The notes under the pieces are model-generated. The model did not search any database. It saw nothing but the letters and a program-made list of their open reading frames with translations, and had not been told where the DNA came from. From Dehalococcoidia bacterium (GTDB lineage: Bacteria; Chloroflexota; Dehalococcoidia; Tepidiformales; Tepidiformaceae), in assembly GCA_020847985.1 (NCBI GenBank), contig JADLBC010000008.1, positions 372,001 to 436,000 on the forward strand: a stretch of DNA of 64,000 nucleotides, read 5' to 3'. Positions within the stretch are counted from its first letter, which is position 1. Each line of letters begins with the position of its first letter. Below are positions 1 through 64,000 of this stretch, piece after piece. A program made the position numbers and the translations under genes.

Positions 1-525
1 GCTGAAGCAGGTGAAGTCGCTCATCGCGCCCACCCGCCCTTCGCCCGCGGTCGCCCCGAGCGAGGGAGCAGCATCCTCGACCACGCGCAGGCCATGCTTC
101 CGCGCGATCGCCGCCACCGCCGGGATGTCCGCCGCGAGCCCGATCTGGTCCACCGGGATAATCGCCTTCGTCCGTGGGGTGATCGCCGCCTCGATGAGCC
201 CCGGGTCGATGTTGTACGTCCGCCGATCAATGTCCACGAACACCGGCGTCGCCCCCGCATGGACCACCGCGTTCGCCGTCGCGATAAAGCTGAACGACGG
301 GCAGATGACTTCGTCTCCGGCGCCCACCCCGGCCGCCAACAGCGCCAGGTGCAGCGCCGTCGTGCAGTTGCTCGTCGCGACCGCGTGCTTCGCGCCCACG
401 TATCCGGCGACCGCGTGCTCGAAGGCCTGCACCCGCTGGCCCTGTGAGAGCCACCCCGAAAGCACGGCTTCCGCCGCGGCGCGCGCTTCTTCTTCGCCCA
501 CACACGGCTTCGTGATCGGGATCAT
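1..525 (-). CDS. DegT/DnrJ/EryC1-family sugar aminotransferase, N-terminal part
   Basis: Pyridoxal-phosphate aminotransferase of the family that converts keto-sugar nucleotides to amino sugars. Only the first 175 residues are present; the gene runs off the left edge before the region that would hold the PLP-binding lysine. Visible are the N-terminal ITKP..G..E segment, the cofactor-loop stretch AVATSNCTTALHLAL, the segment GDEVICPSFSFIATANAV, and the later VVEDAAPSLGA. The ATG at 525 overlaps the stop of the upstream epimerase gene (ATGA), so the two are translationally coupled. It is the last visible member of a four-gene glycan operon and the second aminotransferase in it. The substrate cannot be read from the sequence. 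Confidence 0.85.
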   Translation of the reverse strand, partial: MIPITKPCVGEEEARAAAEAVLSGWLSQGQRVQAFEHAVAGYVGAKHAVATSNCTTALHLALLAAGVGAGDEVICPSFSFIATANAVVHAGATPVFVDIDRRTYNIDPGLIEAAITPRTKAIIPVDQIGLAADIPAVAAIARKHGLRVVEDAAPSLGATAGEGRVGAMSDFTCFS

Positions 526-1505
526 CGCGCGCCCGCCAGTTCGCGGCCCAGGCTCCGGTGCCAGAGCGCCAGCTCCCGCAGCCCGTCCTCCAGCGTCGTC
601 TCGGCCACGAAACCGATCCCTTCGCGCGCGTGCTCCGTCGCGGCCAGCCGCCGCGTCACCGGGTTCACCTTCCGCGCGGGTTCGAACACGGGCTCCATCG
701 ACGCGTGCCCGGCCGCGTCGCACAGCAGCCGGCAGAGGTGCCGCAGGCTCGTCTCCACACCCGTCGCGACATTGAAGACGTCGTCCGAGGTGCCGGACTT
801 CATCGCCCGCACGTTTGCCTCAGCCACGTCGCCCACGTACACGAAGTCCATCGTCTGCATGCCATCGCCGAAGATGATGGGCGCCTGGTGGTTCTCCATC
901 CGCTGCAGCCAGCGGATCATCACTTCCGTGTACACCCCGTAGGCGTCCATCCGCGGCCCATAGATGTTGAAGTACCGCAGCGCCACATATGGCAGCCCGT
1001 ACATATCGTTGAACGCCCGCAGGATCTGCTCGTCCGCCACCTTCGCCGCGCCGTAGAGCGTGCGATTGTTGAACGGGTGCGCCTCGTCCATCGGCACGTA
1101 CGAAGGCTCCCCGTACACGCTCGCGCTCGACGCCGCGACGACCTTCCGGACGCCCGCGTTCACCGCCGCCTCGAGCACGTTGAAGGTCCCACCGATGAGG
1201 CTATCGACGGCCAGCCGCGGCATCTCGGCGCACTGCGTGATGCGCAGCGCCGCCTGGTGCCACACGTAGTCGATGCCCGCCATCGCCCGCGCCACCGTCG
1301 CCGGGTCGGTGATGTCGCCTTCGATCACCGTGAGCTTGCGAAGCCCCGCACGCGCCGCGTCGAGGTTCTCGTGCCGTCCGCGCACGAAGTTGTCGAGCAC
1401 CACGACTTCGGCCACGTCTTCGTCCACGAGGCGGTCCGCGATGTGCGAACCGACGAGGCCCGCGCCACCCGTAATCAGAACCCGGCTGCCCTGGAGCGTG
1501 TTCAT
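522..1505 (-). CDS. NAD-dependent sugar-nucleotide epimerase/dehydratase (extended SDR)
   Basis: A 327-residue GalE/RmlB-like short-chain dehydrogenase acting on a nucleotide sugar. The N-terminal Rossmann motif is GGAGLVGS (residues about 13-20). The catalytic pair appears as YGAAK (YxxxK), and the family segment ALRYFNIYGPRMD is present. The ATG at 1505 fits the Rossmann motif near the N-terminus and overlaps the stop of the upstream aminotransferase (ATGA); upstream in-frame sequence is antisense-like and is excluded. It most likely supplies a 4-epimerised or dehydrated sugar to the same pathway as the neighbouring aminotransferases. Epimerase versus dehydratase cannot be decided by eye. 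Confidence 0.88.
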   Translation of the reverse strand: MNTLQGSRVLITGGAGLVGSHIADRLVDEDVAEVVVLDNFVRGRHENLDAARAGLRKLTVIEGDITDPATVARAMAGIDYVWHQAALRITQCAEMPRLAVDSLIGGTFNVLEAAVNAGVRKVVAASSASVYGEPSYVPMDEAHPFNNRTLYGAAKVADEQILRAFNDMYGLPYVALRYFNIYGPRMDAYGVYTEVMIRWLQRMENHQAPIIFGDGMQTMDFVYVGDVAEANVRAMKSGTSDDVFNVATGVETSLRHLCRLLCDAAGHASMEPVFEPARKVNPVTRRLAATEHAREGIGFVAETTLEDGLRELALWHRSLGRELAGAR

Positions 1506-2632
1506 GCCGCCACCGTCCTTCCCGCCGCCGCGCGGCCTTCCACGAACGCACGGATCGCGCCGCACACCGCATCGACCTCGTCCTTCGTGATCGATGGGTG
1601 CATCGGCAGCGAAAGGATTTCGCGCACGGCCGCTTCCGTGCGCGGCAGCGAGCCCGCCCCCGCGCCATTCGCGGCATACGCCGGCTGCAGATGGATGGGC
1701 GTCGGGTAGTGCACCGCCGTCGCGATGCCGCATTCGCCCAGGTACCGCGCCAGCGCCTCCCGCTCCGGGTGCCGGACGACATAGAGATGGAACACGTGCC
1801 GGTCGCCCATCGGCTCGGGCGCCTGGACTCCCAGTCCCGCGAGCCCCTTCGCATACCAGCCTGCCGCCGCGATGCGCGCGGCATTCCACTCGGCCAGGTG
1901 CGGCGCCAGCACGCGCAGCGCCGCCGCCTGCAATTCGGACATCCGGTAGTTGTAGCCCGGTTCGGTGTGGACATGCCGCGCCGCCTGCCCGTGATTGCGC
2001 AGGCTCGCTACCCGTCCGGCGATGGCCGCGTCGCTTGTCAGGACCATGCCGCCTTCGCCCACCGTGCCGACGTTTTTCGTCGGGTAGAAGCTCAGGCAGC
2101 CCGCGTCCGAAAGCGTTCCCGCGAATCCGCCGCCGAGCATCGCACCATGCGCCTGGCAGGCATCCTCGATCAGCTTCAGGTCGTGCCGCGTCGCGATCGC
2201 GCGCAGCGCCGGCATGTCCGCCACTTCCCCGTACAGGTGCACCGCGATGATCGCCCGCGTCCGCGGCGTGATCCGCCGCTCCACATCCGCGGGGTCGATC
2301 ACGTGGCCGCCCTCGACGATCTCCGCGAACACCGGGGTCGCCCCCGCGAGTGAAATCGCCTCCGCCGTCGCGATAAACGTGTTCGCGACCGTAATCACCT
2401 CGTCGCCCTGGCCCACGCCGCACGCCTGCAGTGCCAGGTGCAGCGCCGCCGTTCCGCTGTTGACGGCCAGCGCGTGTGGCACGCGATACGCCGCCGCGAA
2501 CTCTCGCTCGAACGACTCCACCTCGTGCCCCTGCACGAAGGAGCCCGAATCCACCACCCGCGCGAACGCCTCGATGAGCGCATCACGCGTCGGCGCGTGC
2601 AGCCGGCTCATATCGACAAACGGGACCTTCAT
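1502..2632 (-). CDS. DegT/DnrJ/EryC1-family sugar aminotransferase
   Basis: Complete 376-residue PLP-dependent aminotransferase for sugar-nucleotide amination. It starts MKVPFVDMSRLHAP. The PLP Schiff-base lysine is in SFYPTKNVGTVGEGG, the aspartate before it in LIEDACQAHGA, and the substrate-loop region NYRMSELQAAAL is typical of this family (WbpE/WlbC/DesV group). The ATG at 2632 overlaps the stop of the upstream Gfo/Idh/MocA gene and its own stop overlaps the downstream epimerase start. A Gfo/Idh/MocA dehydrogenase directly before a DegT aminotransferase resembles the WbpB-WbpE / WlbA-WlbC pairs that build 3-amino sugars or uronates, so that is the likely step (inference). Confidence 0.9.
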   Translation of the reverse strand: MKVPFVDMSRLHAPTRDALIEAFARVVDSGSFVQGHEVESFEREFAAAYRVPHALAVNSGTAALHLALQACGVGQGDEVITVANTFIATAEAISLAGATPVFAEIVEGGHVIDPADVERRITPRTRAIIAVHLYGEVADMPALRAIATRHDLKLIEDACQAHGAMLGGGFAGTLSDAGCLSFYPTKNVGTVGEGGMVLTSDAAIAGRVASLRNHGQAARHVHTEPGYNYRMSELQAAALRVLAPHLAEWNAARIAAAGWYAKGLAGLGVQAPEPMGDRHVFHLYVVRHPEREALARYLGECGIATAVHYPTPIHLQPAYAANGAGAGSLPRTEAAVREILSLPMHPSITKDEVDAVCGAIRAFVEGRAAAGRTVAA

Positions 2633-3699
2633 GCCGCCACCTCCACGGGATAGCCGCCGCGCCGGAGCGATTCCTGCGCCGCCTCGATGATGCGAACCAC
2701 CCGCAGCCCGAGTTCGCCGCCCGAGACCGGGAGCTCCTCGCCCCGGACCACGCGCGCGAAGTGCGCCGTCTCCGCCGCCAGTGCCTCCATCTTGTCCAGC
2801 CGCGGCGCCACCACGTCGCCCGTGCGGTACTCCACCAGGCTGCGGTAGATGTCCTCCTGCGAAGCGCACAATCGCGCCCCCGAGTCGTACACCTTCAGCT
2901 TCTCGTCGATCTCCGCATCGTCGTACACCAGCATCTTCTTGCTGCCGCCGATGATCGTCCGCCGTACCTTGGTCGGCGCCAGCCAGTTCACATGGAAGTG
3001 CGCCAAGAGCGGTGGCTCGAACTGGATCGTGATGTACGCGATGTTCTCCACGTTCGTGTCCACATGCCGCGCACCGAACGCCGAAACACTCCGGATCGGG
3101 ATGTCGATGAGGTGCAGCATGATCGAGATATCGTGCGGCGCCAGGTCCCAGATCACATTGGTTTCGTGCTGGAACAACCCCAGGTTGATGCGCGTCGAGT
3201 CGTAGTAGTAGACATCGCCAATCTCGCCCGATTCGAAGTACCGCTTCATGCGCTTCACCGCTCCCGTGAACAGGAACGTGTGATCGACGGCGAGCGTACG
3301 GCCGCAGCGGCGTGCCAGCTCCACCATCTCCTCCGCATCCGCGACACTCGTCGCCAGCGGCTTCTCCACAAGCACATGCTTCCCGGATTCGAGCGCGCGC
3401 ACGACCAGGTCGTGATGCGTCTCCGGCGGCGTCGCCACCACCACGGCATCGATCGCGGGGTCCCGCAGGACATCGTTCGCGTCCGTGGTCAGGTACGTCG
3501 CCGGGTGGTTCGCCCTCGCGGCCATGAGCCGCTTCGTGCTCAGGTCCGCGATGGCGGCCAGCGTCGTTTCACTGTGCTGGGCGATGTTGCGCGCGAGGTT
3601 CGGGCCCCAGTAGCCGTAGCCAAGGACCCCCACGCGCACCGGGTCCGGGCCCACTGCGGTGGAGGGCACGCTCGACGGGCGGGGCAGCAGCGTTGTCAT
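2629..3699 (-). CDS. Gfo/Idh/MocA-family sugar-nucleotide dehydrogenase (WlbA/WbpB-like)
   Basis: NAD(P)-dependent dehydrogenase, 356 residues. The N-terminal Rossmann motif VGVLGYGYWGPNLARN is characteristic of the WlbA/WbpB branch that oxidises the 3-position of UDP-GlcNAcA-type sugars. The family lysine motif is seen as EKPLATS, and DLAPHDISIMLHL carries the H/D residues of the active site. It is the promoter-proximal gene of a four-gene minus-strand operon coupled by ATGA overlaps. No convincing ribosome binding site precedes the ATG at 3699, so it may be leaderless. Its promoter region faces the defence island on the other side of a 211-base gap. Confidence 0.87.
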   Translation of the reverse strand: MTTLLPRPSSVPSTAVGPDPVRVGVLGYGYWGPNLARNIAQHSETTLAAIADLSTKRLMAARANHPATYLTTDANDVLRDPAIDAVVVATPPETHHDLVVRALESGKHVLVEKPLATSVADAEEMVELARRCGRTLAVDHTFLFTGAVKRMKRYFESGEIGDVYYYDSTRINLGLFQHETNVIWDLAPHDISIMLHLIDIPIRSVSAFGARHVDTNVENIAYITIQFEPPLLAHFHVNWLAPTKVRRTIIGGSKKMLVYDDAEIDEKLKVYDSGARLCASQEDIYRSLVEYRTGDVVAPRLDKMEALAAETAHFARVVRGEELPVSGGELGLRVVRIIEAAQESLRRGGYPVEVAA

Positions 3700-3722
3700 A
3701 GGTTGATAGTCGGCCGCAATCG

Positions 3723-3736
3723 TGGAGGGCGGATTG
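3723..3736. repeat. 14-base direct repeat, copy A
   Basis: The 14-mer TGGAGGGCGGATTG occurs here and again at 3898-3911, where it supplies the ribosome binding site and the first base of the GTG start of the DruH-like gene. The copies are 175 bases apart and flank the left island repeat. Copy A lies just upstream of the minus-strand sugar dehydrogenase. A chance 14-base match at this range is unlikely, but its role is unknown. Confidence 0.75.
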
Positions 3737-3793
3737 AGGCATGGTTGCAGCTCTGTCCACCATTCGGTGACCGCCGTGAAACGAAAGGAACAA

Positions 3794-3826
3794 CCCGGTA
3801 ACCACGCCCGCCCTCAGGGCACCCGC
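3794..3826. repeat. Left direct repeat of the defence island (attL-like)
   Basis: The stretch from CCCGGTAACCACG to CCCTCAGGGCACCCGC is repeated at 12008-12036. The only difference is a 4-base CCCG insertion here (3807-3810 or equivalent). The core GCCCTCAGGGC (3810-3820) is an odd-centred palindrome. This copy also carries the CGG-GTG-CCC-TGA codons that end the hydrolase gene at the right border, but here they are not attached to that gene. The two copies frame exactly the two defence genes. Confidence 0.88.
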
Positions 3827-3839
3827 GGGGCCCATTAGT

Positions 3840-3856
3840 GCGACAGAAGGTGTCGC
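3840..3856 (+). other. Small hairpin between island repeat and druH-like promoter
   Basis: GCGACA (3840-3845), five-base loop GAAGG, then TGTCGC (3851-3856) form a perfect 6-bp stem. It lies 12 bases before the putative -10 element of the defence operon. It could be an operator or a remnant of the insertion border; there is no U-run, so it is not a standard terminator. Confidence 0.4.
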
Positions 3857-3867
3857 GGTTGTGATCT

Positions 3868-3873
3868 TACAAT
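3868..3873 (+). promoter_or_regulatory. Possible -10 element of the defence operon
   Basis: TACAAT matches the sigma-70 -10 hexamer at five of six positions and sits 37 bases before the GTG start at 3911. No good -35 hexamer is found at 16-18 bases, so either the promoter is activator-dependent or this call is wrong. The segment TTGT..(6)..ACAA around it is weakly dyad-symmetric. Confidence 0.35.
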
Positions 3874-3897
3874 CGCCCGCTTAGGATTCCGGCGCGA

Positions 3898-3911
3898 TGG
3901 AGGGCGGATTG
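3898..3911. repeat. 14-base direct repeat, copy B (overlaps druH-like RBS)
   Basis: Second copy of TGGAGGGCGGATTG (see 3723-3736). It contains GGAGG (3899-3903), seven bases before the GTG at 3911, which decides that start. Confidence 0.75.
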
Positions 3912-6900
3912 TGGGCGGTGCTAACGAACTGAACCAGGCACTTGCCGAACGCATAAAGCACGTTCAGCTCATCGGCGAGATCCAGCTAACAGACGATGAG
4001 TTCAAGCGGGCAGTCCAGGAAATCCGCGACCTCGTTCGGCGACGCCAGGACCCGGGTGATTATCCGAGCATGCTGGCCGCCGTCATCACGGAGATCGCCG
4101 CGCGCCAATCCGACGGGATCACCCTCTGGCCCCACGTGGCGGACGCGCTCGCCCTGAACGAAGACCAGGAGAAACAACTCGGTTCCTGGTATGTCAAATA
4201 CCTGAGGAGCAAACAGCTCCCGGACTTCGAGCATCTCGTTCGAAGCGAGAGCGCAATGCGATACCGGACGCGCGTCCTCGCGCACGCGCTCGTCCCGCGT
4301 CTCCTCGTACCGCGTTTGATGGAATACGTCCTCTGGCCAGCGGTCACCGCTCCCGAGCGCGCCGGCTCAACCGGCGACGAAATCCAGCAGAACCTGGCCC
4401 GCCGGACCCAGGACGACCGGCTGCCGCGCTCGTTGCGCCGGTTCATCCTGTACGGAGGCGCGGCAGCCCGGGATATCCTCGACCGATGCCTTTCATTCGC
4501 CCGCCACGTCGCCGAACAGCGCGTCGATAGCGGCTACGGCCTGCCCCCGTGGCTGTGCCGGGCGATCGAGGAATGGGTCTGCGCGCGCCCGGACGCCGAA
4601 CGCGCACCCGCGGTCATGCTCGAAGCTGCTCGCCGCCGCTACAAGGTCCCGGCCCTCACCTTCGATCCCGGGCTCTGGCGAGTGGTTCTCGAACTGCCGC
4701 ACCAGGACCCAGCACTCGGCACCATGGCATGGCACGTCAACGCGTCCGGTGTCACGCCGGCCCACTACCCGGCCACGCTGCCGCTCTGGCAGCGGCTCGG
4801 CACGAAGACCGAACACGAAATGGCGGGTAGCTTCTCCGCTCTTCAGGTCGCACTCGTCTCACCCGATGGAAGAACGGCTGGCGCTTGGAGCCTGCCGGCA
4901 CTCAGCGTCTCGAGTCCCGTCCTCTTCTTCTCAACGTCAACGCTGCGCGCGCGGTCGAGCGGCGAGTATCTCGAGGGCGATGCCTGGTTCGTCCTGCGCG
5001 ACGCAGACGCTGCCATGAGCACCGATGGCACGCTCGTTTCAATCCAGGAACCCCGGCCGCTGCACGGCGCCTGGGGCCGCGTCGTCGCCGAATGCGTCGG
5101 CGTCGATGGCGGCAGTTGGCTGCGCGTCGGTCGCGCCGAATTCCAACTCGTGCGAGAACCCGCCCGGGCACGCCTCACCGATACCGGGGTCCCGGACTAC
5201 CTGGCACCCGTCGAAGAAGGCGTCCTCGCCTTCGAAGACCATCTTCCCGAAGTCCTCATTCCCGCCGAGGACGCCGACGGCAGCATCCTGCGGTACTGGC
5301 AGCTCGCGGTTCGCAATGCCGCGGGCGAGCAGGCGGGGCGCTCGCCGCGCGAACTCGGCGCGGTGTTCGACCGGGAAAAGAAGCACTGGTGTGTCGCACT
5401 GCAGGATCTCATCCCGCGCGAAGATGTCGGCCGCTGGGAACTCGAAGTTGCAGGCCCCCTCGGCCTGGGCTTCCAGTCGACCCTTCATATTCTTCCGCGA
5501 ATGACGGTGGAGGTCCCCCAGGAAGTCGCCATCGCGGGGGCGGCCACCGCGCCTCGCGCGGTCCTCGTCGAAGTTGACGCCAACCTCGAAGTGCTTGAGC
5601 ACCAGGATTGCGCCGAGCGAGACGGCGCGTACTGGGTGCTCGAAGACCGCAATCGCAATGGGCGTATCCCGTTCATTGTTCGTGACCCGCGCAACGGCCG
5701 CGAGGTATCGGCTGTGGTCCTGCTCCCAACCGTGCGGTGGCGGTGGCGCCGGGAGGCACCACGAGGCTATCAAAAGGTGCTGACCCGGTCGGTCAAAGAC
5801 CTCCTCGAAGGCGACTGGGCCCTGGAGGTCGAAGCCCCTCGCCGCGCCCGGCTCACGCTGGCCCTTTGGGAGTCCGGTGCGAAAGCCTCCTCCCAGCGCG
5901 AAGAGGTCGCCCGGACCTCCCCGGCGCGCCTCGGACCGGCCCGGTTCGCGGATACGCTCGCCGCAAGCCAGGCAGCACTGTTCCAATTCCGACTCGAGCT
6001 CGCTCGGTCCGGCGCCGAACCTCTCAGCAGCCTCGTCGCCGCCGCGTTCGAGCCGCCCAGGGTGTCCGGTCTCGCCGTTCACTTCGACGGCGACGAGCTC
6101 GTCCTTCGGTGGCGAATGAACCATCCGGGTGACCACCTCACCGTTCGCCTCGACAGCCAGTGGGCGCCCTGGGAGCCGATCGAGCCCGCGCCCGCCGTCC
6201 TCGTCGGTGACCTGTGGGAGGCTCGCTTCCCAGGTATGTCCGAGTGGCTGGGCCAGTTCCGGGTCGCCATCTGGTCCGAGGACGATTGGCTGGGAAGCGC
6301 GCAGCTCTATGATCACCCCCTCACTATCGGTCCGGCTGATGCCGAACGGTACCTTCGGTCGCTTCCAACCTCCGTTGAGGGGCTCCTGGAGCGGGCACTC
6401 GCGCACCCTGAGGAGGCGCTGAAAATGAATGAGGTCGCCCGATTGACCACCGACCCGGCACAGGCGCGCCGCCTCGTCGAGATTCTCTGCACGGTCCTGG
6501 GCACCAAGCTTCCCGAGGCTTGGGCAGCCTGCTCCTGGCACGCGGTGGGTGATGCCCTTGGGACGGCCGACGTGGACGTCACCCCCCTTCTCGCCGCACT
6601 TGTCAACGCACCGCGGACCGACGGTCTACTCGAGTCCCTGAAGAAGCTGGGCATCCCGAGGTGGCGAAGCGCCTGGCGCGCGCGCGCTACCCTGTCCGAG
6701 TCCGTCCGGACCGGGCTCTGGTCCGTCTGGCCACCACTCGGCGCCATGTTCGATTTCTCGTTCGATGATGACCGGGCGCGCGAACGCTGCCGCGACTATC
6801 TCGGTACCGCCGCGGGTGACATCAATAAGGAAGCCCAGGCCTCGATCGCCGGGCATCTCAGCGGGCTCGACATCCCTGCCGGCGCTTCCGGTCGCGCCTA

Positions 6901-7312
6901 TCGAGAGTCCGACGCCGTGCTCCTCACGGACGCTGGCTGGGAGGCCTGTAAGGCGCTGACGTTCAAGCCTCTCCAGGGCGAAAGTGGTCCCGCTCGTGCG
7001 CTCGCCGGCGAACTCCAATCCATCGTCGATCCACTCCGGGGTCCCTACGAAGATGCCAACGAACGCATCAAGCAGAAGCTCGGGTACGACTTCTGCGGCG
7101 TGCGAACCTTCCCTGGCGCTCGCATCGGCTATGGCCTCTTCCCCGCGATGTCCCTCGCCTGGGCGCTCGAGGACCGTCTCGTGGCTCGGGGCATCCTGCC
7201 CCCAGCACACGTCCCCGCGTCGCTCCTGGAGCTTCGCGAGGCCTTCCCCGAGCTCCACGCCCACGATCTCTGCCTGGCCGAACTCATCGTCTCCGCGAGG
7301 TCCCGCTCGTGA
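3911..7312 (+). CDS. druH: DruH-like protein, candidate Druantia type III component
   Basis: A 1133-residue protein with no enzymatic motif that I can recognise, and no signal peptide or membrane segment. The first ~280 residues look helical and charged, the middle (~290-830) is rich in alternating beta-type segments, and the last ~300 residues are again helical with several Trp-rich patches (WRSAWRARATL, GLWSVWPPLG). The GTG start follows GGAGG by seven bases. The stop overlaps the GTG of the helicase gene by four bases, so the two are coupled. The assignment rests on architecture: a very large protein of unknown function directly before a DExH/DUF1998 helicase is the published layout of Druantia type III (DruH plus DruE). 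It is not a sequence match that I could test. Alternative: an accessory protein of another helicase-based defence system. Confidence 0.6.
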   Translation: MGGANELNQALAERIKHVQLIGEIQLTDDEFKRAVQEIRDLVRRRQDPGDYPSMLAAVITEIAARQSDGITLWPHVADALALNEDQEKQLGSWYVKYLRSKQLPDFEHLVRSESAMRYRTRVLAHALVPRLLVPRLMEYVLWPAVTAPERAGSTGDEIQQNLARRTQDDRLPRSLRRFILYGGAAARDILDRCLSFARHVAEQRVDSGYGLPPWLCRAIEEWVCARPDAERAPAVMLEAARRRYKVPALTFDPGLWRVVLELPHQDPALGTMAWHVNASGVTPAHYPATLPLWQRLGTKTEHEMAGSFSALQVALVSPDGRTAGAWSLPALSVSSPVLFFSTSTLRARSSGEYLEGDAWFVLRDADAAMSTDGTLVSIQEPRPLHGAWGRVVAECVGVDGGSWLRVGRAEFQLVREPARARLTDTGVPDYLAPVEEGVLAFEDHLPEVLIPAEDADGSILRYWQLAVRNAAGEQAGRSPRELGAVFDREKKHWCVALQDLIPREDVGRWELEVAGPLGLGFQSTLHILPRMTVEVPQEVAIAGAATAPRAVLVEVDANLEVLEHQDCAERDGAYWVLEDRNRNGRIPFIVRDPRNGREVSAVVLLPTVRWRWRREAPRGYQKVLTRSVKDLLEGDWALEVEAPRRARLTLALWESGAKASSQREEVARTSPARLGPARFADTLAASQAALFQFRLELARSGAEPLSSLVAAAFEPPRVSGLAVHFDGDELVLRWRMNHPGDHLTVRLDSQWAPWEPIEPAPAVLVGDLWEARFPGMSEWLGQFRVAIWSEDDWLGSAQLYDHPLTIGPADAERYLRSLPTSVEGLLERALAHPEEALKMNEVARLTTDPAQARRLVEILCTVLGTKLPEAWAACSWHAVGDALGTADVDVTPLLAALVNAPRTDGLLESLKKLGIPRWRSAWRARATLSESVRTGLWSVWPPLGAMFDFSFDDDRARERCRDYLGTAAGDINKEAQASIAGHLSGLDIPAGASGRAYRESDAVLLTDAGWEACKALTFKPLQGESGPARALAGELQSIVDPLRGPYEDANERIKQKLGYDFCGVRTFPGARIGYGLFPAMSLAWALEDRLVARGILPPAHVPASLLELREAFPELHAHDLCLAELIVSARSRS

Positions 7313-10300
7313 CCCGTCTTGACCCCATCGCCACCAGGGACGCCATCGAGGAGTCCTACGGCCGTTACCTCCGCTCTGTGATGCGGACCAACGACCCCGC
7401 CATCAACGAGGCGATTCGCGAGGAGTGGACCCGCCTTGGCGAGTCCGTGCCGCTCGTGGCTGGCCCCATCCTGGAGTCATCACCGCCCTTTCGGCCGGGT
7501 GCCTCCATCAAGGACCTCGTGGAGCAGGGCGTCCTCTCTCCGCGCTGGTTGCATCGGCGTATGGAACACGGCCTTCCCATCGACCGGCCGCTCTACATGC
7601 ATCAGTCAAAGGCCGCCGAGCACATCGTCGGGCGCGGGCGAAATCTCGTCGTCGCCACCGGCACGGGCAGCGGCAAGACCGAAGCTTTTCTCATTCCCGT
7701 GATCGACGCCCTGCTGCGCGAACAGGACGCCGGGACCCTCGGCCCCGGCGTCCGCGCCCTTCTCCTCTACCCCATGAATGCGCTTGCCAATGACCAGCTC
7801 AAGCGCATGCGCGAACTCCTCGCGGACTGCCCCGAGATTACGTTCGGCCGCTATACAAGTGAGACCGACGAGACGCGTGGCCGAGCCGAGGCCGCCCGCC
7901 GCGACCTTCGTTTGCCGCCCGCCCGGCCCAATGAGCTTTTATCTCGCCAGGAGATGCAGCGCACCCCACCGCACATCCTCCTCACCAACTACGCGATGCT
8001 TGAGTATCTGCTCATGCGGCCAGGGGACCGGCCGCTCTTCGAAAACGACGGCCACGGCTGGCAATTCGTCGTGCTTGACGAGGTGCACTCCTACGATGGG
8101 GCCCTCGCCCTCGAACTGGGGATGCTGATGCGCAGGCTGCTCGACCGTGTCGGCCGGGCGCCTTCTGAAGTCAGATTCATTGGTACCTCCGCGACACTGG
8201 GCAGTGGCGAACGCAGCTACCCCGAGGTGGCTACCTTCGCGTCGCACCTGTTCGGCGGGGACTTCCAGTACGTCCCTGGCGATCCATCGAGGCAGGACGT
8301 CCTGGGCGCCGAGCGCCTCGCACTGGTCATGCCCGAACCCGATGACACAATCACCCTCGAAGACGCGCTCGCCGAACACGACGCAACCACACGCTCCGAG
8401 AAGCTGCTCGCCATCCCCGGTGCCCAGGCCCTTCTACAAGGCATCGCCGACCGCCCCCGCCGCGCCGAGATGCTCGCCCGCGAAATCTTCCCCGGCCGGC
8501 TGGATGCCGTTTCGCTGACGACCTCCCTGGTCGATGCCCTCGCGACCAACCGCCGGCCAGCCGAGGATCACCCCATCCTCTCCGCCCGCTACCACACCTT
8601 CGTGAGGGCGATTGAAGGACCGGCTATCTGCCTGCGCCCGCACGGGCCAAAGCGACTGCCCCGCGTCTCGCTCGTCTCCGACCGCCACTGCCGAGACTGC
8701 GGCGAAGACGCGCCCATGGCCGAACTCGCCACCTGCCGGCGATGCAACCAGTGGTATGTCCGCGGCCAGGCTATGCACGAGCAACTGGAGCGCGCCGACG
8801 GACTGGACGACACGCAACCCGACGGCAGCCCTTCCTCGGTGCGGTACTTCGCCCCCGTCCCGGGCGAATCCGATACCGACGATGACGATGACGATGCCAG
8901 CGGCGAAGCCAGAGAGACCGCCGGCGCGAGTGCCGGCGCAGGTGCCGGCGGTGGCCAACACATTGAGCTTGTAGCCTGTACCTACTGTTGGCGTCTCGAT
9001 GATGCCAGCCCGGGATGTGCCTGCCCCTCCGACGCCTGGCAACGCTTCCGCATGGCGCCACCGACCACGAGCAGCGGATCGATCAGGTGTGTGAATTGCG
9101 GCGTGCCATCCTCGACCAGCGGCCCGCGCCGGCTCCGCTTGGGGTCCGATGCACCGCCCGCCGTACTCGCTTCGACGTTGTACGACAACCTGCCTCCGCT
9201 TCTCGATGGCAACGCCGGCCAGTTCATTTCCTTCGCCGACAGCCGCCAGGATGCCGCCTTCTTTGCCTCCTACCTCGAGCGGACGTACGGAGCCATCAAC
9301 CGGCGGCGACTGATTCTTCGCGCACTCCGCCGCACCTGGACTGTGGCGGGCGGCCCCGTACGCCTCGAAGACCTCGCGTCTCCCCTTCGTTCCCTCGGCG
9401 ACCAGGAAGGGCACTTCGACGACAGCGAGTCCAGGTATGCACACCTCGCCCACGCGCGGAGCTGGCTGCTCGCCGAACTCACCAGTGTTGACCGCCGCCA
9501 ATCGCTCGATGGCGTCGCGTTGGCCGTGAGGCAGCTGGTGCGGCCGCGGCAGTGGAAGGCCCCCGCCGAGATGCGCGCCGAGCCCTGGAAGCTCGACGAT
9601 GACGAAGCCTGGCTGGTCGTTCAAACGCTGCTCGGGACGCTTGTGGACTCGCAGGTGGTGTCGTTCCCGGATGGCGTCGAAGTCACCTCGCCTATCTTCG
9701 CGCCCCGGAACCGCCAGACCTACGTCTGCGAGGACCATTCCTCGGAGAAGCACGGGATCGTCTCGTGGGTCCCCGCCAGGGAAAGCAGCGAGAATCGCCG
9801 TTCGGATTACCTTGCACGCATCCTCGCGCGGAACGGCTTCGCCGACCGGCGAGGGCAACGGGCATACGCGAATGCCCTGCTCCGCTTCATTTGGAAGGGT
9901 CTCGTCACGCGCGGAGCCAGGCTGGCCGACTACCTCGTCGCAACACATGAAGGCGCCGCCGGCGTCCGATACCAGGCCAACTATGCCTACTGGGAATGGG
10001 CCGATCCGGCGAGTCTGCTTCGCTGCACCCACTGCGGACTCTGGGCTGGCGGCGCCGTTCGCGGAGTCTGTCCCACGATGCGCTGCGAAGGCACGCTCAA
10101 TCCCCAACAGCCCGACCCCGACAATCACTATCGCGCGCTCTACGAGGCGCCCGGCGTTGGCCGTATGGTGGTCGAGGAGCACACCGCCCAGTGGAACGCC
10201 GTTCAGGCCGCGCGGATCCAACAACGCTTCCTCGATGGCGACGTGAACGTCCTCAGCTGCTCCACGACGTTCGAACTCGGCGTCGATGTGGGCGACTTGC

Positions 10301-12015
10301 AGACCGTCTTCCTCCGGAATATTCCACCGTCCGCCGCGAACTATGTGCAGCGCGCCGGTCGCGCTGGTCGCCGTCGCGAGTCGGTCGCGTTTGTTCTCTC
10401 CTACGCTCAGCTTCGCCCCCACGACCAGCACATGTTCCGGAACGCCGAGGCACTCGTCTCGGGCAACGTCCCCGTGCCCCGCGTGCCGGGGCCAAATGCG
10501 CCCATCGTCCGTCGGCACGTGCACTCCGTTGCCCTCTCGCGGTTCTTCCGCGAAGTGTTGCCCCCGGGCGACGACGCCTGGAGGACCACCGGGAAATTCT
10601 TCCTCGATGGCGACGGCGAGGCTGTCGCACGGTTCCGCGAGTGGCTCGCCGTTGAGGACAGCGCGCTCCACGCGGAACTCCTCCGCGTGGTACCCGCCGA
10701 CCTGCACGAGGCCCTTGGCGTAGCTAGCTGGGCGTGGGCAAAGGCGCTGCTCTCGGATGATTCGCCCCTCGCCCGGGCCGAGGCCGATATCGCTCAGGAC
10801 CAGCGCACCTACAAGGGACTCCAGGACGACGCATCTCAGGCGGAGGACTTCGGACGGGCCGGATACTTCAAACGGGTGCTCAACACCATTACCACGCAAT
10901 ACTTGCTGGGCTTCCTGGCGAGCCGAAACGTGATGCCCAAGTACGGCTTCCCCGTCGACGTCGTGGAACTGAAGACGAAACACCTGGAGGCTGCCGAAGC
11001 CACCCAGCTTGAACTCAATCGCGATCTCCGGGTCGCCCTTTCCGAGTACGCCCCCGGCGGCGGCGTCGTCGCCGCCAAGCGCCTGTGGATGTCGGCCGGC
11101 CTACGGCTGCTTCCCAACAAGGCGCTTCCAAGGCGCGAGTACGGCCGATGTGACACCTGCCATCGTATCGACTTCAACGCCGCGGACAGGCGTTGCTCCC
11201 TGTGCGGTAGTGACATCCGCCATGAGCACCCGATGGTCGATCCTGTATTTGGCTTTGTTTCCGGTGCCCCGGATAAGCGAAGCCTCGGCGATGAGCGGCC
11301 ACCCCGGCTCCACAGCTCGGAAGTGCTGTTCGCCGGGCTGTCGGAAGGGTCCCAGACGACTCGGGGAATACTCGCTGCCTCTCCCGGCGAGACCTTGCTT
11401 ACCGGGAGGGTATCCCGAAACGGCAGCCTGACCGTCGTGAACAACGCCCGCCGGCGTGGCTTCGCGCTGTGCGAGAGATGCGGATTCGCGATGGTTACGC
11501 CTCGGAGGGGAGAGCCCTGGCCCCGGTCACACGGCCACCCCGAACTCCGCCGCACCTGCAATGGCCGCCTGGAGCCGGTCACGCTCGGTCACACGTTCCA
11601 AACCGACATCGTCGAGTTCGGAATGCCCGGCTTCTTCGCCCGAGGGGACGATCCCGATCAGCGTGCGGCGTCTCGCGTCGCGGTGGTCACGGCCCTCGCC
11701 GAAGGAGCGGCGCGGGCCCGTCAATTGCGCCGCGAGGATCTCGAGACCACCTACTACATCGACGGCTTAGAGACGGTCTTCGTGCTCTACGACAACGTCC
11801 CAGGCGGTGCCGGTCTCGCCCGGGAGGTCTTCGATTCCTTCGCGGATGTCTTCGACGAGGCGCTCAATGTCGTGGGCCGCTGTATCTGCGGTCCCGACTC
11901 CTCCTGCTACGGTTGCATCCGAACCTATCGCAATCAGCCTTACCACGACTATCTCGACCGCGGCTTTGTCGCCTCCACGCTCCAGCCGATTGTCGATCTC
12001 CTGCGGCCCCGGTAA
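7309..12015 (+). CDS. druE: DruE-like DExH helicase with DUF1998-type C-terminus, candidate anti-phage helicase
   Basis: Superfamily 2 helicase of 1568 residues, probably the ATP-driven nucleic-acid motor of a Druantia III-like system. Motif I is ATGTGSGKT (116-124), motif Ia LYPMNALANDQ (153-163), motif II DEVH (257-260), motif III GTSATLG (~295), and motif VI QRAGRAGRR (~1014-1022). Cysteine pairs typical of zinc sites occur near 461-478, 556-594, 906-925, 1281-1302 and 1388. The C-terminus has the DUF1998/MrfA-like signature YDNVPGGAGLA followed by CICGPDSSCYGC (~1525-1537). A DDDDDD-containing acidic, Ala/Gly-rich insert lies at ~520-555. It starts with GTG overlapping the stop of the DruH-like gene. 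Its last codons (Pro-Arg-stop) lie inside the right island repeat. The helicase class is certain; the system assignment is inference, since YprA/MrfA- and DrmA/DrmB-type proteins share this domain set. Confidence 0.75.
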   Translation: MTRLDPIATRDAIEESYGRYLRSVMRTNDPAINEAIREEWTRLGESVPLVAGPILESSPPFRPGASIKDLVEQGVLSPRWLHRRMEHGLPIDRPLYMHQSKAAEHIVGRGRNLVVATGTGSGKTEAFLIPVIDALLREQDAGTLGPGVRALLLYPMNALANDQLKRMRELLADCPEITFGRYTSETDETRGRAEAARRDLRLPPARPNELLSRQEMQRTPPHILLTNYAMLEYLLMRPGDRPLFENDGHGWQFVVLDEVHSYDGALALELGMLMRRLLDRVGRAPSEVRFIGTSATLGSGERSYPEVATFASHLFGGDFQYVPGDPSRQDVLGAERLALVMPEPDDTITLEDALAEHDATTRSEKLLAIPGAQALLQGIADRPRRAEMLAREIFPGRLDAVSLTTSLVDALATNRRPAEDHPILSARYHTFVRAIEGPAICLRPHGPKRLPRVSLVSDRHCRDCGEDAPMAELATCRRCNQWYVRGQAMHEQLERADGLDDTQPDGSPSSVRYFAPVPGESDTDDDDDDASGEARETAGASAGAGAGGGQHIELVACTYCWRLDDASPGCACPSDAWQRFRMAPPTTSSGSIRCVNCGVPSSTSGPRRLRLGSDAPPAVLASTLYDNLPPLLDGNAGQFISFADSRQDAAFFASYLERTYGAINRRRLILRALRRTWTVAGGPVRLEDLASPLRSLGDQEGHFDDSESRYAHLAHARSWLLAELTSVDRRQSLDGVALAVRQLVRPRQWKAPAEMRAEPWKLDDDEAWLVVQTLLGTLVDSQVVSFPDGVEVTSPIFAPRNRQTYVCEDHSSEKHGIVSWVPARESSENRRSDYLARILARNGFADRRGQRAYANALLRFIWKGLVTRGARLADYLVATHEGAAGVRYQANYAYWEWADPASLLRCTHCGLWAGGAVRGVCPTMRCEGTLNPQQPDPDNHYRALYEAPGVGRMVVEEHTAQWNAVQAARIQQRFLDGDVNVLSCSTTFELGVDVGDLQTVFLRNIPPSAANYVQRAGRAGRRRESVAFVLSYAQLRPHDQHMFRNAEALVSGNVPVPRVPGPNAPIVRRHVHSVALSRFFREVLPPGDDAWRTTGKFFLDGDGEAVARFREWLAVEDSALHAELLRVVPADLHEALGVASWAWAKALLSDDSPLARAEADIAQDQRTYKGLQDDASQAEDFGRAGYFKRVLNTITTQYLLGFLASRNVMPKYGFPVDVVELKTKHLEAAEATQLELNRDLRVALSEYAPGGGVVAAKRLWMSAGLRLLPNKALPRREYGRCDTCHRIDFNAADRRCSLCGSDIRHEHPMVDPVFGFVSGAPDKRSLGDERPPRLHSSEVLFAGLSEGSQTTRGILAASPGETLLTGRVSRNGSLTVVNNARRRGFALCERCGFAMVTPRRGEPWPRSHGHPELRRTCNGRLEPVTLGHTFQTDIVEFGMPGFFARGDDPDQRAASRVAVVTALAEGAARARQLRREDLETTYYIDGLETVFVLYDNVPGGAGLAREVFDSFADVFDEALNVVGRCICGPDSSCYGCIRTYRNQPYHDYLDRGFVASTLQPIVDLLRPR

Positions 12016-12036
12016 CCACGCCCTCAGGGCACCCGC
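12008..12036. repeat. Right direct repeat of the defence island (attR-like)
   Basis: 29-base copy of the 3794-3826 repeat, lacking its CCCG tetranucleotide. It contains the stop codon of the helicase gene (TAA, 12013-12015) and the last four codons, including the stop, of the convergent hydrolase-like gene (12024-12035). The palindromic core GCCCTCAGGGC is at 12020-12030 and might also serve as a short bidirectional stem, but no U-run follows. Confidence 0.88.
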
Positions 12037-13280
12037 AGTGCCGCCGCCCCGTAGTACGCCGCCGCGCGGGCGCGGAAGTAGCCGCCGTCGTCGTCGGCGC
12101 TGTAGGAGGGGATGGCCGATGCGTCTGTCGTGCGTGTGTTGGTGATGCCGTCGCGTTGCGCGTCGCGCGCGTCTGTTGCTCCGTCGGCCCCCCGCCCGAA
12201 CAGCAATGCGATGACGCCCGCCTCCGTGTAGGCCCGGAGGTGCGCTTCGCTGCCCGCTCCCAGGAGCCACTCCACGCGGTTGTCCTGGTAGTGCCCCCGC
12301 GTGTTGTCCATCGCCGCCATGAGCGTATTGCCGAACGGGATCTGCCAGAGCATCGCCCGCAGGCCCGTCGCCCGCCCGAACGTGCCGATGAACGCCGCGT
12401 GCTGCCGGAAGTCCGTCTCGTCCCACCATGACGCGCCGTGGTCCCCGTCGACCACCTGTTTGTACCCCGCGTCCCGGTCCGAGAATTCGCCGAAGAAGAG
12501 GTCGAACCGCGCACCCATGGACCGGTAGAACGCCGCTTCACTCTCCGCGAACACCCGCACTTCGGCGTCCGTGAAGTGCCCATAGGTGAAGTCGTGCCCG
12601 GTGCCCCAGTTGCTCAGGCTGTACGCGAGCAGCACGTTCGGCGCCGCCCGGTCACGCATCGCCACGATCTCCCGCGCCAGGCCCGCGAGCGTCCCGGGCT
12701 GACCCGTTGCACCGGGCATCGCCACCGCCACATGGCCCGCGTCGTCGCTGTTCGCCGCCTGGTGCGCGAACCCCCAGAGGTCTGGCTCCAGGTGTAGGAC
12801 CAGCGGCCCGCCGCTCGCCGCTGCCCGTTCGAAGAACAACGCCAGTCCGTCGAGATACCGCGCCATGAGCACCGGGTCCTTCAGGCCGCGTTCGACCTTC
12901 GCCTGCTCGCTGCCCTCGCCGGTCACCGATTGCTGGAGCACGTAGTAGCTGAAGACAGGCGTCATGCCCGCCGCCCGCGACTCCCGGATGTACGAGCTCA
13001 CGAATTCACCATTCGGCTCCCACGACATCCAGCCGTCGGTCACGCTGCCCGCGAGGTACTGGTAGCGGTACGCGAACGGCGCCGTCTCGCGCATCGCCGT
13101 CGCGCCCCCCGGGCCCGAGGCCATGCCAAGCTCCAGCGTCGAAGAGAGTCCCGGCGGCACCGGCGCCAGCGTTGGCCCGCCGCTGGGCCACACCAGCCAC
13201 CCAGCCACGGCGGCCGCGATCAACGCCCCCGCAACCGCGAGGGCGCCGCGCCTCAGTTTCTGGATTGCCACGGCCTGCAC
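12024..13280 (-). CDS. Membrane-anchored or secreted glycoside-hydrolase-like protein
   Basis: 418 residues. An N-terminal basic stretch followed by a hydrophobic helix (about residues 11-31, ALAVAGALIAAAVAGWLVW) predicts a signal anchor or signal peptide. The rest looks like a TIM-barrel carbohydrate hydrolase: WMSWEPNGEF, PLVLHLEPDLWGF, ALFFERAAASGG, FFGEFSDRDAGYK and AMLWQIPFGN resemble strand ends of (beta/alpha)8 enzymes with acidic residues. No family assignment is secure. It lies in the glycan locus, divergent from the flippase gene, which suggests trimming or degrading an exported polysaccharide. Its 3' end is duplicated at the far side of the defence island, so this gene end appears to be the integration target. 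Confidence 0.65.
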   Translation of the reverse strand: MQAVAIQKLRRGALAVAGALIAAAVAGWLVWPSGGPTLAPVPPGLSSTLELGMASGPGGATAMRETAPFAYRYQYLAGSVTDGWMSWEPNGEFVSSYIRESRAAGMTPVFSYYVLQQSVTGEGSEQAKVERGLKDPVLMARYLDGLALFFERAAASGGPLVLHLEPDLWGFAHQAANSDDAGHVAVAMPGATGQPGTLAGLAREIVAMRDRAAPNVLLAYSLSNWGTGHDFTYGHFTDAEVRVFAESEAAFYRSMGARFDLFFGEFSDRDAGYKQVVDGDHGASWWDETDFRQHAAFIGTFGRATGLRAMLWQIPFGNTLMAAMDNTRGHYQDNRVEWLLGAGSEAHLRAYTEAGVIALLFGRGADGATDARDAQRDGITNTRTTDASAIPSYSADDDGGYFRARAAAYYGAAALRVP

Positions 13281-13443
13281 ACCCCATTCGTACCACCCGG
13301 GAGTTCACCACCCATTGACCGCCCGTTGGCCCGGTGTCGGGACGGTGACCGTGGCGTGACAACCACTCCATGGCCCGGCCGCCGTGCGCATCCCCGTGGA
13401 TTCGGACCTGCGTCAACCTTTCCTTTCGCCCGTTACTCCCGGT

Positions 13444-15078
13444 ATGGCCCGTGCGACTCCATTCCGTGGCGCCCGCGTGGCGCCACCGCCGCGTACCACC
13501 CTTGAGCGCCATTCGCTGCGCCAGAACGCCATCGCCATGTTCGCCGGCCAGACCATCACCTGGACGCTGACCGCCCTCACCCTCGCGCTCCTGCCCCGCT
13601 ACCTGGGTCCCGGCCAGATGGGCGCGCTCGGCATTTCGCTCTCGTTTTCGAACCTGGCATCGACCGTCGCCGGCCTGGGCATCGCCACGCTCGTTACGAA
13701 AGACATCGCCCGCGACCACGAGGCCGCCAGCCGCCTGCTCGGCACCGCCATCTGGCTGAACGTGATCCTCGGGCTGGCCGCCGCCGCCGTCTCCATCGCC
13801 GCCGGGCAGGCCCTCGGCTACGCGCCCATGACCCAATGGGCGATCCTTGTGAACTGCGGCATCGTGCCGCTCAATCTCCTCACCCTCCTCGGTTTCGCAG
13901 CCCTCCAGGGTGCCGAGGTGATGCGCCACCAGGCCATCTGGGATGCCACGAACAAGCTCCTTTTTCTCGCCGGAACCGCCGCCATCATCGTCCTCGACCT
14001 CGGCTTCGGCGCCTATCTTCTGCTGTCCATCGGTTCCGCCGTCCTCGTCACGGTTCCCGCCATCCGTCTCATGCACCGCGTGCTGCCGTTCCGGCCGTGG
14101 ACCTTCTCCATCGCCCAGGCCCGGTACCTGGTCGTCGCGAGCCTCCCCTTCTCGACCACGAGCGTCTTCGTCGTCGTCTACCTCGCCGTGGATACCCTCC
14201 TGCTTTCCCTCCTCTCGGGCGAAACCGCCGTCGGCATCTATACCGCGCCCAGCCGCATCTTCGGCACGCTTCTCTTCGCCCCGACGATCGTCACCACCGT
14301 CGTCTTCCCGCGCATGGCCGCCACCTACCGCGACGGCGCCGCCGATACCGCCCGCCTCGCCCGCGCGACCCTCGCCCTCGTCATCGGCATCACCCTCCCC
14401 GTCGCCGTCATGACCGTCGGCGTCGGCGACGAGGGCCTCGTCTGGCTCATCGGCCGCGGCTTTTCCGATAGCGGCCCCGTCGTCGTCCTGCTCGCCCTCA
14501 GCCTCGTGCCCACGAGCGTGAACATGGTCGCGCACCGCATTCTCATCGCCGTCGACCGCCAGCGCGTCTGGACCGTCGTCGTGCTTGTCGCCCTTGTTGC
14601 GAAGGTGGCCGTTGGCCTGGTGCTCATCCCCGTGTTCGACCACGCCTTCGGGAGCGCCGCGCTGGGCGCCGCCGCCAGCCTGCTCGCCGTCGAAGGCGGC
14701 ATGATGCTCGTCGCGTTCTACTACATGCCCCGCGGCATCATGGACCGCGCCGCTTTCGCGCTCTATGCGCGGCTCTCCGCGGGCGCGCTCTTCGCCACCG
14801 TGGCGATGCTCCTCACCCGGCCGTTGGGCTTCTTCCTCACCGGTATCGCCGGCACCCTCGGGTATGGTGCCATCGTCTTCCTGCTCCACGCCTACACACC
14901 GTCGCAGGTCATCTCCGGGGCGCGCTGGCTGGCGGGCCGGGGTGCGCCCCCGCCGGCCGGCATGCCCGCCGCCGAACTCGGCCTCCCGCGGCCCGAACGC
15001 TACGAACCGCTGCTCTACTCCCCTGCGCGCCTCAAAGGCATCCGCTCCTCGCGCCGGCCCGCATCCCGAGCAGGTTGA
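13444..15078 (+). CDS. Wzx-like polysaccharide flippase (MATE/MVF superfamily)
   Basis: An integral membrane protein of 544 residues with about 12-14 hydrophobic helices, starting around NAIAMFAGQTITWTLTALTL and including YLVVASLPFSTTSVFVVVYL. The segment PRYLGPGQMGALGISLSF is typical of polysaccharide biosynthesis proteins that move lipid-linked repeat units across the inner membrane. The ATG at 13444 gives a short cytoplasmic N-terminus; an earlier ATG at 13384 would only add a non-conserved tail. The 3' end overlaps the convergent methyltransferase gene by 47 bases. Hydrophilic C-terminal ~60 residues. It is the only transporter in the glycan locus. Confidence 0.85.
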   Translation: MARATPFRGARVAPPPRTTLERHSLRQNAIAMFAGQTITWTLTALTLALLPRYLGPGQMGALGISLSFSNLASTVAGLGIATLVTKDIARDHEAASRLLGTAIWLNVILGLAAAAVSIAAGQALGYAPMTQWAILVNCGIVPLNLLTLLGFAALQGAEVMRHQAIWDATNKLLFLAGTAAIIVLDLGFGAYLLLSIGSAVLVTVPAIRLMHRVLPFRPWTFSIAQARYLVVASLPFSTTSVFVVVYLAVDTLLLSLLSGETAVGIYTAPSRIFGTLLFAPTIVTTVVFPRMAATYRDGAADTARLARATLALVIGITLPVAVMTVGVGDEGLVWLIGRGFSDSGPVVVLLALSLVPTSVNMVAHRILIAVDRQRVWTVVVLVALVAKVAVGLVLIPVFDHAFGSAALGAAASLLAVEGGMMLVAFYYMPRGIMDRAAFALYARLSAGALFATVAMLLTRPLGFFLTGIAGTLGYGAIVFLLHAYTPSQVISGARWLAGRGAPPPAGMPAAELGLPRPERYEPLLYSPARLKGIRSSRRPASRAG

Positions 15079-16285
15079 ACTGCTCCAGCGCCGCGTACGC
15101 CTCGTTCCACTTCCGCACCCGCTCCTGCACCGTCGTTTTCGGATAACGTGCCGCCATCTCGACGAGGATCTCCCCGAGCGTGCGCCGCCCATCGATGCTC
15201 TTCAGCATCACCCGCCGGAACGGGTCCAGCGTGAGCCGCAGCTCGAACCCTTCGTACACCAGGTGCAATTCCGGGCGCTCCGCCAGCTGGCGGCGAATGA
15301 GACCGTCGTGGTCGAAGCGCAGCCACGTGGGGATGGCCGCGAGGTCGTGCCACGGCGGCGCATCCAGCGGTGGCGCGTCCGCTCTTGCCGCGAAGAACGA
15401 GTGCTTTTGCATTCGCCCGTGCAGCAGCTCCGCGGCCGCCTGCCGTGCCGTGAGATTCATCCCGCTCGTGTCCAGCGAAGGCGAATACAGCGACGGTTCA
15501 TACAGCACGGGCATGATGAACCGCGCGAGCCGCATGCCGCCGCTCGCCAGCCACTCGTGAATCTGCGGTATGGTGTAGGCGCGGTCCGTCGAATGCAGCA
15601 GCACGTCGTAGAGCCCCGCGTCTCCGTGCAGTTCGATTTCGCCCGCGAACGTATCCCGGCCGAACGCCGCCCAGTGCTCGGCGCGAAGCTCCGCTACCGT
15701 GCGCCGCGCGATCGCGATCCGTTGCTCCGCCGCCAACGTGGGCGGCGCGATGATGCGCAGGAGCTCCTGGAGCTGATAGATCGCCGTCCGGCCGTACTGG
15801 CCGTACACCATCAGCCCCATGCCGCCGCCGGGCGTCAACAGCGAACGCAGCGCCGCGAGCCCCGCCCCCGGATCCGGCAGGTGGTGCAGCACTCCGGCCG
15901 ACACGATGTAGTCGAACGCGCCGATCCCCAGCGCGGGCGCCTCCTCGATGCGCGCGTGATGGAAGTCGATTTCGAGGCCACGCGCCCGCGCCCGCGCCGC
16001 CGCGATCGTGAGCGAATGCTCCGAGAGGTCCACCCCCGTGACCGTCGCTCCCGTCCCCCGAAGCTGCTCGGCGATGAAGATGGCGTTGTCGCCCGTGCCG
16101 CAGCCCGCGTCCAGCACCCGGAAACCCGAGCCGATGCTCCAGTGCCCACCGGCGAGGACGTGGTTCGCCAGCGCCAGCTGCCCGATCAGCGTCGTGTGGA
16201 GCTGGTCCAACTCGCGGCCCGGGTCGCGCGGCGGGTAGGGAAAGGCTTCGTACTGGTCTCGGACGGGAGACGCAATGGCGGTCAT
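15032..16285 (-). CDS. SAM-dependent methyltransferase with C-terminal winged-helix-like (PqqD-like) extension
   Basis: 417 residues. The N-terminal half is a class I methyltransferase: motif I VLDAGCGTGDNAIFIA (~55-70), the acidic end of strand 2 in TGVDLSEHSL, and a motif IV region YIVSAGVLHHLPDP. The remainder (~200-417) is not typical of small methyltransferases; the last ~60 residues (SIDGRRTLGEILVEM...) resemble a PqqD/HTH-like fold that usually binds a peptide or docks a partner. It follows the epimerase gene at 16361 on the same strand after a 75-base gap and overlaps the flippase 3' end. The substrate is unknown; glycan or lipid-linked sugar modification is suggested by context only. 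Confidence 0.8.
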   Translation of the reverse strand: MTAIASPVRDQYEAFPYPPRDPGRELDQLHTTLIGQLALANHVLAGGHWSIGSGFRVLDAGCGTGDNAIFIAEQLRGTGATVTGVDLSEHSLTIAAARARARGLEIDFHHARIEEAPALGIGAFDYIVSAGVLHHLPDPGAGLAALRSLLTPGGGMGLMVYGQYGRTAIYQLQELLRIIAPPTLAAEQRIAIARRTVAELRAEHWAAFGRDTFAGEIELHGDAGLYDVLLHSTDRAYTIPQIHEWLASGGMRLARFIMPVLYEPSLYSPSLDTSGMNLTARQAAAELLHGRMQKHSFFAARADAPPLDAPPWHDLAAIPTWLRFDHDGLIRRQLAERPELHLVYEGFELRLTLDPFRRVMLKSIDGRRTLGEILVEMAARYPKTTVQERVRKWNEAYAALEQFNLLGMRAGARSGCL

Positions 16286-16360
16286 GGAGCAGAGCGTGCC
16301 CCTGCCGCGCCCAAAGGCGCATCGGGAAACACGCCTACGATCGCACCGCGGAACCCCATC

Positions 16361-17257
16361 TTAGGCCGCGTTTGCCTGCTTTGCGGCCAGGTCCGCCAGC
16401 CCCGCCAGTGGGTCGTCCGGTGGCTCGATCCCCAGCACCTCGCGCATCCGGCCCACGTCCGCGACGAAGCGCACGACCTCCGCCGACCGCGCCGGCCGAA
16501 TCTCCACCGAAGGACACCGCGGGTATAGCGCCCGCACCCGCGCCGCCAGCCCGAGCAGCGTCGTCCCCTGGCCGCTCCCGATGTTGACCGGCTCGCCGAG
16601 GTCGCGTTCGGCGGCTCCCAGCAGCGCCCGCACCGCCAGCTTCACCGGCACGAAGTCGATCACCTGCTCGCCGCCGAACACCTCAAGCGGAAGTCCCGCC
16701 GCCGCACGTTCGATCCAGAGCGGAATCACCCGGCCCGTGTCGCCCGGCCCGTACACGTTCGCGAACCGCAGGATGTTCACGCCGGTGCCCGCACAATGCC
16801 AAGTGCGGCAGTAGGCCTCGCCCGCGAGCTTGCTCGCCCCGTACGGGTTCTTCGCCAGCAGCGGCGCGTCTTCGCACACCGGCACCGCGCCCGGCTCTCC
16901 GTACACCTCGCGGGACGACGAGAACACCACGCGTTCGACCCCCGCCGCCGTGGCCGCCTCCAGCACATGGAACGTGCCCACCACGTTCGTCGTGAACGAA
17001 TAGCGGGCATCGCTGAGCGCGCCCATTACGTTCGACTGCGCCGCCAGGTGGAACACGCGTGCCGCGCCATCGAACGCCCGCGCCACCGTCTCCGGGTCAC
17101 GGATGTCGCCCTCGATGAACGTCGCGCCGGGGTGTACCGCCTCCCGCCGCGCGCGCCGCAGGTTGTCCAGCACCACCACGTCATCGCCGCGCGCCACGAG
17201 CGCCGCCACAAGATGCTTCCCGATGAAGCCCGCGCCGCCTGTCACTACGACGCGCAT
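16361..17257 (-). CDS. NAD-dependent sugar-nucleotide epimerase (GalE-like)
   Basis: 298-residue extended SDR enzyme. The Rossmann motif GGAGFIGKH is at residues 7-15. The serine of the catalytic triad is in SSSREVYGEPG, and the YxxxK pair in NPYGASKLAGEAY. ILRFANVYGPGD is the usual substrate-domain landmark. Its start overlaps the 3' end of the UDP-glucuronate decarboxylase gene by 13 bases, so the two are one transcription unit. Paired with that enzyme it may act on UDP-xylose or UDP-uronate; this is inference. Confidence 0.86.
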   Translation of the reverse strand: MRVVVTGGAGFIGKHLVAALVARGDDVVVLDNLRRARREAVHPGATFIEGDIRDPETVARAFDGAARVFHLAAQSNVMGALSDARYSFTTNVVGTFHVLEAATAAGVERVVFSSSREVYGEPGAVPVCEDAPLLAKNPYGASKLAGEAYCRTWHCAGTGVNILRFANVYGPGDTGRVIPLWIERAAAGLPLEVFGGEQVIDFVPVKLAVRALLGAAERDLGEPVNIGSGQGTTLLGLAARVRALYPRCPSVEIRPARSAEVVRFVADVGRMREVLGIEPPDDPLAGLADLAAKQANAA

Positions 17258-18210
17258 GCCACCCTCCCCGTGCCCAGCTCATCCCGGAACGCGGCAATCG
17301 TGCGTTCCAGCCCCTCCCGCAGCGCCACCCGCGGCTCCCACCCCAGCAGTGCGCGCGCTTTCGTGATGTCCGGGCGCCGCCGCTGCGGGTCGTCCCCGAC
17401 GGCCGGCTCCGTGTACGTGATGGTTGCGTTCGAGCCGGCCAGCTCCCGGATGATGAGCGCGAACTCCAGGACCGTGTGTTCGTCCGGGTTGCCCAGGTTC
17501 GTCACCTCGCCCTTCGCTCCCCGGCACTCCATCGCCCGCACGAGCCCGTCCACGAGGTCCGACACGTAGCAAAGCGACCGCGTCTGCCGTCCGTCGCCAT
17601 AAACCGTCATCGCCTCGCCGCGAAGCGCCTGCACGATGAAGTTCGGCACCAGCCGCCCATCGTGAGGGTCTGATCGCGGGCCGTACGTATTGAAGATGCG
17701 AACGATGCGCGCGTCCGTCCCGTGCGCCCGCACATAGGCCATCGCCAGCGCCTCGCCGTACCGCTTCGCCTCGTCGTACATGGAGCGCGGGCCCGTCGTG
17801 CTCACATTCCCGCGGTAGCTCTCGCGCTGCGGGTGCTCGAGCGGGTCGCCATACGCCTCCGACGTGCTCGCGTAGAGGTAGCTCGCGCCGTCCCGCGTAG
17901 CGAGGTCCAGCAGGTGACGCGAACCCTCGCTGTTCACCCGCATCGTCTCCACCGGGTGGCGCTGGTAGCCCGGCGGGCTGGCCGGGCTCGCGAGGTGGTA
18001 CACGCGTTCCACCCGCGCCATCGCCGGCGCCCCCGCGATGATGTCGTGCTCGACCAACGCGAACGACGGCCAGTCCGCCAGGTGTTCGATGTTCACCTTC
18101 CGGCCCGTCACGAAGTTGTCCAGGCACACTACCTCGTGCCCCTCGCGCAGCAGCCGTTCGCAGAGGTGGGATCCGATGAAGCCGGCGCCGCCGGCGACGA
18201 GCACACGCAT
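17245..18210 (-). CDS. uxs: UDP-glucuronate decarboxylase (UDP-xylose synthase)
   Basis: 321-residue extended SDR that decarboxylates UDP-glucuronate to UDP-xylose using bound NAD. The Rossmann motif is AGGAGFIGSHL. Diagnostic family segments are all present: VYHLASPASPPGYQ, TTGPRSMYDEAKRYGEAL (with YxxxK), IVRIFNTYGPRSDP, NLGNPDEHTVLEFA, and GDDPQRRRPDITKA. The ATG at 18210 was chosen because the Rossmann motif begins six residues later; a longer reading to 18270 adds only unrelated residues. It is the first gene of the minus-strand right half of the glycan locus and is divergent from tetR. It indicates a pentose-containing surface glycan. Confidence 0.9.
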   Translation of the reverse strand: MRVLVAGGAGFIGSHLCERLLREGHEVVCLDNFVTGRKVNIEHLADWPSFALVEHDIIAGAPAMARVERVYHLASPASPPGYQRHPVETMRVNSEGSRHLLDLATRDGASYLYASTSEAYGDPLEHPQRESYRGNVSTTGPRSMYDEAKRYGEALAMAYVRAHGTDARIVRIFNTYGPRSDPHDGRLVPNFIVQALRGEAMTVYGDGRQTRSLCYVSDLVDGLVRAMECRGAKGEVTNLGNPDEHTVLEFALIIRELAGSNATITYTEPAVGDDPQRRRPDITKARALLGWEPRVALREGLERTIAAFRDELGTGRVACAS

Positions 18211-18249
18211 GCCGGGATCATCGGCATGCCCCCGGCGCCGCCAGAGGGC

Positions 18250-18279
18250 TTGCGGCGGGTGATTCAACAAGCGTAGAAT
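18250..18279 (+). promoter_or_regulatory. tetR promoter with repeated ATTCAACA boxes
   Basis: TTGCGG (18250-18255), 18-base spacer, TAGAAT (18274-18279). Transcription would begin at about 18286, making the tetR mRNA leaderless or nearly so. The octamer ATTCAACA occurs at 18262-18269 and again at 18278-18285, 16 bases apart, one copy in the spacer and one over the start site; this may be an operator for the TetR protein itself. Confidence 0.55.
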
Positions 18280-18286
18280 TCAACAC

Positions 18287-18898
18287 ATGGTGACTTCCTC
18301 CACCCCCCGTGGCGGCCGCCGCCCCGGCGCCACCTCCACCCGCGCGGCCATCCTCGCCGCCGCGCGCGCCGCCTTCTTCGAACGCTCCTACGATGGCGCC
18401 ACCATCCGCGGCATCGCCGCCGCCGCCGCCGTCGACCCGGCGCTCGTCCTCCACTACTACGGCAGCAAACGCGGCCTCTTCGCCGCCGCGATGGACCTGC
18501 CTTTCGACCCCGGCGATGTCGTCGCGGCGGCGCTCGCCGCCCCCCGTGAGGAACGCGGCCTGGCCCTCGCTCGCGCGGCCCTCACCGCGTGGGAGGCGCC
18601 GGGTTCGGGTGAAGTGCTCATCGGCCTCATGCGCTCCGCGGTCTCGGACGAAGCGTCCGCCGCGCGCCTCCGCGAGTTCCTGACCGAGGCTGTGCTCGTC
18701 CCCGTCGCCGCCTCGCTGGAGGGACCGCGCGCCATGCTCGTGGCCTCCCTCGCGATGTCCCATCTCATGGGCGTCCTGTTCGCGCGCCACATCGCTCGCG
18801 TCGGTCCCCTCGCCGATGCCTCCCTCGCGGGTCTCGTCCCGCTCCTTGGCGCCGCCCTTCAGCAGTACTTCGATGCAGCCCCGGAGGCTCCCGCATGA
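18287..18898 (+). CDS. TetR-family transcriptional repressor
   Basis: 203 residues. The N-terminal helix-turn-helix covers about residues 19-60, with the typical TRAAILAAARAAFFERSYD, ATIRGIAAAAAVDPALVLHY and YGSKRGLFAAA. The C-terminal ligand domain is alanine-rich. The stop overlaps the ATG of an ABC ATPase (ATGA), and an ABC permease follows, so this is a regulator controlling its own efflux operon. Repression through the promoter boxes at 18262-18285 is likely. The ligand is unknown. Confidence 0.9.
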   Translation: MVTSSTPRGGRRPGATSTRAAILAAARAAFFERSYDGATIRGIAAAAAVDPALVLHYYGSKRGLFAAAMDLPFDPGDVVAAALAAPREERGLALARAALTAWEAPGSGEVLIGLMRSAVSDEASAARLREFLTEAVLVPVAASLEGPRAMLVASLAMSHLMGVLFARHIARVGPLADASLAGLVPLLGAALQQYFDAAPEAPA

Positions 18899-19623
18899 AC
18901 GAAGCCGTCATCTCCATCCGCGATCTCCATGTCGCCCGCGGCGGGCGCCCGGTGCTTCACGGCATCACGCTCGAAGTGCCACCGGGCATGATCACCGGCC
19001 TCCTCGGCCCCAGCGGCTGCGGTAAGACGACCTTGATGCGTGCCGTCGTCGGCGTGCAGCGCATTACGTCGGGCGAAGTGCGCGTGCTCGGTCAGCGCGC
19101 CGGTTCGCCCGCGCTTCGGTCGCGCGTCGGCTATGTGACCCAGGCCCCTGCCGTCTACGAGGACCTTTCCGTCGTCGAAAACCTTCGCTACTTCGCCCGC
19201 GTGCTCGGCGCTCCCACCGGCGCCGCCGAGGCCACGATCGCGACCGTGGGGCTCGAAGGCGCCGAGCGCCAGCTCGCGCGAGACCTCTCCGGCGGCCAGC
19301 GCGCCCGCGTCTCGCTCGCCACCGCGCTCCTCAATCGCCCCGAAGTCCTCGTTCTCGATGAGCCCACCGTCGGCCTCGACCCCGTGCTCCGCGAATCCCT
19401 CTGGGCGACGTTCCACAGACTCGCCGCCGGCGGCGCCACGCTCCTCGTCTCCAGCCATGTGATGGACGAGGCCGCCCGTTGCGACCGCCTCGTGCTCATG
19501 CGCGAAGGACGCATCCTCGCCGAAGACACCCCCCCGGGCATCCTCGCCAGCACCGGTGCCCCGGATATCGAACGCGCCTTCCTCGCCCTCGTCCGTTCCC
19601 ATGCCACGGAGGCCGCATCGTGA
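18895..19623 (+). CDS. ABC transporter ATP-binding protein (ABC-2 type exporter)
   Basis: 242 residues, the nucleotide-binding subunit of an exporter. Walker A is GPSGCGKTTL, the signature is LSGGQRARVS, Walker B is VLVLDEPTVGLD, and the H-loop is in LLVSSHVMDEA. The Q-loop shows as YVTQAPAVYEDLSV. The subfamily is the DrrA/CcmA-like group that exports drugs, lipids or polysaccharides. Coupled on both sides: its ATG overlaps the tetR stop and its stop overlaps the GTG of the permease. Confidence 0.93.
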   Translation: MNEAVISIRDLHVARGGRPVLHGITLEVPPGMITGLLGPSGCGKTTLMRAVVGVQRITSGEVRVLGQRAGSPALRSRVGYVTQAPAVYEDLSVVENLRYFARVLGAPTGAAEATIATVGLEGAERQLARDLSGGQRARVSLATALLNRPEVLVLDEPTVGLDPVLRESLWATFHRLAAGGATLLVSSHVMDEAARCDRLVLMREGRILAEDTPPGILASTGAPDIERAFLALVRSHATEAAS

Positions 19624-20357
19624 GTGCCCGCGTCACCTTCGCCACCGCCGCCCGCGTGCTCCATCAGCTTCGAAACGACCGCCGTACGCTCGTGCTCCTC
19701 TGGGGCGTGCCCATCCTCCTCCAGGCGCTCGTAAAGTTCGTCTTCTGGGACCAGGACCCGATCTTCCAGCGCCTCGGGGCACCGCTGCTGGGCGTCTTCC
19801 CGATGACCTCCATGTTCCTCGTGACCTCCGTGGCCATGCTCCGCGAACGCACCAGCGGCACCCTCGAACGGTTGCTCACGATGCCGATGGCGAAGCTCGA
19901 CCTGCTCGTGGGATACGCCATCGCCTTCGGGCTGCTGGCCGCCATCCAGGCGACACTCGCCGCCGCGGTCGCGTTCGGTCTCCTCGGCCTCGAAACCGGC
20001 GGCCCGGCGTGGGCGGTTGTCCTGCTGGCGGTCCTGAACGCCGTTCTCGGCATGGCCATGGGCCTGCTTCTCAGCGCTTTCGCCGCCACCGAGTTCCAGG
20101 CCGTCCAGTTCCTCCCCGCCTTCCTGCTCCCGCAGTTCCTGCTCTGCGGCCTCCTCGGCCCGCGCGAACGGATGCTGCCCGCGCTCGAAGCCGTCTCCAA
20201 CGCGATGCCCATGACCTATGCCTACGACGCCCTCACCCGTGTCGCCCGCGGCGATTCCCTGAACGGTGGCCTCGGGTTCGATGTCGCCGTGCTCGCGGCC
20301 GTCACGGCGCTGGCGCTCGCGCTCGGCGCCGCCACCCTCCGCCGTACCTCGGGCTAA
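19620..20357 (+). CDS. ABC-2 type transporter permease
   Basis: 245 residues with six predicted membrane helices; one is FLVTSVAMLRERTSGTLERL flanked by hydrophobic stretches, others are LLVGYAIAFGLLAA, VVLLAVLNAVLGMAMGLLLS and FLPAFLLPQFLLCGLLG. The ERTSGTLERLLTMPM segment is the classic ABC-2 (DrrB/YhhJ-like) signature. Translation starts at GTG 19620, overlapping the ATPase stop (GTGA). It forms the channel of the TetR-controlled exporter. The substrate is unknown. Confidence 0.9.
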   Translation: MSARVTFATAARVLHQLRNDRRTLVLLWGVPILLQALVKFVFWDQDPIFQRLGAPLLGVFPMTSMFLVTSVAMLRERTSGTLERLLTMPMAKLDLLVGYAIAFGLLAAIQATLAAAVAFGLLGLETGGPAWAVVLLAVLNAVLGMAMGLLLSAFAATEFQAVQFLPAFLLPQFLLCGLLGPRERMLPALEAVSNAMPMTYAYDALTRVARGDSLNGGLGFDVAVLAAVTALALALGAATLRRTSG

Positions 20358-20376
20358 TCACGCTCGCGCGGACCGA

Positions 20377-21006
20377 TCAGGCGCAATCCAGGAGGCCTTC
20401 GCGTTCGGCCCGGAGCGCCGCCGCCGTGCGCGAAGGCGCGTGCATCTTGGCGAGGATGTTCGCCACGTGCTTGCGCGCCGTGTGCACGCTCAGCCCCATC
20501 CGCTCGGCGATCTCCTTATCCGCGAGACCGTTGGCCATGTGCCGCAGGACGGTGATCTCGCGCTGCGTCAGCCCATAGCCACCGCGATCCGTGCCCGTTC
20601 GCGCAGCCGCGCCGGTTTCGCCCTGCGCCACGGGCCGGTCGCGAATGATGCACACCGCCTCGTCGTTCGAAAGCGGAACCACTCGCACTTCCACCGACCA
20701 TCGCCGGTCGTCCCGCCCGCCGCGTACCTCCACGGTCCGCGTGAGCCCCGAATCCAGCGCGTCCGCCACACAGCGCAGCACCAGCAGGTTCGAACCGGGG
20801 TCCGCCAGCCGCGTGCCCGGGGCGTCGGAACTCCACCGCCGCGATAGCGGCCACCAGTGCGTGCCATCGCGCCGCACGCACACCACCAGGTCCGGTAGCG
20901 CCTCGAGGATCGCGGTATGCACACGTTCCGGAGCACGCTGATCCGGCCCCGAGTCGCCGGGAGCATCGGCGGGTCGCGCATGCGATTCCCTGCGTGGCTC
21001 CAACAT
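20377..21006 (-). CDS. PAS-like sensor / LuxR-type HTH transcriptional regulator
   Basis: 209 residues. The C-terminal LuxR/GerE helix-turn-helix is clear: GLTQREITVLRHMANGLADK followed by EIAERMGLSVHTARKHVANI (about 140-195). The N-terminal ~130 residues resemble a PAS fold (ILEALPDLVVCVRRDGTHWW...), with no receiver domain and no phosphorylatable aspartate motif, so this is a one-component sensor. ATG 21006 is used; a longer reading adds 38 unrelated residues. It is convergent with the ABC exporter (19 bases between stops) and follows the sirtuin gene on the same strand after 67 bases containing an A7 tract and a TTGCCC box. It may have its own promoter. Confidence 0.82.
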   Translation of the reverse strand: MLEPRRESHARPADAPGDSGPDQRAPERVHTAILEALPDLVVCVRRDGTHWWPLSRRWSSDAPGTRLADPGSNLLVLRCVADALDSGLTRTVEVRGGRDDRRWSVEVRVVPLSNDEAVCIIRDRPVAQGETGAAARTGTDRGGYGLTQREITVLRHMANGLADKEIAERMGLSVHTARKHVANILAKMHAPSRTAAALRAEREGLLDCA

Positions 21007-21073
21007 CGGCGTATTCTGCACCAAATCAGGTTTTTTTGGGCAACGAACTGGAAAGGCCGCGTCCGCCAGCCAC

Positions 21074-21865
21074 CTACAGCCCCCGCCCGTGCAGCTGCTC
21101 GACGATTGCCGGCAGCGCATCCCCCGCCTTCGCCCGGATGACGACGTCCGCGATGTCCGTCAGCGCCGTGTCATCGAGATTTATCTCGATGAGCGCCGCC
21201 CCGTGCCGTTTCGCCATGATCGGGAAGTCCGCCGCCGGGTACACCACCGCCGACGTGCCGATCACGAGGAACAGGTCCGCGATCGCGGCCTGCCGGTAGC
21301 ACTCCCGCAGCGCGTCCTCCGGGATAGGCTCCCCGAACATGACCGTGTCGTTCTTCAGGTACCCCCCGCATTCGTGGCAGAGCGGCGGAATGCGCGCCAG
21401 CGAAATGGTGCTCAAGCGGTCGCGTCCGCCGCAGGTCATGCAGCGCACCAGGTACCGGTTGCCGTGAATCTCCGTGATGTGCCGGCTCCCCGCCCGCCGG
21501 TGGAGGTCGTCGATGTTCTGCGTGATCACGTGCGCGAGGTGCCCGTGCTGCTCCATCTCCGCGAGCGCGTAGTGCCCCGCGTTTGGCATCGCCGCATCGA
21601 GGGAGCGCGCGAAGTCGCTGTATTGCGCCGCGTTCTCCAGCGACGCCTCCCACCACGCTTTCGGGTCGTGGTTGAAGAGCTCCCAGCCATCGAACGTGGG
21701 CTCGCCGAACTTCGTCCAGACGCCGTCTTCGCCGCGAAACGTCGGGATGCCGCTTTCCGCCGAAAGCCCCGCGCCGACCAGCGCCGCCACATGCCGGCTC
21801 CGCGCGATGACCGCCGCCGCCGTCCGGATCGCCTCTTCAACCACCAACCGCGCCGTCATCACCAC
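21074..21865 (-). CDS. Sir2-family NAD-dependent protein deacylase
   Basis: 263-residue sirtuin removing acyl groups from lysines with NAD. The NAD motif is GAGLSAESGIPTFRG (31-45), TQNIDDLHRRAG is at about 115-126, the catalytic histidine is H134 in IHGN, and the zinc cysteines are 142, 145, 163 and 166. GTSAVVYPAADFP and EINLDDTALT are the C-terminal nucleotide segments. I see no Tyr/Arg pair diagnostic of desuccinylases, so a deacetylase is more likely. It lies seven bases after glpD and is almost certainly co-transcribed with glpK-glpD, suggesting regulation of glycerol or acetyl metabolism. Confidence 0.9.
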   Translation of the reverse strand: MVMTARLVVEEAIRTAAAVIARSRHVAALVGAGLSAESGIPTFRGEDGVWTKFGEPTFDGWELFNHDPKAWWEASLENAAQYSDFARSLDAAMPNAGHYALAEMEQHGHLAHVITQNIDDLHRRAGSRHITEIHGNRYLVRCMTCGGRDRLSTISLARIPPLCHECGGYLKNDTVMFGEPIPEDALRECYRQAAIADLFLVIGTSAVVYPAADFPIMAKRHGAALIEINLDDTALTDIADVVIRAKAGDALPAIVEQLHGRGL

Positions 21866-21872
21866 CCCCCGC

Positions 21873-23432
21873 TCACAAGCTTTCCACAGTCGGGAGATGT
21901 CGCGCTACGTCGGCCTCGAAGGCGCCGATTTCGGCGTACCGCCGCGCGTCGCTCCAGCCGTGTACCGAAGCCGCCAGCTCCGCCGCGCGATGGTGACAGC
22001 ACAGCCCGCGGCAGCTCGCCCACGCGATCCCCGTCCGCCGCATGAGGATGTCCGAAAGCGTCGCGCCCATCTCCGTCTCCGCCGCGTGCAGCACCTCGCC
22101 CTCCACCGCCGGTGCATGCGGGCACAGCTCCTCGCGCCCCCTTCGCAGCACATCGTCCACCGCGTCCCCATAGATCCGCAGGTGCTGGCGCGAATCGTGA
22201 GGCAGGCCGCTCTCGCGCAGCCCCATTCGCCAATGATGCGCCCGCGGCGGGAATGGGCCTTCCGCGGCCTGCCCCCGGCCCACGCGCTTCCCGACTTCGC
22301 CCGCCAGTGGCCGGAACGTGCTCAACTTCCCGCCAATCACGCTCAGCAGGCCCTCCGGCCCCCCGCGCCCGGCGTGATCGACGACCTCATGACGCCGGCT
22401 GATGGCCGCTTCCGGCCCGCCCGCCACGCGCAACAGCGGCCGAAGCCCCGCGAAGGCATACCGCACGTGCTCGCGCCGCATGCCCACGCCGGGCAGCACC
22501 CGGTTCGCCTCTTCAAGCAGGTACGCGACATCGTCAGCGGTCGGCGCCACCTCGCCCGGCGGTCCGTCGTAGCGGTCGTCCGTCGTCCCCACCAGCAGCA
22601 AACGTCCTTGCGGCACCGCGAAGAACACCCGCCCGTCGGACTTCGCGAACGAAAACACCGCGTCGTGCGGGAACGGCTCCGGCGTCTCCACCACGATGTG
22701 CGACCCTCGCGTCACCCCCAGCAGTTCCGGCGCCGGGTCGTTCGTGAGCCGGTTCACCGCATCGACCCACGGCCCCCCCGCGTTGATCACGAGATGTACG
22801 GGGATCAACGCGCGCTCGGCGCCGGCCTCGACCTCCACCGCTCGCACACGCCCCCCGGCCACGTCGATGCCGTGCACCGTCGCGTGGTTCAGCACCGTCG
22901 CGCCGAGGCGCCGCGCCTCCATCGCCATCTCCAGTGCGAGGCGCTCTGGGCTCAGGATGCGCGCATCGTAGAAGGCGAACGCACCGCTCGCTTCCTCGGT
23001 CAGCGGCGGGAGCGCCGCCCTCGCCGCGTCCCGGCCAAGCCCCCGGTGCGACGGTACGCCCCGGTACAGCGCGAGCACGTCGTAAAGCGTCAGTCCGGCG
23101 CGCAGCTGCCACGCCGGGCGCCGCGTCCACGGCAGCACCGGGAGGATGAAGCGCTGCGGCCGCACCAGGTACGGCCGTGCCTTCAACAGCCACGCCCGCT
23201 CCCGCAGCGATTCGAACACGAGCCGCACATCGCCGTGCTCCAGGTATCGCAAACCGCCGTGGATGAGGCGCGTCGATCGCCACGTCGTCCCGAAGCCAAA
23301 GTCGTCCTGTTCGAAGAGCGCGACATTCAGGCCGCGGCGCGCCAGGTCCAGCGCGATAGCCGAGCCATTGATGCCCCCGCCCACGATCGCGGCATCGAGC
23401 GGCGGCCCGCCCGCCAGCTCGGCCAGCCTCAT
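21873..23432 (-). CDS. glpD: Glycerol-3-phosphate dehydrogenase (FAD-dependent)
   Basis: 519 residues, oxidising glycerol-3-phosphate to dihydroxyacetone phosphate and passing electrons to the quinone pool at the membrane. The FAD motif is [20 protein letters not shown] (14-33). The family segments [20 protein letters not shown] and [15 protein letters not shown] are present, as are [16 protein letters not shown] and [15 protein letters not shown]. The length is normal. Its ATG overlaps the glpK stop (ATGA) and the sirtuin gene follows closely, forming a glpK-glpD-sir2 operon. Confidence 0.92.
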
Positions 23433-24925
23433 CCTTCGCCCCGCGTGAGCACCCGGCCCACCGATTCGCGCCAGTTCGCCATGATCTCCAGGCGGTCCCC
23501 CTCCGAAAGGTTCGGTTCGAACACCCGGTCCGTTTGCCAGTGCTCGGCAACTTCGTCCGCGTTCGCCCAGATCCCGGCCGAAATCCCCGCGAGGTATGCC
23601 GCGCCCATGGCCGTCGTCTCCACGTTCCGGGGGCGAATCACGGGCACGCCGAGCGCGTCCGCCTGCATCTGCATCAGCAGGTCATTCCGCGAAGCGCCGC
23701 CATCCACGCGCAGCTCCGAAATTGGCTGCGGCAGGTCGCGATTCATCGCCAGCGCCAGCTCCGCACTTGAGAGGGCGATCGCCTCCAGCGCCGCCCGCGC
23801 GATGTGCGCGCGCGAGGTTCCCCGCGTCAGCCCGAGGATCGCGCCCCGCGCCTCCGGGTCCCAATGGGGTGCACCGAGCCCCGTGAGCGCGGGGACGATC
23901 GTCACGCCGTGGGCATCCGGCACGGTCGCCGCCAGCGCCTCGACCTCGGCCTGGTTCTCGAACAGCCGCAACCCATCGCACAGCCACTGGATCAGCGCCC
24001 CCGCGACGAATACGCTCCCCTCGAGGACGTACTCCGGCCCCGCCGTCCCGGCGCCGGCCCCCATCGAGACCAGCAGCCGGTTCGCCGACGTCACGGGCCG
24101 CCGCCCCGCATTCGCGAGCAGGAAGCACCCCGTCCCGTAGGTGTTCTTCGCCTGCCCCGGCCACAGGCACGCCTGCCCGAACAGCGCCGATTGCTGGTCC
24201 CCCGCGACCGCGAGGATCGGCACCGGCGCCCCCAGCACATCCGGTGCCGTGACCCCGAAACGCCCGCCCGAAGGCAGCACGGCCGGCAGCACAGCCCGCG
24301 GCACATCGAACAGCGTCAATAGCTCGTCGTCCCAGCGCCCCCGCAGGATGTTGAAAAGGAGCGTGCGGCTCGCGTTCGTGTAGTCCGTGACATGCCGCGC
24401 CCCGCCCGTGAGCTTCCAGACCAGCCAGCTATCGACCGTTCCCACCGCGATCTCGCCGCTCTCCGCGCGCGAACGCAGGCCGGGCACGCTCTGCAGGAGC
24501 CAGCGCACTTTCGTCCCCGAAAAGTACGGGTCGAGCGTGAGGCCGGTGAGGTGCGCGACCCGAGCCTCGTGGCCCGCTCCCCGCAGCGCCTCGCATTCGC
24601 CCGCCGTCCGGCGGTCCTGCCACACGATGGCCGGCGCCACCGGCCGTCCCGTCGCCCGCTCCCACGCGATGACGGTCTCGCGCTGGTTCGTGATGCCGAC
24701 CGCCGCCAGGTCGCGCGCCGCGACGCCCGCCGCGGCCAGCGCCGCCCCGATTGCCTGTTCGGTCGATGCCCAGATCTCGCCGGGGTCATGCTCGACCCAG
24801 CCAGGGCGCGGGAAGTACTGCGGGAACTGCTCCTGCCCAACCCCGCGAACCGCGCCATCGCGGTCCACCACGAGCGCCCGCGAAGACGTCGTTCCCTGGT
24901 CGATGGCGAGGATGTAATCGGGCAT
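23429..24925 (-). CDS. glpK: Glycerol kinase
   Basis: 498 residues, the normal length for GlpK. It phosphorylates glycerol with ATP to sn-glycerol-3-phosphate. The phosphate-1 motif [13 protein letters not shown] is at residues 6-18. [33 protein letters not shown] and [13 protein letters not shown] are conserved FGGY-kinase segments. The adenosine motif region is [20 protein letters not shown], and the C-terminal [20 protein letters not shown] is present. It is the first gene of the glycerol operon, 78 bases downstream of the aminopeptidase gene. No glycerol facilitator or GlpR is in the window. Confidence 0.95.
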
Positions 24926-25003
24926 GGCCGAAAGGTATAGAGGCGAGCGAGAAGAGGAAAGAGGACGGGCGAAACTCGCGTCCCGCGCCGCCCTCCGGTG
25001 GTC

Positions 25004-27541
25004 CTATGGACGCGCTTCGATGCGTTCCAGGCGGTCCCGCAGCTTCGCGTTCTCATCGCGCAGCTTCTCGAAGTCGTCCCGCAGCGAGTTCACTTCCTCG
25101 CTCATGCTGGCCCCCTTGCGCAGCGCCGCGGCGTTCTCCCTCCCCATGCGCACGGCGCGCCCATCGAGTTCCCGGCTCGCCATCGCCGACACCTCGTCCG
25201 CGAAGGAGGCATCGCCCAGCGTCTTCAGCGCCGTGCTCGCCGCGATCCGCACCCGGAAATCCGGGTCTCGCAGCAGCTCAACCAGGATGTCGCCCGTCCC
25301 CTTCTTTCGTCCTTCGTGGAACACCGCCAGCCGCGCCAACGCCCCCGTTGCGACCGCCCTCGCCTGCCACGGCGCGCCATAGGCCGCACACCGCGCGATC
25401 ACGTCGATGCCCCGCTCGTCGCGCAGTTCCACCAGCCCGTCGATGCATCCCTGCCGCACAATTTCGCGGAACGACCGCCGGTCGACGTTCGCCACGATCG
25501 CATCGAACGAACCGGGGACGCGCAGCTTGCCCAGGCTCCGGTTCGCCTCCGACTCCACGAACCACGACGGGCTGTTGCGCGCGATCGGCGCGATCGCATC
25601 GAACACCGCCTGGTCGCCCCGGAATTCGCCCAGTGCTGCCACCACCGCGCGGCGTGCCTTCAGGTTCCGTACCTTCAGAGCGCCCAGCAGCGCGTCGCGA
25701 GCCGCGGTCGTGCGGATCTCCCCCAGCGCCTTCGCCGCCGCCGCCTGCACGCCCCAGTACCGGTCGGAATGCACCGCGCTCTCCAGCGCCGCGATCGCCT
25801 CCGCCCCACCCTTCTTCCCCAGCGCCTTCGCCGCCTGCTGCCGCCCCGCGATGTCGTCGTCGTCGCGAAGCTGCAGCCGCAGCTCCCCGACCGACTTCTC
25901 GAACTCGATCTCCTTCAGCACGAAGTTCCCCGGGTCGAACCGGCAGAGGTCCGGCTTCGCCACCATCGGGAAGACGAACGTGTGCTCGCGGTCCACCACC
26001 TCCACGCGGAAGGGCAGCGGCTTCCCGCGCCCCGTCCGGAAGTCGATGGTCAGCGGCGCGCGAAACACAGGCGTGCCGTCGTCCGTCTTCTGCGTCTGCT
26101 TCACCGAAACCGTCGCGAGCTTCGCCTCCTCGTCCCAGCTCCACGAGACCTTGAAGCACGGGTGCCCGGGCTTGAATACCCATTGGTCGAAGTACCATTC
26201 GACGTTCCGGCCCGTCTCCGCCTCGACCGCGACCGCGAGGTCGTGCGTGATGACGCTCCTTTCCCGGTTGTCCCGCACGTAGCGCTGAATCGCCCGGAAG
26301 AAGCCGTCGTCGCCCAGCAGGCCGCGCAGGCCATGCAGCACCACGGACCCCTTCTCGTAGAGGTGCCGGTCGAAGAGGTCCACCGGGGCGTTGAACACGT
26401 TCGTCACGATTGGCCGCCGGTACCGTTCGCCCAGGTACAGGTTCGTGTTCGTGATGATCCCCTGCCGGTACTCGTCGATGCCGTGCTTCTGTTCGTCCCA
26501 GAGGCACTCCAGGTAGGTCGCGAAACTCTCGTTCAACCACCCGTGCGACCAGTCCCGGCACGTCAGCAGGTCGCCCCACCACATGTGCGCGAGCTCGTGC
26601 GCCACCAGGTCGTCCGAGGTGAAGTCCTTCGCCGCCTTTTCATCGACGAGGATGTTCTGCGTCATCGTCGTCGCGCTCGTGTTCTCCATGCCCCCGAACA
26701 CGAAGTCGCGCACCACCACCTGGCTGTACTTCGCCCACGGGAACGGCGCGCCCGAGATCTTCTCGAACAGGGCGATCATCTCCGGCGTGTTCGCGAACGT
26801 CCGCTCCCCGTCGGCCCGCGCGTCCGGCTCCACGAAATAGTCGATGACCAGGTCCTCGCGGCTCGCGTCGATGCGCGTCAGCTCACCCGCCGCCAACGTG
26901 ACCAGATAGGTCGAGTGCGGCCGCTCCTGGCTCCAGTGGAACGTCCGCGTGCCGTCCGCGTTCGCCGCGTCGCTCACCAGCCGCCCGTTCGAAAGCGCGA
27001 ACCACGAACCCGGCACCGTCGCCACCATCTCCGTCGTGAGCTTGTCGCTCGGGAAATCGAAGCACGGGAACCAGTGGCGGTTGTCCTCGTCCTGCCCCTG
27101 CGACCACACCTGCAGCGGCTTGTCCGGGTACCCCTCGTCCGGTGCGATAAAGTACAGCCCGATGCGCGGCGTGCACCGGTAGGCGATCCCCACCTCGACC
27201 GTTTCCCCCCGGTTGCGTCCCTTCCCAAGGTCCACGCGGATGCGCGCACCGTCGTACTGGTACTTCGCCGCCTTCCCATCGACGGTCACCCCGTCGATCG
27301 TCAACTCGATGCCGTCGAGTTCCACGTGGCGCAGGCCGTCGTTCAGCGGCGTGACCGTGTGCGTCGCCTTCGCCGCGAGTGACTTCGCCGGCACATCCAG
27401 CCTCACCTCCAGCTTCATGTGCTGGAAGTCCGCGACCCGGTCCCGCGGCCAGACCGCACGGTCGCCGGGCAGCGCATGAGGCAGGACGCCGTCGGCATGG
27501 CCGCACGCTTCGCGGCCCTCCCAGGTGTGCGCGTTGGGCAT
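25004..27541 (-). CDS. M1-family zinc aminopeptidase with C-terminal HEAT repeats and coiled coil
   Basis: 845 residues. The zinc site is HELAH plus a glutamate 18 residues later in NESFATY, and the substrate motif is GGMEN, both diagnostic of M1 (PepN/LTA4H-like) peptidases that remove N-terminal residues. Residues ~540-800 are built from short helical HEAT-type repeats (ALESAVHSDRYWGVQAAAAK, ALLGALKVRNLKARRAV and similar) in place of the usual ERAP1-like C-terminal domain. The last ~30 residues form a heptad coiled coil (SLRDDFEKLRDENAKL). The start at 27541 is preferred because AGGAG lies about eight bases upstream; an ATG at 27556 is possible. Probably cytoplasmic: no signal peptide. Confidence 0.88.
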   Translation of the reverse strand: MPNAHTWEGREACGHADGVLPHALPGDRAVWPRDRVADFQHMKLEVRLDVPAKSLAAKATHTVTPLNDGLRHVELDGIELTIDGVTVDGKAAKYQYDGARIRVDLGKGRNRGETVEVGIAYRCTPRIGLYFIAPDEGYPDKPLQVWSQGQDEDNRHWFPCFDFPSDKLTTEMVATVPGSWFALSNGRLVSDAANADGTRTFHWSQERPHSTYLVTLAAGELTRIDASREDLVIDYFVEPDARADGERTFANTPEMIALFEKISGAPFPWAKYSQVVVRDFVFGGMENTSATTMTQNILVDEKAAKDFTSDDLVAHELAHMWWGDLLTCRDWSHGWLNESFATYLECLWDEQKHGIDEYRQGIITNTNLYLGERYRRPIVTNVFNAPVDLFDRHLYEKGSVVLHGLRGLLGDDGFFRAIQRYVRDNRERSVITHDLAVAVEAETGRNVEWYFDQWVFKPGHPCFKVSWSWDEEAKLATVSVKQTQKTDDGTPVFRAPLTIDFRTGRGKPLPFRVEVVDREHTFVFPMVAKPDLCRFDPGNFVLKEIEFEKSVGELRLQLRDDDDIAGRQQAAKALGKKGGAEAIAALESAVHSDRYWGVQAAAAKALGEIRTTAARDALLGALKVRNLKARRAVVAALGEFRGDQAVFDAIAPIARNSPSWFVESEANRSLGKLRVPGSFDAIVANVDRRSFREIVRQGCIDGLVELRDERGIDVIARCAAYGAPWQARAVATGALARLAVFHEGRKKGTGDILVELLRDPDFRVRIAASTALKTLGDASFADEVSAMASRELDGRAVRMGRENAAALRKGASMSEEVNSLRDDFEKLRDENAKLRDRLERIEARP

Positions 27542-27609
27542 GCTGTGTCTCCTCATGGGGCGAAGGCTGCTCCGGCGATCCTACCGGCTGCCCCGCTTAG
27601 TCGCCCCGT

Positions 27610-28092
27610 TCACGCCCGGTTCGCGAGCAGCCACTCCAGTACCTTCTCGCCGTGTCGCGCTGTGGTCACCCTCGGCCACACCTTCGCGATGCGCCCCTGC
27701 GGGTTGATGACGAACGTGCTCCGGATGAGCCCCTCGTACTCCTTGCCGTAGTTCTTCTTCATCCCCCATGCACCGTATGCGCGCGCCGTGTCGTGGTTCG
27801 GCGAATCCACCAGCAGCGGGAACGGCAACTCGTACTTCGCCGCGAACTTCTGGTGCGAAGCGGCCGTGTCCGGGCTCACCCCCAGGACCACCGCACCCGC
27901 CTCCGCCAGCGCGCTCCAGTTGTCGCGAAAGCTGCACGCTTCGGTCGTGCACCCGGGCGTGTCGTCCTTCGGGTAGAAATACAGCACGACCCACTTCCCC
28001 CGCAGGTCGGCCAGCCGCACCGTCGAACCCATGTGGTCGTGCAGTTCGAAGCTCGGGGCTTCCGTGTCGAGCGCGGGCATCGTCGTGGCCAT
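27610..28092 (-). CDS. bcp: Bcp/PrxQ-type peroxiredoxin
   Basis: 160-residue thiol peroxidase reducing hydrogen and organic peroxides. The peroxidatic cysteine C48 and the resolving C53 are in DDTPGCTTEACSFRD, the spacing of the atypical two-cysteine PrxQ class. VVLYFYPKDDTPG and LRGKWVVL are family landmarks. Normal length. A palindrome at 28105-28126 lies 13 bases upstream of the ATG, and the leader shares features with that of the thioredoxin-like gene at 36123. The M1 peptidase gene follows 69 bases downstream. Confidence 0.93.
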   Translation of the reverse strand: MATTMPALDTEAPSFELHDHMGSTVRLADLRGKWVVLYFYPKDDTPGCTTEACSFRDNWSALAEAGAVVLGVSPDTAASHQKFAAKYELPFPLLVDSPNHDTARAYGAWGMKKNYGKEYEGLIRSTFVINPQGRIAKVWPRVTTARHGEKVLEWLLANRA

Positions 28093-28104
28093 GGCATCCC
28101 CCTC

Positions 28105-28126
28105 GGTGTGAGTTCGTGCTCACACC
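28105..28126. promoter_or_regulatory. Operator-like palindrome upstream of bcp
   Basis: GGTGTGAG (28105-28112), six-base spacer TTCGTG, then CTCACACC (28119-28126): perfect 8-bp arms. On the minus strand it begins within the likely -10 region (CTGTATGG) and spans the expected start site of bcp, so a repressor bound here would block transcription. It could also fold as an RNA hairpin just before the GAGGGGG ribosome binding site. Confidence 0.6.
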
Positions 28127-28189
28127 ATACAGCCGCACATCCGCCGCACGGTCGCGCGATGCCCATCGTTGCCTGTTTAATGGTTCGCG

Positions 28190-28828
28190 ATGGAAGCGCA
28201 TTACCCCCTGCTCGCGGGTGGGCTCCGCGTGCTCGAACCCGATGGCAGGCTCACCCCCGAAGTTGGCCTCGCGGCTCATTTCGAAGGCATCACGTCCCTG
28301 CTCGTCATCGACCTCGAAATGAGCGGCTCCAACGCCCAGATGCACGAAGTCCTCGATATCGGCGCCGTGCGCGTCTCCCTCAAGCCCGGCCTGCCCGAAG
28401 AGGCGTCCTGGGGCTCCCGCGTGAAGCCCAGGCACATCGGCAACGCCATCCCCGGTGCGCTCAAGGTCGTCGGCTACAACGCACGCGCCTGGCGCGACGC
28501 CCTCGAACTGGAGGATGCCATCGCCCGCTTCGCCGCCATGGGCGCCGGCTCCCTCATCACCGGCTGGGGTATCGGCCAGGACATGGCGTTCCTCGTCGAG
28601 TCGCTCCGCCGCGTGGCCGTGCCGTGGCCGTTCGCGCCCGTCGCGCTCGATGTCCAACCCATCGCCCGCAGGCTCCTCCGCGATACCGGCCACGTCGACC
28701 GGTTCAACCTCGGCCACGTCGCCGACCGCCTTGGCATCGGTCGCATGGGCGAACACGGTGCCCTTCCCGACGCCTTCGCCACCTACGACGTGCTCGTGAA
28801 GCTCATCGAGCGCGCCGCCGCGGGCTGA
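28190..28828 (+). CDS. DnaQ-like 3'-5' exonuclease-fold protein (DEDDh)
   Basis: 212 residues. The DEDD active-site pattern can be traced: D and E in LVIDLEMSG (~38-46), an aspartate in GIGQDMAFLV (~128), and the H/D pair in GEHGALPDAFATYD (~193-202). The overall spacing fits the RNase T/DnaQ exonuclease superfamily. It is not a polymerase subunit by size or context. It is divergent from bcp and precedes a GNAT acetyltransferase gene by two bases. It might trim RNA or DNA ends; the substrate is unknown. Confidence 0.78.
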   Translation: MEAHYPLLAGGLRVLEPDGRLTPEVGLAAHFEGITSLLVIDLEMSGSNAQMHEVLDIGAVRVSLKPGLPEEASWGSRVKPRHIGNAIPGALKVVGYNARAWRDALELEDAIARFAAMGAGSLITGWGIGQDMAFLVESLRRVAVPWPFAPVALDVQPIARRLLRDTGHVDRFNLGHVADRLGIGRMGEHGALPDAFATYDVLVKLIERAAAG

Positions 28829-28830
28829 GC

Positions 28831-29325
28831 ATGACCGCGACCGTCCGGCCCGTTCGCCCCGAAGAGTGGCCAGCCCTCCGCGATCTCCGCCTGCGCGCCC
28901 TCCGCGACACCCCCTTCGCCTTCGGTTCCACGTACGAAGGCGAAGCCACCTTCCCCGATGATGTTTGGCGTGCGCGTGCCGAGGGCCTGGAAGGCGTTCG
29001 CGCCACCTTTGTCGCCGAGGAGGGCGGGCGCTGGCTCGGCATCGCCACCGGCCTCGGCGACGACCCCGCTCCCGGCAGCGTGATGCTCGTGGGCATGTTC
29101 GTCGCCCCCGAGGCGCGCCGCCGGGGCATCGCCGCTACCCTGGTCGAAGCGGTCGTGGACTGGGCCAGGGCGAACGGTGCGCGCCGGCTCGAACTCGACG
29201 TCACCGAGACGAATACCGCCGCCATCAGCCTCTACCAGCGCGCCGGGTTCGCGGACACGGGCGTGCGTGCCCCCCTCGCCCACACCCCGTCGCTCATGGA
29301 GTGGCGGATGGCGCGCGACCTCTAA
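28831..29325 (+). CDS. GNAT-family N-acetyltransferase
   Basis: 164 residues. The acetyl-CoA binding motif A is MFVAPEARRRGIAATLVEAV (R/Q-x-x-G-x-A type), followed by RLELDVTETNTAAISLYQRA and GFADTG, the standard motif B. The N-terminus VRPVRPEEWPALRDLRLRAL is typical. It starts two bases after the stop of the exonuclease-fold gene and is probably co-translated. The acceptor substrate cannot be inferred. Confidence 0.9.
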   Translation: MTATVRPVRPEEWPALRDLRLRALRDTPFAFGSTYEGEATFPDDVWRARAEGLEGVRATFVAEEGGRWLGIATGLGDDPAPGSVMLVGMFVAPEARRRGIAATLVEAVVDWARANGARRLELDVTETNTAAISLYQRAGFADTGVRAPLAHTPSLMEWRMARDL

Positions 29326-29394
29326 GCCGAACGGCCATCGCATCCGGGTCCCCATGTCCGGAGCCGCCCGCTCGAACGCGCCTACGATCGAGCC

Positions 29395-30396
29395 ATGACG
29401 GCCGCCCCCTCCGCGCTCGCATGGCTCCTCGAGCCGGCGGACCCCGGCGTGCGCTACCTCGCCCTGCGAGACCTCGTGCCTGGCACCAGCGCCGGCGAAC
29501 TCGCCGCCGCCCGCCGCGCCGCGCACACCGATGGCCCCATCGCCACCATCCTCGATGCCATGGAGGGCCCCGGCTTTTGGGCCGCCGCCGGCCCGGGCTA
29601 CAACCCGAAGTACCGCTCGACCGTCTGGTCGGTCGTGCTCCTCGCGCAACTCGGGGCACACGTCGATGAGGATGTGCGCATCGAGCGCGCCTGCGCCTAC
29701 CTCCTCGAACACGCGATGGCCCCGGGCGGGCAGTTCAGCGGCAACGGTGCCCCCTCCGGCACCGTCGATTGCCTCCACGGCAACCTCTGCTGGGCGTTGT
29801 TGGAACTCGGCACCGCGACGGACCGTCTCGGGCTCGCGCTCGATTGGCTCGCCCGCAGCGTCACCGGCGACGGTATCGCCCCTCGCACCGTCCGCGATGC
29901 TCCCGTGCGCTACTACTCCGGCAAGTGCGGGCCCGGCTTCGCCTGTGGCTCGAACGACGGCCTTCCCTGCGCCTGGGGCGCGATTAAGGTCATGCGCGCA
30001 CTCGCCCGCTGGCCCGAGTCCGAACGCACGCCCGCCGCTCGTGCTGCCATCGCCCGCGGCCTCGAATTCCTGCTCGCCACGGACCCGGCCACCGCCGCCT
30101 ACCCAACGGGCTACAGCGCGAAACCCAGCCGCAACTGGTGGAAGTTCGGCTTCCCCGTCTTCTACATCTCAGACATCCTCGAAACCGTCGAAGTGGTTGC
30201 CGCCCTTGGCCACGGCCGTGATCCCCGCCTCGCGAACGCCATTGACGCCGTCGTGAACAAGCGCGCCCCGGACGGCACATGGATGCTCGAATACGACTAC
30301 GCGGGCAAGACCTGGATTGACGTGGGCCCGAAAGGCCAGCCGAACAAGTGGGTCACCCTGCGCGCGCTTTCCGCGCTCGCCGCCGCCGAGCGGTAA
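29395..30396 (+). CDS. Alpha/alpha-toroid (terpene cyclase/prenyltransferase-like) protein of unknown function
   Basis: 333 residues with internal helical repeats like those of squalene-cyclase or prenyltransferase toroids: WSVVLLAQLGAHVDEDVRIE, GNLCWALLELGTATDRLGLA, WGAIKVMRALARWPESERTP, ISDILETVEVVAALGHGRDP. No DxDD or other cyclase catalytic motif is seen, so it is probably not a cyclase. The conserved-looking cysteines in SGTVDCLHGNLCW and KCGPGFACGSNDGLPCAWG are notable. Function unknown. It stands alone with 69 and 30-base gaps to its neighbours. Confidence 0.65.
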   Translation: MTAAPSALAWLLEPADPGVRYLALRDLVPGTSAGELAAARRAAHTDGPIATILDAMEGPGFWAAAGPGYNPKYRSTVWSVVLLAQLGAHVDEDVRIERACAYLLEHAMAPGGQFSGNGAPSGTVDCLHGNLCWALLELGTATDRLGLALDWLARSVTGDGIAPRTVRDAPVRYYSGKCGPGFACGSNDGLPCAWGAIKVMRALARWPESERTPAARAAIARGLEFLLATDPATAAYPTGYSAKPSRNWWKFGFPVFYISDILETVEVVAALGHGRDPRLANAIDAVVNKRAPDGTWMLEYDYAGKTWIDVGPKGQPNKWVTLRALSALAAAER

Positions 30397-30426
30397 CGCA
30401 CCCGCCCCCTCCGCTACCATGGCGGC

Positions 30427-31251
30427 ATGACCCCGATCCGCACGCGCACGCTCGGCTCCACGGGCATCGAAGTCCCCGAACTTGGCCTCGGCGCCATGGA
30501 TACGCCCACCTCCTCCGAGCGCGTTGCCACGCTCACCGCCGCCCTCGACGCCGGCATCCGCTTTATCGACACCGCCCGCGACTACGCCGGGAGCGAATTC
30601 CTCATCGGCGAGGTCCTCCGCGAACGTGGCTACGAAGGCCTCGTCCTCGCCAGCAAGACCTTCGCCCGCACCGCGAGCGGCGCCCAGTGGGATGTCGACC
30701 GCTCGCTCCGCGCCATGGGCGTGCCGTCCATCGCGCTCTACCAGCTTCATGACGTGCGAACGGTGGCCGATTGGCAGGCGGTCATGGCCGAAGGCGGCGC
30801 ACTTGAAGGGCTCCAGGTCGCGCGCTATCGCGGCCTCGTCGGCCACATCGGCATCTCCACGCACACCCTCGATATCGCCCGGCAGGCCATCCTCTCCGGC
30901 GAGTTCGCCACGATCATGCTCGAATACTCCGCCTTCTACCCCGATTCGGCGCCGCTCATCGAACTCGCCGGCGAACGCGGGATTGGAGTCATCGCCATGC
31001 GCCCCGTCGGCGGCTCCGGCCGCACGAGCATCATGCGCCAGGCCATCGAACGCGGGACCGCCGGCATCCTCACCCCGGCCAACCTCCTCCGCTACGTCCT
31101 CTCGAATCCCGCGGTCTCCGTCGCTATCCCCGGTGCGCGCTACCCCTCTCGCGTGCTCGAAAACGCCGCCACCGTGCGCGATTTCCAGACTATGTCCGAA
31201 TCCGAACGGCGCGCGCTTGAAACCGCGGCCGCCGCCTTCTACGAGGTGTAA
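30427..31251 (+). CDS. Aldo/keto reductase family protein
   Basis: 274-residue NAD(P)H-dependent oxidoreductase with a TIM-barrel fold. The active-site tetrad is traceable: D50 and Y55 in FIDTARDYAGSE, the lysine in LVLASKTFAR, and the histidine in IALYQLHDVRT. GLVGHIGISTHTLDIA and GVIAMRPVGGSG are family segments. Shorter than many AKRs (about 320), but the barrel seems complete. It precedes a VOC gene by three bases. Substrate unknown. Confidence 0.87.
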   Translation: MTPIRTRTLGSTGIEVPELGLGAMDTPTSSERVATLTAALDAGIRFIDTARDYAGSEFLIGEVLRERGYEGLVLASKTFARTASGAQWDVDRSLRAMGVPSIALYQLHDVRTVADWQAVMAEGGALEGLQVARYRGLVGHIGISTHTLDIARQAILSGEFATIMLEYSAFYPDSAPLIELAGERGIGVIAMRPVGGSGRTSIMRQAIERGTAGILTPANLLRYVLSNPAVSVAIPGARYPSRVLENAATVRDFQTMSESERRALETAAAAFYEV

Positions 31252-31254
31252 CCA

Positions 31255-31659
31255 TTGGCGTTCCTCGAACAGGTCGCCCTCATCGTGCCCGACTACGACG
31301 AAGCCATCGCCTTTTTCACCGGCATCCTCGGTTTCGAACTGGTCGAAGACTCCCCGTCGCTCACGAACGACGGGCGGCCCAAGCGCTGGGTGGTTGTCCG
31401 GCCCCGCGGCGGCGAAACCGCCATCCTCCTCGCCCGCGCCGACGGCGATGCGCAGCAGGCCGCTGTGGGAACGCAGTTCGCGGGCCGCGTCGGCATGTTC
31501 CTCCGCGTCGATGACTTCGAAGCCGAGTACGGCCGCCTTCGCGCGGCCGGCGTATCGTTCGTCACCGCCCCGCGCGACGAGCCCTACGGCCGCTTCGCCG
31601 TCTTCCTCGATGTCGCCGGCAACCGCTGGGACCTTCTCGGCCCCCGCCCCGTCCCATAG
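31255..31659 (+). CDS. VOC-superfamily (glyoxalase/bleomycin-resistance-like) protein
   Basis: 134 residues with the beta-alpha-beta-beta-beta repeats of the vicinal-oxygen-chelate fold: VALIVPDYDEAIAFFTGILG, FELVEDSP, then GRVGMFLRVDDFEAEYGRL and FAVFLDVAGNRWDLLGP, with a likely metal ligand in the last strand. Translation appears to start at TTG 31255, three bases after the reductase stop; no ATG or GTG fits. Metal-dependent lyase or dioxygenase of unknown substrate. It ends one base from the convergent phosphatase gene. Confidence 0.83.
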   Translation: MAFLEQVALIVPDYDEAIAFFTGILGFELVEDSPSLTNDGRPKRWVVVRPRGGETAILLARADGDAQQAAVGTQFAGRVGMFLRVDDFEAEYGRLRAAGVSFVTAPRDEPYGRFAVFLDVAGNRWDLLGPRPVP

Positions 31660-31660
31660 C

Positions 31661-32569
31661 CTAAAGCGACCGCGCCACGAGCACTCCGGCGGCGATGATG
31701 GCCACCGCGAACCCGAGCATCAGCGCTCGCCGCCCATGCCACGATGTTCGCGCCACGCCATCCGCGAGCGGTGCGGCTCCATGCCAGCAGCCCACCACCG
31801 CCGTCGCGTTGTCCGGTGCGCCCGCCGCTCGCGCCGCCGCGACGAGCGCCTCGGCCGCGTCCCGGGCCGTGCCCTCGCGTGCGATGCGTGCCAGTTCAGC
31901 GCGCGAAATCACGCCGTGGACCCCGTCGCTGCAGAGCAACAGCCGATCGCCGGCGCGGAGTGCCACTTCGCCGCGGTCGGCGCGAACGTCGCGTTCAAAG
32001 CCAATGCTCCGCGTGATGATGTTGCGCTGGCTGCTCTTCGCTGCCTCGTCCTCGGTTAGCCGTCCCGCGCGTACCTGCTCCGCCACCCACGAATGGTCCG
32101 CCGAAAGCTGCTCCGCCATGCCCCGGCGCACCACGTAGATGCGGCTGTCGCCGACGTTCGCCCACCAGGCCCGGCCGTCCCGCACGAGCGCGCACACCAT
32201 GGTCGTAGCCGGGCGCCCGCTCGCGTCCTCGCCCGCGAAGACCGCCTCGTTCGCTGCCGCGATCCCGCTCGCCAGGCTCATGCCCGGGTCCGCCGGGTCC
32301 AGCGCCTCCGCCACGTGCGCGGCCAGCGTCTCCGTCGCCACCCGGCTTGCCCAGTCGCCCCGTGCCTGCCCGCCGACACCGTCCGCGACCACGAGCAGCG
32401 TCCACCCCGTGTGCCCGGGCAATTCCCCGGCGAGCGCAAAATCCTGGTTGGAGGCGCGCACCTCCCCCGCGTGACTCACCGCGTGGTATTCGAAGCTGTG
32501 TTCGGCGTCCGCCAACGGACTCCGCGCTTCGATGGTCACGCGCGATTCGCTGCCGGGGTCAGCGGGCAT
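31661..32569 (-). CDS. PP2C-type protein serine/threonine phosphatase, membrane-anchored
   Basis: 302 residues. PPM motifs are in order: VRASNQDFALAGE (~33-45), LLVVADGVGGQARGDWAS, VCALVRDGRAWWANVGDSRIY, LSADHSW, LCSDGVHGVIS, and GAPDNATAVV. The last ~20 residues (ALMLGFAVAIIAAGVLVARS) form a C-terminal membrane helix, placing the catalytic domain in the cytoplasm. The ATG at 32569 is chosen over 32614, which adds unrelated residues. Such enzymes usually reverse Hanks-type kinases; no such kinase is in the window. Confidence 0.88.
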   Translation of the reverse strand: MPADPGSESRVTIEARSPLADAEHSFEYHAVSHAGEVRASNQDFALAGELPGHTGWTLLVVADGVGGQARGDWASRVATETLAAHVAEALDPADPGMSLASGIAAANEAVFAGEDASGRPATTMVCALVRDGRAWWANVGDSRIYVVRRGMAEQLSADHSWVAEQVRAGRLTEDEAAKSSQRNIITRSIGFERDVRADRGEVALRAGDRLLLCSDGVHGVISRAELARIAREGTARDAAEALVAAARAAGAPDNATAVVGCWHGAAPLADGVARTSWHGRRALMLGFAVAIIAAGVLVARSL

Positions 32570-32646
32570 GGCTCCCTCGTTCCGCGCATCGCACGTCCGG
32601 CGAGCGCCGGCCATTGTCCGCGTGCGCGCATCTCCGAGGATTCAGG

Positions 32647-33483
32647 CTACGCGTGCTTCACATCGTCGATGCGGTACTCGATCGAATTGCCGTTCGGCAG
32701 TTCCACCGCGACCGTTTCGCCTGCCATGCGCCCAAGAAGCTGGCGGCCCACGGGCGATTCCACGCTGATCCGGTTCTGCCGCGCATCGGCCTCGCGCGCG
32801 CCCACAAGCTGGTACGTCTGCGATTGCCCGTTGTCCGCGCGCGTCACCGAAACCGTCGATCCCACCACCGAGCGCTCATCTCCGGCCGTTCGCTCCACCA
32901 CCACGGCCCGCTTCAGCGTCTCCTCAAGCGACTTCAGCTTGCTGTCGATGAACGCCAGCCGTTCGCGCGCCGCATGGTAGGGCGCGTTCTCCCGCAGGTC
33001 CCCGTCCGCGCGCGCGACCTCGACGGCATGCACCGTCTCCTCGCGCTCGTCGCGCAGCCGCCCGACGTCCACCTTCAGCTGGTCGATGCCCTCCGCCGTC
33101 ATCTCGACCGGCGGGTCTTCCGTGCGCGTCCCCGTGCGATTCGCCGTCGCCACCGACCGGCCCGCGACCTTCCGCACGCGAATGTGAATTCCGTAGTTCG
33201 ATCCCGTGTACTCGCGCTTCTTCAGAAACTGGAACCAGGACTTCAGCGCCTGCACCCGTTCCTGCGCGTTCGGGTCCGAAGACTTGATCTCCCGTTCCGC
33301 GTAAAGCTCCACGCGGCTGCCCGTGAGGTAGGTGAGCACCTTCTCTTCGCCGGTGCTCTTCACGAAATGGCGGATGTATTGCTCTTGCGTCCGGCGTTGC
33401 TCGTTCTTGAGGGAGGTGAGGTATTGGTCCAGCGCCTCCGCGAGCGTGAGGTTGGTTGCTGGTGGATCGAAATCATCTGCCAT
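32647..33483 (-). CDS. GreA-like transcription elongation factor with N-terminal integrase-type core-binding-like domain
   Basis: 278 residues, against about 158 for ordinary GreA. Residues ~120-278 match GreA: a coiled coil with the tip GDLRENAPYHAARERL (acidic D and E kept, as needed for RNA cleavage stimulation) and the C-terminal FKBP-like part ending SPVGRQLLGRMAGETVAVEL. Residues ~10-105 (LTLAEALDQYLTSLKNEQRR, then YIRHFVKSTGEEKVLTYLTG) look like the SAM-like core-binding domain of tyrosine recombinases; there is no catalytic recombinase domain. It could tether the factor to DNA or to RNA polymerase. It is divergent from rsmG, with 23 bases between starts. Confidence 0.8.
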   Translation of the reverse strand: MADDFDPPATNLTLAEALDQYLTSLKNEQRRTQEQYIRHFVKSTGEEKVLTYLTGSRVELYAEREIKSSDPNAQERVQALKSWFQFLKKREYTGSNYGIHIRVRKVAGRSVATANRTGTRTEDPPVEMTAEGIDQLKVDVGRLRDEREETVHAVEVARADGDLRENAPYHAARERLAFIDSKLKSLEETLKRAVVVERTAGDERSVVGSTVSVTRADNGQSQTYQLVGAREADARQNRISVESPVGRQLLGRMAGETVAVELPNGNSIEYRIDDVKHA

Positions 33484-33506
33484 AAGTCGAGGGTATCATC
33501 GATCCC

Positions 33507-34253
33507 GTGGATATGCCTCCCCGCGAGCCGGATTTTCCGTTCGAGCCCGCCCCGTCGCTCCCCTGGGATGCCCTCCCGGCTCTTTTCCCGGGGTTCCCCC
33601 GGCCCGAACGCTGGCTCCCGCTCCTCCGCCTCCATCTTTCGCTGGTCGAAGCCGCCGAAGAGCGCGTGCGCGTCACCGCCGTGGCGCCGGGTGATGCCGT
33701 CCGCCGCCAGTACGCTGAGTCGCTCGAACTCCTCCGCCTCGCGGGTACCTTCGATGGCCCCATCTGCGATGTTGGCAGCGGCGGCGGCTATCCGGGACTC
33801 GTGATCGCCGCGGTCCTCCCCGAGACCCCGGTCCGGCTGGTCGAACCCCTCCAGAAGCGTGCGCGCCTGCTCGTCCATATGGCCGCCGCCATGGGGTTGG
33901 AGAACGTGGCCGTCCACGCCGTTCGCGCCGAGGAGGCCGGCCGCGGCCCACTCCGCGGTGCGAACGCCCTCGTCGTCGCCCGCGCCGTGGCCGAACTGCG
34001 CGAACTCATCGAATACACCGCGCCGCTCGCCGCCCCCGGCGCCATCATAGCGCTCCCCAAGGGCTCACGTGCCGACGCCGAGATTGCCGCCGCCGGCCAC
34101 GCCTTCCAGGAGCTCGGCTGCACACTCGCCGGTCACGACCGCATGCGCCCCGAGGTGAACGAGGCCGTCACCGTCGTCCGCCTGGCCAGGTGTGGCGACG
34201 TGCCCGCGAAGTACCCCCGCCGTCCCGGCATTCCCGGCAAACGCCCCCTCTGA
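33507..34253 (+). CDS. rsmG: 16S rRNA (guanine-N7)-methyltransferase RsmG (GidB)
   Basis: 248 residues, methylating G527 (E. coli numbering) of 16S rRNA with SAM. The SAM-binding motif is ICDVGSGGGYPGLVIA, followed by VRLVEPLQKRARLLVHM and VVARAVAELRELIEYTAPLA, and LPKGSRADAEI. It starts at GTG 33507 (or ATG 33513; these differ by two residues). It has a slightly proline-rich N-terminal extension. It is divergent from the GreA-like gene and lies 37 bases before the phosphodiesterase gene. Confidence 0.92.
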   Translation: MDMPPREPDFPFEPAPSLPWDALPALFPGFPRPERWLPLLRLHLSLVEAAEERVRVTAVAPGDAVRRQYAESLELLRLAGTFDGPICDVGSGGGYPGLVIAAVLPETPVRLVEPLQKRARLLVHMAAAMGLENVAVHAVRAEEAGRGPLRGANALVVARAVAELRELIEYTAPLAAPGAIIALPKGSRADAEIAAAGHAFQELGCTLAGHDRMRPEVNEAVTVVRLARCGDVPAKYPRRPGIPGKRPL

Positions 34254-34290
34254 GGCGTGTGCCTTCACCGGCGCCCGCTACACTCCCTCC

Positions 34291-35184
34291 ATGCCGACTG
34301 GCCTCGACCCCACCATCGCCGGCCATCGCCGTGTGTTTTGCTGTCACGAAGCCACCCTTACCGGCCGCCACGCCCCGAACTCGCTCGAAGCCGTCGCCGA
34401 ATGCGTCGCCGCCGGCGTCCCCCGGCTTGAGGTCGATGTCCGCTTCCTCGCCGATGACGGCATGCTCGTCTTTCACGACAGCTGGCTCGATACCGCCACC
34501 GACGGCGAGGGCGCCGTCTCGATGCATGACACCGCCGCCACCCGCCGCATCCGTTCGAAGCGCTTCGGCACCACCCTCCCGCTCTTCGAGGAAGTCGTCG
34601 ACGTTATCCGTCATGGCGGGACGCTCCTCCAGGTCGACCTCAAGCTCATGCGGGTGATGAGCCCCGAGCGCGAACAACGGTTGGCCGCCGCCATGGAGCC
34701 CATCCGCGACCGCGTGCTCATCGGCTCCCAGGCACATTGGAACCTGCGAGGGCTCCACGCCCGGGGCTTCCGCGTCGCCCTCGACCCGACCCTCCAGTGG
34801 CACGCCCTCGAACGCTCGGACCCTGGCGACGGCGTTGGGCCCTCCCGGCGCGGCCTCCACGGCCTCTGGGACGACGCCCCCCTCGCCCACCTTCCGCGCG
34901 TCGATGCCCGCACCTACATGGCCTCGCGCCTCCAGGACCTGCTCGGCCTCCTGCCCGCCAGCGAATGGATGGTCGACTACCGCACGCTGCTGCACATGCG
35001 CGCCCTCGGTTTCGACCTCGGAACCGAACTCGGCAAGCACGGGGTCGAACTCGCCGCGTGGACAATCCGTGACGAGGGCCCCGAAGCCACGAGCGCACTC
35101 CTCGCGGCACTGTTCTCGCTCGGGACGACGACCGTAATCACTGACTATGCGGAGCAGTTGGCCGAATACGCCCGGGCCCTGTAA
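34291..35184 (+). CDS. Glycerophosphodiester phosphodiesterase-family protein
   Basis: 297 residues. The GDPD catalytic pattern is present: the first histidine/arginine region around CCHEATLTGRHAPNSLEAV, the metal-binding E-x-D in RLEVDVRFLADDGMLVFHDS (E, D and later H), and further down LQVDLK and the C-terminal VELAAWTIRDEG with TVITDYAEQL. It hydrolyses glycerophosphodiesters to glycerol-3-phosphate plus alcohol. No signal peptide, so cytoplasmic. The HR pair at the start of the motif is degenerate (C-C-H-E), so substrate or activity may differ. Confidence 0.8.
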   Translation: MPTGLDPTIAGHRRVFCCHEATLTGRHAPNSLEAVAECVAAGVPRLEVDVRFLADDGMLVFHDSWLDTATDGEGAVSMHDTAATRRIRSKRFGTTLPLFEEVVDVIRHGGTLLQVDLKLMRVMSPEREQRLAAAMEPIRDRVLIGSQAHWNLRGLHARGFRVALDPTLQWHALERSDPGDGVGPSRRGLHGLWDDAPLAHLPRVDARTYMASRLQDLLGLLPASEWMVDYRTLLHMRALGFDLGTELGKHGVELAAWTIRDEGPEATSALLAALFSLGTTTVITDYAEQLAEYARAL

Positions 35185-35261
35185 TTCGTCACCGGTTCGC
35201 CACGCCGGTGCATCCTGCCCGTGCGGTTCTTCCGGGCTCATGCTGTCGTATGCAAAGACAG

Positions 35262-35267
35262 TGTAAT
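35262..35267 (+). promoter_or_regulatory. Possible -10 element of the pilin gene
   Basis: TGTAAT lies 33 bases before the ATG at 35300 in an unusually AT-rich patch of the 115-base gap. No strong -35 hexamer is seen. The RBS is AGAGGAG at about 35285-35291. Confidence 0.3.
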
Positions 35268-35299
35268 CGCACGGTAAAACGGGCAGAGGAGCAGACGTG

Positions 35300-35488
35300 A
35301 TGAAGCAGCGTTGGCAGGCATGGACGACCAACCGCCGGCCGATGCCGGGGGAGAACGAAACAGGGCAAGGATTGGCCGAATACGGCCTCATCCTCGCCCT
35401 GATCGCTGTCGTGTGCGCCGGTGCGCTTGCCACCTTCGGCCAGGGCCTTTCGAACCTGATCGGCTGGCAGCTCTTCAACCAGTTCTAG
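35300..35488 (+). CDS. Flp/Fap-type type IVb pilin subunit
   Basis: 62-residue prepilin. A basic/hydrophilic leader ends in GENETG, followed by QGLAEYGLILALIAVVCAGA; the glutamate at +5 after the expected cleavage (G^QGLAEYG) and the EY pair define Flp pilins. The hydrophobic helix covers about 24-43. It assembles into Tad pili for adhesion. The ATG at 35300 is preferred over GTG 35297. The rest of the tad/cpa machinery is not nearby. Its 3' end overlaps the convergent thioredoxin-like gene by four bases. Confidence 0.85.
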   Translation: MKQRWQAWTTNRRPMPGENETGQGLAEYGLILALIAVVCAGALATFGQGLSNLIGWQLFNQF

Positions 35489-36123
35489 GCGGTCGCCGCC
35501 TCCAGCTTCGCGATCACCTCATCGACAGTCGCGACACGCCATCCCGCCCACGTGTCGCTCGTCTTCTGCCACTCCATGTAGCGCGCGCGTGATTCGGCGC
35601 GCGCCTCCGCGATCTCCTCCTCCGAAGGCTCGTGCCCGAGCTTCGCCGCCAGCGCTTCCGGGCTCACGTTCCCGATCACATCGCGCGTCACGTGGATCTG
35701 CTCATTCGCCAGCGCCGGCCGCTCGATGAAGTGCGCCAGCTCGCGGTGATTCTTGTCATAAAAGACAAACACCGGGATCGACTCGAACTGCCCGTCCTTC
35801 AAGTACTCCTGGATCATGTCCTTGTTCTGGTCCCGCTCGAAGAACCGCAGCTCGACGCCCGCCGCCTCGGCGATGCGCTGCGCGACCCCGGTGCCGCGGT
35901 AGACATCGGGGCACCAGTCCTCCCCGATCACGACGATGTGGTGGAGGCCGTTCGCCTTGGCCGCGAGGGCCTGCAGGCGCGCCTTCTGCTCCGCGTTCAC
36001 GGTGAGCCCGTTGTAGTTGTCCTCAAAGAGGTCGCGGTTTCGGATCCCGCTCTCGATGTACTGCTGCCAGGTCTTCCCTGTGGCGAAGCGTTCGAGCGTG
36101 ATGACGGATTCGGCGGCAGGCAT
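35485..36123 (-). CDS. Thioredoxin-fold protein with single active-site cysteine
   Basis: 212 residues. The thioredoxin-like core includes HIVVIGEDWCPDVYRGTGVA (~61-80), RFFERDQNKDM, and the cis-proline region FESIPVFVFYDKN. The active site reads W-C-P-D rather than C-x-x-C, so only one cysteine is present; this fits the family of thioredoxin-like proteins annotated near bacillithiol or nitrogen-stress genes rather than a classic thioredoxin. N- and C-terminal helical extensions. The leader resembles that of bcp (shared TTCGTGCT and TACAG elements). It ends the glycogen/mazG gene string on the minus strand. Confidence 0.78.
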   Translation of the reverse strand: MPAAESVITLERFATGKTWQQYIESGIRNRDLFEDNYNGLTVNAEQKARLQALAAKANGLHHIVVIGEDWCPDVYRGTGVAQRIAEAAGVELRFFERDQNKDMIQEYLKDGQFESIPVFVFYDKNHRELAHFIERPALANEQIHVTRDVIGNVSPEALAAKLGHEPSEEEIAEARAESRARYMEWQKTSDTWAGWRVATVDEVIAKLEAATA

Positions 36124-36198
36124 GGGTCCCTCCGGGTGGTTTCGTGCTTCGGAGCGTACAGGGGAGGGGTATTGGCTTACAACTGGTGAGCGCCGCGC

Positions 36199-37638
36199 TC
36201 AGGCCTGCCCCGGCGCCCCCGCCAGCCGCACCTTCGCCTCGTCCCACAGCGCGTCCAGCCCGGCGAGGTCAAGGTCGCGCAGGTCCAGCGCACGCTCGCG
36301 CGCCAACTCCTCCACCAGCCCGAAACGGCGCCGGAACTTCGCGTTCGCGCCCCGCAGCGCCTGCTCCGCATCGATCCCAAGCCGCTGTGCGATGTTCGCC
36401 ACCACGAAGAGGATATCGCCGAACTCATCCTCGCGGTCGCCGTCGCCCGCCTCCGCCCGCGCGAACTCGTGCATCTCCTCCGACAGCTTCTCCAGCGGAC
36501 CTTCGATGTCCGGCCAGTCGAACCCGATGCGCCGCGCCCGCCCCTGGATCGATTGCGATTCCGCCAGCGCGGGCAGCGCCACGGGGATCCCCTCGAGGAT
36601 CGACGAACGCGGCTTCTCCTGCTGCTTCAGCGCATCCCACTTCAGCGCCACCTCTTCCGCCGATTCGGCCGTCGTGCCGCCGAAAACGTGCGGGTGCCGC
36701 CGCACGAGCTTCCGCCCGATGTGCTCCACCACGTCCGCGAGCCCGAGGGTGCCCTCGCGCTGGCCCACCTCGGCGTGCATCAGCACCTGCAGGAGGACGT
36801 CGCCAAGCTCCTCCGTCAACCGCGCCGAATCCCCCGCGTCGATCGCGTCCAGCGTCTCGTAGCACTCCTCCAGCAGGTGTTGGCGGAGCGATGTGTGCGT
36901 CTGTTCGCGGTCCCAGGGGCAGCCACCCGGCGCGTGCAGCCGCGCCACGATCGCACGCAGCCCATCGAATCGCCGCACATCGTCCTCTGCCGCGATGGCC
37001 GGCACGAACACGCTATCGAGGTAGCTCCATGGCCGCCGGTCCAGTTCGGCCAGCGGTACGGTGTCCACCCGCTCGTCCGCGCCGCCCAGCGCGCGTAACA
37101 CGGTCACCGGGTGGTCCGACGGGTACACGTCCAACAGGTCCAGCTTCAGCCCCGCCGCCGCATCGCGGTCGAACACCTGGCTGATGAGCGCCGGGCGCTG
37201 CGTGTCGATGCGCAGCGCGAGCGCGTCGCACAGCTGCACCCGTTCGAAGTCCACGCCCAGGGCCGTCGCCGCCACATCGGCGAAGCTGACCCCGGGATAG
37301 AGCTTCACCCCGATGTCCCGTTCCTTCGCCACCGCCAGCACGCCCGCCACGGTGGCCTCGGCCATGAGCGGGTGCCCCGGCACGGCGTACACACCGTCAC
37401 CCGCCTCGGCGAAGGCGATCACCCGCTCCACCACCGCCGCGTACGCCTCTTCGAAGCTCAACCCGCGCTGGTAGATGTCGTCGCACGATGCCCACGCCCG
37501 GCCCGGGTCCAGTTCGGCCACCGTCGGGTGATGCGCCGTGCGCAGGAGCACCGGCAGCCCGCTCGCGAGCAAATCCCGCACCGCCACCGTCAGCAGCGAT
37601 GCCGATCCCGGCCCCAGCCCGGCGATGTGAAGCGTCAT
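36199..37638 (-). CDS. mazG: MazG nucleoside-triphosphate pyrophosphohydrolase fused to tetrapyrrole-methylase-like domain
   Basis: 479 residues, the YabN-type fusion. Residues 1-~220 resemble SAM-dependent tetrapyrrole methylases (HIAGLGPGSASLLTVAV at the N-terminus, GVYAVPGHPLMAEATV). Residues ~235-479 are two MazG modules: CPWDREQTHTSLRQHLLEEC followed by the metal site EECYETLD...EELGD, and DEFGDILFVVANIAQRLGID. It hydrolyses non-canonical or excess NTPs to NMP plus pyrophosphate. It lies 42 bases after glgA on the same strand. The methylase part probably lacks its own pathway; function of the fusion is unknown in general. Confidence 0.92.
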   Translation of the reverse strand: MTLHIAGLGPGSASLLTVAVRDLLASGLPVLLRTAHHPTVAELDPGRAWASCDDIYQRGLSFEEAYAAVVERVIAFAEAGDGVYAVPGHPLMAEATVAGVLAVAKERDIGVKLYPGVSFADVAATALGVDFERVQLCDALALRIDTQRPALISQVFDRDAAAGLKLDLLDVYPSDHPVTVLRALGGADERVDTVPLAELDRRPWSYLDSVFVPAIAAEDDVRRFDGLRAIVARLHAPGGCPWDREQTHTSLRQHLLEECYETLDAIDAGDSARLTEELGDVLLQVLMHAEVGQREGTLGLADVVEHIGRKLVRRHPHVFGGTTAESAEEVALKWDALKQQEKPRSSILEGIPVALPALAESQSIQGRARRIGFDWPDIEGPLEKLSEEMHEFARAEAGDGDREDEFGDILFVVANIAQRLGIDAEQALRGANAKFRRRFGLVEELARERALDLRDLDLAGLDALWDEAKVRLAGAPGQA

Positions 37639-37680
37639 CCCCGCAGCCTCCCCGAGCGGCCCGCCGCGTGCAACCCGGCG

Positions 37681-39060
37681 CTACTCCAGCGGGACGATAC
37701 CGCGCGATCGCAGCGCCGTCCTGTACGTGTCCAGGTAATGCGTCGCCGAAGCCCGCCACGAATAGTCCCGGCTCATCCCGTTCACCTGCAGCCGCGTGAA
37801 CGCCTCCGGCTCGCGGAACGTTCGCACCGCCTGGTCGAACGCCCCCGCGAACGCATGCTCACTGAATTCGTCGAAGAGGAACCCCGTGGCGGCGTCCGGG
37901 TGCTCGCGGACATCGACGATCGTGTCCCCCAGCCCTCCCGTGCGCCGGCCCACCGGCACCGACCCGTAACGCATCGCGATCAGTTGCCCGAGCCCGCACG
38001 GTTCGAACCGCGATGGCATGAGGAAGAGGTCCGACCCCGCGTACATGCGCCGTGCGAGCCCTTCATCGAACCGTGCCGCGAGGTGCACCGTCCCCGGGTA
38101 TTCCTCCTGCAGACGCCGCAGCTCTGCCTCCAGCCACGCGTCACCCGTCCCGAGCACGACCAGCTGCGCATCCGCCCGTACGAAATCCGTGATCGCGCCG
38201 AGCACGAGGTCCACGCCCTTCTGCTCCGTCAGTCGCGTCACCATCGCCGCGATCGGCCCTTCGCGCTCCGGCAGTCCCAGCTCCTCGCGTAGCGCCTGAC
38301 GGTTGTGCTGGCGCTCCTCCAGGCACGTCAGGTCGAAGTGCGCGCGAATGTGGGGGTCGTCGCGGGGGTTGTAGAGCTCGTAGTTCAGCCCGTTCAGGAT
38401 CCCCCCGAGGCTCTCCGTCCGAAGCTGCAGCAGCGGGTCCAGACCCTCCCCGTAATCCTTCGTCAGGATCTCCCGCGCGTAGCTCGGGCTGACCGTCGTG
38501 ATCGCGTCGCTGTAGAAGATCCCCTGCGAAAGGAAGTCGTTCAGTTCATCCGGGCCGCGGTCGCGCAGGTTGTGAATCGTGAACACCGAGGCGATGCCGC
38601 GCAGCACCGGGTTCCCCCATGCGAGGTTCCGCAGCGCATATGCCAGCGGCGCCGTGTGCCAGTCGTTCAGGTGCAGGATGTCCGGGATCCATGGCTCCTG
38701 CGTCAGCATCGCCACGATGCTCCGGCAGAAGAACTGGTAGCGAAGGAGGTCGTCGGCCTCGCCGTAGACGCGCTCGCGTCCGAAGTAGTGCCCGTCCAGC
38801 ACGAGGTCGACCGGTACGCCGCCCGTGCCCTGGACCGTGGCCACTTCCGCCGCTCGCGGCGAACCCGGCAGCGGCACCGAAAGCGGCCGCCGCAGCACCG
38901 CCGATTCGAAGGCGGCGCGCGAACTCGCGTGGCAGGGCGTCACCACGCGTACGTCGTGGCCCATCTCCCGCAGCCGCGCGGGAAGCGAGGCGGCCACGTC
39001 GGCCAGCCCCCCGACCTTCGCGAAAGGATCGACTTCCGCCGATGCGAACAGGATCTTCAA
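37681..39060 (-). CDS. glgA: Glycogen synthase (ADP-glucose type)
   Basis: 459-residue GT5 glycosyltransferase extending alpha-1,4-glucan from ADP-glucose. The N-terminal substrate motif is KVGGLADVAASLPARL (15-30). FTIHNLRDRG, VSPSYAREILT, GILNGLNYELYNP and the C-terminal MPSRFEPCGLGQLIAMRYGS plus RRTGGLGDTI are diagnostic. Slightly short but complete. It is the fourth gene of the glycogen operon, three bases after the GH57 gene stop. ADP-glucose pyrophosphorylase (glgC) is not in this window. Confidence 0.95.
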   Translation of the reverse strand: MKILFASAEVDPFAKVGGLADVAASLPARLREMGHDVRVVTPCHASSRAAFESAVLRRPLSVPLPGSPRAAEVATVQGTGGVPVDLVLDGHYFGRERVYGEADDLLRYQFFCRSIVAMLTQEPWIPDILHLNDWHTAPLAYALRNLAWGNPVLRGIASVFTIHNLRDRGPDELNDFLSQGIFYSDAITTVSPSYAREILTKDYGEGLDPLLQLRTESLGGILNGLNYELYNPRDDPHIRAHFDLTCLEERQHNRQALREELGLPEREGPIAAMVTRLTEQKGVDLVLGAITDFVRADAQLVVLGTGDAWLEAELRRLQEEYPGTVHLAARFDEGLARRMYAGSDLFLMPSRFEPCGLGQLIAMRYGSVPVGRRTGGLGDTIVDVREHPDAATGFLFDEFSEHAFAGAFDQAVRTFREPEAFTRLQVNGMSRDYSWRASATHYLDTYRTALRSRGIVPLE

Positions 39061-39063
39061 CGG

Positions 39064-40308
39064 CTATTGCTCCAGGAAGAGGTACCGCTCGAGCCGGTCC
39101 CGTGCCGCGCCCGCCGCCGCCACCCGCCACCGCACCTCGCGCTTCACCCGTTCCGAGGCCTCGCCAACAGCGACCGCGTGGGCGGAGTACATCAGCACCT
39201 CCTCCAGCAGGACGAACCCCTTGTAGACCATGGGCACATCCCACATCGGCCGCTTGCTCGCCCACCAGAACTGGCAGCTGTGCAGCGCCGGTTCCAGCTT
39301 CTCAGCGGCCCACCCCGCGAACTTCGCCGCGTCGCCGCCCCCCGCGTAGCGTTGCGCCACGGCCAGGACATCGATGCAGTGCTGCACATACTCCCACTGC
39401 GTGTCGTGCACCTGGTTGCCCGGCGCATGCCACAGCGGATACGGATTCATCGCAGCGATGTCGTCCCGCGTCGTGCTCCACGAAGACGGGAACGGTTCCA
39501 CCACCGGCCCATCCGGGAAGCGCCCGATGAGTTCGCTCGGCAGGCACATCTCGACCACCGAGGTGTGGCGCTCCACATGCCGTGGCCGGTGCGGCGATTC
39601 GATCAGCTGGTACGTCCCCGCGAGGAACTCCTGCTCCCACCCCTTGATGTGGTGCCCATACGTCTCCGCGTCCATCGCCGTGAGCACGTATGCGTCCTTC
39701 CCGCCGCCCACCCGCGAAAGGTCCTCCACGAACCGGCCCGGGTCCGTCTCCCGGAACGAGATGCGGTTGCTTCGCACATCGTCGCGGAACAGGACATGCA
39801 GGAAGTGGCCGTTCACCGGCACCCGGTACACGTGGTCGATCGGCCAGTCCGAAGGGCACGCCACGCCGCTCAGCACCAGCCACTCATGCCGCGAAGCCGC
39901 CACCTCCGGCAGGATCTCCGCGCTGTAACACATCTCCGGCGGGAAGAACCCCCGCGGCGAATACGACTCGCCGAGCAGCCGCCGGTTCACCCGCGCGTTC
40001 CCCGTGATCGAACGCTCCCGTTCCGCCTCCGGGATGAGCGGCAGGATGGGGTGGTACTGCCCGCTGCCAACGAATTCGACCTGCCCGCGATCTCCCAGCT
40101 GGCGCAGCCCGTCCACCACGTCGCCCAGCCCGTGGTCGACGAGCATCTCCGTGAGCACGGCGTTCATGTTGATCGCCACGCGCGCCTTCGGGTGCGCGAG
40201 CAGCACCTTCACCAACGGCCGGTACGACTCGTTCGCGATGCGCTGCACGATCTCGTGCGCCTGCGTCGGCGGCTGATAGAAGTGCAGAAGCTGGGCCCAC
40301 GCCGTCAC
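39064..40308 (-). CDS. GH57-family glycoside hydrolase (alpha-amylase/alpha-mannosidase-like, COG1449 type)
   Basis: 414 residues of the GH57 (beta/alpha)7 barrel. The N-terminal HFYQPPTQAHEIVQ, the region GSGQYHPILPLIPEAERERS, the nucleophile region GFFPPEMCYS (Glu) and the acid/base region AMDAETYGHHIKG (Asp) are all present. The start is GTG at 40308, overlapping the stop of the branching-enzyme gene (GTGA). It presumably hydrolyses or rearranges alpha-glucan in glycogen turnover; the exact specificity (amylase, 4-alpha-glucanotransferase) is not readable. Confidence 0.87.
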   Translation of the reverse strand: MTAWAQLLHFYQPPTQAHEIVQRIANESYRPLVKVLLAHPKARVAINMNAVLTEMLVDHGLGDVVDGLRQLGDRGQVEFVGSGQYHPILPLIPEAERERSITGNARVNRRLLGESYSPRGFFPPEMCYSAEILPEVAASRHEWLVLSGVACPSDWPIDHVYRVPVNGHFLHVLFRDDVRSNRISFRETDPGRFVEDLSRVGGGKDAYVLTAMDAETYGHHIKGWEQEFLAGTYQLIESPHRPRHVERHTSVVEMCLPSELIGRFPDGPVVEPFPSSWSTTRDDIAAMNPYPLWHAPGNQVHDTQWEYVQHCIDVLAVAQRYAGGGDAAKFAGWAAEKLEPALHSCQFWWASKRPMWDVPMVYKGFVLLEEVLMYSAHAVAVGEASERVKREVRWRVAAAGAARDRLERYLFLEQ

Positions 40309-41927
40309 GCGCGCGCACCCGCCGCTGCCGGATGGTCCGAATACAGCAGGGGATCGATCCCCGGGAAGGGGTCGTCCAGCTCGAACAGCTCCTCCACCAT
40401 CGCGTCCAGCGCCGGGTAGCCGCCCTCGATCGCGTCCGCCAGCCGGTCGAACCGTTCCGCGTGCGACCAGAACCGTTCGACCGCGTAGTCGTGCGCCTGC
40501 CCCGTCGTCATCAGGAACTGCCAGTCGGAGGATTGCAGGAGCAGCAGCTCCCGCCCCAGCTGGCGCGCCGCCGCCGTGTCCTCGGCCAGCAGCCGGTGAG
40601 CGCGCGCCTGCCGGCTCTGGATCTCCGGCCACGTCCACGCCGTCCCATCGTTGAGCCACGTGCGGTGGTCGCCACCGTTTCCCCAGGAACCCTCGGGCAG
40701 GTCGATCGCGTGCGTCGGGGGCTCCTTCGTCACGAACTCACCCGCCGTTACGAGCCGGAACGCCGGGTCGATGGCGAGCCGCCGGATGACCCCTTCGAGC
40801 CAGTCCACGCCTTCCAGCCACCAGTGCCCGAAAAGCTCCGTGTCGTACGACGCGAGCACGATCCCGTCCTCGCCCGCGCCCCGGCGGAACGCGTCCAGTT
40901 CGAAGCGGATCAGGTCGCGGAAGTGGTCCGCATGCCAGCTCACCGATTCCGCCGCCGCCCGCGGGTCGTACTCTTCCTTCTCCCCGAGGTCCACTTCCGG
41001 GCCGGTCACGCGCCAGTAGTGCAAGCCGCTGGTGCCTTCCTTCTTGTGGAACTCGCGGTAGCGCGCCTCTCCCGGGTAACCGTGGCTCGCCGACCACACC
41101 TGCAGCCCCGTCCGTTCGTTCCGGGCGATGGCGCTCACGTTCGAATGGCCCACGTGATAGGCGCGGAACGTCGTCCCGCTGGAAACGGGCAGCTCCATCG
41201 GCGCCGCCACCGGCACCCGCAGCTCCGGGTACAGCCCCACCACTTCGCCCAGCGCCTTGCCGCGTGCCCGCCCGCCCTCGACGAGGTGCGTCTCGACGAA
41301 GAAGACCTTGATCCCGGCCTCCTCGAGGTACTCCTCGAGCCCCGGTTCATAGGCGCACTCTGGCAGCCAGAACGAACGCGGAGCCCGCCCGAAGTTGCGA
41401 ATGTGCGATTCGACCCCCGTCTGCACCTGGAAGCGAACGGCGGCCGGGTCGTCGAGCAGCGGAAGGTAGCCGTGCGTCGCCGCGCACGTCGCGACCTCGA
41501 TGTGGCCGCTGTCCTCGAGGGCCCGCAGCGCAGCCACCAGGTCACCCTGGATCTCGTCCTCGAAGAACGCGCGAATGGCGTGATACCGGTCGCGATGGAA
41601 GAGCGCCGTCGCCGCCCGGTTCGCCGATGCCCCCGCGAAGCGCACCACGTCGCCTTCGGCCCGCTCGATGCGGTCCGCCAGGTATTCGCGGAAGTGGTCG
41701 AGCATCACCGCGTCGCGCATCTGCTCGGCGAGGATCGGCGTGACGTTGATTGTCACCCCCAGCGACCCATCGACCTGCCCCGCGAGCCGCCGGAATGCCC
41801 GCACCAGCGGCAGGTAGCATTCGAGCATGGCCTCGTGGAACCACTCCTCGCCGTGCGGCCAACGCCCCGCGAGCCGGCAATACGGCAGGTGCGTGTGGAG
41901 GACGAAACAGACGTTGCCAGAGCGCAC
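40305..41927 (-). CDS. GH57-type 1,4-alpha-glucan branching enzyme
   Basis: 540 residues. GH57 branching-enzyme motifs are in order: FVLHTHLPYCRLAGRWPHGE (1), GHIEVATCAATHGYLPLL (2), RSFWLPECAYEPGLEE (3, nucleophile Glu), ASYDTELFGHWWLEGVDWLE (4, acid Asp), and the DUF1957 C-terminal region (SWGNGGDHRTWLNDGTAWTW). It forms alpha-1,6 branches in glycogen. The GTG at 41927 is chosen because AAGGAG lies six bases upstream; TTG 41960 would overlap the phosphorylase gene without a ribosome binding site. It replaces the usual GH13 GlgB. Confidence 0.9.
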   Translation of the reverse strand: MRSGNVCFVLHTHLPYCRLAGRWPHGEEWFHEAMLECYLPLVRAFRRLAGQVDGSLGVTINVTPILAEQMRDAVMLDHFREYLADRIERAEGDVVRFAGASANRAATALFHRDRYHAIRAFFEDEIQGDLVAALRALEDSGHIEVATCAATHGYLPLLDDPAAVRFQVQTGVESHIRNFGRAPRSFWLPECAYEPGLEEYLEEAGIKVFFVETHLVEGGRARGKALGEVVGLYPELRVPVAAPMELPVSSGTTFRAYHVGHSNVSAIARNERTGLQVWSASHGYPGEARYREFHKKEGTSGLHYWRVTGPEVDLGEKEEYDPRAAAESVSWHADHFRDLIRFELDAFRRGAGEDGIVLASYDTELFGHWWLEGVDWLEGVIRRLAIDPAFRLVTAGEFVTKEPPTHAIDLPEGSWGNGGDHRTWLNDGTAWTWPEIQSRQARAHRLLAEDTAAARQLGRELLLLQSSDWQFLMTTGQAHDYAVERFWSHAERFDRLADAIEGGYPALDAMVEELFELDDPFPGIDPLLYSDHPAAAGARA

Positions 41928-41943
41928 CGTCAACTCCTTTGCT

Positions 41944-44499
41944 TCAGCCCCAGTGAACAAGGCCGAGGTCGAACGGGTTGTGAAGGGCGGGGTGGCCCGG
42001 GAGTACGCGGATCGCGTATCCCGCGCGACCCGCCACCGTTGGCGGGAACGTCGCTTCGAACCGGCAGATGCCGTCCTCCGCGATGTCCTTCAGTGTCGCG
42101 CCCGCATCGCTCACCACCTGCAGGTCGCTCGTCGGCCCGGCCGCTCCGAACACCACATCGACATCGAGGTCGTCGGGCCGGAGCGCCCCCGGGTGGATCT
42201 GGACGGTCACCGTCAGCGGCGCGTCCGCGCGTCCGCCATCCTGCCCGTTATCATCCACCGCGCAGATCTTCATGCTATCCCAGTCTCGCCGAACGCGGGC
42301 GAGCCACGCCTGCAGCTCCCGCGCCGTATCCCCGTGCTCCGATCGCAGCCGCTCCCAGCTCGCAGCCGCCGGTGCGTACGCCGTGGAGGCGTATTCGCTC
42401 ACCATCCGGTGCGTCGAAAACACCGGCGCATAGTTCGAAATCGAATTCTTCATGCGCGCGACCCACTCGCGCGGCACGCCCTCCTCGTCCCGCTCGTAGA
42501 ACAGCGGCACGATCTCGTTCTCCAGCAGGTCGTAGATCGATTCGCTGTCGAAGGCGTCCTGCACCTCCGGGTCGTCCTCGATGCGGTCCCGCCCGATGGA
42601 CCAGCCCGCATCCGGCCGGGCCGCCTCCGCCCACCAGCCGTCCATCACGCTCATGTGCAGCGCACCATTGGCGACCGCCTTCATGCCGCTCGTGCCGCTT
42701 GCCTCGAGAGGGCGCAACGGCGTGTTCAGCCAGATGTCGCATCCCTGCACCAGCGCCCGCGCCAACTCCACGTCGTACCGTTCGAGGATCACCAGCCGGT
42801 CCCGGAACTCGGGCATGCGCGAATAGCGAACGACCTCGCGAATGAGCTGCTTCGCCGGCTCATCCCGCGGGTGCGCCTTGCCCGCGAAGATGAACTGCAC
42901 CGGCCGGCCCGCCGCGTTCACGATGCGTGCCAGCCGCTCCGGGTCGCGGAACAGCAGCGTCGCCCGTTTGTACCCGGCGAAGCGCCGCGCGAACCCGATC
43001 GTCAGCGCCTGGATATCCAGCACCTGGCCCGTCGTCCGGTCCTCGGCCGCGAGCCCACGGCGGGCCGCGCTTTCGCGATGCTGGTTCCGCGCCCGGATCA
43101 CCAGGCGATGGCGCTGGCTCTCGTGCGTGTCCCACAGTTCGCCCGCGGGAATCTCGCGGACTCCCTGCCACTCCTCCGGGCGCACCGGGTCGTCTCGCCA
43201 CCCCCGCCCGACGTACCGGTCGAACAGGTCAGCCATCGCGTGCGACACCCACGTCGGCAGATGTACGCCGTTCGTGATCGAATCGATCGGAATCTGCTCC
43301 GTCGGCAGCTTCGGCCACGCCGATTCCCACAGGTTCCGGCTCACCGTCCGGTGCAGCCGCGAAACGCCGTTCCGGTAGCCGCTCAGCCGAAGGCCCAGGA
43401 GCGCCATCGAAAACGGCTCGTGGTCGTCGTCCGGGTTGATTCGCCCCAGCCCCAGGAAGCGCCGGTCATCGATGCCCAGCGAGTAGTAGTACCGCCCGAG
43501 ATGGCGCCGCACGAGTTCCGGCGGGAAGAGGTCGATCCCCGCGGCCACCGCCGTGTGCGTCGTGAACACCGTCGCCGCCGATACGGGCAGCAGCGCCTCA
43601 TCGAACGTATTGCCGCCTTCCTCCATCACCATCCGGATGCGGTCGGCGCCGAGCAGCGCGCTATGCCCTTCGTTCATGTGGCAGGCCACCGGGTGGAGCC
43701 CGATCGCGTGCAGCGCCCGCACCCCACCGATCCCCAGGATCATCTCCTGCTGAATGCGCGTCTCGATGTCGCCGCCATACAGCCGCGACGTGATCTTCCG
43801 GTCGATCGGCGAATTCGCCTCCACATCCGTATCGAGCACGTACAGCGGCGTCCGCCCCACGTCGATGCGCCACACCGCCGCCACCACATCGCGCCCGTCG
43901 AACGGGATCGCGACCGTGACCTGGTTCCCGTCCCCGTCGTTCACCGGATGCACCGGCTGGCTCGCGATGTCGATCTCCGTGTACTCCTCGCGCTGCCACC
44001 CGTCCGGCGCGAGCGCCTGCTGGAAGTACCCTTCCCGGTACAGCAGCCCCACGCCCACCAGCGGCAGCCCGAGGTCGCTCGCCGAGTTGAGGTGGTCGCC
44101 CGCGAGTACACCGAGGCCCCCGGAGTAGTTCGGAAGGCTCTCCGTGAGCGCGAACTCCAGCGAGAAGTACGCCACCACGGCCCGGTCGCCCGCCCCCGGG
44201 ATGGTCACCTGGGGCGGGCGAGCCATGTACGCGTCGAACGCCTCCGTCACCCGGTGCAGGTGCAGGAGGAAGCCGTCGTCCTCCGCCAGCTCCGCCAACT
44301 CGGGTTGCGTCGCGATCTGGAGCATCCGCACCGGGTTGTGACCGCTGGCCTCCCAACGGTCGCGTCCCATGCGTTCGAACAGCTGCGCGGCATCGGTGTG
44401 CCACGTCCAGTGCAGGTTGTGCGCGAGGCGCCGCAACGCCTCCAGCGCGGATGGAAGGGCGGGCTCGACGAGGAGCGTCCTGGTGGCGCGAAGTCGCAT
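41944..44499 (-). CDS. glgP: Alpha-glucan (glycogen/maltodextrin) phosphorylase, DUF3417-type
   Basis: 851-residue GT35 enzyme releasing glucose-1-phosphate. DUF3417 N-terminus ALEALRRLAHNLHWTWHTDA, then YFSLEFALTESLPNYSGGLG and LAGDHLNSASDLGLPLVGVG. NEGHSALLG carries a catalytic-site histidine region. The PLP-lysine site is EASGTSGMKAVANGALH. The second ATG (44499) is used: GGGAGG lies just upstream and TACAAT (44511-44516, minus strand) could be its -10 element; the first ATG (44511) adds four residues. First gene of the glycogen operon. Confidence 0.92.
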   Translation of the reverse strand: MRLRATRTLLVEPALPSALEALRRLAHNLHWTWHTDAAQLFERMGRDRWEASGHNPVRMLQIATQPELAELAEDDGFLLHLHRVTEAFDAYMARPPQVTIPGAGDRAVVAYFSLEFALTESLPNYSGGLGVLAGDHLNSASDLGLPLVGVGLLYREGYFQQALAPDGWQREEYTEIDIASQPVHPVNDGDGNQVTVAIPFDGRDVVAAVWRIDVGRTPLYVLDTDVEANSPIDRKITSRLYGGDIETRIQQEMILGIGGVRALHAIGLHPVACHMNEGHSALLGADRIRMVMEEGGNTFDEALLPVSAATVFTTHTAVAAGIDLFPPELVRRHLGRYYYSLGIDDRRFLGLGRINPDDDHEPFSMALLGLRLSGYRNGVSRLHRTVSRNLWESAWPKLPTEQIPIDSITNGVHLPTWVSHAMADLFDRYVGRGWRDDPVRPEEWQGVREIPAGELWDTHESQRHRLVIRARNQHRESAARRGLAAEDRTTGQVLDIQALTIGFARRFAGYKRATLLFRDPERLARIVNAAGRPVQFIFAGKAHPRDEPAKQLIREVVRYSRMPEFRDRLVILERYDVELARALVQGCDIWLNTPLRPLEASGTSGMKAVANGALHMSVMDGWWAEAARPDAGWSIGRDRIEDDPEVQDAFDSESIYDLLENEIVPLFYERDEEGVPREWVARMKNSISNYAPVFSTHRMVSEYASTAYAPAAASWERLRSEHGDTARELQAWLARVRRDWDSMKICAVDDNGQDGGRADAPLTVTVQIHPGALRPDDLDVDVVFGAAGPTSDLQVVSDAGATLKDIAEDGICRFEATFPPTVAGRAGYAIRVLPGHPALHNPFDLGLVHWG

Positions 44500-44676
44500 G
44501 CTGCCTCCCATTGTAGGGCCACGGTGTCTTCGGATTGTTTCAGGCGCGAGTCCTTCGTTCGCTACGGGTTTCTACCCGCTCCCCTTCTCGGTTGTCCGCA
44601 TATCCGCCCCGTGCGATCATTGCCCTCCGCGACCGGACCGGCAGGCCACCTGGCGCCCCGTCCCTCGCCGATTGCC

Positions 44677-45420
44677 ATGCCCTTTCGCGCAATCCTCTTC
44701 GATATCGGCGACACCCTCTGGCACTCCCGGTCGGCTCCCCCGCCCGCCGAGTTCCGCCGCCTCGCCGCCGAGCGTGCCGCCGCCGCACTCGCCGAACTCG
44801 CCATCGCGCACGAAGACCCCGCTACCGTCGCCCGCACCGCCTGGACCGCGATGGAAGAGGCCATGCGCCACGCACGCGCCACCGACCTCATCGAACCCGA
44901 CTACGGCGAAGTCTCCCGTGCCGCCCTCCACGCCATCGGCCTGGACCTTTCCCGCGACCAGGCTGGCTGGCTGCTCGAATCCACCTACATCTCCGGCATC
45001 GAAGGCGGCAAAGCCCCCTTCGATGATGCCCGCGATGTCCTGCTCACCCTCCGCGATCGTGGCTTCCTGCTTGGCGCCGTCACCAACCGCGCCTTTGGCG
45101 GCGAACGCTTCCGCGCCGACCTGCGCGATGCCGGCCTCGATATCGGCTGGGATGTCGAAGCCGTCTCTGTCGAGGTCGGGTTCCTCAAGCCGCACCCGGC
45201 GATCTTCGAATTCGCCCTCGAACGGCTGCGTGTCGAACCCGCCGAGGCGCTGATGGTCGGCAACTCCCTCGCCGAGGATGTCGCCGGTGCTCAGCGCATG
45301 GGCATCGCCGCCGCATGGCGCGAGAGCCCCCCCGATGCGACCGGCGTGCATCCCGAATACACCTTCACCGAACTCTGCGAACTCCTCGCCGAGCCCGACC
45401 TCCAGGAGGCCGCCCGATGA
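44677..45420 (+). CDS. HAD-superfamily hydrolase
   Basis: 247 residues. Motif I is ILFDIGDTLWHS (nucleophile Asp; D-x-G-D-T variant), motif II is AVTNRAFGG, the lysine is in VGFLKPHPAIFEFAL, and motif IV is MVGNSLAEDVAGAQRMG. A helical cap is inserted between motifs I and II. It is a phosphatase of small molecules with unknown substrate. The ATG at 44677 is set by motif I; the reading frame stays open far upstream only because it is antisense to glgP. The stop overlaps the argH start (ATGA). Confidence 0.9.
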   Translation: MPFRAILFDIGDTLWHSRSAPPPAEFRRLAAERAAAALAELAIAHEDPATVARTAWTAMEEAMRHARATDLIEPDYGEVSRAALHAIGLDLSRDQAGWLLESTYISGIEGGKAPFDDARDVLLTLRDRGFLLGAVTNRAFGGERFRADLRDAGLDIGWDVEAVSVEVGFLKPHPAIFEFALERLRVEPAEALMVGNSLAEDVAGAQRMGIAAAWRESPPDATGVHPEYTFTELCELLAEPDLQEAAR

Positions 45421-46790
45421 CCAACCCGCAGCGCACCTGGGGCGGACGCTTCGAAGCCGGCATGGACGAACTCACCCGCGACTACACCGCCGGCGTCGAC
45501 CGCGACCTCTACGAGCACGATATCGCCGGCTCCGTGGCGCACGCGCGCATGCTCGGCAAGGCCGGCATCATCCCCGCCGAGGACGCCGTCGCCATCGTCG
45601 CCGGCCTCGCGGAAGTATTGGCCGATTTTCGCGCGCAAAAGGTCACCTGGCGCCCCGAGCTGGAGGACATCCACACCCACGTCGAGGCCCTTCTCCGCGA
45701 AAAGATCGGCGACGCCGCCGGCCGCCTCCACACCGCTCGCTCGCGTAACGACCAGGTCTCCCTGCTCAACCGCCTGCTCGTCCGCCAGTACTGCGACGAA
45801 GCCATCGACGCTGCCGCCGACCTCATCGCTGTCCTCGCGGACCTCGGCGAACGCCATGCCGCCGACCCCATGCCCGGCTACACCCACGTGCAGCGAGCCC
45901 AGCCGATCACCCTCGGGCACCACCTGCTCGCGTACGGCGAAATGCTCCTTCGCGACCGTGCCCGCTTCGCCGATTGCCGCCGCCGCCTGAACGTCCTCCC
46001 CCTCGGCTCCGGTGCGCTCGCCGGTTCGCCCTATCCCCTGGACCGCGAGATGGTCGCCCGCGAACTCGCCTTCGATGGCGTCTCCCGCAACAGCCTCGAT
46101 GCCACCGCCGACCGCGATTTCATCGCCGAATTCCTCGCCGCCTGCGCCATCACCCAGATGCACATCTCGCGCCTCGCCGAAGAGGTTGTCCTCTGGGCGA
46201 GCGCCGAGTTCGCCTTCGTGAAGCTGCCCGATGCCTTCGCCACCGGTTCCAGCATGATGCCCCAGAAGAAGAACGCCGATGTCGCCGAACTCGCCCGTGG
46301 CCGCACCGGCCGCGTCTACGGCGAACTCATGAACATGCTCGTCAACCTCAAGGGCCAACCCCTCGCCTACAACCGCGACCTCCAGGAAGACAAGGCGACC
46401 GTGCTCAACGCCGCCGCCGTCGTGCTGCCTACCCTGCGCATCTTCGCCGCCATGGTGCCCGCGCTCGCCTTCCAACTCCCGCGCATGCGCCAGGCCGCGG
46501 GCGAAAACTTCTCCCTCGCCACCGACGTCGCCGACTACCTGGTGAAGAAGGGGATGCCCTTCCGGCAGGCCCACGAAGTCGTTGGCGGCCTCGTCCGCGC
46601 CTGCGAACAACGCGGCTGCGAACTCAACGCGCTCCCCTTCGAGGCCTACGCCGCCGCGAGTCCGCTCTTCGAACGCGACATCCTTGCCCTCGATGTCGAT
46701 GCCGCCCTCGCCGCGCGCGATATCCCCGGCGGCACCGCCCCCGTTCGCGTTCGCGCCGCCGCGGCCGCCCTTCGCACCGCCCTCGCCTGA
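45417..46790 (+). CDS. argH: Argininosuccinate lyase
   Basis: 457 residues, normal length. It cleaves argininosuccinate to arginine and fumarate, the last step of arginine synthesis. The N-terminus WGGRFEAGMDELTRDYTAG is typical, HTARSRNDQV carries conserved residues, GYTHVQRAQPITLGHHLLAY holds a catalytic histidine, and the fumarase/ASL signature is GSSMMPQKKNADVAE. Its ATG overlaps the HAD-hydrolase stop. No other arg gene is nearby. Confidence 0.96.
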   Translation: MTNPQRTWGGRFEAGMDELTRDYTAGVDRDLYEHDIAGSVAHARMLGKAGIIPAEDAVAIVAGLAEVLADFRAQKVTWRPELEDIHTHVEALLREKIGDAAGRLHTARSRNDQVSLLNRLLVRQYCDEAIDAAADLIAVLADLGERHAADPMPGYTHVQRAQPITLGHHLLAYGEMLLRDRARFADCRRRLNVLPLGSGALAGSPYPLDREMVARELAFDGVSRNSLDATADRDFIAEFLAACAITQMHISRLAEEVVLWASAEFAFVKLPDAFATGSSMMPQKKNADVAELARGRTGRVYGELMNMLVNLKGQPLAYNRDLQEDKATVLNAAAVVLPTLRIFAAMVPALAFQLPRMRQAAGENFSLATDVADYLVKKGMPFRQAHEVVGGLVRACEQRGCELNALPFEAYAAASPLFERDILALDVDAALAARDIPGGTAPVRVRAAAAALRTALA

Positions 46791-46859
46791 TAAACCCCGT
46801 CAGGCGCTTGCGAGAGCGCTGAAACGCCCGCCCCCACCGCCGCGCGCGACAATGCCTTC

Positions 46860-47570
46860 ATGCACCCCGAACCCACTCCCGGGGCCGCGCCTCCCGGCCA
46901 TCTCCTCCGGCATGACCCGCCCGGGGCCGAAAACGTGGCCGGCCGCCGCATCCAGTCCCTGGCCGATGGTTTCGGCGAGACCTGGGACAAGCGCTTCTCG
47001 GTACATCTCCGTGGCCAACCGAGCCCCGCCGAGGTCATGCGCGCCTGGAAGGCCGAGTTCGGCAGCTTCTGGCCCGAAGGCTCCCGCTTCACCGCGCCCG
47101 CGCGCGGCCTGCGCCCCGGCGAACTCGCCGGTGTCGAACTCGAAGGACCGGCCGGAGGCGCCGTCTCCACCGGCGTCGCCGTCGATGCCGCCACGCCCAC
47201 CAGCTTCACCCTTCGCACCCCCGAGGGGCACATGTTCGCGGGCTGGATCCGCTTCCGCACCCTCAAGGCTGACCCCGGCACCGAGGCCCGCATCGAGATG
47301 CGTATTCGCCCCAGCGACCCCCTCTACCAGCTTGGCCTCTGGCTCGGCGGCAACCGCGGCGAAGACCGCTTCTGGCAGCGCACGCTTGCTGCCCTCGCCG
47401 CCCGCTTCGGCGAGGGCCCACCCGTCACCGTTCGCCGCCGCCGCGTGAGCCGCGCCTTCACCTGGCGCAACGCCGGCAACATTCGCCACAACGCCGGGCT
47501 GCGAACGACTGCCGCCCGCCTGGACACCGCCATCCGCCGCCTGCTTCGCGGCCGAGGATCGCGCCGGTGA
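46860..47570 (+). CDS. Conserved-looking protein of unknown function (possibly SRPBCC-like)
   Basis: 236 residues, not recognised. No signal peptide, membrane helix or catalytic motif. The middle looks beta-rich with alternating polar and hydrophobic residues ([20 protein letters not shown], then [20 protein letters not shown]), which recalls START/SRPBCC ligand-binding folds. The C-terminus is strongly basic ([20 protein letters not shown]). The stop overlaps the GTG of the following oxidoreductase (GTGA), suggesting a shared function such as handling a lipid substrate. Confidence 0.6.
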
Positions 47571-49024
47571 CCGCCTCCCCGCGCTGGGATGCCGTCGTCG
47601 TGGGCAGTGGCCCGAACGGCCTCGCGGCGGCCGTCACCATCGCCCGCGCCGGCCGCTCCGTCCTCGTTCTTGAGGCGAAGGACCGCATCGGCGGCGGCTC
47701 CCGGACCGCGGACATCACGCTCCCGGGCTTCCACCACGACGTCTGCTCCGCCATTCATCCCTTTGGGGTTGCCTCCCCCGCCTTCCGTGCCTTCGGCCTG
47801 GGCCGCTTCGGGCTCGAATGGGCCCACCCCGAGGTCCTGCTCGCCCACCCCCTGGACGATGGCCGCGCCGGGGTCATGGTCGCGAACCTCGAAGACACCG
47901 CCCGCGGCCTCGGCGTTGATGCCGGGGCGTACCGCGGCCTCATCGCCCCACTCGCCCGCGATTGGCCCGCGCTCGTCCCCGATATCCTGGGACCCATCCT
48001 TCGCGTGCCCCGCCACCCGCTCGCGATGGCCCGCTTCGGCTTCGCGGCGATGCAGCCCGCGACCTGGGTCGCTCGCCGCTTTCAGACGGACGAGGCGCGC
48101 GCGCTCTTCGCCGGGCAGTGCGCCCACGCGATGGTCCCGCTGGATTCCTTCCAGACCGCCTCCTTCGGCCTCGTGCTCGCCGCATCCGGGCACTCCGGCG
48201 GCTGGCCCGTGGCGAAGGGCGGCTCGCAGGCCGTCGTCGATGCCCTCGCCGCCTGTCTTCGCTCGCACGGTGGCGCTATCGAATGCGGCCGCGAAGTCCG
48301 CTCCCTCGGCGACCTTCCCCCCGCGCGCGCCTACCTGCTCGATGTCACCCCACGGCAGCTTTTTCACATCGCCGGCGACCGCCTTCGCGGCATTTACCGC
48401 CGCCAGCTCGAGGGCTACCGCTACGGCCCCGGCGTCTTCAAGGTCGATTATGCCCTCTCCGGCCCGGTGCCCTGGACGAACGCGGCCGCCCGCCGCGCCG
48501 GCACCGTCCACCTCGGTGGCACCGTCGAAGAGTTCGCCGCCGCCGAGCACGAGGTCGGCCGTGGCCGCCACCCGGACCGGCCCTTCGTCCTCGCCGCCCA
48601 GCAGAGCGTTGCCGACCCCACGCGTGCTCCCGCCGGCATGCACACCCTCTGGGCCTACTGCCACGTCCCGAACGGCTCCACCATCGACATGACCGAACGC
48701 ATCGAGCGCCAGATCGACCGCTTCGCCCCCGGCTGGCGGGACCTCGTGCTCGCCCGCTCCGTCATGGCTCCCCCGGACTACGAGCGCTACAACGCGAACG
48801 ACATCGGCGGGGATATCGGCGGCGGCGCCTCGAATGGCCTCCAGCTCCTCCTCCGTCCTGCTCCGCGCTGGAATCCATACCGCACGGCCATCCCGGGCGT
48901 GTACCTCTGCTCGTCGTCGACACCTCCCGGCGGCGGCGTCCACGGCATGTGCGGGTATCACGCCGCCCGTTCCGCGCTTCGTCGCGAATTGAAGGAGTCT
49001 CACGCCCCCGCCCGGACTCTGTAG
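47567..49024 (+). CDS. FAD-dependent oxidoreductase, phytoene-desaturase/CrtI-like (PYROXD2 group)
   Basis: 485 residues. The N-terminal FAD motif is [20 protein letters not shown] with [13 protein letters not shown] (GG doublet). [19 protein letters not shown] and the C-terminal [20 protein letters not shown] match the phytoene dehydrogenase-related family of unknown substrate (PYROXD2-like) rather than true carotenoid desaturases. It starts at GTG 47567, overlapping the upstream stop. No carotenoid genes (crtB, crtE) are near. Confidence 0.87.
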
Positions 49025-49048
49025 AATCGCGCCGAAAGCGGGGTTGGC

Positions 49049-49537
49049 GTGCCAGAGAGCGTCGATCAGTTCCCTGCGCTGCTCGCCATGGAGGCCGTGC
49101 CGCTCTTTCGCGACCTCGGCTACCGCTTCACCGCCGCCGGCGAAGGCTGGGCCGAGATCACCTTCGATGTCTCCCCGCGCACCCTCAACCTCTATGGCAT
49201 CGTCCACGGCGGCGCCTGGCTCTTCCTCGCCGATTCCGCCATGGGTGGCGCGCTCGGCACCGTCGCCCGCCCCGATGAACGCGTTATCACCGCGCAGGCC
49301 GAGTTCCGCTGGCTCCGGCCCCTGCAGGGCGCGACCATCCGCGCCCGCGCCCGCGTGCTCCGCCGCGGCCGGACCCTCAGCCACTGCGCCGTCGAGCTCT
49401 TCGATGCCGATGGCGTCGTCATCGGCGTCGGCAATGGGACCTACGTCATCCTCCCACCCGAGACCGGCCGCAAACGCCGCCATCCGTTGCCCGGACCTGA
49501 ATCCGCCGGGGAGTCACAGCCGCCGCTGCCGCTGTAG
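49049..49537 (+). CDS. PaaI-type hotdog-fold thioesterase
   Basis: 162 residues. Hotdog core: the catalytic-loop region LNLYGIVHGGAWLFLADSAM contains the N-x-x-G-x-x-H-G-G motif, and RVITAQAEFRWLRPLQGATI is the substrate strand. The C-terminal ~25 residues (PETGRKRRHPLPG...) are disordered. It hydrolyses acyl-CoA thioesters, possibly aromatic ones. The start is GTG 49049; the AAAGCGGGGTTGGC leader has only a weak ribosome binding site. It lies 24 bases after the oxidoreductase gene. Confidence 0.87.
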   Translation: MPESVDQFPALLAMEAVPLFRDLGYRFTAAGEGWAEITFDVSPRTLNLYGIVHGGAWLFLADSAMGGALGTVARPDERVITAQAEFRWLRPLQGATIRARARVLRRGRTLSHCAVELFDADGVVIGVGNGTYVILPPETGRKRRHPLPGPESAGESQPPLPL

Positions 49538-49684
49538 CTCAGGGGGTGGCCCGGCGCGCGCCGCCCATCCTGGAGATCGCGCTCGCGAACACGTCGCTGC
49601 ACGCCTCCGAGCCGAGAAACGCCGCCTCGCGGGACGCCCGGGGCCCCTTGCCGTCGCTCGCGGCCGCTGCTTCAATCGCGCGCG

Positions 49685-50059
49685 ATGGCCGCGAACGCGC
49701 ATCCCGTGCGAACAACCCCACGCCCTCCGTGGCTGCACATCGTGGCCGCCGCCGCCGTGGTGCTGCTGCTCAGCGTGGCCTATCTCGGCGCCATGCGCTT
49801 CGCCATCGAATATTCCAACCCCCATGGCCACCACACGCCGGATGAGCGCGACCTGGTCTACCTCTGGCTCCACCTGGGCGTGCTCGCCGCCGCGCTCGTC
49901 ACCGGATTCGCACTTGGCCGCTGGCTGCGCAGCGCCGGCACCGCCTACGCCGTCCTTTTGCTGGTCGTCCTCGCGACCGTCATGGTTGGCGCCCAGCTGG
50001 GCAGCCGCGAACTCGCCTGCTCCGGCCACGACGGGCTCATTCGCCACTGGACCTGCTAG
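49685..50059 (+). CDS. Small integral membrane protein of unknown function
   Basis: 124 residues with three predicted helices: IVAAAAVVLLLSVAYLGAMR (~19-38), LWLHLGVLAAALVTGFALG (~60-79) and AYAVLLLVVLATVMVGAQLG (~87-106). The His/Asp-rich loop PHGHHTPDERD lies between the first two, and the C-terminus carries CSGHDGLIRHWTC. No family recognised. The 147 bases before it hold no gene. Confidence 0.65.
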   Translation: MAANAHPVRTTPRPPWLHIVAAAAVVLLLSVAYLGAMRFAIEYSNPHGHHTPDERDLVYLWLHLGVLAAALVTGFALGRWLRSAGTAYAVLLLVVLATVMVGAQLGSRELACSGHDGLIRHWTC

Positions 50060-50165
50060 CCCCGCGCGACCTGCGATTCGCTCGCAAGCCACAAGCGCGC
50101 ACAAGAAAGGCCCCTGACCCGCCGCCCGCCGTACCGTCGAGGCATCCAATGCGGAGGTTTCGCCA

Positions 50166-50318
50166 GTGTTGCCACTGCTGCTCCTTCTCCTGCTCCTGGT
50201 CCTCCTCTTCGGGGGCCTGGGGTTCTACGTCGCGAAGGTGTTCCTTATCGTCGCCCTCGTGGCCCTGCTCGCCAGCTTTGTCATGGGCGGCTTCCAGATC
50301 CGGGGTCACCGGCATTGA
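50166..50318 (+). CDS. 50-residue hydrophobic membrane peptide
   Basis: Short gene: GTG 50166 with GGAGG at 50153-50157 about eight bases upstream, 50 codons, stop TGA 50316-50318. The protein is two hydrophobic helices (LPLLLLLLLLVLLFGGLGFY and KVFLIVALVALLASFVMGGF) and a short basic tail. It resembles the small hydrophobic lmo0937/DUF5670-type membrane proteins. The stop overlaps the TTG start of the iron-permease-like gene, which supports real translation. Function unknown. Confidence 0.65.
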   Translation: MLPLLLLLLLLVLLFGGLGFYVAKVFLIVALVALLASFVMGGFQIRGHRH

Positions 50319-50818
50319 CGCTGCGCGAATTCGGCCAGCGGATCCACGTGCTCCGCGCCCCCGTCTCCGAGCCCGCCACCGCCCATGCCGGCGGCGGCGG
50401 GCTCTTTCGCCGGTTCGCGCTCGTCGCCTCCGAGTGGCTGGGGAGCCCGTGGGCGTTCGTCGCCGCCGTGGCGGTTGTCATCGTCTGGGCCGCCCTCGGG
50501 CCCGTCTTCCGCTTCTCCTCGAACTGGCAGCTCGTCATCAACACGGGCACCACCATCGTCACCTTCCTCATGGTGTTCCTCGTCCAGAACACCCAGAACC
50601 GCGACACGCTCGCCATGAACCTCAAGCTCGATGAGCTCCTCCGCGGCACCCAGGGTGCACGCACCACCCTCGTCCACCTCGAGGATCTTTCCGACGAGGA
50701 CCTCCATCGCCTCCGCGGCGAATTCCAGAAGCTCTCCGAGGAGGCCGGCGACGTCTTTGAATCCGCCACCGACGATGTCGAGCACGAACTCAAGGACCGC
50801 GGCCACGACTTCGGCTGA
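50315..50818 (+). CDS. Low-affinity iron permease-family membrane protein
   Basis: 167 residues with two membrane helices (~48-66 and 74-94) and the family segment NWQLVINTGTTIVTFLMVFL followed by VQNTQNRDTLAMNLKLDELL, diagnostic of the bacterial PF04120-type proteins. In bacteria an iron-transport role is not proven. It starts with TTG 50315, overlapping the upstream small peptide gene (TTGA); there is no better start. A Fur-family gene follows 40 bases downstream. Confidence 0.85.
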   Translation: MTLREFGQRIHVLRAPVSEPATAHAGGGGLFRRFALVASEWLGSPWAFVAAVAVVIVWAALGPVFRFSSNWQLVINTGTTIVTFLMVFLVQNTQNRDTLAMNLKLDELLRGTQGARTTLVHLEDLSDEDLHRLRGEFQKLSEEAGDVFESATDDVEHELKDRGHDFG

Positions 50819-50843
50819 CGCGCCCCGTCGCGCGGCACACGTG

Positions 50844-50870
50844 TAGACTTGTACTCGCATGAGTTGCGAG
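50844..50870 (+). promoter_or_regulatory. fur-family promoter with dyad over the start codon
   Basis: TAGACT (50844-50849) is a likely -10 element ten bases before the ATG at 50859, so the transcript would be leaderless or nearly so. The inverted repeat CTCGCA-(TGAGT)-TGCGAG (50854-50870) has perfect 6-bp arms and spans the start codon. It is well placed for autorepression by the encoded regulator. Confidence 0.45.
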
Positions 50871-51293
50871 GACGAAACCGCCGACCTGCTCCGGCGCGCA
50901 GGACATAAAATGACTCCCCAGCGGCTGATGATCGTGCGCGTGCTCCGCCATGCGCAGGGCCATCTCAGCGCCGCCCAGATCGCCGCCCAGGTCCGCGACG
51001 TCTACCCCTTCGTCGATGTCAGCACCGTCTATCGCACCCTCGACGTCCTCAAGCGCATGAAGCTCGCCACCGCCACCGATATGGGCGCCGGCGACGTCCT
51101 CTTCGAATGGGCACCCGAAGAGCCGCACCATCACCTCATCTGTTCCAGCTGCGGCGAAGTCCAGCTGCTCGACCACTCCTACCTCGCCTGCCTCAGCAGC
51201 CGCATCGACACGGAATTCGGCTTCGAACCCGACCTGCACCACTTCGCGATTTTCGGCCTCTGCCGCGATTGCCGCGCCGAGCCCGGCGAATGA
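50859..51293 (+). CDS. Fur-family metalloregulator
   Basis: 144 residues. The winged-helix DNA-binding half includes MTPQRLMIVRVLRHAQGHLS and VDVSTVYRTLDVLKRMKL (recognition helix with STVYRTL). The metal sites are EEPHHHLICSSCGEVQLL (H-H-H and C-x-x-C) and the second zinc pair CRDC at the C-terminus. Fur, Zur and PerR cannot be told apart by eye. It overlaps glcD (ATGA), making it the first gene of a fur-glcDEF operon, and follows an iron-permease-like gene. Confidence 0.92.
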   Translation: MSCEDETADLLRRAGHKMTPQRLMIVRVLRHAQGHLSAAQIAAQVRDVYPFVDVSTVYRTLDVLKRMKLATATDMGAGDVLFEWAPEEPHHHLICSSCGEVQLLDHSYLACLSSRIDTEFGFEPDLHHFAIFGLCRDCRAEPGE

Positions 51294-52738
51294 CCACCCG
51301 CCGCGAACTCGTCGCCCGCCTCGCCGCCATCTGCGGCGCCCCGAACGTCGTCTGGCGCCGCGAAGACCTCCTCGTCTACGAATACGACGGCACCATCGAA
51401 CGCAAACAACCGTACGCCGTCGTCTTCCCCGCCGATGCCTCCGAGACGGCCGCCGTCGTTCGCCTCTGCAACGAACTGGGGATGCCCGTCACGCCGCGCG
51501 GCGCGGGCACCGGCCTCTCGGGCGGCTCCGTTCCCACCCGCCGCGGCGTCGTCATCGGCACCAGCCGCATGCGCCGCATCCTCGAAATCGACCCCGCGAA
51601 CCGCATCGCCGTCGTCGAGCCCGGCCTCCCGAACATCCAGCTTTCGGAGGCGGCGGCCGCGCACGGTCTCTTCTACGCCCCGGACCCCAGCAGCCAGAAG
51701 GCCTGCACCATCGGTGGCAACGTCGCCGAGAACGCCGGCGGTCCCCACTGCCTCGCGCTCGGCGTCACCCAGAACCACGTCCTCGGGCTCGAAGTCGTCA
51801 CCGCCGGGGGCGACATCACCTGGCTCGGCGGCCGCGTGCCCGATGCCTTCGGATACGATCTCCGGGGCGCCTTCATCGGCAGCGAAGGCACCCTCGGAAT
51901 CGTCACGAAAGTCGTTTGCCGCCTTGTGCCCCTGCCCGCGAGCGTGGTCACCCTGCTCGCCATCTTCGACACGGTGCAGGAAGCAAGCGCGACTGTCTCC
52001 GCCATCATCGCCGCCGGCATGATTCCCGCCGCCATGGAGATGATGGACCGCCTCACCCTCCAGGCCGCCGAGGCCGGGCTCCGCTGCGGCTATCCCGCCG
52101 ACGCGGGCGCTGTCCTCTTGCTCGAACTCGATGGTCTCCCCGAAGTCGTCGGTCCACAGGCCGCCAGCGCCCGCGCCGAGTGCCTCGAACGCGGCGCCAC
52201 CGAAGTCCGCGAAGCCCGCTCCGCCGGCGAACGCGAACTCCTCTGGAAGGGGCGCAAGGGCGCCATCGGCGCGCTCGGCTGGATCGCCCCCAATTACTAC
52301 ATCCTCGATGGCGTCGTCCCCCGCTCGAAGCTCGTCGACGTGATGGCGAGTGTCTCCGCCATCAGCGACGCCCACGGCCTCCAGTGCGCCAACGTCTTCC
52401 ACGCCGGGGACGGCAACCTCCATCCCCTCATCCTCTTTGATGAGCGAGTGCCCGGCGCCAAGGATCGCGTCCTCGCCGCCGGCGCCGAGATCATGCGGGC
52501 CTGCGTCGAGGCTGGCGGCTCGCTCAGCGGCGAACACGGCATCGGCTACGAAAAGCAGCGCTTCATGCCCTGGCTCTATTCCGAAACCGACCTCGAACAC
52601 ATGGGCCGCATCCGTGCCGTCTTCGGCAACGAAGGCGACTTCAATCCTTGCAAGCTTCTGCCCGCCGGCACCGGCTGCGGCGAAATGGCGCACCAGGAAC
52701 AGGCCCTCCGCGCCGCCGGGCCCGATGCCTATGTCTGA
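51290..52738 (+). CDS. glcD: Glycolate/D-lactate oxidase FAD-binding subunit GlcD
   Basis: 482-residue flavoprotein oxidising glycolate to glyoxylate (or D-lactate to pyruvate). The FAD-binding PCMH segment is [20 protein letters not shown], then [20 protein letters not shown] and [12 protein letters not shown]. The C-terminal cap has [18 protein letters not shown] and [14 protein letters not shown] with the active-site histidines. Normal length. Coupled to the fur-family gene upstream; the next gene, glcE, starts inside its 3' end. Confidence 0.93.
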
Positions 52739-53900
52739 CCACGAAATCCTCGTCTCCGGCCACGCTCCCGAATCCATGCTCGTCCCCCGTTCACTCGACG
52801 AACTTCGCGCGCTGGTCACTGCCCCGGACCGGCTCACCCTCGTGCCCTCCGGCGGCCGCACCGCGCTCGACCTCGGTGACGCTCCCGCCCGGCCGTTCGC
52901 GCTCCTGGATTTGCGCCAGGCCCTCGGCGGCGAACTCGACCACCAGGCCGATGACCTCACCCTCGTCGCCCCCGCGGGCATGACACTCGCCGAGATCGAC
53001 GCCGCCCTCCGCCCCTCGGGGCAATTCCTCCCGCTGGACCCGCCGCTCGCGCCCTCGGCCACGATTGGCGGCGTCGTCGCGGCGGGCGCCGGTGGCCCCC
53101 TTCGCACCCGCCACGGCATCCCCCGCGACGCCGTCATCGGCATGACCGTCCTCCGCGCCGATGGTGAACTGGTTCGCGCCGGCGGCCGCGTGGTCAAGAA
53201 CGTCACCGGCTACGACATGATGCGGCTCTGGTGCGGCTCCTTCGGCACGCTCGGCATCATCACCAGCGTCGCCCTCCGCGTCCTCCCGCGCCCCGACACC
53301 ATCGATCTCGTCGCGGACCTTGCCGGGGCCTCCCCCGCGGCGCTCGCCGCGAGCCTCGCCGCCGCCGACATTCGCCCCGAGATCCTCGACGTCATCGAAT
53401 CCGGTGGCCATGCCACCGCGCTGCTTCGCGTGCACGCCCTCGCCGCCGATGCCACCGTCCGCGCGACCCCTTCGCTCCACTGGAAACCCGCCGGACCCGA
53501 GATGTACGAATCCGCGCGCGACCTCGGCGCCGGGCCTGGTACCGCCTTCGCCATCCGCATCGCCGCACTCCCGGCGCACGTCGACGGTCTGCTCATCGCG
53601 CTCCGCGAGCACGCACCCACGGAGATGGTCGCGCGCCCCTTCGTTGGCTCGATCCGCGCAGCCTGGTCCGCGTCCGGCCTGCCGCCCCTGCGTACCATCG
53701 CCCCGGCCGTCGAGGCGCTCCGCACGCAGGTGCGCGGCGAAGGCGGCTCCGTGCTCGTCGAGCGCATGCCGCACACCTTCCGCGGCGGCCTCGACGCCTG
53801 GGGCGAACCCCCACCCTCGTTCGAACTCATGCGCCGAACGAAGGACGCCTACGACCCGGGAGGGCGATTCAGTGCCGGGAGGTTCATCGGTGGCATCTAG
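52731..53900 (+). CDS. glcE: Glycolate oxidase FAD-binding subunit GlcE
   Basis: 389 residues, the smaller FAD-binding subunit. The FAD segment is [16 protein letters not shown] and [20 protein letters not shown], with [20 protein letters not shown] typical of GlcE. The C-terminal [12 protein letters not shown] is the usual ending. ATG 52731 overlaps glcD by eight bases; ATG 52725 is two codons earlier and equally possible. Forms a complex with GlcD and GlcF. Confidence 0.92.
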
Positions 53901-55179
53901 CCCGTGGCCCCTTCCCGCCGACGCCCCCTCCGCCGCGGACCTCTCGCGCTGCGTCCATTGCGGCCTCTGCATCAACGCCTGCCCGACCTTCGCCGTCACC
54001 GGTCTCGAAGCCGAATCGCCGCGCGGCCGCATCGCCCTCGCCCGTGCCGTGGACGAAGGGGTCATCCCCCTGACCGCCGCCGTGCAATCGCATTGGGACC
54101 TCTGCCTCCAGTGCCGCGCCTGCGAAGCCGTCTGCCCGAGCGGCGTCGCCTACGGCCGCATCATCGAGCATGTGAAGGCCCAGGTGGCCGCCGCGCCCGC
54201 GAAAGACGCCGCGCCGCGCCGCCTGCGCCGCTTCCTCCTCCGCAACGTCGTCGCCCGGCCGCGAGTGCTCGCCGCGGTGGTCGCTCCCGCGCGCTGGTGG
54301 GCGGGCTCCCTCCCGCGGCGGGCCCTCCGCAAATCGGGTGCGAAATGGCTGCCATCGCGCCTCGCCGCGATGGAGGCGCAGCTTCCCCGGCATCCGGGGC
54401 GCCCGCTGCGCGCGGGTGATTCGCTGCCCGTGCCCGGCGAGGCTTCCACCGAGGCCGTTCTCTTTACCGGTTGCGTCATGGGCGAACTCTTCGGCGGCGT
54501 CCATCGCGCCACCGCCAGCGTGCTCGCCCGCCGCGGCGTTCGCGCCATCGCCGTCGAAGGCCAGGGATGCTGCGGCGCCCTCCACGCCCACGACGGCGAC
54601 CTCGCCTTCGCCCGCGACCTCGCCCGGCGCAACATCGACGCCCTTCCCGGCGATGACCCCATCATCGTCAACTCCGCCGGTTGCGGCGCCGCCATGAAGG
54701 AATACGGCCAACTCCTGCACGCCGACCCGCGCTACGCCGATCGCGCCGCCGCCTTCGCCGCCCGCGTGCGCGATTTCTCCGAATTCGTCGCCGCCCTCGA
54801 TACGCCCGCCGCCGGCCATTTCCCCGCGCGCGTCGCCTACCAGGATGCGTGCCATCTCGCGCATGCCCAGCGCATCCGCGAGCAGCCGCGCGCACTTCTC
54901 CGCGCCATCGCAGGCTGTGACCTCGTCGAAACCCCCGGCGCCGACCTTTGCTGCGGGGCGGCCGGCATTTACAGCCTCGTCGAGCCCGGCATGTCCGCGG
55001 CCCTCCGCACGCGAAAGGCGGACGCCTTCCGTGATTCCGCGCCCGATGTCATCGTCACCGCGAACCCGGGCTGCCAGATGCAGTACGAGGCCGCCGTCCG
55101 CGAAGCCGGCATCGATGCGCGCGTCATGCACCTCGCCGAGGCACTGGACGAAGCCGAACGACGCGCGCCGCGCGCCTGA
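53890..55179 (+). CDS. glcF: Glycolate oxidase iron-sulfur subunit GlcF
   Basis: 429 residues. Two 4Fe-4S ferredoxin motifs: [12 protein letters not shown] (~20-31) and [12 protein letters not shown] (~70-81). Two CCG (heterodisulfide-reductase-like) domains follow: [16 protein letters not shown], then [20 protein letters not shown] and [13 protein letters not shown]. It carries electrons from GlcD/GlcE to the quinone pool. The start is GTG 53890, because GGGAGG (53877-53882) lies seven bases upstream; it overlaps the glcE stop. Confidence 0.92.
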
Positions 55180-55245
55180 ATCCGCCCCCATGCCCATGTG
55201 GCGAGTGCAAGAAGTGGATGTTTCGCGAGGATTTCTCGAGGGGGA

Positions 55246-55274
55246 TTCGCTTTGCGCGGCCGGAGGACTATCAT
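55246..55274 (+). promoter_or_regulatory. Possible thiolase promoter
   Basis: TATCAT (55269-55274) is a fair -10 element; TTCGCT (55246-55251) lies 17 bases upstream as a weak -35. The thiolase start is 52 bases downstream, with the ribosome binding site AGAAGGA (55313-55319). Confidence 0.35.
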
Positions 55275-55325
55275 GACCGGCGATCACGTACCGGCGGGTA
55301 TGGAACACCGCCAGAAGGAACATCA

Positions 55326-56633
55326 TTGGAACTGCAGAACGCCGTCATCGTTGATGGGGCTCGCTCGGCCTTCGGCCGTGGCGGCCGCGGCAAGCTCGTC
55401 GCCACCCGCCTCGATGAGGCTGGCGCGAGCGTCGTTCGGGCACTTCTCGACCGCAACCCCAAGGTTCGCGCCGAGATGATCGAGGACATCGCGATGGGGA
55501 ACGTCGGCGGCGCCGGCGAACTCGCCGGCATTGGCGCCGACACCGTTGCGCGCCTCGCAGGCCTCCCCTCCGAGATCTCCGCCATGGACACCAATCGCCA
55601 GTGCGGCTCCTCCATGGAGACCCTCCACCGCATCGCCCAGTCCATCATGGTCGGCGCCACCGAGTGCGGCATCGCCCTCGGCATCGAGCGCATGGGCCGC
55701 CAGCTTGGCGGCGGCGGCGGCGCCCGCGCCACCACCCGCATCACCGAATTCAACAAGCGCCGCCTTGAGCAGACCCCGCTCCAGCGCAACATGGCCTACA
55801 ACCACTTCGAGGACTTCAGCGTCGCCTTCCAGGACGAAATCCTCGACTACTCCCCCGTCCTCTCCATGACCCAGACGGCCCAGAACGTCGCCGAAGTCTA
55901 CGGCCTCTCCCGCGAGGAGATGGACGCCTTCTCCGCCGAGAGCCACCGCAAGGCCGTCGCCGCCTACGAGAAGGGCATCTACAAGGACGAAATCATCCCC
56001 CTCGAAGTCGAAGAGCCCGTCTTCGACGCCGAAGGCAACTGGGTCGAAGCCGAGCGCGGCAAGACCATCGTCTTCGAGCGCGATGAGTGCATTCGCCCCG
56101 GCACCAATGTCGAGACCCTCGGCGCCCTCCCGGCCGTCAAGGGCATCGTCAGCCCCACCGGCAGCGAGCTTCGCATCACCGCCGGCAACGCCTGCCCGAC
56201 CAACGACGGCGTCAGCGCCGCCCTCATCATGAGCGAGAAGAAGGCCCTCGAACTCGGCCTCGAGCCCCTCGCCCGCCTCGTCGGCTTCGGCATCGCCGGC
56301 ATCAAGCCGCAGGTCATGGGCCTTGGCCCGATCCCTTCGACCAAGAAGGCCCTGCGCCACGCCGGCATCACCGCCGACCAAATCGACCGCGTCGAGTTCA
56401 ACGAAGCCTTCGCCGCCCAGGTCATCCCGTCCTGCCGCGACCTTGGCATCCCGCTGGACCGCGTGAACGTGAACGGCGGCTCGATCGCCATCGGCCACCC
56501 CCTCGGCGCCACCGGCGCCCGCCTCGTCCTCACCGTCGCCCACGAGCTTCGCCGCAGCGGCGGCCGCTACGGCCTCGCCACCCAGTGCATCGGCGCCGGC
56601 ATGGGCATCAGCACGATCATCGAGCGCATCTAG
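55326..56633 (+). CDS. Thiolase (acetyl-CoA acetyltransferase family)
   Basis: 435 residues. The nucleophilic cysteine region is DTNRQCGSSMETLHRIAQ, the His motif is NGGSIAIGHPLGATGAR, the second Cys motif is ATQCIGAGMG, and NEAFAAQV is present. It forms or cleaves 3-ketoacyl-CoA in fatty-acid oxidation or ketone metabolism. Slightly longer than typical (about 390), with an insert around GGGGGARATTRITEFNKRRL. The TTG at 55326 has AGAAGGA seven bases upstream; an earlier ATG at 55218 would add 36 unconserved residues. A strong terminator follows. Confidence 0.9.
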   Translation: MELQNAVIVDGARSAFGRGGRGKLVATRLDEAGASVVRALLDRNPKVRAEMIEDIAMGNVGGAGELAGIGADTVARLAGLPSEISAMDTNRQCGSSMETLHRIAQSIMVGATECGIALGIERMGRQLGGGGGARATTRITEFNKRRLEQTPLQRNMAYNHFEDFSVAFQDEILDYSPVLSMTQTAQNVAEVYGLSREEMDAFSAESHRKAVAAYEKGIYKDEIIPLEVEEPVFDAEGNWVEAERGKTIVFERDECIRPGTNVETLGALPAVKGIVSPTGSELRITAGNACPTNDGVSAALIMSEKKALELGLEPLARLVGFGIAGIKPQVMGLGPIPSTKKALRHAGITADQIDRVEFNEAFAAQVIPSCRDLGIPLDRVNVNGGSIAIGHPLGATGARLVLTVAHELRRSGGRYGLATQCIGAGMGISTIIERI

Positions 56634-56653
56634 CCCTCGGGTTCGGAACACGC

Positions 56654-56682
56654 AAAAGGGGGCCGGCAACGGCCCCCTTTTT
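56654..56682. terminator. Rho-independent terminator after the thiolase gene
   Basis: AAAAGGGGGCCG, loop GCAA, CGGCCCCCTTTT then T: a 12-bp perfect stem with GNRA-type loop and T-run, 20 bases after the thiolase stop. The A-run on the other side makes it work also for the convergent PAP2 gene at 56703. Confidence 0.93.
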
Positions 56683-56702
56683 CATGCCCCGCGTGAACCG
56701 CG

Positions 56703-57509
56703 TCAGAACGGCAGCCGCATCTCCCCGGCGTGGACGAACGCCCGCCGGACGAACCCCGCGTTCCGCGCCGTCCACCGCTCCCACGCCACCGAAATCCCCA
56801 GGCAGGCCATCACAATCGCCCCCCCGAGCACCATATCGAGGAAGCAGTGGTTCGCCGTGACCACAATCGCGTACCACATCCACGCCAGGAACAGGACCGC
56901 GCCCGCCCGCAGCCACGGCGATTTCCAACTCCACCACACCCCCACGGTCGCCAGCAGGATCCAGCCGAAGTGGTACGAAGGCACCGCCGCGTACCAGTTC
57001 GTCATCGCGCCCGGCTTCGAACCCCGCAATCCCTCCAGCGTGTCGCGAAAGCCCAGGTCCACCCCGGATTCCACCAGCAGGCGCGGCGGCGTCACCGGGT
57101 AGAGGATATAGAACGGCACCCCCACCAGCGCCGAAAGCAGCAGCGCGTTCCGCAGCACCCGGTACTTCCGCACGTTGTTGTGGAAGAATGCGAACCCCAG
57201 CACCGCCAGCAGCGGCAGGTGCAGGTTCAGGTACGTGAAGTCCGCCGCCCGCGTGAGCGCATCGTTCTCAATCGCCGCCCGTTGCCAGGCCGCTTCTTTG
57301 AACACCCCGATCGCCCGCTCGAACGCGATGATGTCCAGCGCGTTCGCCGTCGCGAGCGCGGGCCGGTCCGGCGGCAGCCCGCGCAGCAAGAAGTACCCCA
57401 CGAACAACGTGAGGAACACCCCCAGCTCGACGAGGTACAGAAGGAACGAGCCGGCCACTCCGCCAATCGGCCGTGCGCCGCGCGATACGTTCCGGGGTAC
57501 TGCCGCCAT
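56703..57509 (-). CDS. PAP2 superfamily (Aur1/Ipt1-like) membrane phosphatase or phosphotransferase
   Basis: 268 residues with about six membrane helices. The catalytic motifs are AAVPSYHFGWILL (S-x-H) and VTANHCFLDMVLGGAIV (H..D), the Aur1-like variant of the PAP2 signature. These enzymes act on lipid phosphates or transfer phosphoinositol/phosphate headgroups at the membrane. The first helix is SFLLYLVELGVFLTLFVGYF. Monocistronic and convergent with the thiolase gene; its start faces the noncoding region before ftsH. Confidence 0.85.
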   Translation of the reverse strand: MAAVPRNVSRGARPIGGVAGSFLLYLVELGVFLTLFVGYFLLRGLPPDRPALATANALDIIAFERAIGVFKEAAWQRAAIENDALTRAADFTYLNLHLPLLAVLGFAFFHNNVRKYRVLRNALLLSALVGVPFYILYPVTPPRLLVESGVDLGFRDTLEGLRGSKPGAMTNWYAAVPSYHFGWILLATVGVWWSWKSPWLRAGAVLFLAWMWYAIVVTANHCFLDMVLGGAIVMACLGISVAWERWTARNAGFVRRAFVHAGEMRLPF

Positions 57510-57937
57510 ACCCCGTCATCCTAGCGTCCGGTCATCCCTCGCGGGGCGCCTGCGCCTGCACGGCGCGCACCTGTCGCGGAACCGAAATACTCGCGCCCTG
57601 ATGGTTCAGCCGGGATGCAACGCGCGCCGGACGTCCGGGTGCTGCAGGTCCCGCCGTCATGCTCGGCCGCCGTCCCGCTGCCGGAGACTGCCTTTGAGGT
57701 TCTGCTACCCACCAGGAGGCCGACATCCCCCCTGCGTTTGGCCGGTCCCGCTGTCCCCGGCCTTGTCCATGGCGTCACCCTGGCAGGGGGCCCGCCCCGG
57801 CGGGGGAAGGGTGGGTAAGTTCCCTTATGGCGCCGAGGCCGCCTTTTCGCTCAAGATGGAGTGCAGGCGGGCCGTCAACGGTGCCGCTCGCGGTGTATAG
57901 AAGCTCTTTCCCCCTCCCCGGGAGGCCCCGGACGGTC
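57510..57937. other. Noncoding region before ftsH, possible structured RNA
   Basis: No protein frame here has credible codon use. The stretch contains CCGGACGTCCGG (57627-57638, a perfect palindrome), the hairpin GGCCGG..(11)..CCGGCC (about 57740-57762), and CCCGCC-CC-GGCGGG (57791-57804). The string ATACTCGCG at 57587-57595 recurs in the ftsH promoter (57942-57950) and could mark a second start site; an RNA from there to the last hairpin would be about 200 bases. I recognise no known RNA family by eye (not RNase P, tmRNA or SRP RNA). Confidence 0.35.
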
Positions 57938-57946
57938 TGCTATACT
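57938..57946 (+). promoter_or_regulatory. Extended -10 promoter of ftsH
   Basis: TGCTATACT is an extended -10 (TGn followed by TATACT, five of six consensus bases). Start of transcription would be about 57953, giving a ~37-base leader to the TTG at 57990. No clear -35 box, which is normal for extended -10 promoters. Confidence 0.6.
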
Positions 57947-57989
57947 CGCGATAGGCGCGGTTTACCCCACCGCTCACCGGAGTGGCTCA

Positions 57990-59993
57990 TTGTACTCTCG
58001 TTGGCTTCGCAACAGCTTCATCTACCTGCTCATCCTCGTTGCGGTCATCGCGGTCGTCTTCGCCTTCTTCAATGGCGGCGATGAACACCAGAAGGTTGCC
58101 TTCGGCCAGGTCGTCCAGGACGCCAAGGCCGGCCAGGTCGAAAAGATCGAGGTCAACGGCCGCGACCTCACCATCACCTACAGCGAAAAGCAGGACGGCA
58201 AGAACATCGTCAAGACCTCCAAGGTCGCTCAGAACACCGATGTTGCCCAGTTCCTCGCCGAACAGAACATCGCCCTGAGCCGCGCAGGCGCCACCAACGG
58301 CGCCGCCGTCGACCTTGAGTTCAAGGACAACTCCGGATTCGGCCCCTGGCTGGGTCTCCTTCTGAACCTGCTGCCCTTCCTCCTGTTCGGCCTCTTCCTG
58401 TTGCTCATCATGCGCCAGGCCCAGGGTTCGAACTCGCAGGCCATGAGCTTCGGCAAGAGCCGCGCCCGCCTCTTCACGGGTTCGAAGGTCACCGTCACCT
58501 TCGCCGATGTCGCCGGCGTCGATGAAGCCAAGGAAGAACTCGCCGAAGTCGTCGAGTTCCTCAAATACCCCGAGAAGTTCGCCGCCCTCGGCGCGCGCAT
58601 CCCCAAGGGCGTGCTCCTTGTCGGCCCTCCCGGCACCGGCAAGACGCTCCTCTCCCGCGCCGTCGCCGGCGAAGCGGGCGTGCCCTTCTTCAGCATCTCC
58701 GGTTCCGAATTCGTCGAAATGTTCGTTGGCGTCGGCGCCAGCCGCGTTCGCGACCTCTTCGACCAGGCCAAGAAGAACGCCCCCTGCATCGTCTTCGTCG
58801 ATGAAATCGACGCCGTCGGCCGCCAGCGCGGCGCCGGCCTCGGCGGCTCCCACGACGAGCGCGAGCAGACCCTGAACCAGATCCTCGTCGAAATGGACGG
58901 CTTCGATACCGGCACCAACGTCATCGTCATCGCCGCCACGAACCGCCCCGACATCCTCGATCCTGCCCTCCTTCGCCCGGGCCGCTTCGACCGCAAGGTC
59001 ATCCTCGATGCCCCCGACGTGAAGGGCCGCGAAGCCATCCTCGCCGTCCACACCAAGGGCAAGCCCATCGGCGAAGACGTGCGCGTGCCCGTGCTCGCCA
59101 AGTCCACCCCCGGCTTCAGCGGCGCCGACCTGGCCAACCTCGTCAACGAGGCCGCCATCCTCGCCGCCCGCCGCAACAAGAAGATCATCACCATGACCGA
59201 GTTCGAAGAGGCCGTGGACCGCGTCATCGCCGGCCCCGAGCGCAAGAGCCGCGTCATGACTCCGCACGAAAAGCGCCTCACCGCGTACCACGAAGGCGGC
59301 CACACCGTCGTCGCCCACTTCATGGAGCACCACGACCCGCCCCACAAGGTCACCATCGTCTCCCGCGGCATGGCCGGCGGCTACACCCGCTTCCTCCCCG
59401 ACGAGGAATCGCACTACCGCACGCGCAGCATGTTCCGCGACCAGCTCTGCACCGCGCTCGGCGGCCACGCCGCCGAAGAGCTCATCTTCGGCGAAGCCTC
59501 CACCGGCCCCTCGAACGACATCGAGCAGGTCACCCGCATCGCCCGCGCCATGGTCACCCGTTGGGGCATGAGCGAGCGCCTCGGGCCCCGCACCTTCGGC
59601 AAGACCGAGGAGATGGTCTTCCTTGGCCGCGAAATCGCCGAGACCCGCAACTACAGCGAGAAGATCGCCGAGGAGATCGACGACGAAGTCCGCCGCCTCA
59701 TCGAAGAGGCCCAGGAACGCGCGCGCAATATCCTCCGCGAACACCGCGCCGTCCTCGATAAGCTCGCCGTCGTCCTCCTCGAGGTCGAAACCCTCGAAGG
59801 CGAGACGCTGACGAAGCTGCTCAACAGCGACCCCAACGACCCGTGGCCGCCCCCGGGCGAGCCCCGCGCGCCCGAGCCGCCGGCCCCGCCGCGCCCCACC
59901 GAGGACACGCCGCGCCGGCCCAGCTTCGAGCCCAAGCCCGGCGGCCTCGCATGGGAAGGTGGGAACCAGGCCCGCATGGACGGCGGCTCCTAG
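57990..59993 (+). CDS. ftsH: ATP-dependent zinc metalloprotease FtsH
   Basis: 667-residue membrane-bound AAA+ protease that degrades misfolded membrane and regulatory proteins as a hexamer. Membrane helix 1 [19 protein letters not shown] (~9-27), periplasmic domain, helix 2 [20 protein letters not shown] (~113-135). Walker A GPPGTGKT, Walker [13 protein letters not shown], and SRH region [20 protein letters not shown]. The zinc site is HEGGH (HExxH) with the third ligand in [12 protein letters not shown]. The C-terminal ~50 residues are proline-rich. The start is TTG 57990, with GGAG eight bases upstream; no in-frame ATG is close. Confidence 0.96.
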
Positions 59994-60038
59994 GCCCGCG
60001 CGCACACACCACCGCAAGGGACCACGGGCCGCCATTCG

Positions 60039-60068
60039 TTGACCCAACCGGCGGCCCACCCCTAGACT
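60039..60068 (+). promoter_or_regulatory. Promoter of rplU-rpmA-rpmE
   Basis: TTGACC (60039-60044), 18-base spacer, TAGACT (60063-60068): the best sigma-70 match in the window. Start of transcription is expected at about 60075, within the leader hairpin described next. Confidence 0.75.
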
Positions 60069-60071
60069 GAT

Positions 60072-60091
60072 AGACTGTCCACGGACTGTCT
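60072..60091 (+). promoter_or_regulatory. Leader hairpin before rplU (possible L21 autoregulatory site)
   Basis: AGACTGTCC-AC-GGACTGTCT forms a 9-bp stem with one T-T mismatch, immediately followed by the ribosome binding site GGAG (60092-60095) and the ATG at 60103. Repeats of AGACTG precede it. L21 leaders are known autoregulatory RNAs in other phyla; this one is not an obvious homologue, so the role is inference. Confidence 0.45.
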
Positions 60092-60102
60092 GGAGATTCG
60101 AA

Positions 60103-60414
60103 ATGGAAGCGATCGTTCGCGCCGACGGGCGTCAGTTGCGCCTCGTCGAGGGGCAGGAATTTGAAGTGGGCCGGGTCGATGGCGACCTCGGCGACACCGT
60201 CTCCTACGAGGTGCTCATGCTCCTCGATGGCGCCGATGTCACCGTCGGGACGCCCGTGGTGGAAGGTGCCTCCCTCAAGGCGCGCATCGCCCAGCACGGC
60301 CGCGCTCCCAAGATCCGGTTCATGAAGTACAAGAACAAGGTCCGCTACCGCCGGACCTTCGGCCATCGCCAGTACGTTACCCGGCTGGTGGTCGAGTCGA
60401 TCTCGAAGGGATAA
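60103..60414 (+). CDS. rplU: 50S ribosomal protein L21
   Basis: 103 residues, standard length. It starts [20 protein letters not shown]; the family core [20 protein letters not shown] and the signature [20 protein letters not shown] are present. RNA-binding protein of the large subunit. First gene of the rplU-rpmA-rpmE operon; four bases separate it from rpmA. Confidence 0.97.
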
Positions 60415-60418
60415 CGCG

Positions 60419-60700
60419 ATGGCACATAAGAAGGGCGTCAGCAGTTCCAAGAACGGCCGCGACAGCCAGAGCCAGCGGCTCGGCGTCAAGAAGTTCGATG
60501 GCGAGGTCGTCCAGCCCGGCGCGATCATCATCCGCCAGAAGGGCACCCGCTTCCATCCCGGCAACAACGTCGGGCTGGGCCGCGATTACACCATCTTCGC
60601 CCTCATCGATGGGCAGGTGAAGTTCGAGCCGTTCGCCAAGGGACGGCGCAAGAAGGTCAGCGTCTACGCCGCCCAGGTCGCGGCCGCCGCCACCGCCTGA
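60419..60700 (+). CDS. rpmA: 50S ribosomal protein L27
   Basis: 93 residues. [20 protein letters not shown] and [20 protein letters not shown] followed by [20 protein letters not shown] are the L27 hallmarks. There is no extended N-terminal leader of the kind cleaved in some Firmicutes. Its N-terminal tail reaches the peptidyl-transferase centre. The RBS AAGGG lies in the end of rplU. Confidence 0.97.
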
Positions 60701-60717
60701 ATCAGGAAGGAACCCCG

Positions 60718-60924
60718 GTGAAAGCCAACATCCACCCCAACTACGCCGACGCCACCATCCGGTGCAGCTGCGGAAACGAGATCCACACCCGTTCCACGCG
60801 CCAGACCGCCATGCACCTCGACGTCTGCAACGCCTGCCACCCCTTCTATACCGGTGAGCAGCGCATCGTCGATACCGCCGGGCGCGTCGAGCGGTTCAAC
60901 CGCCGCTTCAGCCGCGCTCGCTAG
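60718..60924 (+). CDS. rpmE: 50S ribosomal protein L31 (zinc-binding type)
   Basis: 68 residues starting at GTG 60718 with AGGAA upstream. [40 protein letters not shown] and the C-terminal [10 protein letters not shown] are diagnostic. Cysteines in CSC and CNAC are zinc ligands, so this is the zinc-containing (C+) paralogue. 17 bases after rpmA. Confidence 0.95.
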
Positions 60925-60948
60925 GCGGCAGACCACCACCGGACACAC

Positions 60949-60980
60949 ACGCGAGGGGCGCTCCGGCGCCCCTCACGCGT
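60949..60980 (+). other. Strong hairpin between rpmE and the DUF1385 gene
   Basis: ACGCG + AGGGGCGC, loop around TCCG, GCGCCCCT, a two-base bulge CA, then CGCGT: a 5+8-bp stem. No T-run follows, so it is more likely an attenuator or mRNA-stability element than a full terminator. Confidence 0.5.
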
Positions 60981-60998
60981 TCCGCGAGGGATCGGACC

Positions 60999-61961
60999 AT
61001 GAACAAGGCGCCCCAGGGCCCGGCCAACGTCTACTACGGCGGCCAGGCTGTCCTCGAAGGAGTCATGATCCGCGGCCCCGAGCACATGGCCGTCGCCGTC
61101 CGCCACCCCCGCGGCCACATCGTCAAGCACGCCGAGCCGCTCAGTTCCATCTACACCGGCCGCCTCCGCCGCATCCCCCTCATCCGTGGCATCATCGTCC
61201 TCGCCGAGACCATGCAACTCGGCATGCGCGCCCTCACCTACTCCTCCAAGATCGCCTTCGAAGACGTCAATGGTGACGACGGCGAGGAGGCCGAGTTCCC
61301 CGCGACCGTGTTCTGGGGCTCCATGGTCCTCGCCATGGCGTTCGTCATCGGTATCTTCGTCCTCGCCCCCATCCTCGTGTCCGCCCTCCTCCACACCGTC
61401 GATGCCAGCCGCGTCATCATCGTCGCCGTCGAAGGCGTCCTCCGGCTCGCGTTCTTTGTCGCCTACATCGCGCTCATCGGCCTCATGCCCGATATCCGGC
61501 GTGTGTTCCAGTACCACGGCGCCGAACACATGACCATCCACGCCTACGAAGCCGGCAAGCCCCTTACCGTCGCCGCCGTGCGCCCCTTCCCCAAAGAGCA
61601 CACCCGCTGCGGCACGAGCTTCCTCTTCGTCGTCGTCGTGATCGCGTTTCTCACCTTCTTCGTCTTCGATGTCCTCGTCGATAAGGGGCTCATCGTTCGC
61701 TTTGCGTCCCGCATCGTGCTCATCCCCTTCGTTGCCGGCATCAGCTACGAAATCCTCCGCTTCGGCGCGCGCTTCGGCGAAAACCCGATCGTGCACGCGA
61801 TGTTCATCCCCAACATTGCCCTCCAGGCGCTCACCACGAAGGTGCCCGACGACTCCCAGATCGAGGTCGCCATCGCCTCCTTCGAGGCCACCCTCGAAGT
61901 CAGCGGCTTCGCCCCCGCCAGCGAAATCGCCGCCCTTGAAGCGTCACCCCCGCTCGACTGA
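60999..61961 (+). CDS. DUF1385-family membrane protein
   Basis: 320 residues. The family starts at YYGGQAVLEGVMIRGPEHMA and continues RIPLIRGIIVLAETMQLGMR; the conserved core is YHGAEHMTIHAYEAGKPLTV and HTRCGTSFLFVVVVIAFLTF. Four membrane helices (~102-125, 135-160, 205-225, 232-252) are predicted. The function is unknown; it is found next to rpmE and prfA in many bacteria, as here. 74 bases separate it from rpmE with a hairpin between. Confidence 0.92.
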   Translation: MNKAPQGPANVYYGGQAVLEGVMIRGPEHMAVAVRHPRGHIVKHAEPLSSIYTGRLRRIPLIRGIIVLAETMQLGMRALTYSSKIAFEDVNGDDGEEAEFPATVFWGSMVLAMAFVIGIFVLAPILVSALLHTVDASRVIIVAVEGVLRLAFFVAYIALIGLMPDIRRVFQYHGAEHMTIHAYEAGKPLTVAAVRPFPKEHTRCGTSFLFVVVVIAFLTFFVFDVLVDKGLIVRFASRIVLIPFVAGISYEILRFGARFGENPIVHAMFIPNIALQALTTKVPDDSQIEVAIASFEATLEVSGFAPASEIAALEASPPLD

Positions 61962-61984
61962 CATCCCCCACGCGCGACAAACGG

Positions 61985-62011
61985 CAGGGGCCCCATTCGG
62001 AGCCCCTGTTT
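61985..62011. terminator. Terminator-like hairpin between convergent genes
   Basis: CAGGGGC (61985-61991), ten-base loop, GCCCCTG (62002-62008) followed by TTTCG. It lies between the stop of the DUF1385 gene and the stop of the convergent transketolase gene; the T-run is short, so efficiency is uncertain. Confidence 0.65.
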
Positions 62012-62034
62012 CGTATCTACCGCCGCTGCGAGTC

Positions 62035-62985
62035 CTACCGCTTGCGCGCGATCGCGTCCTTCGCCGCCTGTGCCAACCGCGCCGGCGTGAGCTCGAAGTA
62101 GTCCAGCAGCTGGTCCCACTTCCCGCTCGTCCCGTAGCGATCGACGCCCACGAACTCGATCGGCGCCGGCGTCGTCTCGACCAGTACGCGAGCCACCGCC
62201 GTCCCGAGCCCGCCGTGCGTCTGGTGCTCCTCGGCCGTCACGATCGCGCCCGTCTCGCGCGCCGCCGCGATCACCGCCTCGCGGTCGATCGGCTTGATCG
62301 TGGCCATATTCAGCACGCGCGCGCCGATGCTCTCGTTCGCGAGAAGCTCCGCCGCCTTCAGGGCCACGCTCACGAGCACGCCGCACGCGATGAGCGTCAC
62401 GTCGCTCCCTGCCCGCAGCATGCTCGCCTTCCCGATTTCGAACCCGTACTCGGGCGTGTACAAACCCGGCACCTTCGGCCGCCCCGTGCGCACGTACGCC
62501 GGCTTCGCCGTCTTCCCCGCCGCCACGACCGCCTGCTTCGCCTCTTCGTAGTCCGCCGGCACGATGACGTCGAACGGGATGAGCGCCGTCATCAGCGCCA
62601 GGTCCTCGATCGCCTGCGCACTCATGCCGTCCTCGCCCACGGTCACGCCGCCATGGCTCGCCACGAGCTTCACGTTCAGCCCGCCGCGTGGCTGCGCCAC
62701 CGAAGTGCGAACCTGGTCGAAGCAGCGCCCCGGCAGGAACGACGCGAAGCTGGCGATGAACGCCGTCTTGCCGGCCGCCGCGAACCCCGCCGCGATCCCG
62801 ACCATGTTCTGCTCCGCCACGCCGACGGTCTGCCAGCGGTTCGGATGCTTCTCCCCGAACTGGTACCCCATCGTCGAAACCGAAAGGTCCGCGTCGATCG
62901 CGACGACGTCCACGCCGTCCTCGACCAGCTGCAGGAGCCCCGCCGGGTAGGCCTCGCGCGTCGCCGCCGAAACAGGCTCGCTCAC
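62035..62985 (-). CDS. Transketolase, C-terminal (pyrimidine-binding) subunit
   Basis: 316 residues, half of a split transketolase. The TPP pyrimidine-binding domain has the catalytic glutamate in TVGVAEQNMVGIAAGFAAAG, then FLPGRCFDQVRTSVAQPRGG and VASHGGVTVGEDGMSAQAIE. The C-terminal domain covers ~190-316 (MLRAGSDVTLIACGVLVSVA, VNMATIKPIDRE-like). It transfers two-carbon units in the pentose phosphate or Calvin pathway together with the N-terminal subunit. The start is GTG 62985, overlapping the stop of that gene (GTGA). Confidence 0.92.
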   Translation of the reverse strand: MSEPVSAATREAYPAGLLQLVEDGVDVVAIDADLSVSTMGYQFGEKHPNRWQTVGVAEQNMVGIAAGFAAAGKTAFIASFASFLPGRCFDQVRTSVAQPRGGLNVKLVASHGGVTVGEDGMSAQAIEDLALMTALIPFDVIVPADYEEAKQAVVAAGKTAKPAYVRTGRPKVPGLYTPEYGFEIGKASMLRAGSDVTLIACGVLVSVALKAAELLANESIGARVLNMATIKPIDREAVIAAARETGAIVTAEEHQTHGGLGTAVARVLVETTPAPIEFVGVDRYGTSGKWDQLLDYFELTPARLAQAAKDAIARKR

Positions 62986-63824
62986 AGCCCGGCCTCGATC
63001 TCGGCCAGCGCCTGCTGCAATTGCTCCGCCGTCGGCGCCTTGCCGTGGAACCCGGGATTGTTCTCCATGAAGCTGACGCCCTTCCCCTTCACCGTCTGCG
63101 CGACGATGCAGCGCGGCCGGTCGTCCGGGCGTTCCGCTTCGCTCAGCGCCTGGTCCACCGCCGCCATGTCGTGCCCGTCGCACTCGATCACCTTCCAGCC
63201 GAACCCGCGGAACATGTCTGCCGGGTGCGTCTTCATGATCGAATCCGCGAAGCCGTCGTTTTGGATACCGTTGCGGTCCACCATCGCGATCACCCGGTCG
63301 CCCAGCCCGAAGTGCGGGACCGCCATCGCCGCTTCCCAGCACTGGCCCTCGTTCAGTTCGCCATCGCCCATGAGGACGAAGCAGCGAAAGTCCAGGCTAT
63401 CCATCCGCCCCGCCAGCGCGTGCCCGATCGCGAACGAAAGGCCCTGGCCCAGCGAACCGCCACTCATCTCGATGCCCGGCGCCGCATTCATCGAAGGATG
63501 TCCCTGCAGCGGCGTCCCCAGCTGCCGGAAGCCCGCGAGCAACTCCGTGCTGAAGAAGCCCCGCTCGGCCAGCACGCTGTAATAGAACGGCGTCGCGTGG
63601 CCCTTTGAAAGCAGGAAGCGGTCGCGCGCCGGCCACGCCGGGTTCGCGGTGTCGCAGCGCAGGTGGTTCCAGAACAGCGAAACGCCAAGTTCCACCGCCG
63701 AAAGCGACCCACCCGGGTGGCCGCTCTGCGCGGCGTAAACCATGCGCACGATGTGGCCCCGGACCCGCTTCGCGATGTCCTTCAGCTCGTCAACGGATAC
63801 GGTGGCGGTAAGTGCAGTAGACAC
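62982..63824 (-). CDS. Transketolase, N-terminal (TPP diphosphate-binding) subunit
   Basis: 280 residues. The TPP motif is VLMGDGELNEGQCWEAAMAV with the N in MVDRNGIQNDG (GDG...N). SGHPGGSLSAVELGVSLF near residue 34 and SKGHATPFYYSVLAERGFFS hold substrate histidines, and SGGSLGQGLSFAIGHAL is typical. With the next gene it forms the heteromeric enzyme common in archaea and several bacterial phyla. First gene of a two-gene operon; its promoter lies in 63825-63934. Confidence 0.93.
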   Translation of the reverse strand: MSTALTATVSVDELKDIAKRVRGHIVRMVYAAQSGHPGGSLSAVELGVSLFWNHLRCDTANPAWPARDRFLLSKGHATPFYYSVLAERGFFSTELLAGFRQLGTPLQGHPSMNAAPGIEMSGGSLGQGLSFAIGHALAGRMDSLDFRCFVLMGDGELNEGQCWEAAMAVPHFGLGDRVIAMVDRNGIQNDGFADSIMKTHPADMFRGFGWKVIECDGHDMAAVDQALSEAERPDDRPRCIVAQTVKGKGVSFMENNPGFHGKAPTAEQLQQALAEIEAGL

Positions 63825-63934
63825 GGGCGTTCAGTCTACCGTCGCCCGCGCTTAGCGGCGAAGGCGCGCCATCCCGCGACGGCATCACGGCGTTTACCGC
63901 CGGCCAGCCCCCCGCCCGCCCGGCCCACACGAAC

Positions 63935-63963
63935 TTGCCCGTGCCGAAGCCCCCGGCTAGTAT
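63935..63963 (+). promoter_or_regulatory. Promoter of the tRNA gene at the right edge
   Basis: TTGCCC (63935-63940), 17-base spacer, TAGTAT (63958-63963), 23 bases before the first base of the probable tRNA. Spacing and position are ideal for a tRNA promoter. Confidence 0.55.
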
Positions 63964-63986
63964 CCCAAAGGTAGGACGTACCGCGC

Positions 63987-64000
63987 GGCCCCGTGGTGTA
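63987..64000 (+). tRNA. Probable tRNA-Glu, first 14 bases only
   Basis: GGCCCCG-TG-GTGT-A fits acceptor stem (1-7), bases 8-9, D-stem (10-13) and A14 of a bacterial tRNA-Glu; the window ends here. The identity is based on resemblance of the 5' end to tRNA-Glu and on the promoter just upstream; the anticodon is not visible. Confidence 0.5.

What the first reader, a model, noticed from the sequence alone, without database searches (positions are those of the whole stretch)
3794..12036. Near-identical direct repeats frame the defence module: integration scar in the 3' end of a gene
The sequence from CCCGGTAACC to CAGGGCACCCGC occurs at 3794-3826 and 12008-12036, identical apart from a 4-base CCCG insertion in the left copy. 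Together they bracket exactly the two defence genes. The right copy covers the end of the hydrolase-like gene, and the left copy carries the same CGG-GTG-CCC-TGA end without the gene. The odd-centred palindrome GCCCTCAGGGC sits in each copy. This is the pattern left by site-specific integration into a gene 3' end, yet no integrase lies inside, so mobilisation in trans or exchange by homologous recombination is implied.
Basis: seen in the sequence. Interest (0 to 1): 0.85.

Follow-up and report, generated by a model that had tools for sequence, protein, structure and literature searches.

The report
Insertion scar around a defence module
An 8.2-kb pair of antiphage-type genes was inserted between two sugar-metabolism genes of a Tepidiformaceae bacterium, leaving a 29-base stretch of the target duplicated on both sides; the scar is real, but the idea that a site-specific integrase made it is not supported.

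Summary
The repeat is real: 3794-3826 and 12008-12036 match over 29 bases apart from a 4-base GCCC slip. These are the only two copies in the 3.28-Mb genome. None occurs in 196 other genomes of the class or in IMG/VR. The repeat frames a two-gene module: a DruE-type helicase (7309-12015) and a 1133-aa companion (3911-7312). The sister species and another genus carry the same hydrolase-oxidoreductase pair directly adjacent, with no module and room for one copy. So this is an insertion scar in the 3' end of the hydrolase-like gene.

An integrase "att" reading fits poorly. The repeated sequence is not conserved even within the genus. The module has no integrase and the genome no serine recombinase. 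The only element-type tyrosine integrase sits at its own tRNA-Glu. None of eight relatives of the module has border repeats. The repeat looks like a duplication of the target made at insertion, for example by fill-in and end joining; Ku and LigD are present. That step is inferred.

By-products: the module carries a conserved operator-promoter; its helicase lacks Druantia III's nuclease domains; the companion is not recognisable as DruH.

The parts
3794..3826 (+). left border repeat, 33 bp (29 bp plus a tandem GCCC)
12008..12036 (+). right border repeat, 29 bp; contains the helicase stop codon (12013-12015) and the last 13 bases of the hydrolase-like gene (12024-12036)
3840..3856 (.). palindrome GCGACA-GAAGG-TGTCGC, operator-like; equivalents upstream of the companion gene in all three family relatives
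3859..3887 (+). promoter-like TTGTGA-17-TAGGAT directly after the palindrome; same layout (18-nt spacer) in G020, T. flava and, more weakly, G014. The generic consensus scan did not flag it
   Evidence: inspection
3911..7312 (+). 1133-aa companion protein in the position of DruH; homologues directly before the helicase in 3 Tepidiformaceae and 6 other Chloroflexota; not recognised by PADLOC, Pfam or NCBIfam
7309..12015 (+). 1568-aa DruE-type helicase of the YprA family (DEAD, Helicase_C, MZB); ends before the PLD nuclease region of Druantia III DruE
12024..13280 (-). hydrolase-like gene whose 3' end is the target of the insertion; 59% identical orthologue in the sister species
2629..3699 (-). 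Gfo/Idh/MocA oxidoreductase; next to the hydrolase-like gene in the empty sites of G001 and G010

Best explanation
A Druantia III-like two-gene defence module, with its own operator and promoter, was inserted once and fairly recently into the last bases of a hydrolase-like gene in a Tepidiformaceae genome. Shown: the site is empty in the sister species and in another genus, the DNA outside each repeat copy is chromosomal, and the room between the genes in relatives fits one copy. Inferred: the 29 bases come from the target and were duplicated when the module went in. The likeliest route is a break with offset nicks about 29 bases apart, capture of the module fragment, filling-in of both overhangs and end joining by the genome's Ku and LigD. 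In that reading the helicase took its stop codon from the target DNA. The repeats are then a scar, not recognition sites.
For: Repeat confirmed and confined to the two borders. Empty homologous sites: G001 has the hydrolase stop 57 bp before the oxidoreductase ATG, and G010 has the genes about 100 bp apart. The one-copy site reconstructed from the window aligns with the G001 and G010 intergenic DNA (scores 82 and 67.5 against shuffle maxima near 61), including GCGGTCACCGAATGGT against GCGGTCACC-AATGGT just outside the left copy. Distance from the Tyr-Tyr codons to the oxidoreductase ATG is 137-141 nt with one copy, against 117 and 106 nt in relatives. The target sequence is unique to this genome. 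There is no integrase or transposase in the module. Ku and a LigD with phosphoesterase, ligase and polymerase domains are encoded. Eight module relatives have no border repeats.
Against: A 29-bp duplication is long for a random staggered break. The module fits its borders very tightly: 13 bp from the left repeat to the operator, and the helicase stop inside the right repeat. That suggests a defined unit rather than a random fragment. No conspecific genome without the module was available, so the exact empty-site sequence is reconstructed, not observed. The genome is a 66-contig draft and no reads could be checked.
Confidence: 0.55

Rival explanations
1. Site-specific integration: the module is an integrative element, or the remnant of one, whose attP carried the 29 bp. 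An integrase supplied in trans or since lost placed it in the 3' end of the hydrolase-like gene.
For: Classic layout of a gene 3' end plus a distal direct repeat. E. coli islands with Druantia III and ARMADA are bounded by 16-20-nt direct repeats at tRNA genes (PMC12458937). Dehalococcoides islands of the same class are bounded by 20-bp ssrA repeats (PMC3146451). Borders are tight.
Against: No integrase or remnant in 8.2 kb; none elsewhere that fits. The target is an accessory gene whose end is not conserved within the genus. The repeat is absent from 196 other class genomes and IMG/VR. Module relatives have no border repeats.
Confidence: 0.25
2. Single crossover of a circular molecule that already carried the 29 bp, for instance picked up by earlier excision from the same locus in another strain, using short homology.
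For: It would give direct repeats around exactly the incoming DNA, as observed, and needs no integrase.
Against: It needs a donor that already had the hydrolase gene end. 29 bp is short for RecA-dependent crossover (general knowledge).
Confidence: 0.12
3. Transposon-like insertion with target-site duplication by an unidentified transposase acting in trans.
For: Target duplication; non-conserved target.
Against: No terminal inverted repeats are evident at the inner ends (sequence inspection), no transposase gene, and 29 bp is longer than usual duplications.
Confidence: 0.06
4. Assembly artefact joining two unrelated molecules at a shared short sequence.
For: The genome is a draft of 66 contigs; reads could not be checked.
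Against: The contig is 503 kb and the two copies differ by 4 bp. The closest relatives found for the module are in the same family. Flanks on both sides are collinear with the sister genome.
Confidence: 0.02

Closest known systems
Druantia type III and III-like systems (DruH-DruE; YprA-family helicases)
   Same: Two large co-directional overlapping genes, the second a DruE3-type helicase with MZB domain. PMC12458937 describes a III-like branch whose helicases most often have no nuclease domain, as here.
   Different: The helicase lacks the PLD region (matches DruE 9tu7 only to residue 1715 of 2108). The first gene shows no detectable sequence relation to DruH.
E. coli defence islands with ARMADA II and Druantia III in tRNA-Phe and tRNA-Leu (PMC12458937)
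   Same: Defence genes framed by direct repeats, one at the 3' end of a gene.
   Different: Those carry or retain integrases and use tRNA genes; here the target is an accessory protein gene and no recombinase is present.
Dehalococcoides ssrA genomic islands (PMC3146451)
   Same: Same class of bacteria; cargo framed by a 20-bp direct repeat of a gene end.
   Different: They use a conserved single-copy gene and serine recombinases (DsiAB), many copies per genome; here two copies and no serine recombinase.
Bacterial non-homologous end joining (Ku-LigD)
   Same: The machinery is encoded in this genome and could capture a fragment at a staggered break.
   Different: No direct evidence that it acted here; the 29-bp stagger is long.

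Membership tests
Integrase-type genomic island (attL/attR) | direct repeats at both borders, one at a gene 3' end | tested here: met
Integrase-type genomic island (attL/attR) | empty homologous site with room for one copy | tested here: met
   G001 and G010; conspecific strain not available
Integrase-type genomic island (attL/attR) | integrase in the element or a matching one in the genome | tested here: not met
Integrase-type genomic island (attL/attR) | attachment site conserved or used by other elements | tested here: not met
Integrase-type genomic island (attL/attR) | excision as a circle | not testable with these tools
   no reads or cells
Druantia type III | DruE helicase of the YprA family with MZB domain | tested here: met
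Druantia type III | C-terminal PLD nuclease domains on DruE | tested here: not met
   also absent by length in relatives
Druantia type III | DruH partner | tested here: not met
   no PADLOC DruH hit although E. coli DruH scores 2457 bits in the same library; HHalign probability 0.1. Predicted layout helical-beta-helical is like DruH but the model is poor
Transposon with target-site duplication | transposase and terminal inverted repeats | tested here: not met
   inner ends inspected by eye
NHEJ fragment capture | Ku and LigD present | tested here: met
NHEJ fragment capture | direct demonstration of fill-in joining at this locus | not testable with these tools
   needs experiment

The most novel reading that the evidence does not exclude
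The module is a compact mobile defence cassette (operator, companion, helicase; nothing else) that is moved precisely by an unrecognised mechanism duplicating about 29 bp of target and needing no recombinase of its own.
Probability: 0.1. Interest if true: 0.7.

Novelty: new variant of a known kind. Interest (0 to 1): 0.36.

Why it matters
How small defence modules without integrases spread is poorly known. This locus gives a before-and-after pair within one genus, with exact borders, so the mode of arrival can be tested directly. It also marks a Druantia III-like variant with no nuclease domain, a companion unlike DruH, and a conserved operator-like motif that also lies before a CRISPR-Cas gene in a relative.

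Tried and rejected
Dispersed repeat: rejected, two copies only. Hairpin or terminator function of the odd palindrome: folds no better than shuffles, no terminator found. tRNA or tmRNA target: none in the window. Border repeats as a property of the module family: eight relatives tested, none; T. flava compared with its relatives lacking the module, no repeat. Carriage of the companion gene by phages, plasmids or IMG/VR contigs: no match. Single-sequence and profile searches of GTDB contigs found only two Tepidiformaceae relatives. Structure prediction of the companion was poor (pLDDT 52) and the fold search uninformative (TM about 0.1). Literature searches for a precedent of long target duplications by bacterial end joining gave nothing usable.

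Full report
Observation. The repeat is exactly as described. Left copy 3794-3826, right copy 12008-12036; 29 bases agree and the left copy has an additional GCCC, a tandem slip in ACGCCC(GCCC)TCAGGG. A search of the 3.28-Mb genome gives these two places only, and the 17-bp core has no other site with fewer than three mismatches. The longest uninterrupted match, 18 bp, would not be unusual by itself in this GC-rich window. The whole match on the two borders is: local score 49, against at most 30 in 3000 Markov nulls and 41 in 2971 random pairs of real windows.

What lies between. The genome belongs to Tepidiformaceae (Dehalococcoidia): its family includes Tepidiforma flava. The module is 3827-12007 plus one repeat copy, 8.2 kb. 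The second gene (7309-12015) is a DruE3-type helicase (PADLOC E = 5.5e-171) with DEAD, Helicase_C and MZB domains. It matches the solved Druantia DruE (9tu7) only up to residue 1715 of 2108. The rest is where the PLD nuclease domains lie, according to PMC13192584 and PMC12458937. The first gene (3911-7312) is the same kind of partner in position and size as DruH but matches no DruH model and not E. coli DruH by profile comparison. Its homologues precede the helicase in three Tepidiformaceae (about 30% identity) and in six further Chloroflexota; several of the latter carry a C-terminal sigma-70 factor. GC content of the module is slightly lower (0.65-0.68) than most of the flanks (0.69-0.71).

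Empty site. In the sister species G001 the hydrolase-like gene (59% identity) ends 57 bp before the ATG of the oxidoreductase (81% identity); the surrounding flippase and methyltransferase genes are collinear. G010 has the same pair adjacent. G005 and G017 have the oxidoreductase next to the flippase without the hydrolase-like gene. Joining the two flanks of the window over one repeat copy gives DNA that aligns with the intergenic DNA of G001 (score 82, shuffle maximum 61) and G010 (67.5, 60.5). A block just outside the left copy (GCGGTCACCGAATGGT; GCGGTCACC-AATGGT in G010) shows that the left flank is chromosomal. Part of the repeat itself (GGTGCC..TGAGG) resembles the hydrolase gene end of G010, so that part belongs to the target (inspection). 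The spacing between conserved blocks fits one copy (137-141 nt against 117 and 106 nt). The insertion therefore most likely happened after this lineage split from G001; the alternative, loss in the others, would need the same clean removal more than once. The sequence identity of the repeats suggests it is not old (inference).

Mechanism. An integrase-made repeat requires the incoming element to carry the same 29 bp. The target is the end of a gene present in 8 of 61 relatives, and the sequence is not conserved in the sister species. The pattern is absent from the 196 other class genomes searched and from 2.9 million viral contigs. The genome encodes two Xer-like recombinases, one 406-aa integrase next to tRNA-Glu, a fragment, and no serine recombinase. 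None of eight relatives of the module that could be examined has a border repeat, including the T. flava copy, where relatives show the locus without the module. A duplication of the target during insertion needs none of this. Ku and a complete LigD are encoded, so filling-in and joining of a break with offset nicks is possible; this step is inferred. The main point against it is the tightness of the borders: 13 bp between the left repeat and the operator, and the helicase stop codon inside the right repeat, while the helicase has about its normal length. That leaves room for a precise, unknown mode of cassette movement, and for an integrase in trans.

Function. In studied Druantia III systems DruH is the likely phage sensor and DruE a helicase acting on replication intermediates (PMC13192584; PMC13316683). 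The module probably works in a similar way, but without a nuclease domain on its helicase. Nothing here tests defence.

Operator. In all four family copies a palindrome GCGACA-N5/6-TGTCGC (one base weaker in T. flava) lies just upstream of promoter-like hexamers before the companion gene (window 3840-3856). In G014 the same motif, one base weaker, also lies about 100 bp before the cas7 gene of a type I-U (I-G) CRISPR system beside the module. The module thus moves with its own regulatory region.

Noticed in passing
window 3840-3856; L043 8343; L044 18225, 7368, 9770; L045 17239: Palindrome GCGACA-N5/6-TGTCGC (sometimes one base weaker) upstream of the companion gene in all four Tepidiformaceae modules, and also about 100 bp before the cas7 gene of a type I-U/I-G CRISPR system in G014: a possible shared defence operator.
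   Followed up: partly
L055, L056, L057, L059, L061 (wider context L085, L086, L087, L089): Homologues of the companion protein in other Chloroflexota end in a sigma-70-type domain (PADLOC calls it MzaA; in L055 Pfam finds regions 1.2, 2, 3 and 4), and those with wider context sit directly before a DruE-type helicase. A sensor joined to a sigma factor would be unusual for a defence system.
   Followed up: partly
window 7309-12015: DruE-type helicase without the PLD nuclease region; relatives in the phylum also end at about the same place.
   Followed up: partly
L044 10033-14708; L045 8974-13690; L043 11913-16283: The helicase gene is split by frame breaks in G014 and in T. flava, and the G020 copy has a stop inside. 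Decay or sequencing error is undecided.
   Followed up: no
L076 9765-11157 (G000 C23): The only full-length element-type tyrosine integrase found in the genome lies next to tRNA-Glu, near a replication-relaxation gene: probably a separate integrated element.
   Followed up: partly
window 3723-3739 and 3898-3914: A 17-bp near-identical direct repeat (TGGAGGGCGGATTGAGG / TGGAGGGCGGATTGTGG), one copy in a conserved block upstream of the oxidoreductase, one at the ribosome-binding site of the companion gene; possibly chance.
   Followed up: no
L038 around 8620; window 12008-12017: The 10-mer CCCGGTAACC of the repeat also occurs, inverted, near the end of the hydrolase-like gene of the sister species; possibly chance.
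   Followed up: no
L045 8899-18702; L072; L073; L074: A variable locus in Tepidiforma: the same two flanks enclose 9.8 kb with the defence module in T. flava, 0.5 kb in G022, 1.7 kb in G014 and 2.3 kb in G029.
   Followed up: partly

Follow-up and report, generated by a model that had tools for sequence, protein, structure and literature searches.

Gre factors are textbook, widespread proteins that are usually thought to act through RNA polymerase alone. One gene in the window studied here, i.e., the whole stretch of 64,000 nucleotides that was analysed, raises the question of what such a factor becomes when it is joined to a further domain. The initial annotation described a GreA-like protein preceded by a part that resembles the SAM-like core-binding (CB) domain of integrases. 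It must then be asked what the additional part is, whether it is a genuine and old component of the protein, and how it would bear on transcript cleavage.

Architecture of the fused protein

The open reading frame runs from position 33483 down to 32647 on the minus strand, begins with ATG and encodes 278 aa (Table 1). Because the stop-to-stop frame measures 282 aa, the start can be shifted by at most 4 residues, and the long reading is independent of the choice of start. Pfam places GreA_GreB_N at residues 127-195 (8.7e-20, 71.1 bits against a gathering score of 24.5) and the GreA_GreB C-terminal domain at residues 207-276 (2.7e-22, 79 bits against 26.9). Among solved structures, the best match is 1grj, E. 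coli GreA (E 7.1e-28), which shares the coiled coil, the tip acids and the C-terminal docking domain at 37% identity over 148 aligned residues; VIA-align superposes residues 124-278 of the predicted model on the same structure with a Z of 17.4 and 148 residues aligned. D162 and E165 align with D41 and E44 of E. coli GreA, so that the fused protein possesses the acid pair found at the coiled-coil tip of Gre factors. In E. coli, D41 and E44 help to form a contact with the catalytic Mg that is essential (PMC7527559). The GreA-like C-terminal part with intact tip acids, first read from the sequence, is thus upheld by both Gre Pfam domains and by the alignment of GDLRENAPY to E. coli GreA.

The fused protein differs from E. 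coli GreA by ~125 extra N-terminal residues that carry the CB domain, and by a tip that reads ENAP instead of ENAE; residue 168 is a proline, whereas the other Gre tips compared mostly have E, D, A or G. Though the match is strong, the protein also misses the curated NCBIfam GreA equivalog cut-off (139.6 against 167) as well as that of TIGR01462 (131.7 against 139), and is therefore filed as a Gre-superfamily protein and not as an NCBIfam GreA equivalog. The analysis confirms that residues 126-277 make up a Gre transcript-cleavage factor and that an additional domain (~9-106) precedes them; cleavage activity is predicted from homology, the conserved acids and the fold.

Table 1. Features of the fused gene, in window positions.
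Feature	Position	Strand	Basis
Whole fused gene, 278 aa + stop	32647..33483	minus	ORF and translation
CB (SAM-like) domain, residues 9-106	33166..33459	minus	AF2 model, integrase structure matches, hhalign 97%, XerC/XerD models in orthologs
Flexible linker, residues 107-125	33109..33165	minus	pLDDT <50 at 108-118; fastest-changing part in most pairs
Gre N-terminal coiled coil, residues 126-195	32899..33108	minus	PF03449 8.7e-20; long helices 130-158 and 167-192
Tip GDLRENAPY, residues 161-169, acids D162 and E165	32977..33003	minus	E. coli GreA alignment
Gre C-terminal (RNA polymerase-docking) domain, residues 202-277	32653..32880	minus	PF01272 2.7e-22; structure match 1grj

Identity and constraint of the N-terminal domain

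Pfam finds no match in residues 1-125 of the single fused protein. Among 52 ortholog N-terminal domains scanned one by one, matches to Phage_int_SAM_4 are scattered and weak (5/52, best 5.2e-4), with unrelated families at similar levels (MarR 2/52, best 8.3e-4), and the phrog_1 integrase matches 7/52. The Pfam and phrog scans would not by themselves decide the matter, which was settled by profile and structure comparison. With a limit of E 1, the XerC model matches 32 of the 52 domains, 2.2e-6 being the best value, and the XerD model 28 of them; the window's own domain, as a single sequence, gives a weak XerC match (0.038). When the profile of the domain is aligned by hhalign to a Xer CB profile, built from 15 aligned Xer-type recombinases of related genomes, the probability reaches 97% over 94 columns (E 1.2e-10). 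As controls, 20 column-shuffled profiles reach at most 2.3% and the reversed profile 0.13%, while the N-terminal domain gives 0.65% when compared with the Xer catalytic part, and the Xer CB profile gives 0.11% when compared with the Gre part. A profile search of the PDB returns 3nrw, the N-terminal domain of an integrase, as its top match (E 8.5e-5, the next being 0.11). In the organism's own genome, the sole other match of the profile at E up to 1 lies inside a XerD homolog (E 0.025).

The predicted structure leads to the same family. The full AlphaFold2 model, made with 80 orthologs, has a mean pLDDT of 91 and contains in its N-terminal domain helices at 14-24, 27-44, 55-65 and 73-89 and a short fifth at 97-100, with pLDDT mostly ~95-98; it falls below 50 in the linker, at residues 108-118. 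With a full-model pTM of 0.56, the relative placement of the N-terminal domain and the Gre part is not predicted. In VIA-align searches with the full model, residues 9-104 superpose on 3nrw with a Z of 12.5, an rmsd of 2.4 and 96 residues aligned (Z 12.5-12.8 across the predicted models of the full protein and of the domain alone), and the next matches are the lambda integrase CB domain (Z 10-11) and XerD (Z 10.7, 84 aligned). Predicted alone, the domain has a pLDDT of 92.5, and the first 27 rows of its structure search are integrases or integrase-fold proteins (Xer, MrpR, YopR, Ndc10), the last being Ndc10 at Z 5.6 and the following row standing at Z 5.3. Matches among viral structure models are again mostly integrases.

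A resemblance of this kind could in principle reflect convergence of a small helical bundle. Helical folds can reach middling Z scores through their common arrangement, structure alignments give only 6-21% identity to known CB domains, and Foldseek with the domain alone returns weak E-values (best 0.011, none below 0.001). Convergence is nevertheless hardly credible in view of the independent hhalign evidence with its negative controls, the NCBIfam (XerC/XerD) and PDB profile matches, and a structure search that remains within the integrase fold down to Z 5.6. Comparison of sequence profiles and of predicted structures therefore establishes the N-terminal part as a tyrosine-recombinase CB domain devoid of its catalytic partner. 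The integrase-like N-terminus proposed in the initial annotation stands on all three routes (hhalign to Xer CB, XerC/XerD models in orthologs, integrase structures), and its outright alternative, an ordinary coiled coil or an unrelated fold, gave way to a separate helical domain of CB type. The proposed lack of a catalytic domain holds as well: the Arg-His-Arg-Tyr catalytic domain of tyrosine recombinases is absent from the fused protein, whose remainder is Gre by Pfam. As this remainder is Gre and the N-terminal domain does not match the Xer catalytic part, the protein is not a recombinase.

The CB domain of Cre, XerD and lambda Int turns its second and fourth helices towards DNA. In the fused proteins, conserved lysines or arginines occupy positions 30, 39, 42 and 48, in helix B or just after it, positions 76, 81, 88 and 89 in helix D, and positions 102, 104 and 105; conserved acids (16, 28, 47, 57, 63) lie chiefly in helices A and C, plus the turns beside helix B. 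The net charge of the domain is positive in 79 of 81 sequences, with a range of -1 to +12, i.e., it is not strongly basic in all. From the fold and the conserved basic residues, DNA binding by the domain appears likely. A CB-fold domain may also have given up DNA for another partner and serve now as a contact module for protein or RNA, which would clamp RNA polymerase or the extruded RNA, or cover the Gre part until needed. A shared fold does not show function, the 81 sequences contain no invariant column in this domain, and RNA or an acidic protein surface could likewise be contacted by a basic face. This alternative is possible but rather doubtful, since it is the DNA-facing elements of the recombinases, two helices and a tail, that carry the conserved basic residues here.

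The domain is also read as protein. Among three organohalide-respirer genomes, pN is 0.004-0.031 in the N-terminal domain at pS 0.44-0.50, with 0.037-0.064 in the Gre part and 0.047-0.094 in the linker. With pN this far below pS, the domain must be translated, and in these organohalide-respirer genomes the constraint on it is no looser than that on the Gre part; in more distant genome pairs, it often changes somewhat faster than the Gre part. Codon comparison thus indicates that the N-terminal domain is under strong purifying selection and, because orthologs across the class carry it as well, it is not a chance extension.

A remaining question is whether the main product could be a short GreA started at the internal Met128, with the upstream part untranslated or with two isoforms. 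The fused gene does have an ATG at codon 128. Moreover, GreA of D. mccartyi CBDB1 (cbdbA743) is reported to carry an acetyl group at K17, to a greater extent in stationary phase (PMC7918482). Judged on the sequences of three relatives (L070, L073, L074), this number fits a count from the internal Met of the Gre part, which places a Lys at 17 in 3/3, and does not fit a count from the upstream Met, which places none there (the lysines being at 22, 23, 38 and 40). The annotated D. mccartyi GreA thus seems, as far as the reported number goes, to start inside the real gene. The number may, however, only reflect a shortened annotation, and an internal start is supported neither by codon evolution, as the upstream codons evolve like coding sequence, nor by Met conservation (Met at 128 in merely 31/81 sequences), nor by Shine-Dalgarno-like words (21/81 before the internal Met against 28/81 before the upstream start). 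Such a start is accordingly very unlikely. On the K17 count, the public annotation of Dehalococcoides GreA may omit the conserved N-terminal domain.

Distribution of the fusion and the fate of the normal-length paralog

The distribution was surveyed in a sample of 301 genomes of the phylum (Chloroflexota). The fused form is found in 39 of the 41 sampled genomes of the window genome's class (the exceptions being G224 and G253) and in at least 34 of the 260 sampled outside it, i.e., 33 listed, one of which is cut by a contig end, plus G262 (= L297). The genomes of the closest family that carry it include Tepidiforma flava (L109), which NCBI places in class Tepidiformia of the Chloroflexota and which the taxonomy used in the survey places in the same class as Dehalococcoides-like genomes. 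When PF03449 was searched in 27 genomes, the fused-length protein was the sole match in 22; the other five had the short form only (n=3), a fragment (n=1, G224) or no match (n=1, G253). Genomes with the fused form as the sole Gre found include Dehalococcoides-like organohalide respirers: eight f14 genomes have 20 to 53 reductive-dehalogenase matches each (E up to 0.001), which suggests that they are organohalide respirers of the Dehalococcoides/Dehalogenimonas type.

The ortholog loci analysed are the best 80 of 400 confirmed, and most are titled Dehalococcoidia, Chloroflexi or Chloroflexota. In a tree of the Gre domain, from which L234, L216, L258 and some three quarters of L299-L323 were omitted, a single branch (SH-aLRT 93) sets the 67 fused rows apart. 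The sole short row on their side is L259, on a long branch and from an assembly with 8% contamination. This pattern is compatible with a single fusion event, and the joining of the CB domain to Gre is old.

Several loci depart from the usual arrangements. One ortholog locus is titled Deltaproteobacteria (L138), perhaps through a binning error. In G224, the sole PF03449 match (L258) is a 138-aa open frame in which a Cys-rich stretch precedes a Gre-like coiled coil with the tip GDLKENSGY, without a C-terminal Gre domain. In G042, a member of the same class in which no fused form was found, two short Gre genes lie side by side (L055), with tips DITDSAQY and DITDDSGQY. In L327-L338, mostly from family f55 of the same phylum, Gre genes sit in open frames of ~340-800 aa, many with a Pro/Ala/Arg-rich stretch and no CB domain before the Gre part; these long frames may represent a real disordered extension or merely a high-GC open frame.

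The initial annotation advised looking for a normal-length GreA in the same genome. One is present, with 158 aa (G000:C54:22910-23353; L056:3881-4354), and unexpectedly it has lost both cleavage acids: its tip, GTSQNDAEY, has T and N at the positions of D41 and E44. The fused protein is thus the only acid-bearing Gre found in its own genome. A short paralog occurs in 36 genomes of the family, and none of the 32 examined (G011, G019, G023 and G034 being left out) has an acid at either tip position; among these 32 genomes, G001 has no visible fused form and G005 only a fragment. Elsewhere in the class, the 14 short paralogs of 13 fused-bearing genomes include none with D..E and one with D..D. 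Outside the class, 35 of the 39 short paralogs of fused-bearing genomes are without the D..E pair, many having D..D; the exceptions are three D..E tips with an inserted residue (GNDPAENL) and one canonical tip (L259). In 16 genomes without a visible fused form, the short forms keep D..E or E..E in 16/16. Wider stretches around Gre genes in 20 genomes, 8 of which are among those 16 (for G252, around its other Gre gene), contain no N-terminal domain beside the Gre gene.

Both D and E are kept in 67/67 fused rows, which represent 65 distinct genes (L325 repeats L086 and L326 repeats L065). These acid counts come from profile searches, except for rows L094 and L109, which were found by a tip-pattern scan; the ortholog scan itself used Gre-tip patterns, so tip conservation in the 81-row alignment is partly selected, and since the sequences are related, the counts reflect few events. 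A D in place of E at the tip may still be functional. Loss of both acids, as in the window genome's family, should not allow the known mechanism.

Genes around the 81 loci (80 plus the window) were clustered, with crude gene calling, and no shared neighbour emerged; the broadest clusters, once the Gre gene and an antisense artefact are set aside, cover 14 and 13 loci. In the window, rsmG/GidB lies divergently beside the fused gene, and a PP2C phosphatase gene follows downstream. With no neighbour shared, no function is drawn from the neighbourhood. Further along, positions 36199-37638 on the minus strand encode a single protein with MazG and tetrapyrrole-methylase domains.

A possible DNA-tethered cleavage factor

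These findings led to a model, to which a probability of about 0.6 is given, of an ancient Gre fusion in which the CB domain likely holds DNA, cleavage is the task of the fused form and the short paralog has taken another role. The C-terminal 150 residues would dock at the secondary channel of RNA polymerase, and the tip acids would reach the active centre and set off cleavage of backtracked RNA, as in E. coli GreA. Gre factors have their N-terminus outside the secondary channel, at the foot of the coiled coil; from there, the linker of ~20 residues would bring nearby duplex DNA within reach of the CB domain. The domain would hold duplex DNA near the polymerase, unspecifically or with weak specificity, so that the factor would stay with transcribing complexes or become locally enriched on DNA. 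The short paralog would serve elsewhere, e.g., as a non-cleaving competitor for the secondary channel. Most simply, the CB domain would be read as a tether to DNA by which the cleavage factor stays close to the transcribing polymerase.

One may tentatively extend this model to the whole class: backtracked polymerase would be rescued by the DNA-tethered Gre, with which the acid-stripped GreA would compete without cleaving, and the two would form an on/off pair for cleavage, with the tether making rescue dependent on the local DNA or on roadblocks. Site specificity or a role in replication-transcription conflicts, both raised by the initial annotation, is possible but unsupported. In a stronger form of that idea, the fused protein would be a dedicated regulator, acting in such conflicts or at specific loci, and not mainly a cleavage factor; P168 sets its tip apart from other Gre factors, and conservation throughout the lineage suggests an important role. 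Both acids are nonetheless kept in every fused row, in 22 genomes no Gre other than the fused form was found, and no conserved neighbour points to another pathway, all of which makes a dedicated regulator improbable.

The fused protein combines parts with known counterparts. With the CB domains of XerC/XerD, lambda integrase and 3nrw (Phage_int_SAM families), it shares the four-helix SAM-like fold and a weak but specific sequence similarity; unlike tyrosine recombinases, it has Gre as partner in place of a catalytic domain. MrpR (8a0a) and YopR (8bj6), both among the structure matches, likewise have a CB-type fold in a regulator without recombinase activity. Both regulate phages and retain a second integrase-like domain, whereas the partner here is Gre. 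Thermus offers a parallel in Gfh1 (2f23, 3aoi), a Gre paralog whose role has changed and which coexists with a true Gre factor, a situation proposed here for the short paralog; there, the inhibitor is of normal length, while in the present case the extended protein is the one that bears the acids. The NCBIfam models PRK06330 (718 positions, 'transcript cleavage factor/unknown domain fusion protein') and PRK14720 (906 positions) are also Gre fusions, but their Gre partners are long regions of unknown nature. In GreA/B-C conflict proteins, the Gre part is joined to TPR, PIN and effector domains (PMC8195603); these fusions share the pairing of Gre with another domain, yet the partners differ, and the accessible part of that paper names no CB domain. 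A literature search that covered few subscription papers found no description of a Gre-CB fusion. Each part being known, what seems new is that the two are fused, how widely this fusion occurs, and the acid loss that accompanies it in the normal paralog.

In the organohalide-respiring Dehalococcoides, it is suggested that the annotated GreA start may remove a conserved domain. Alongside the fusion, an erosion of the catalytic tip is revealed in the ordinary paralog. Where the sole acid-bearing Gre of a deeply conserved lineage carries a DNA-binding module of the recombinase type, transcript cleavage would be coupled to contact with DNA.
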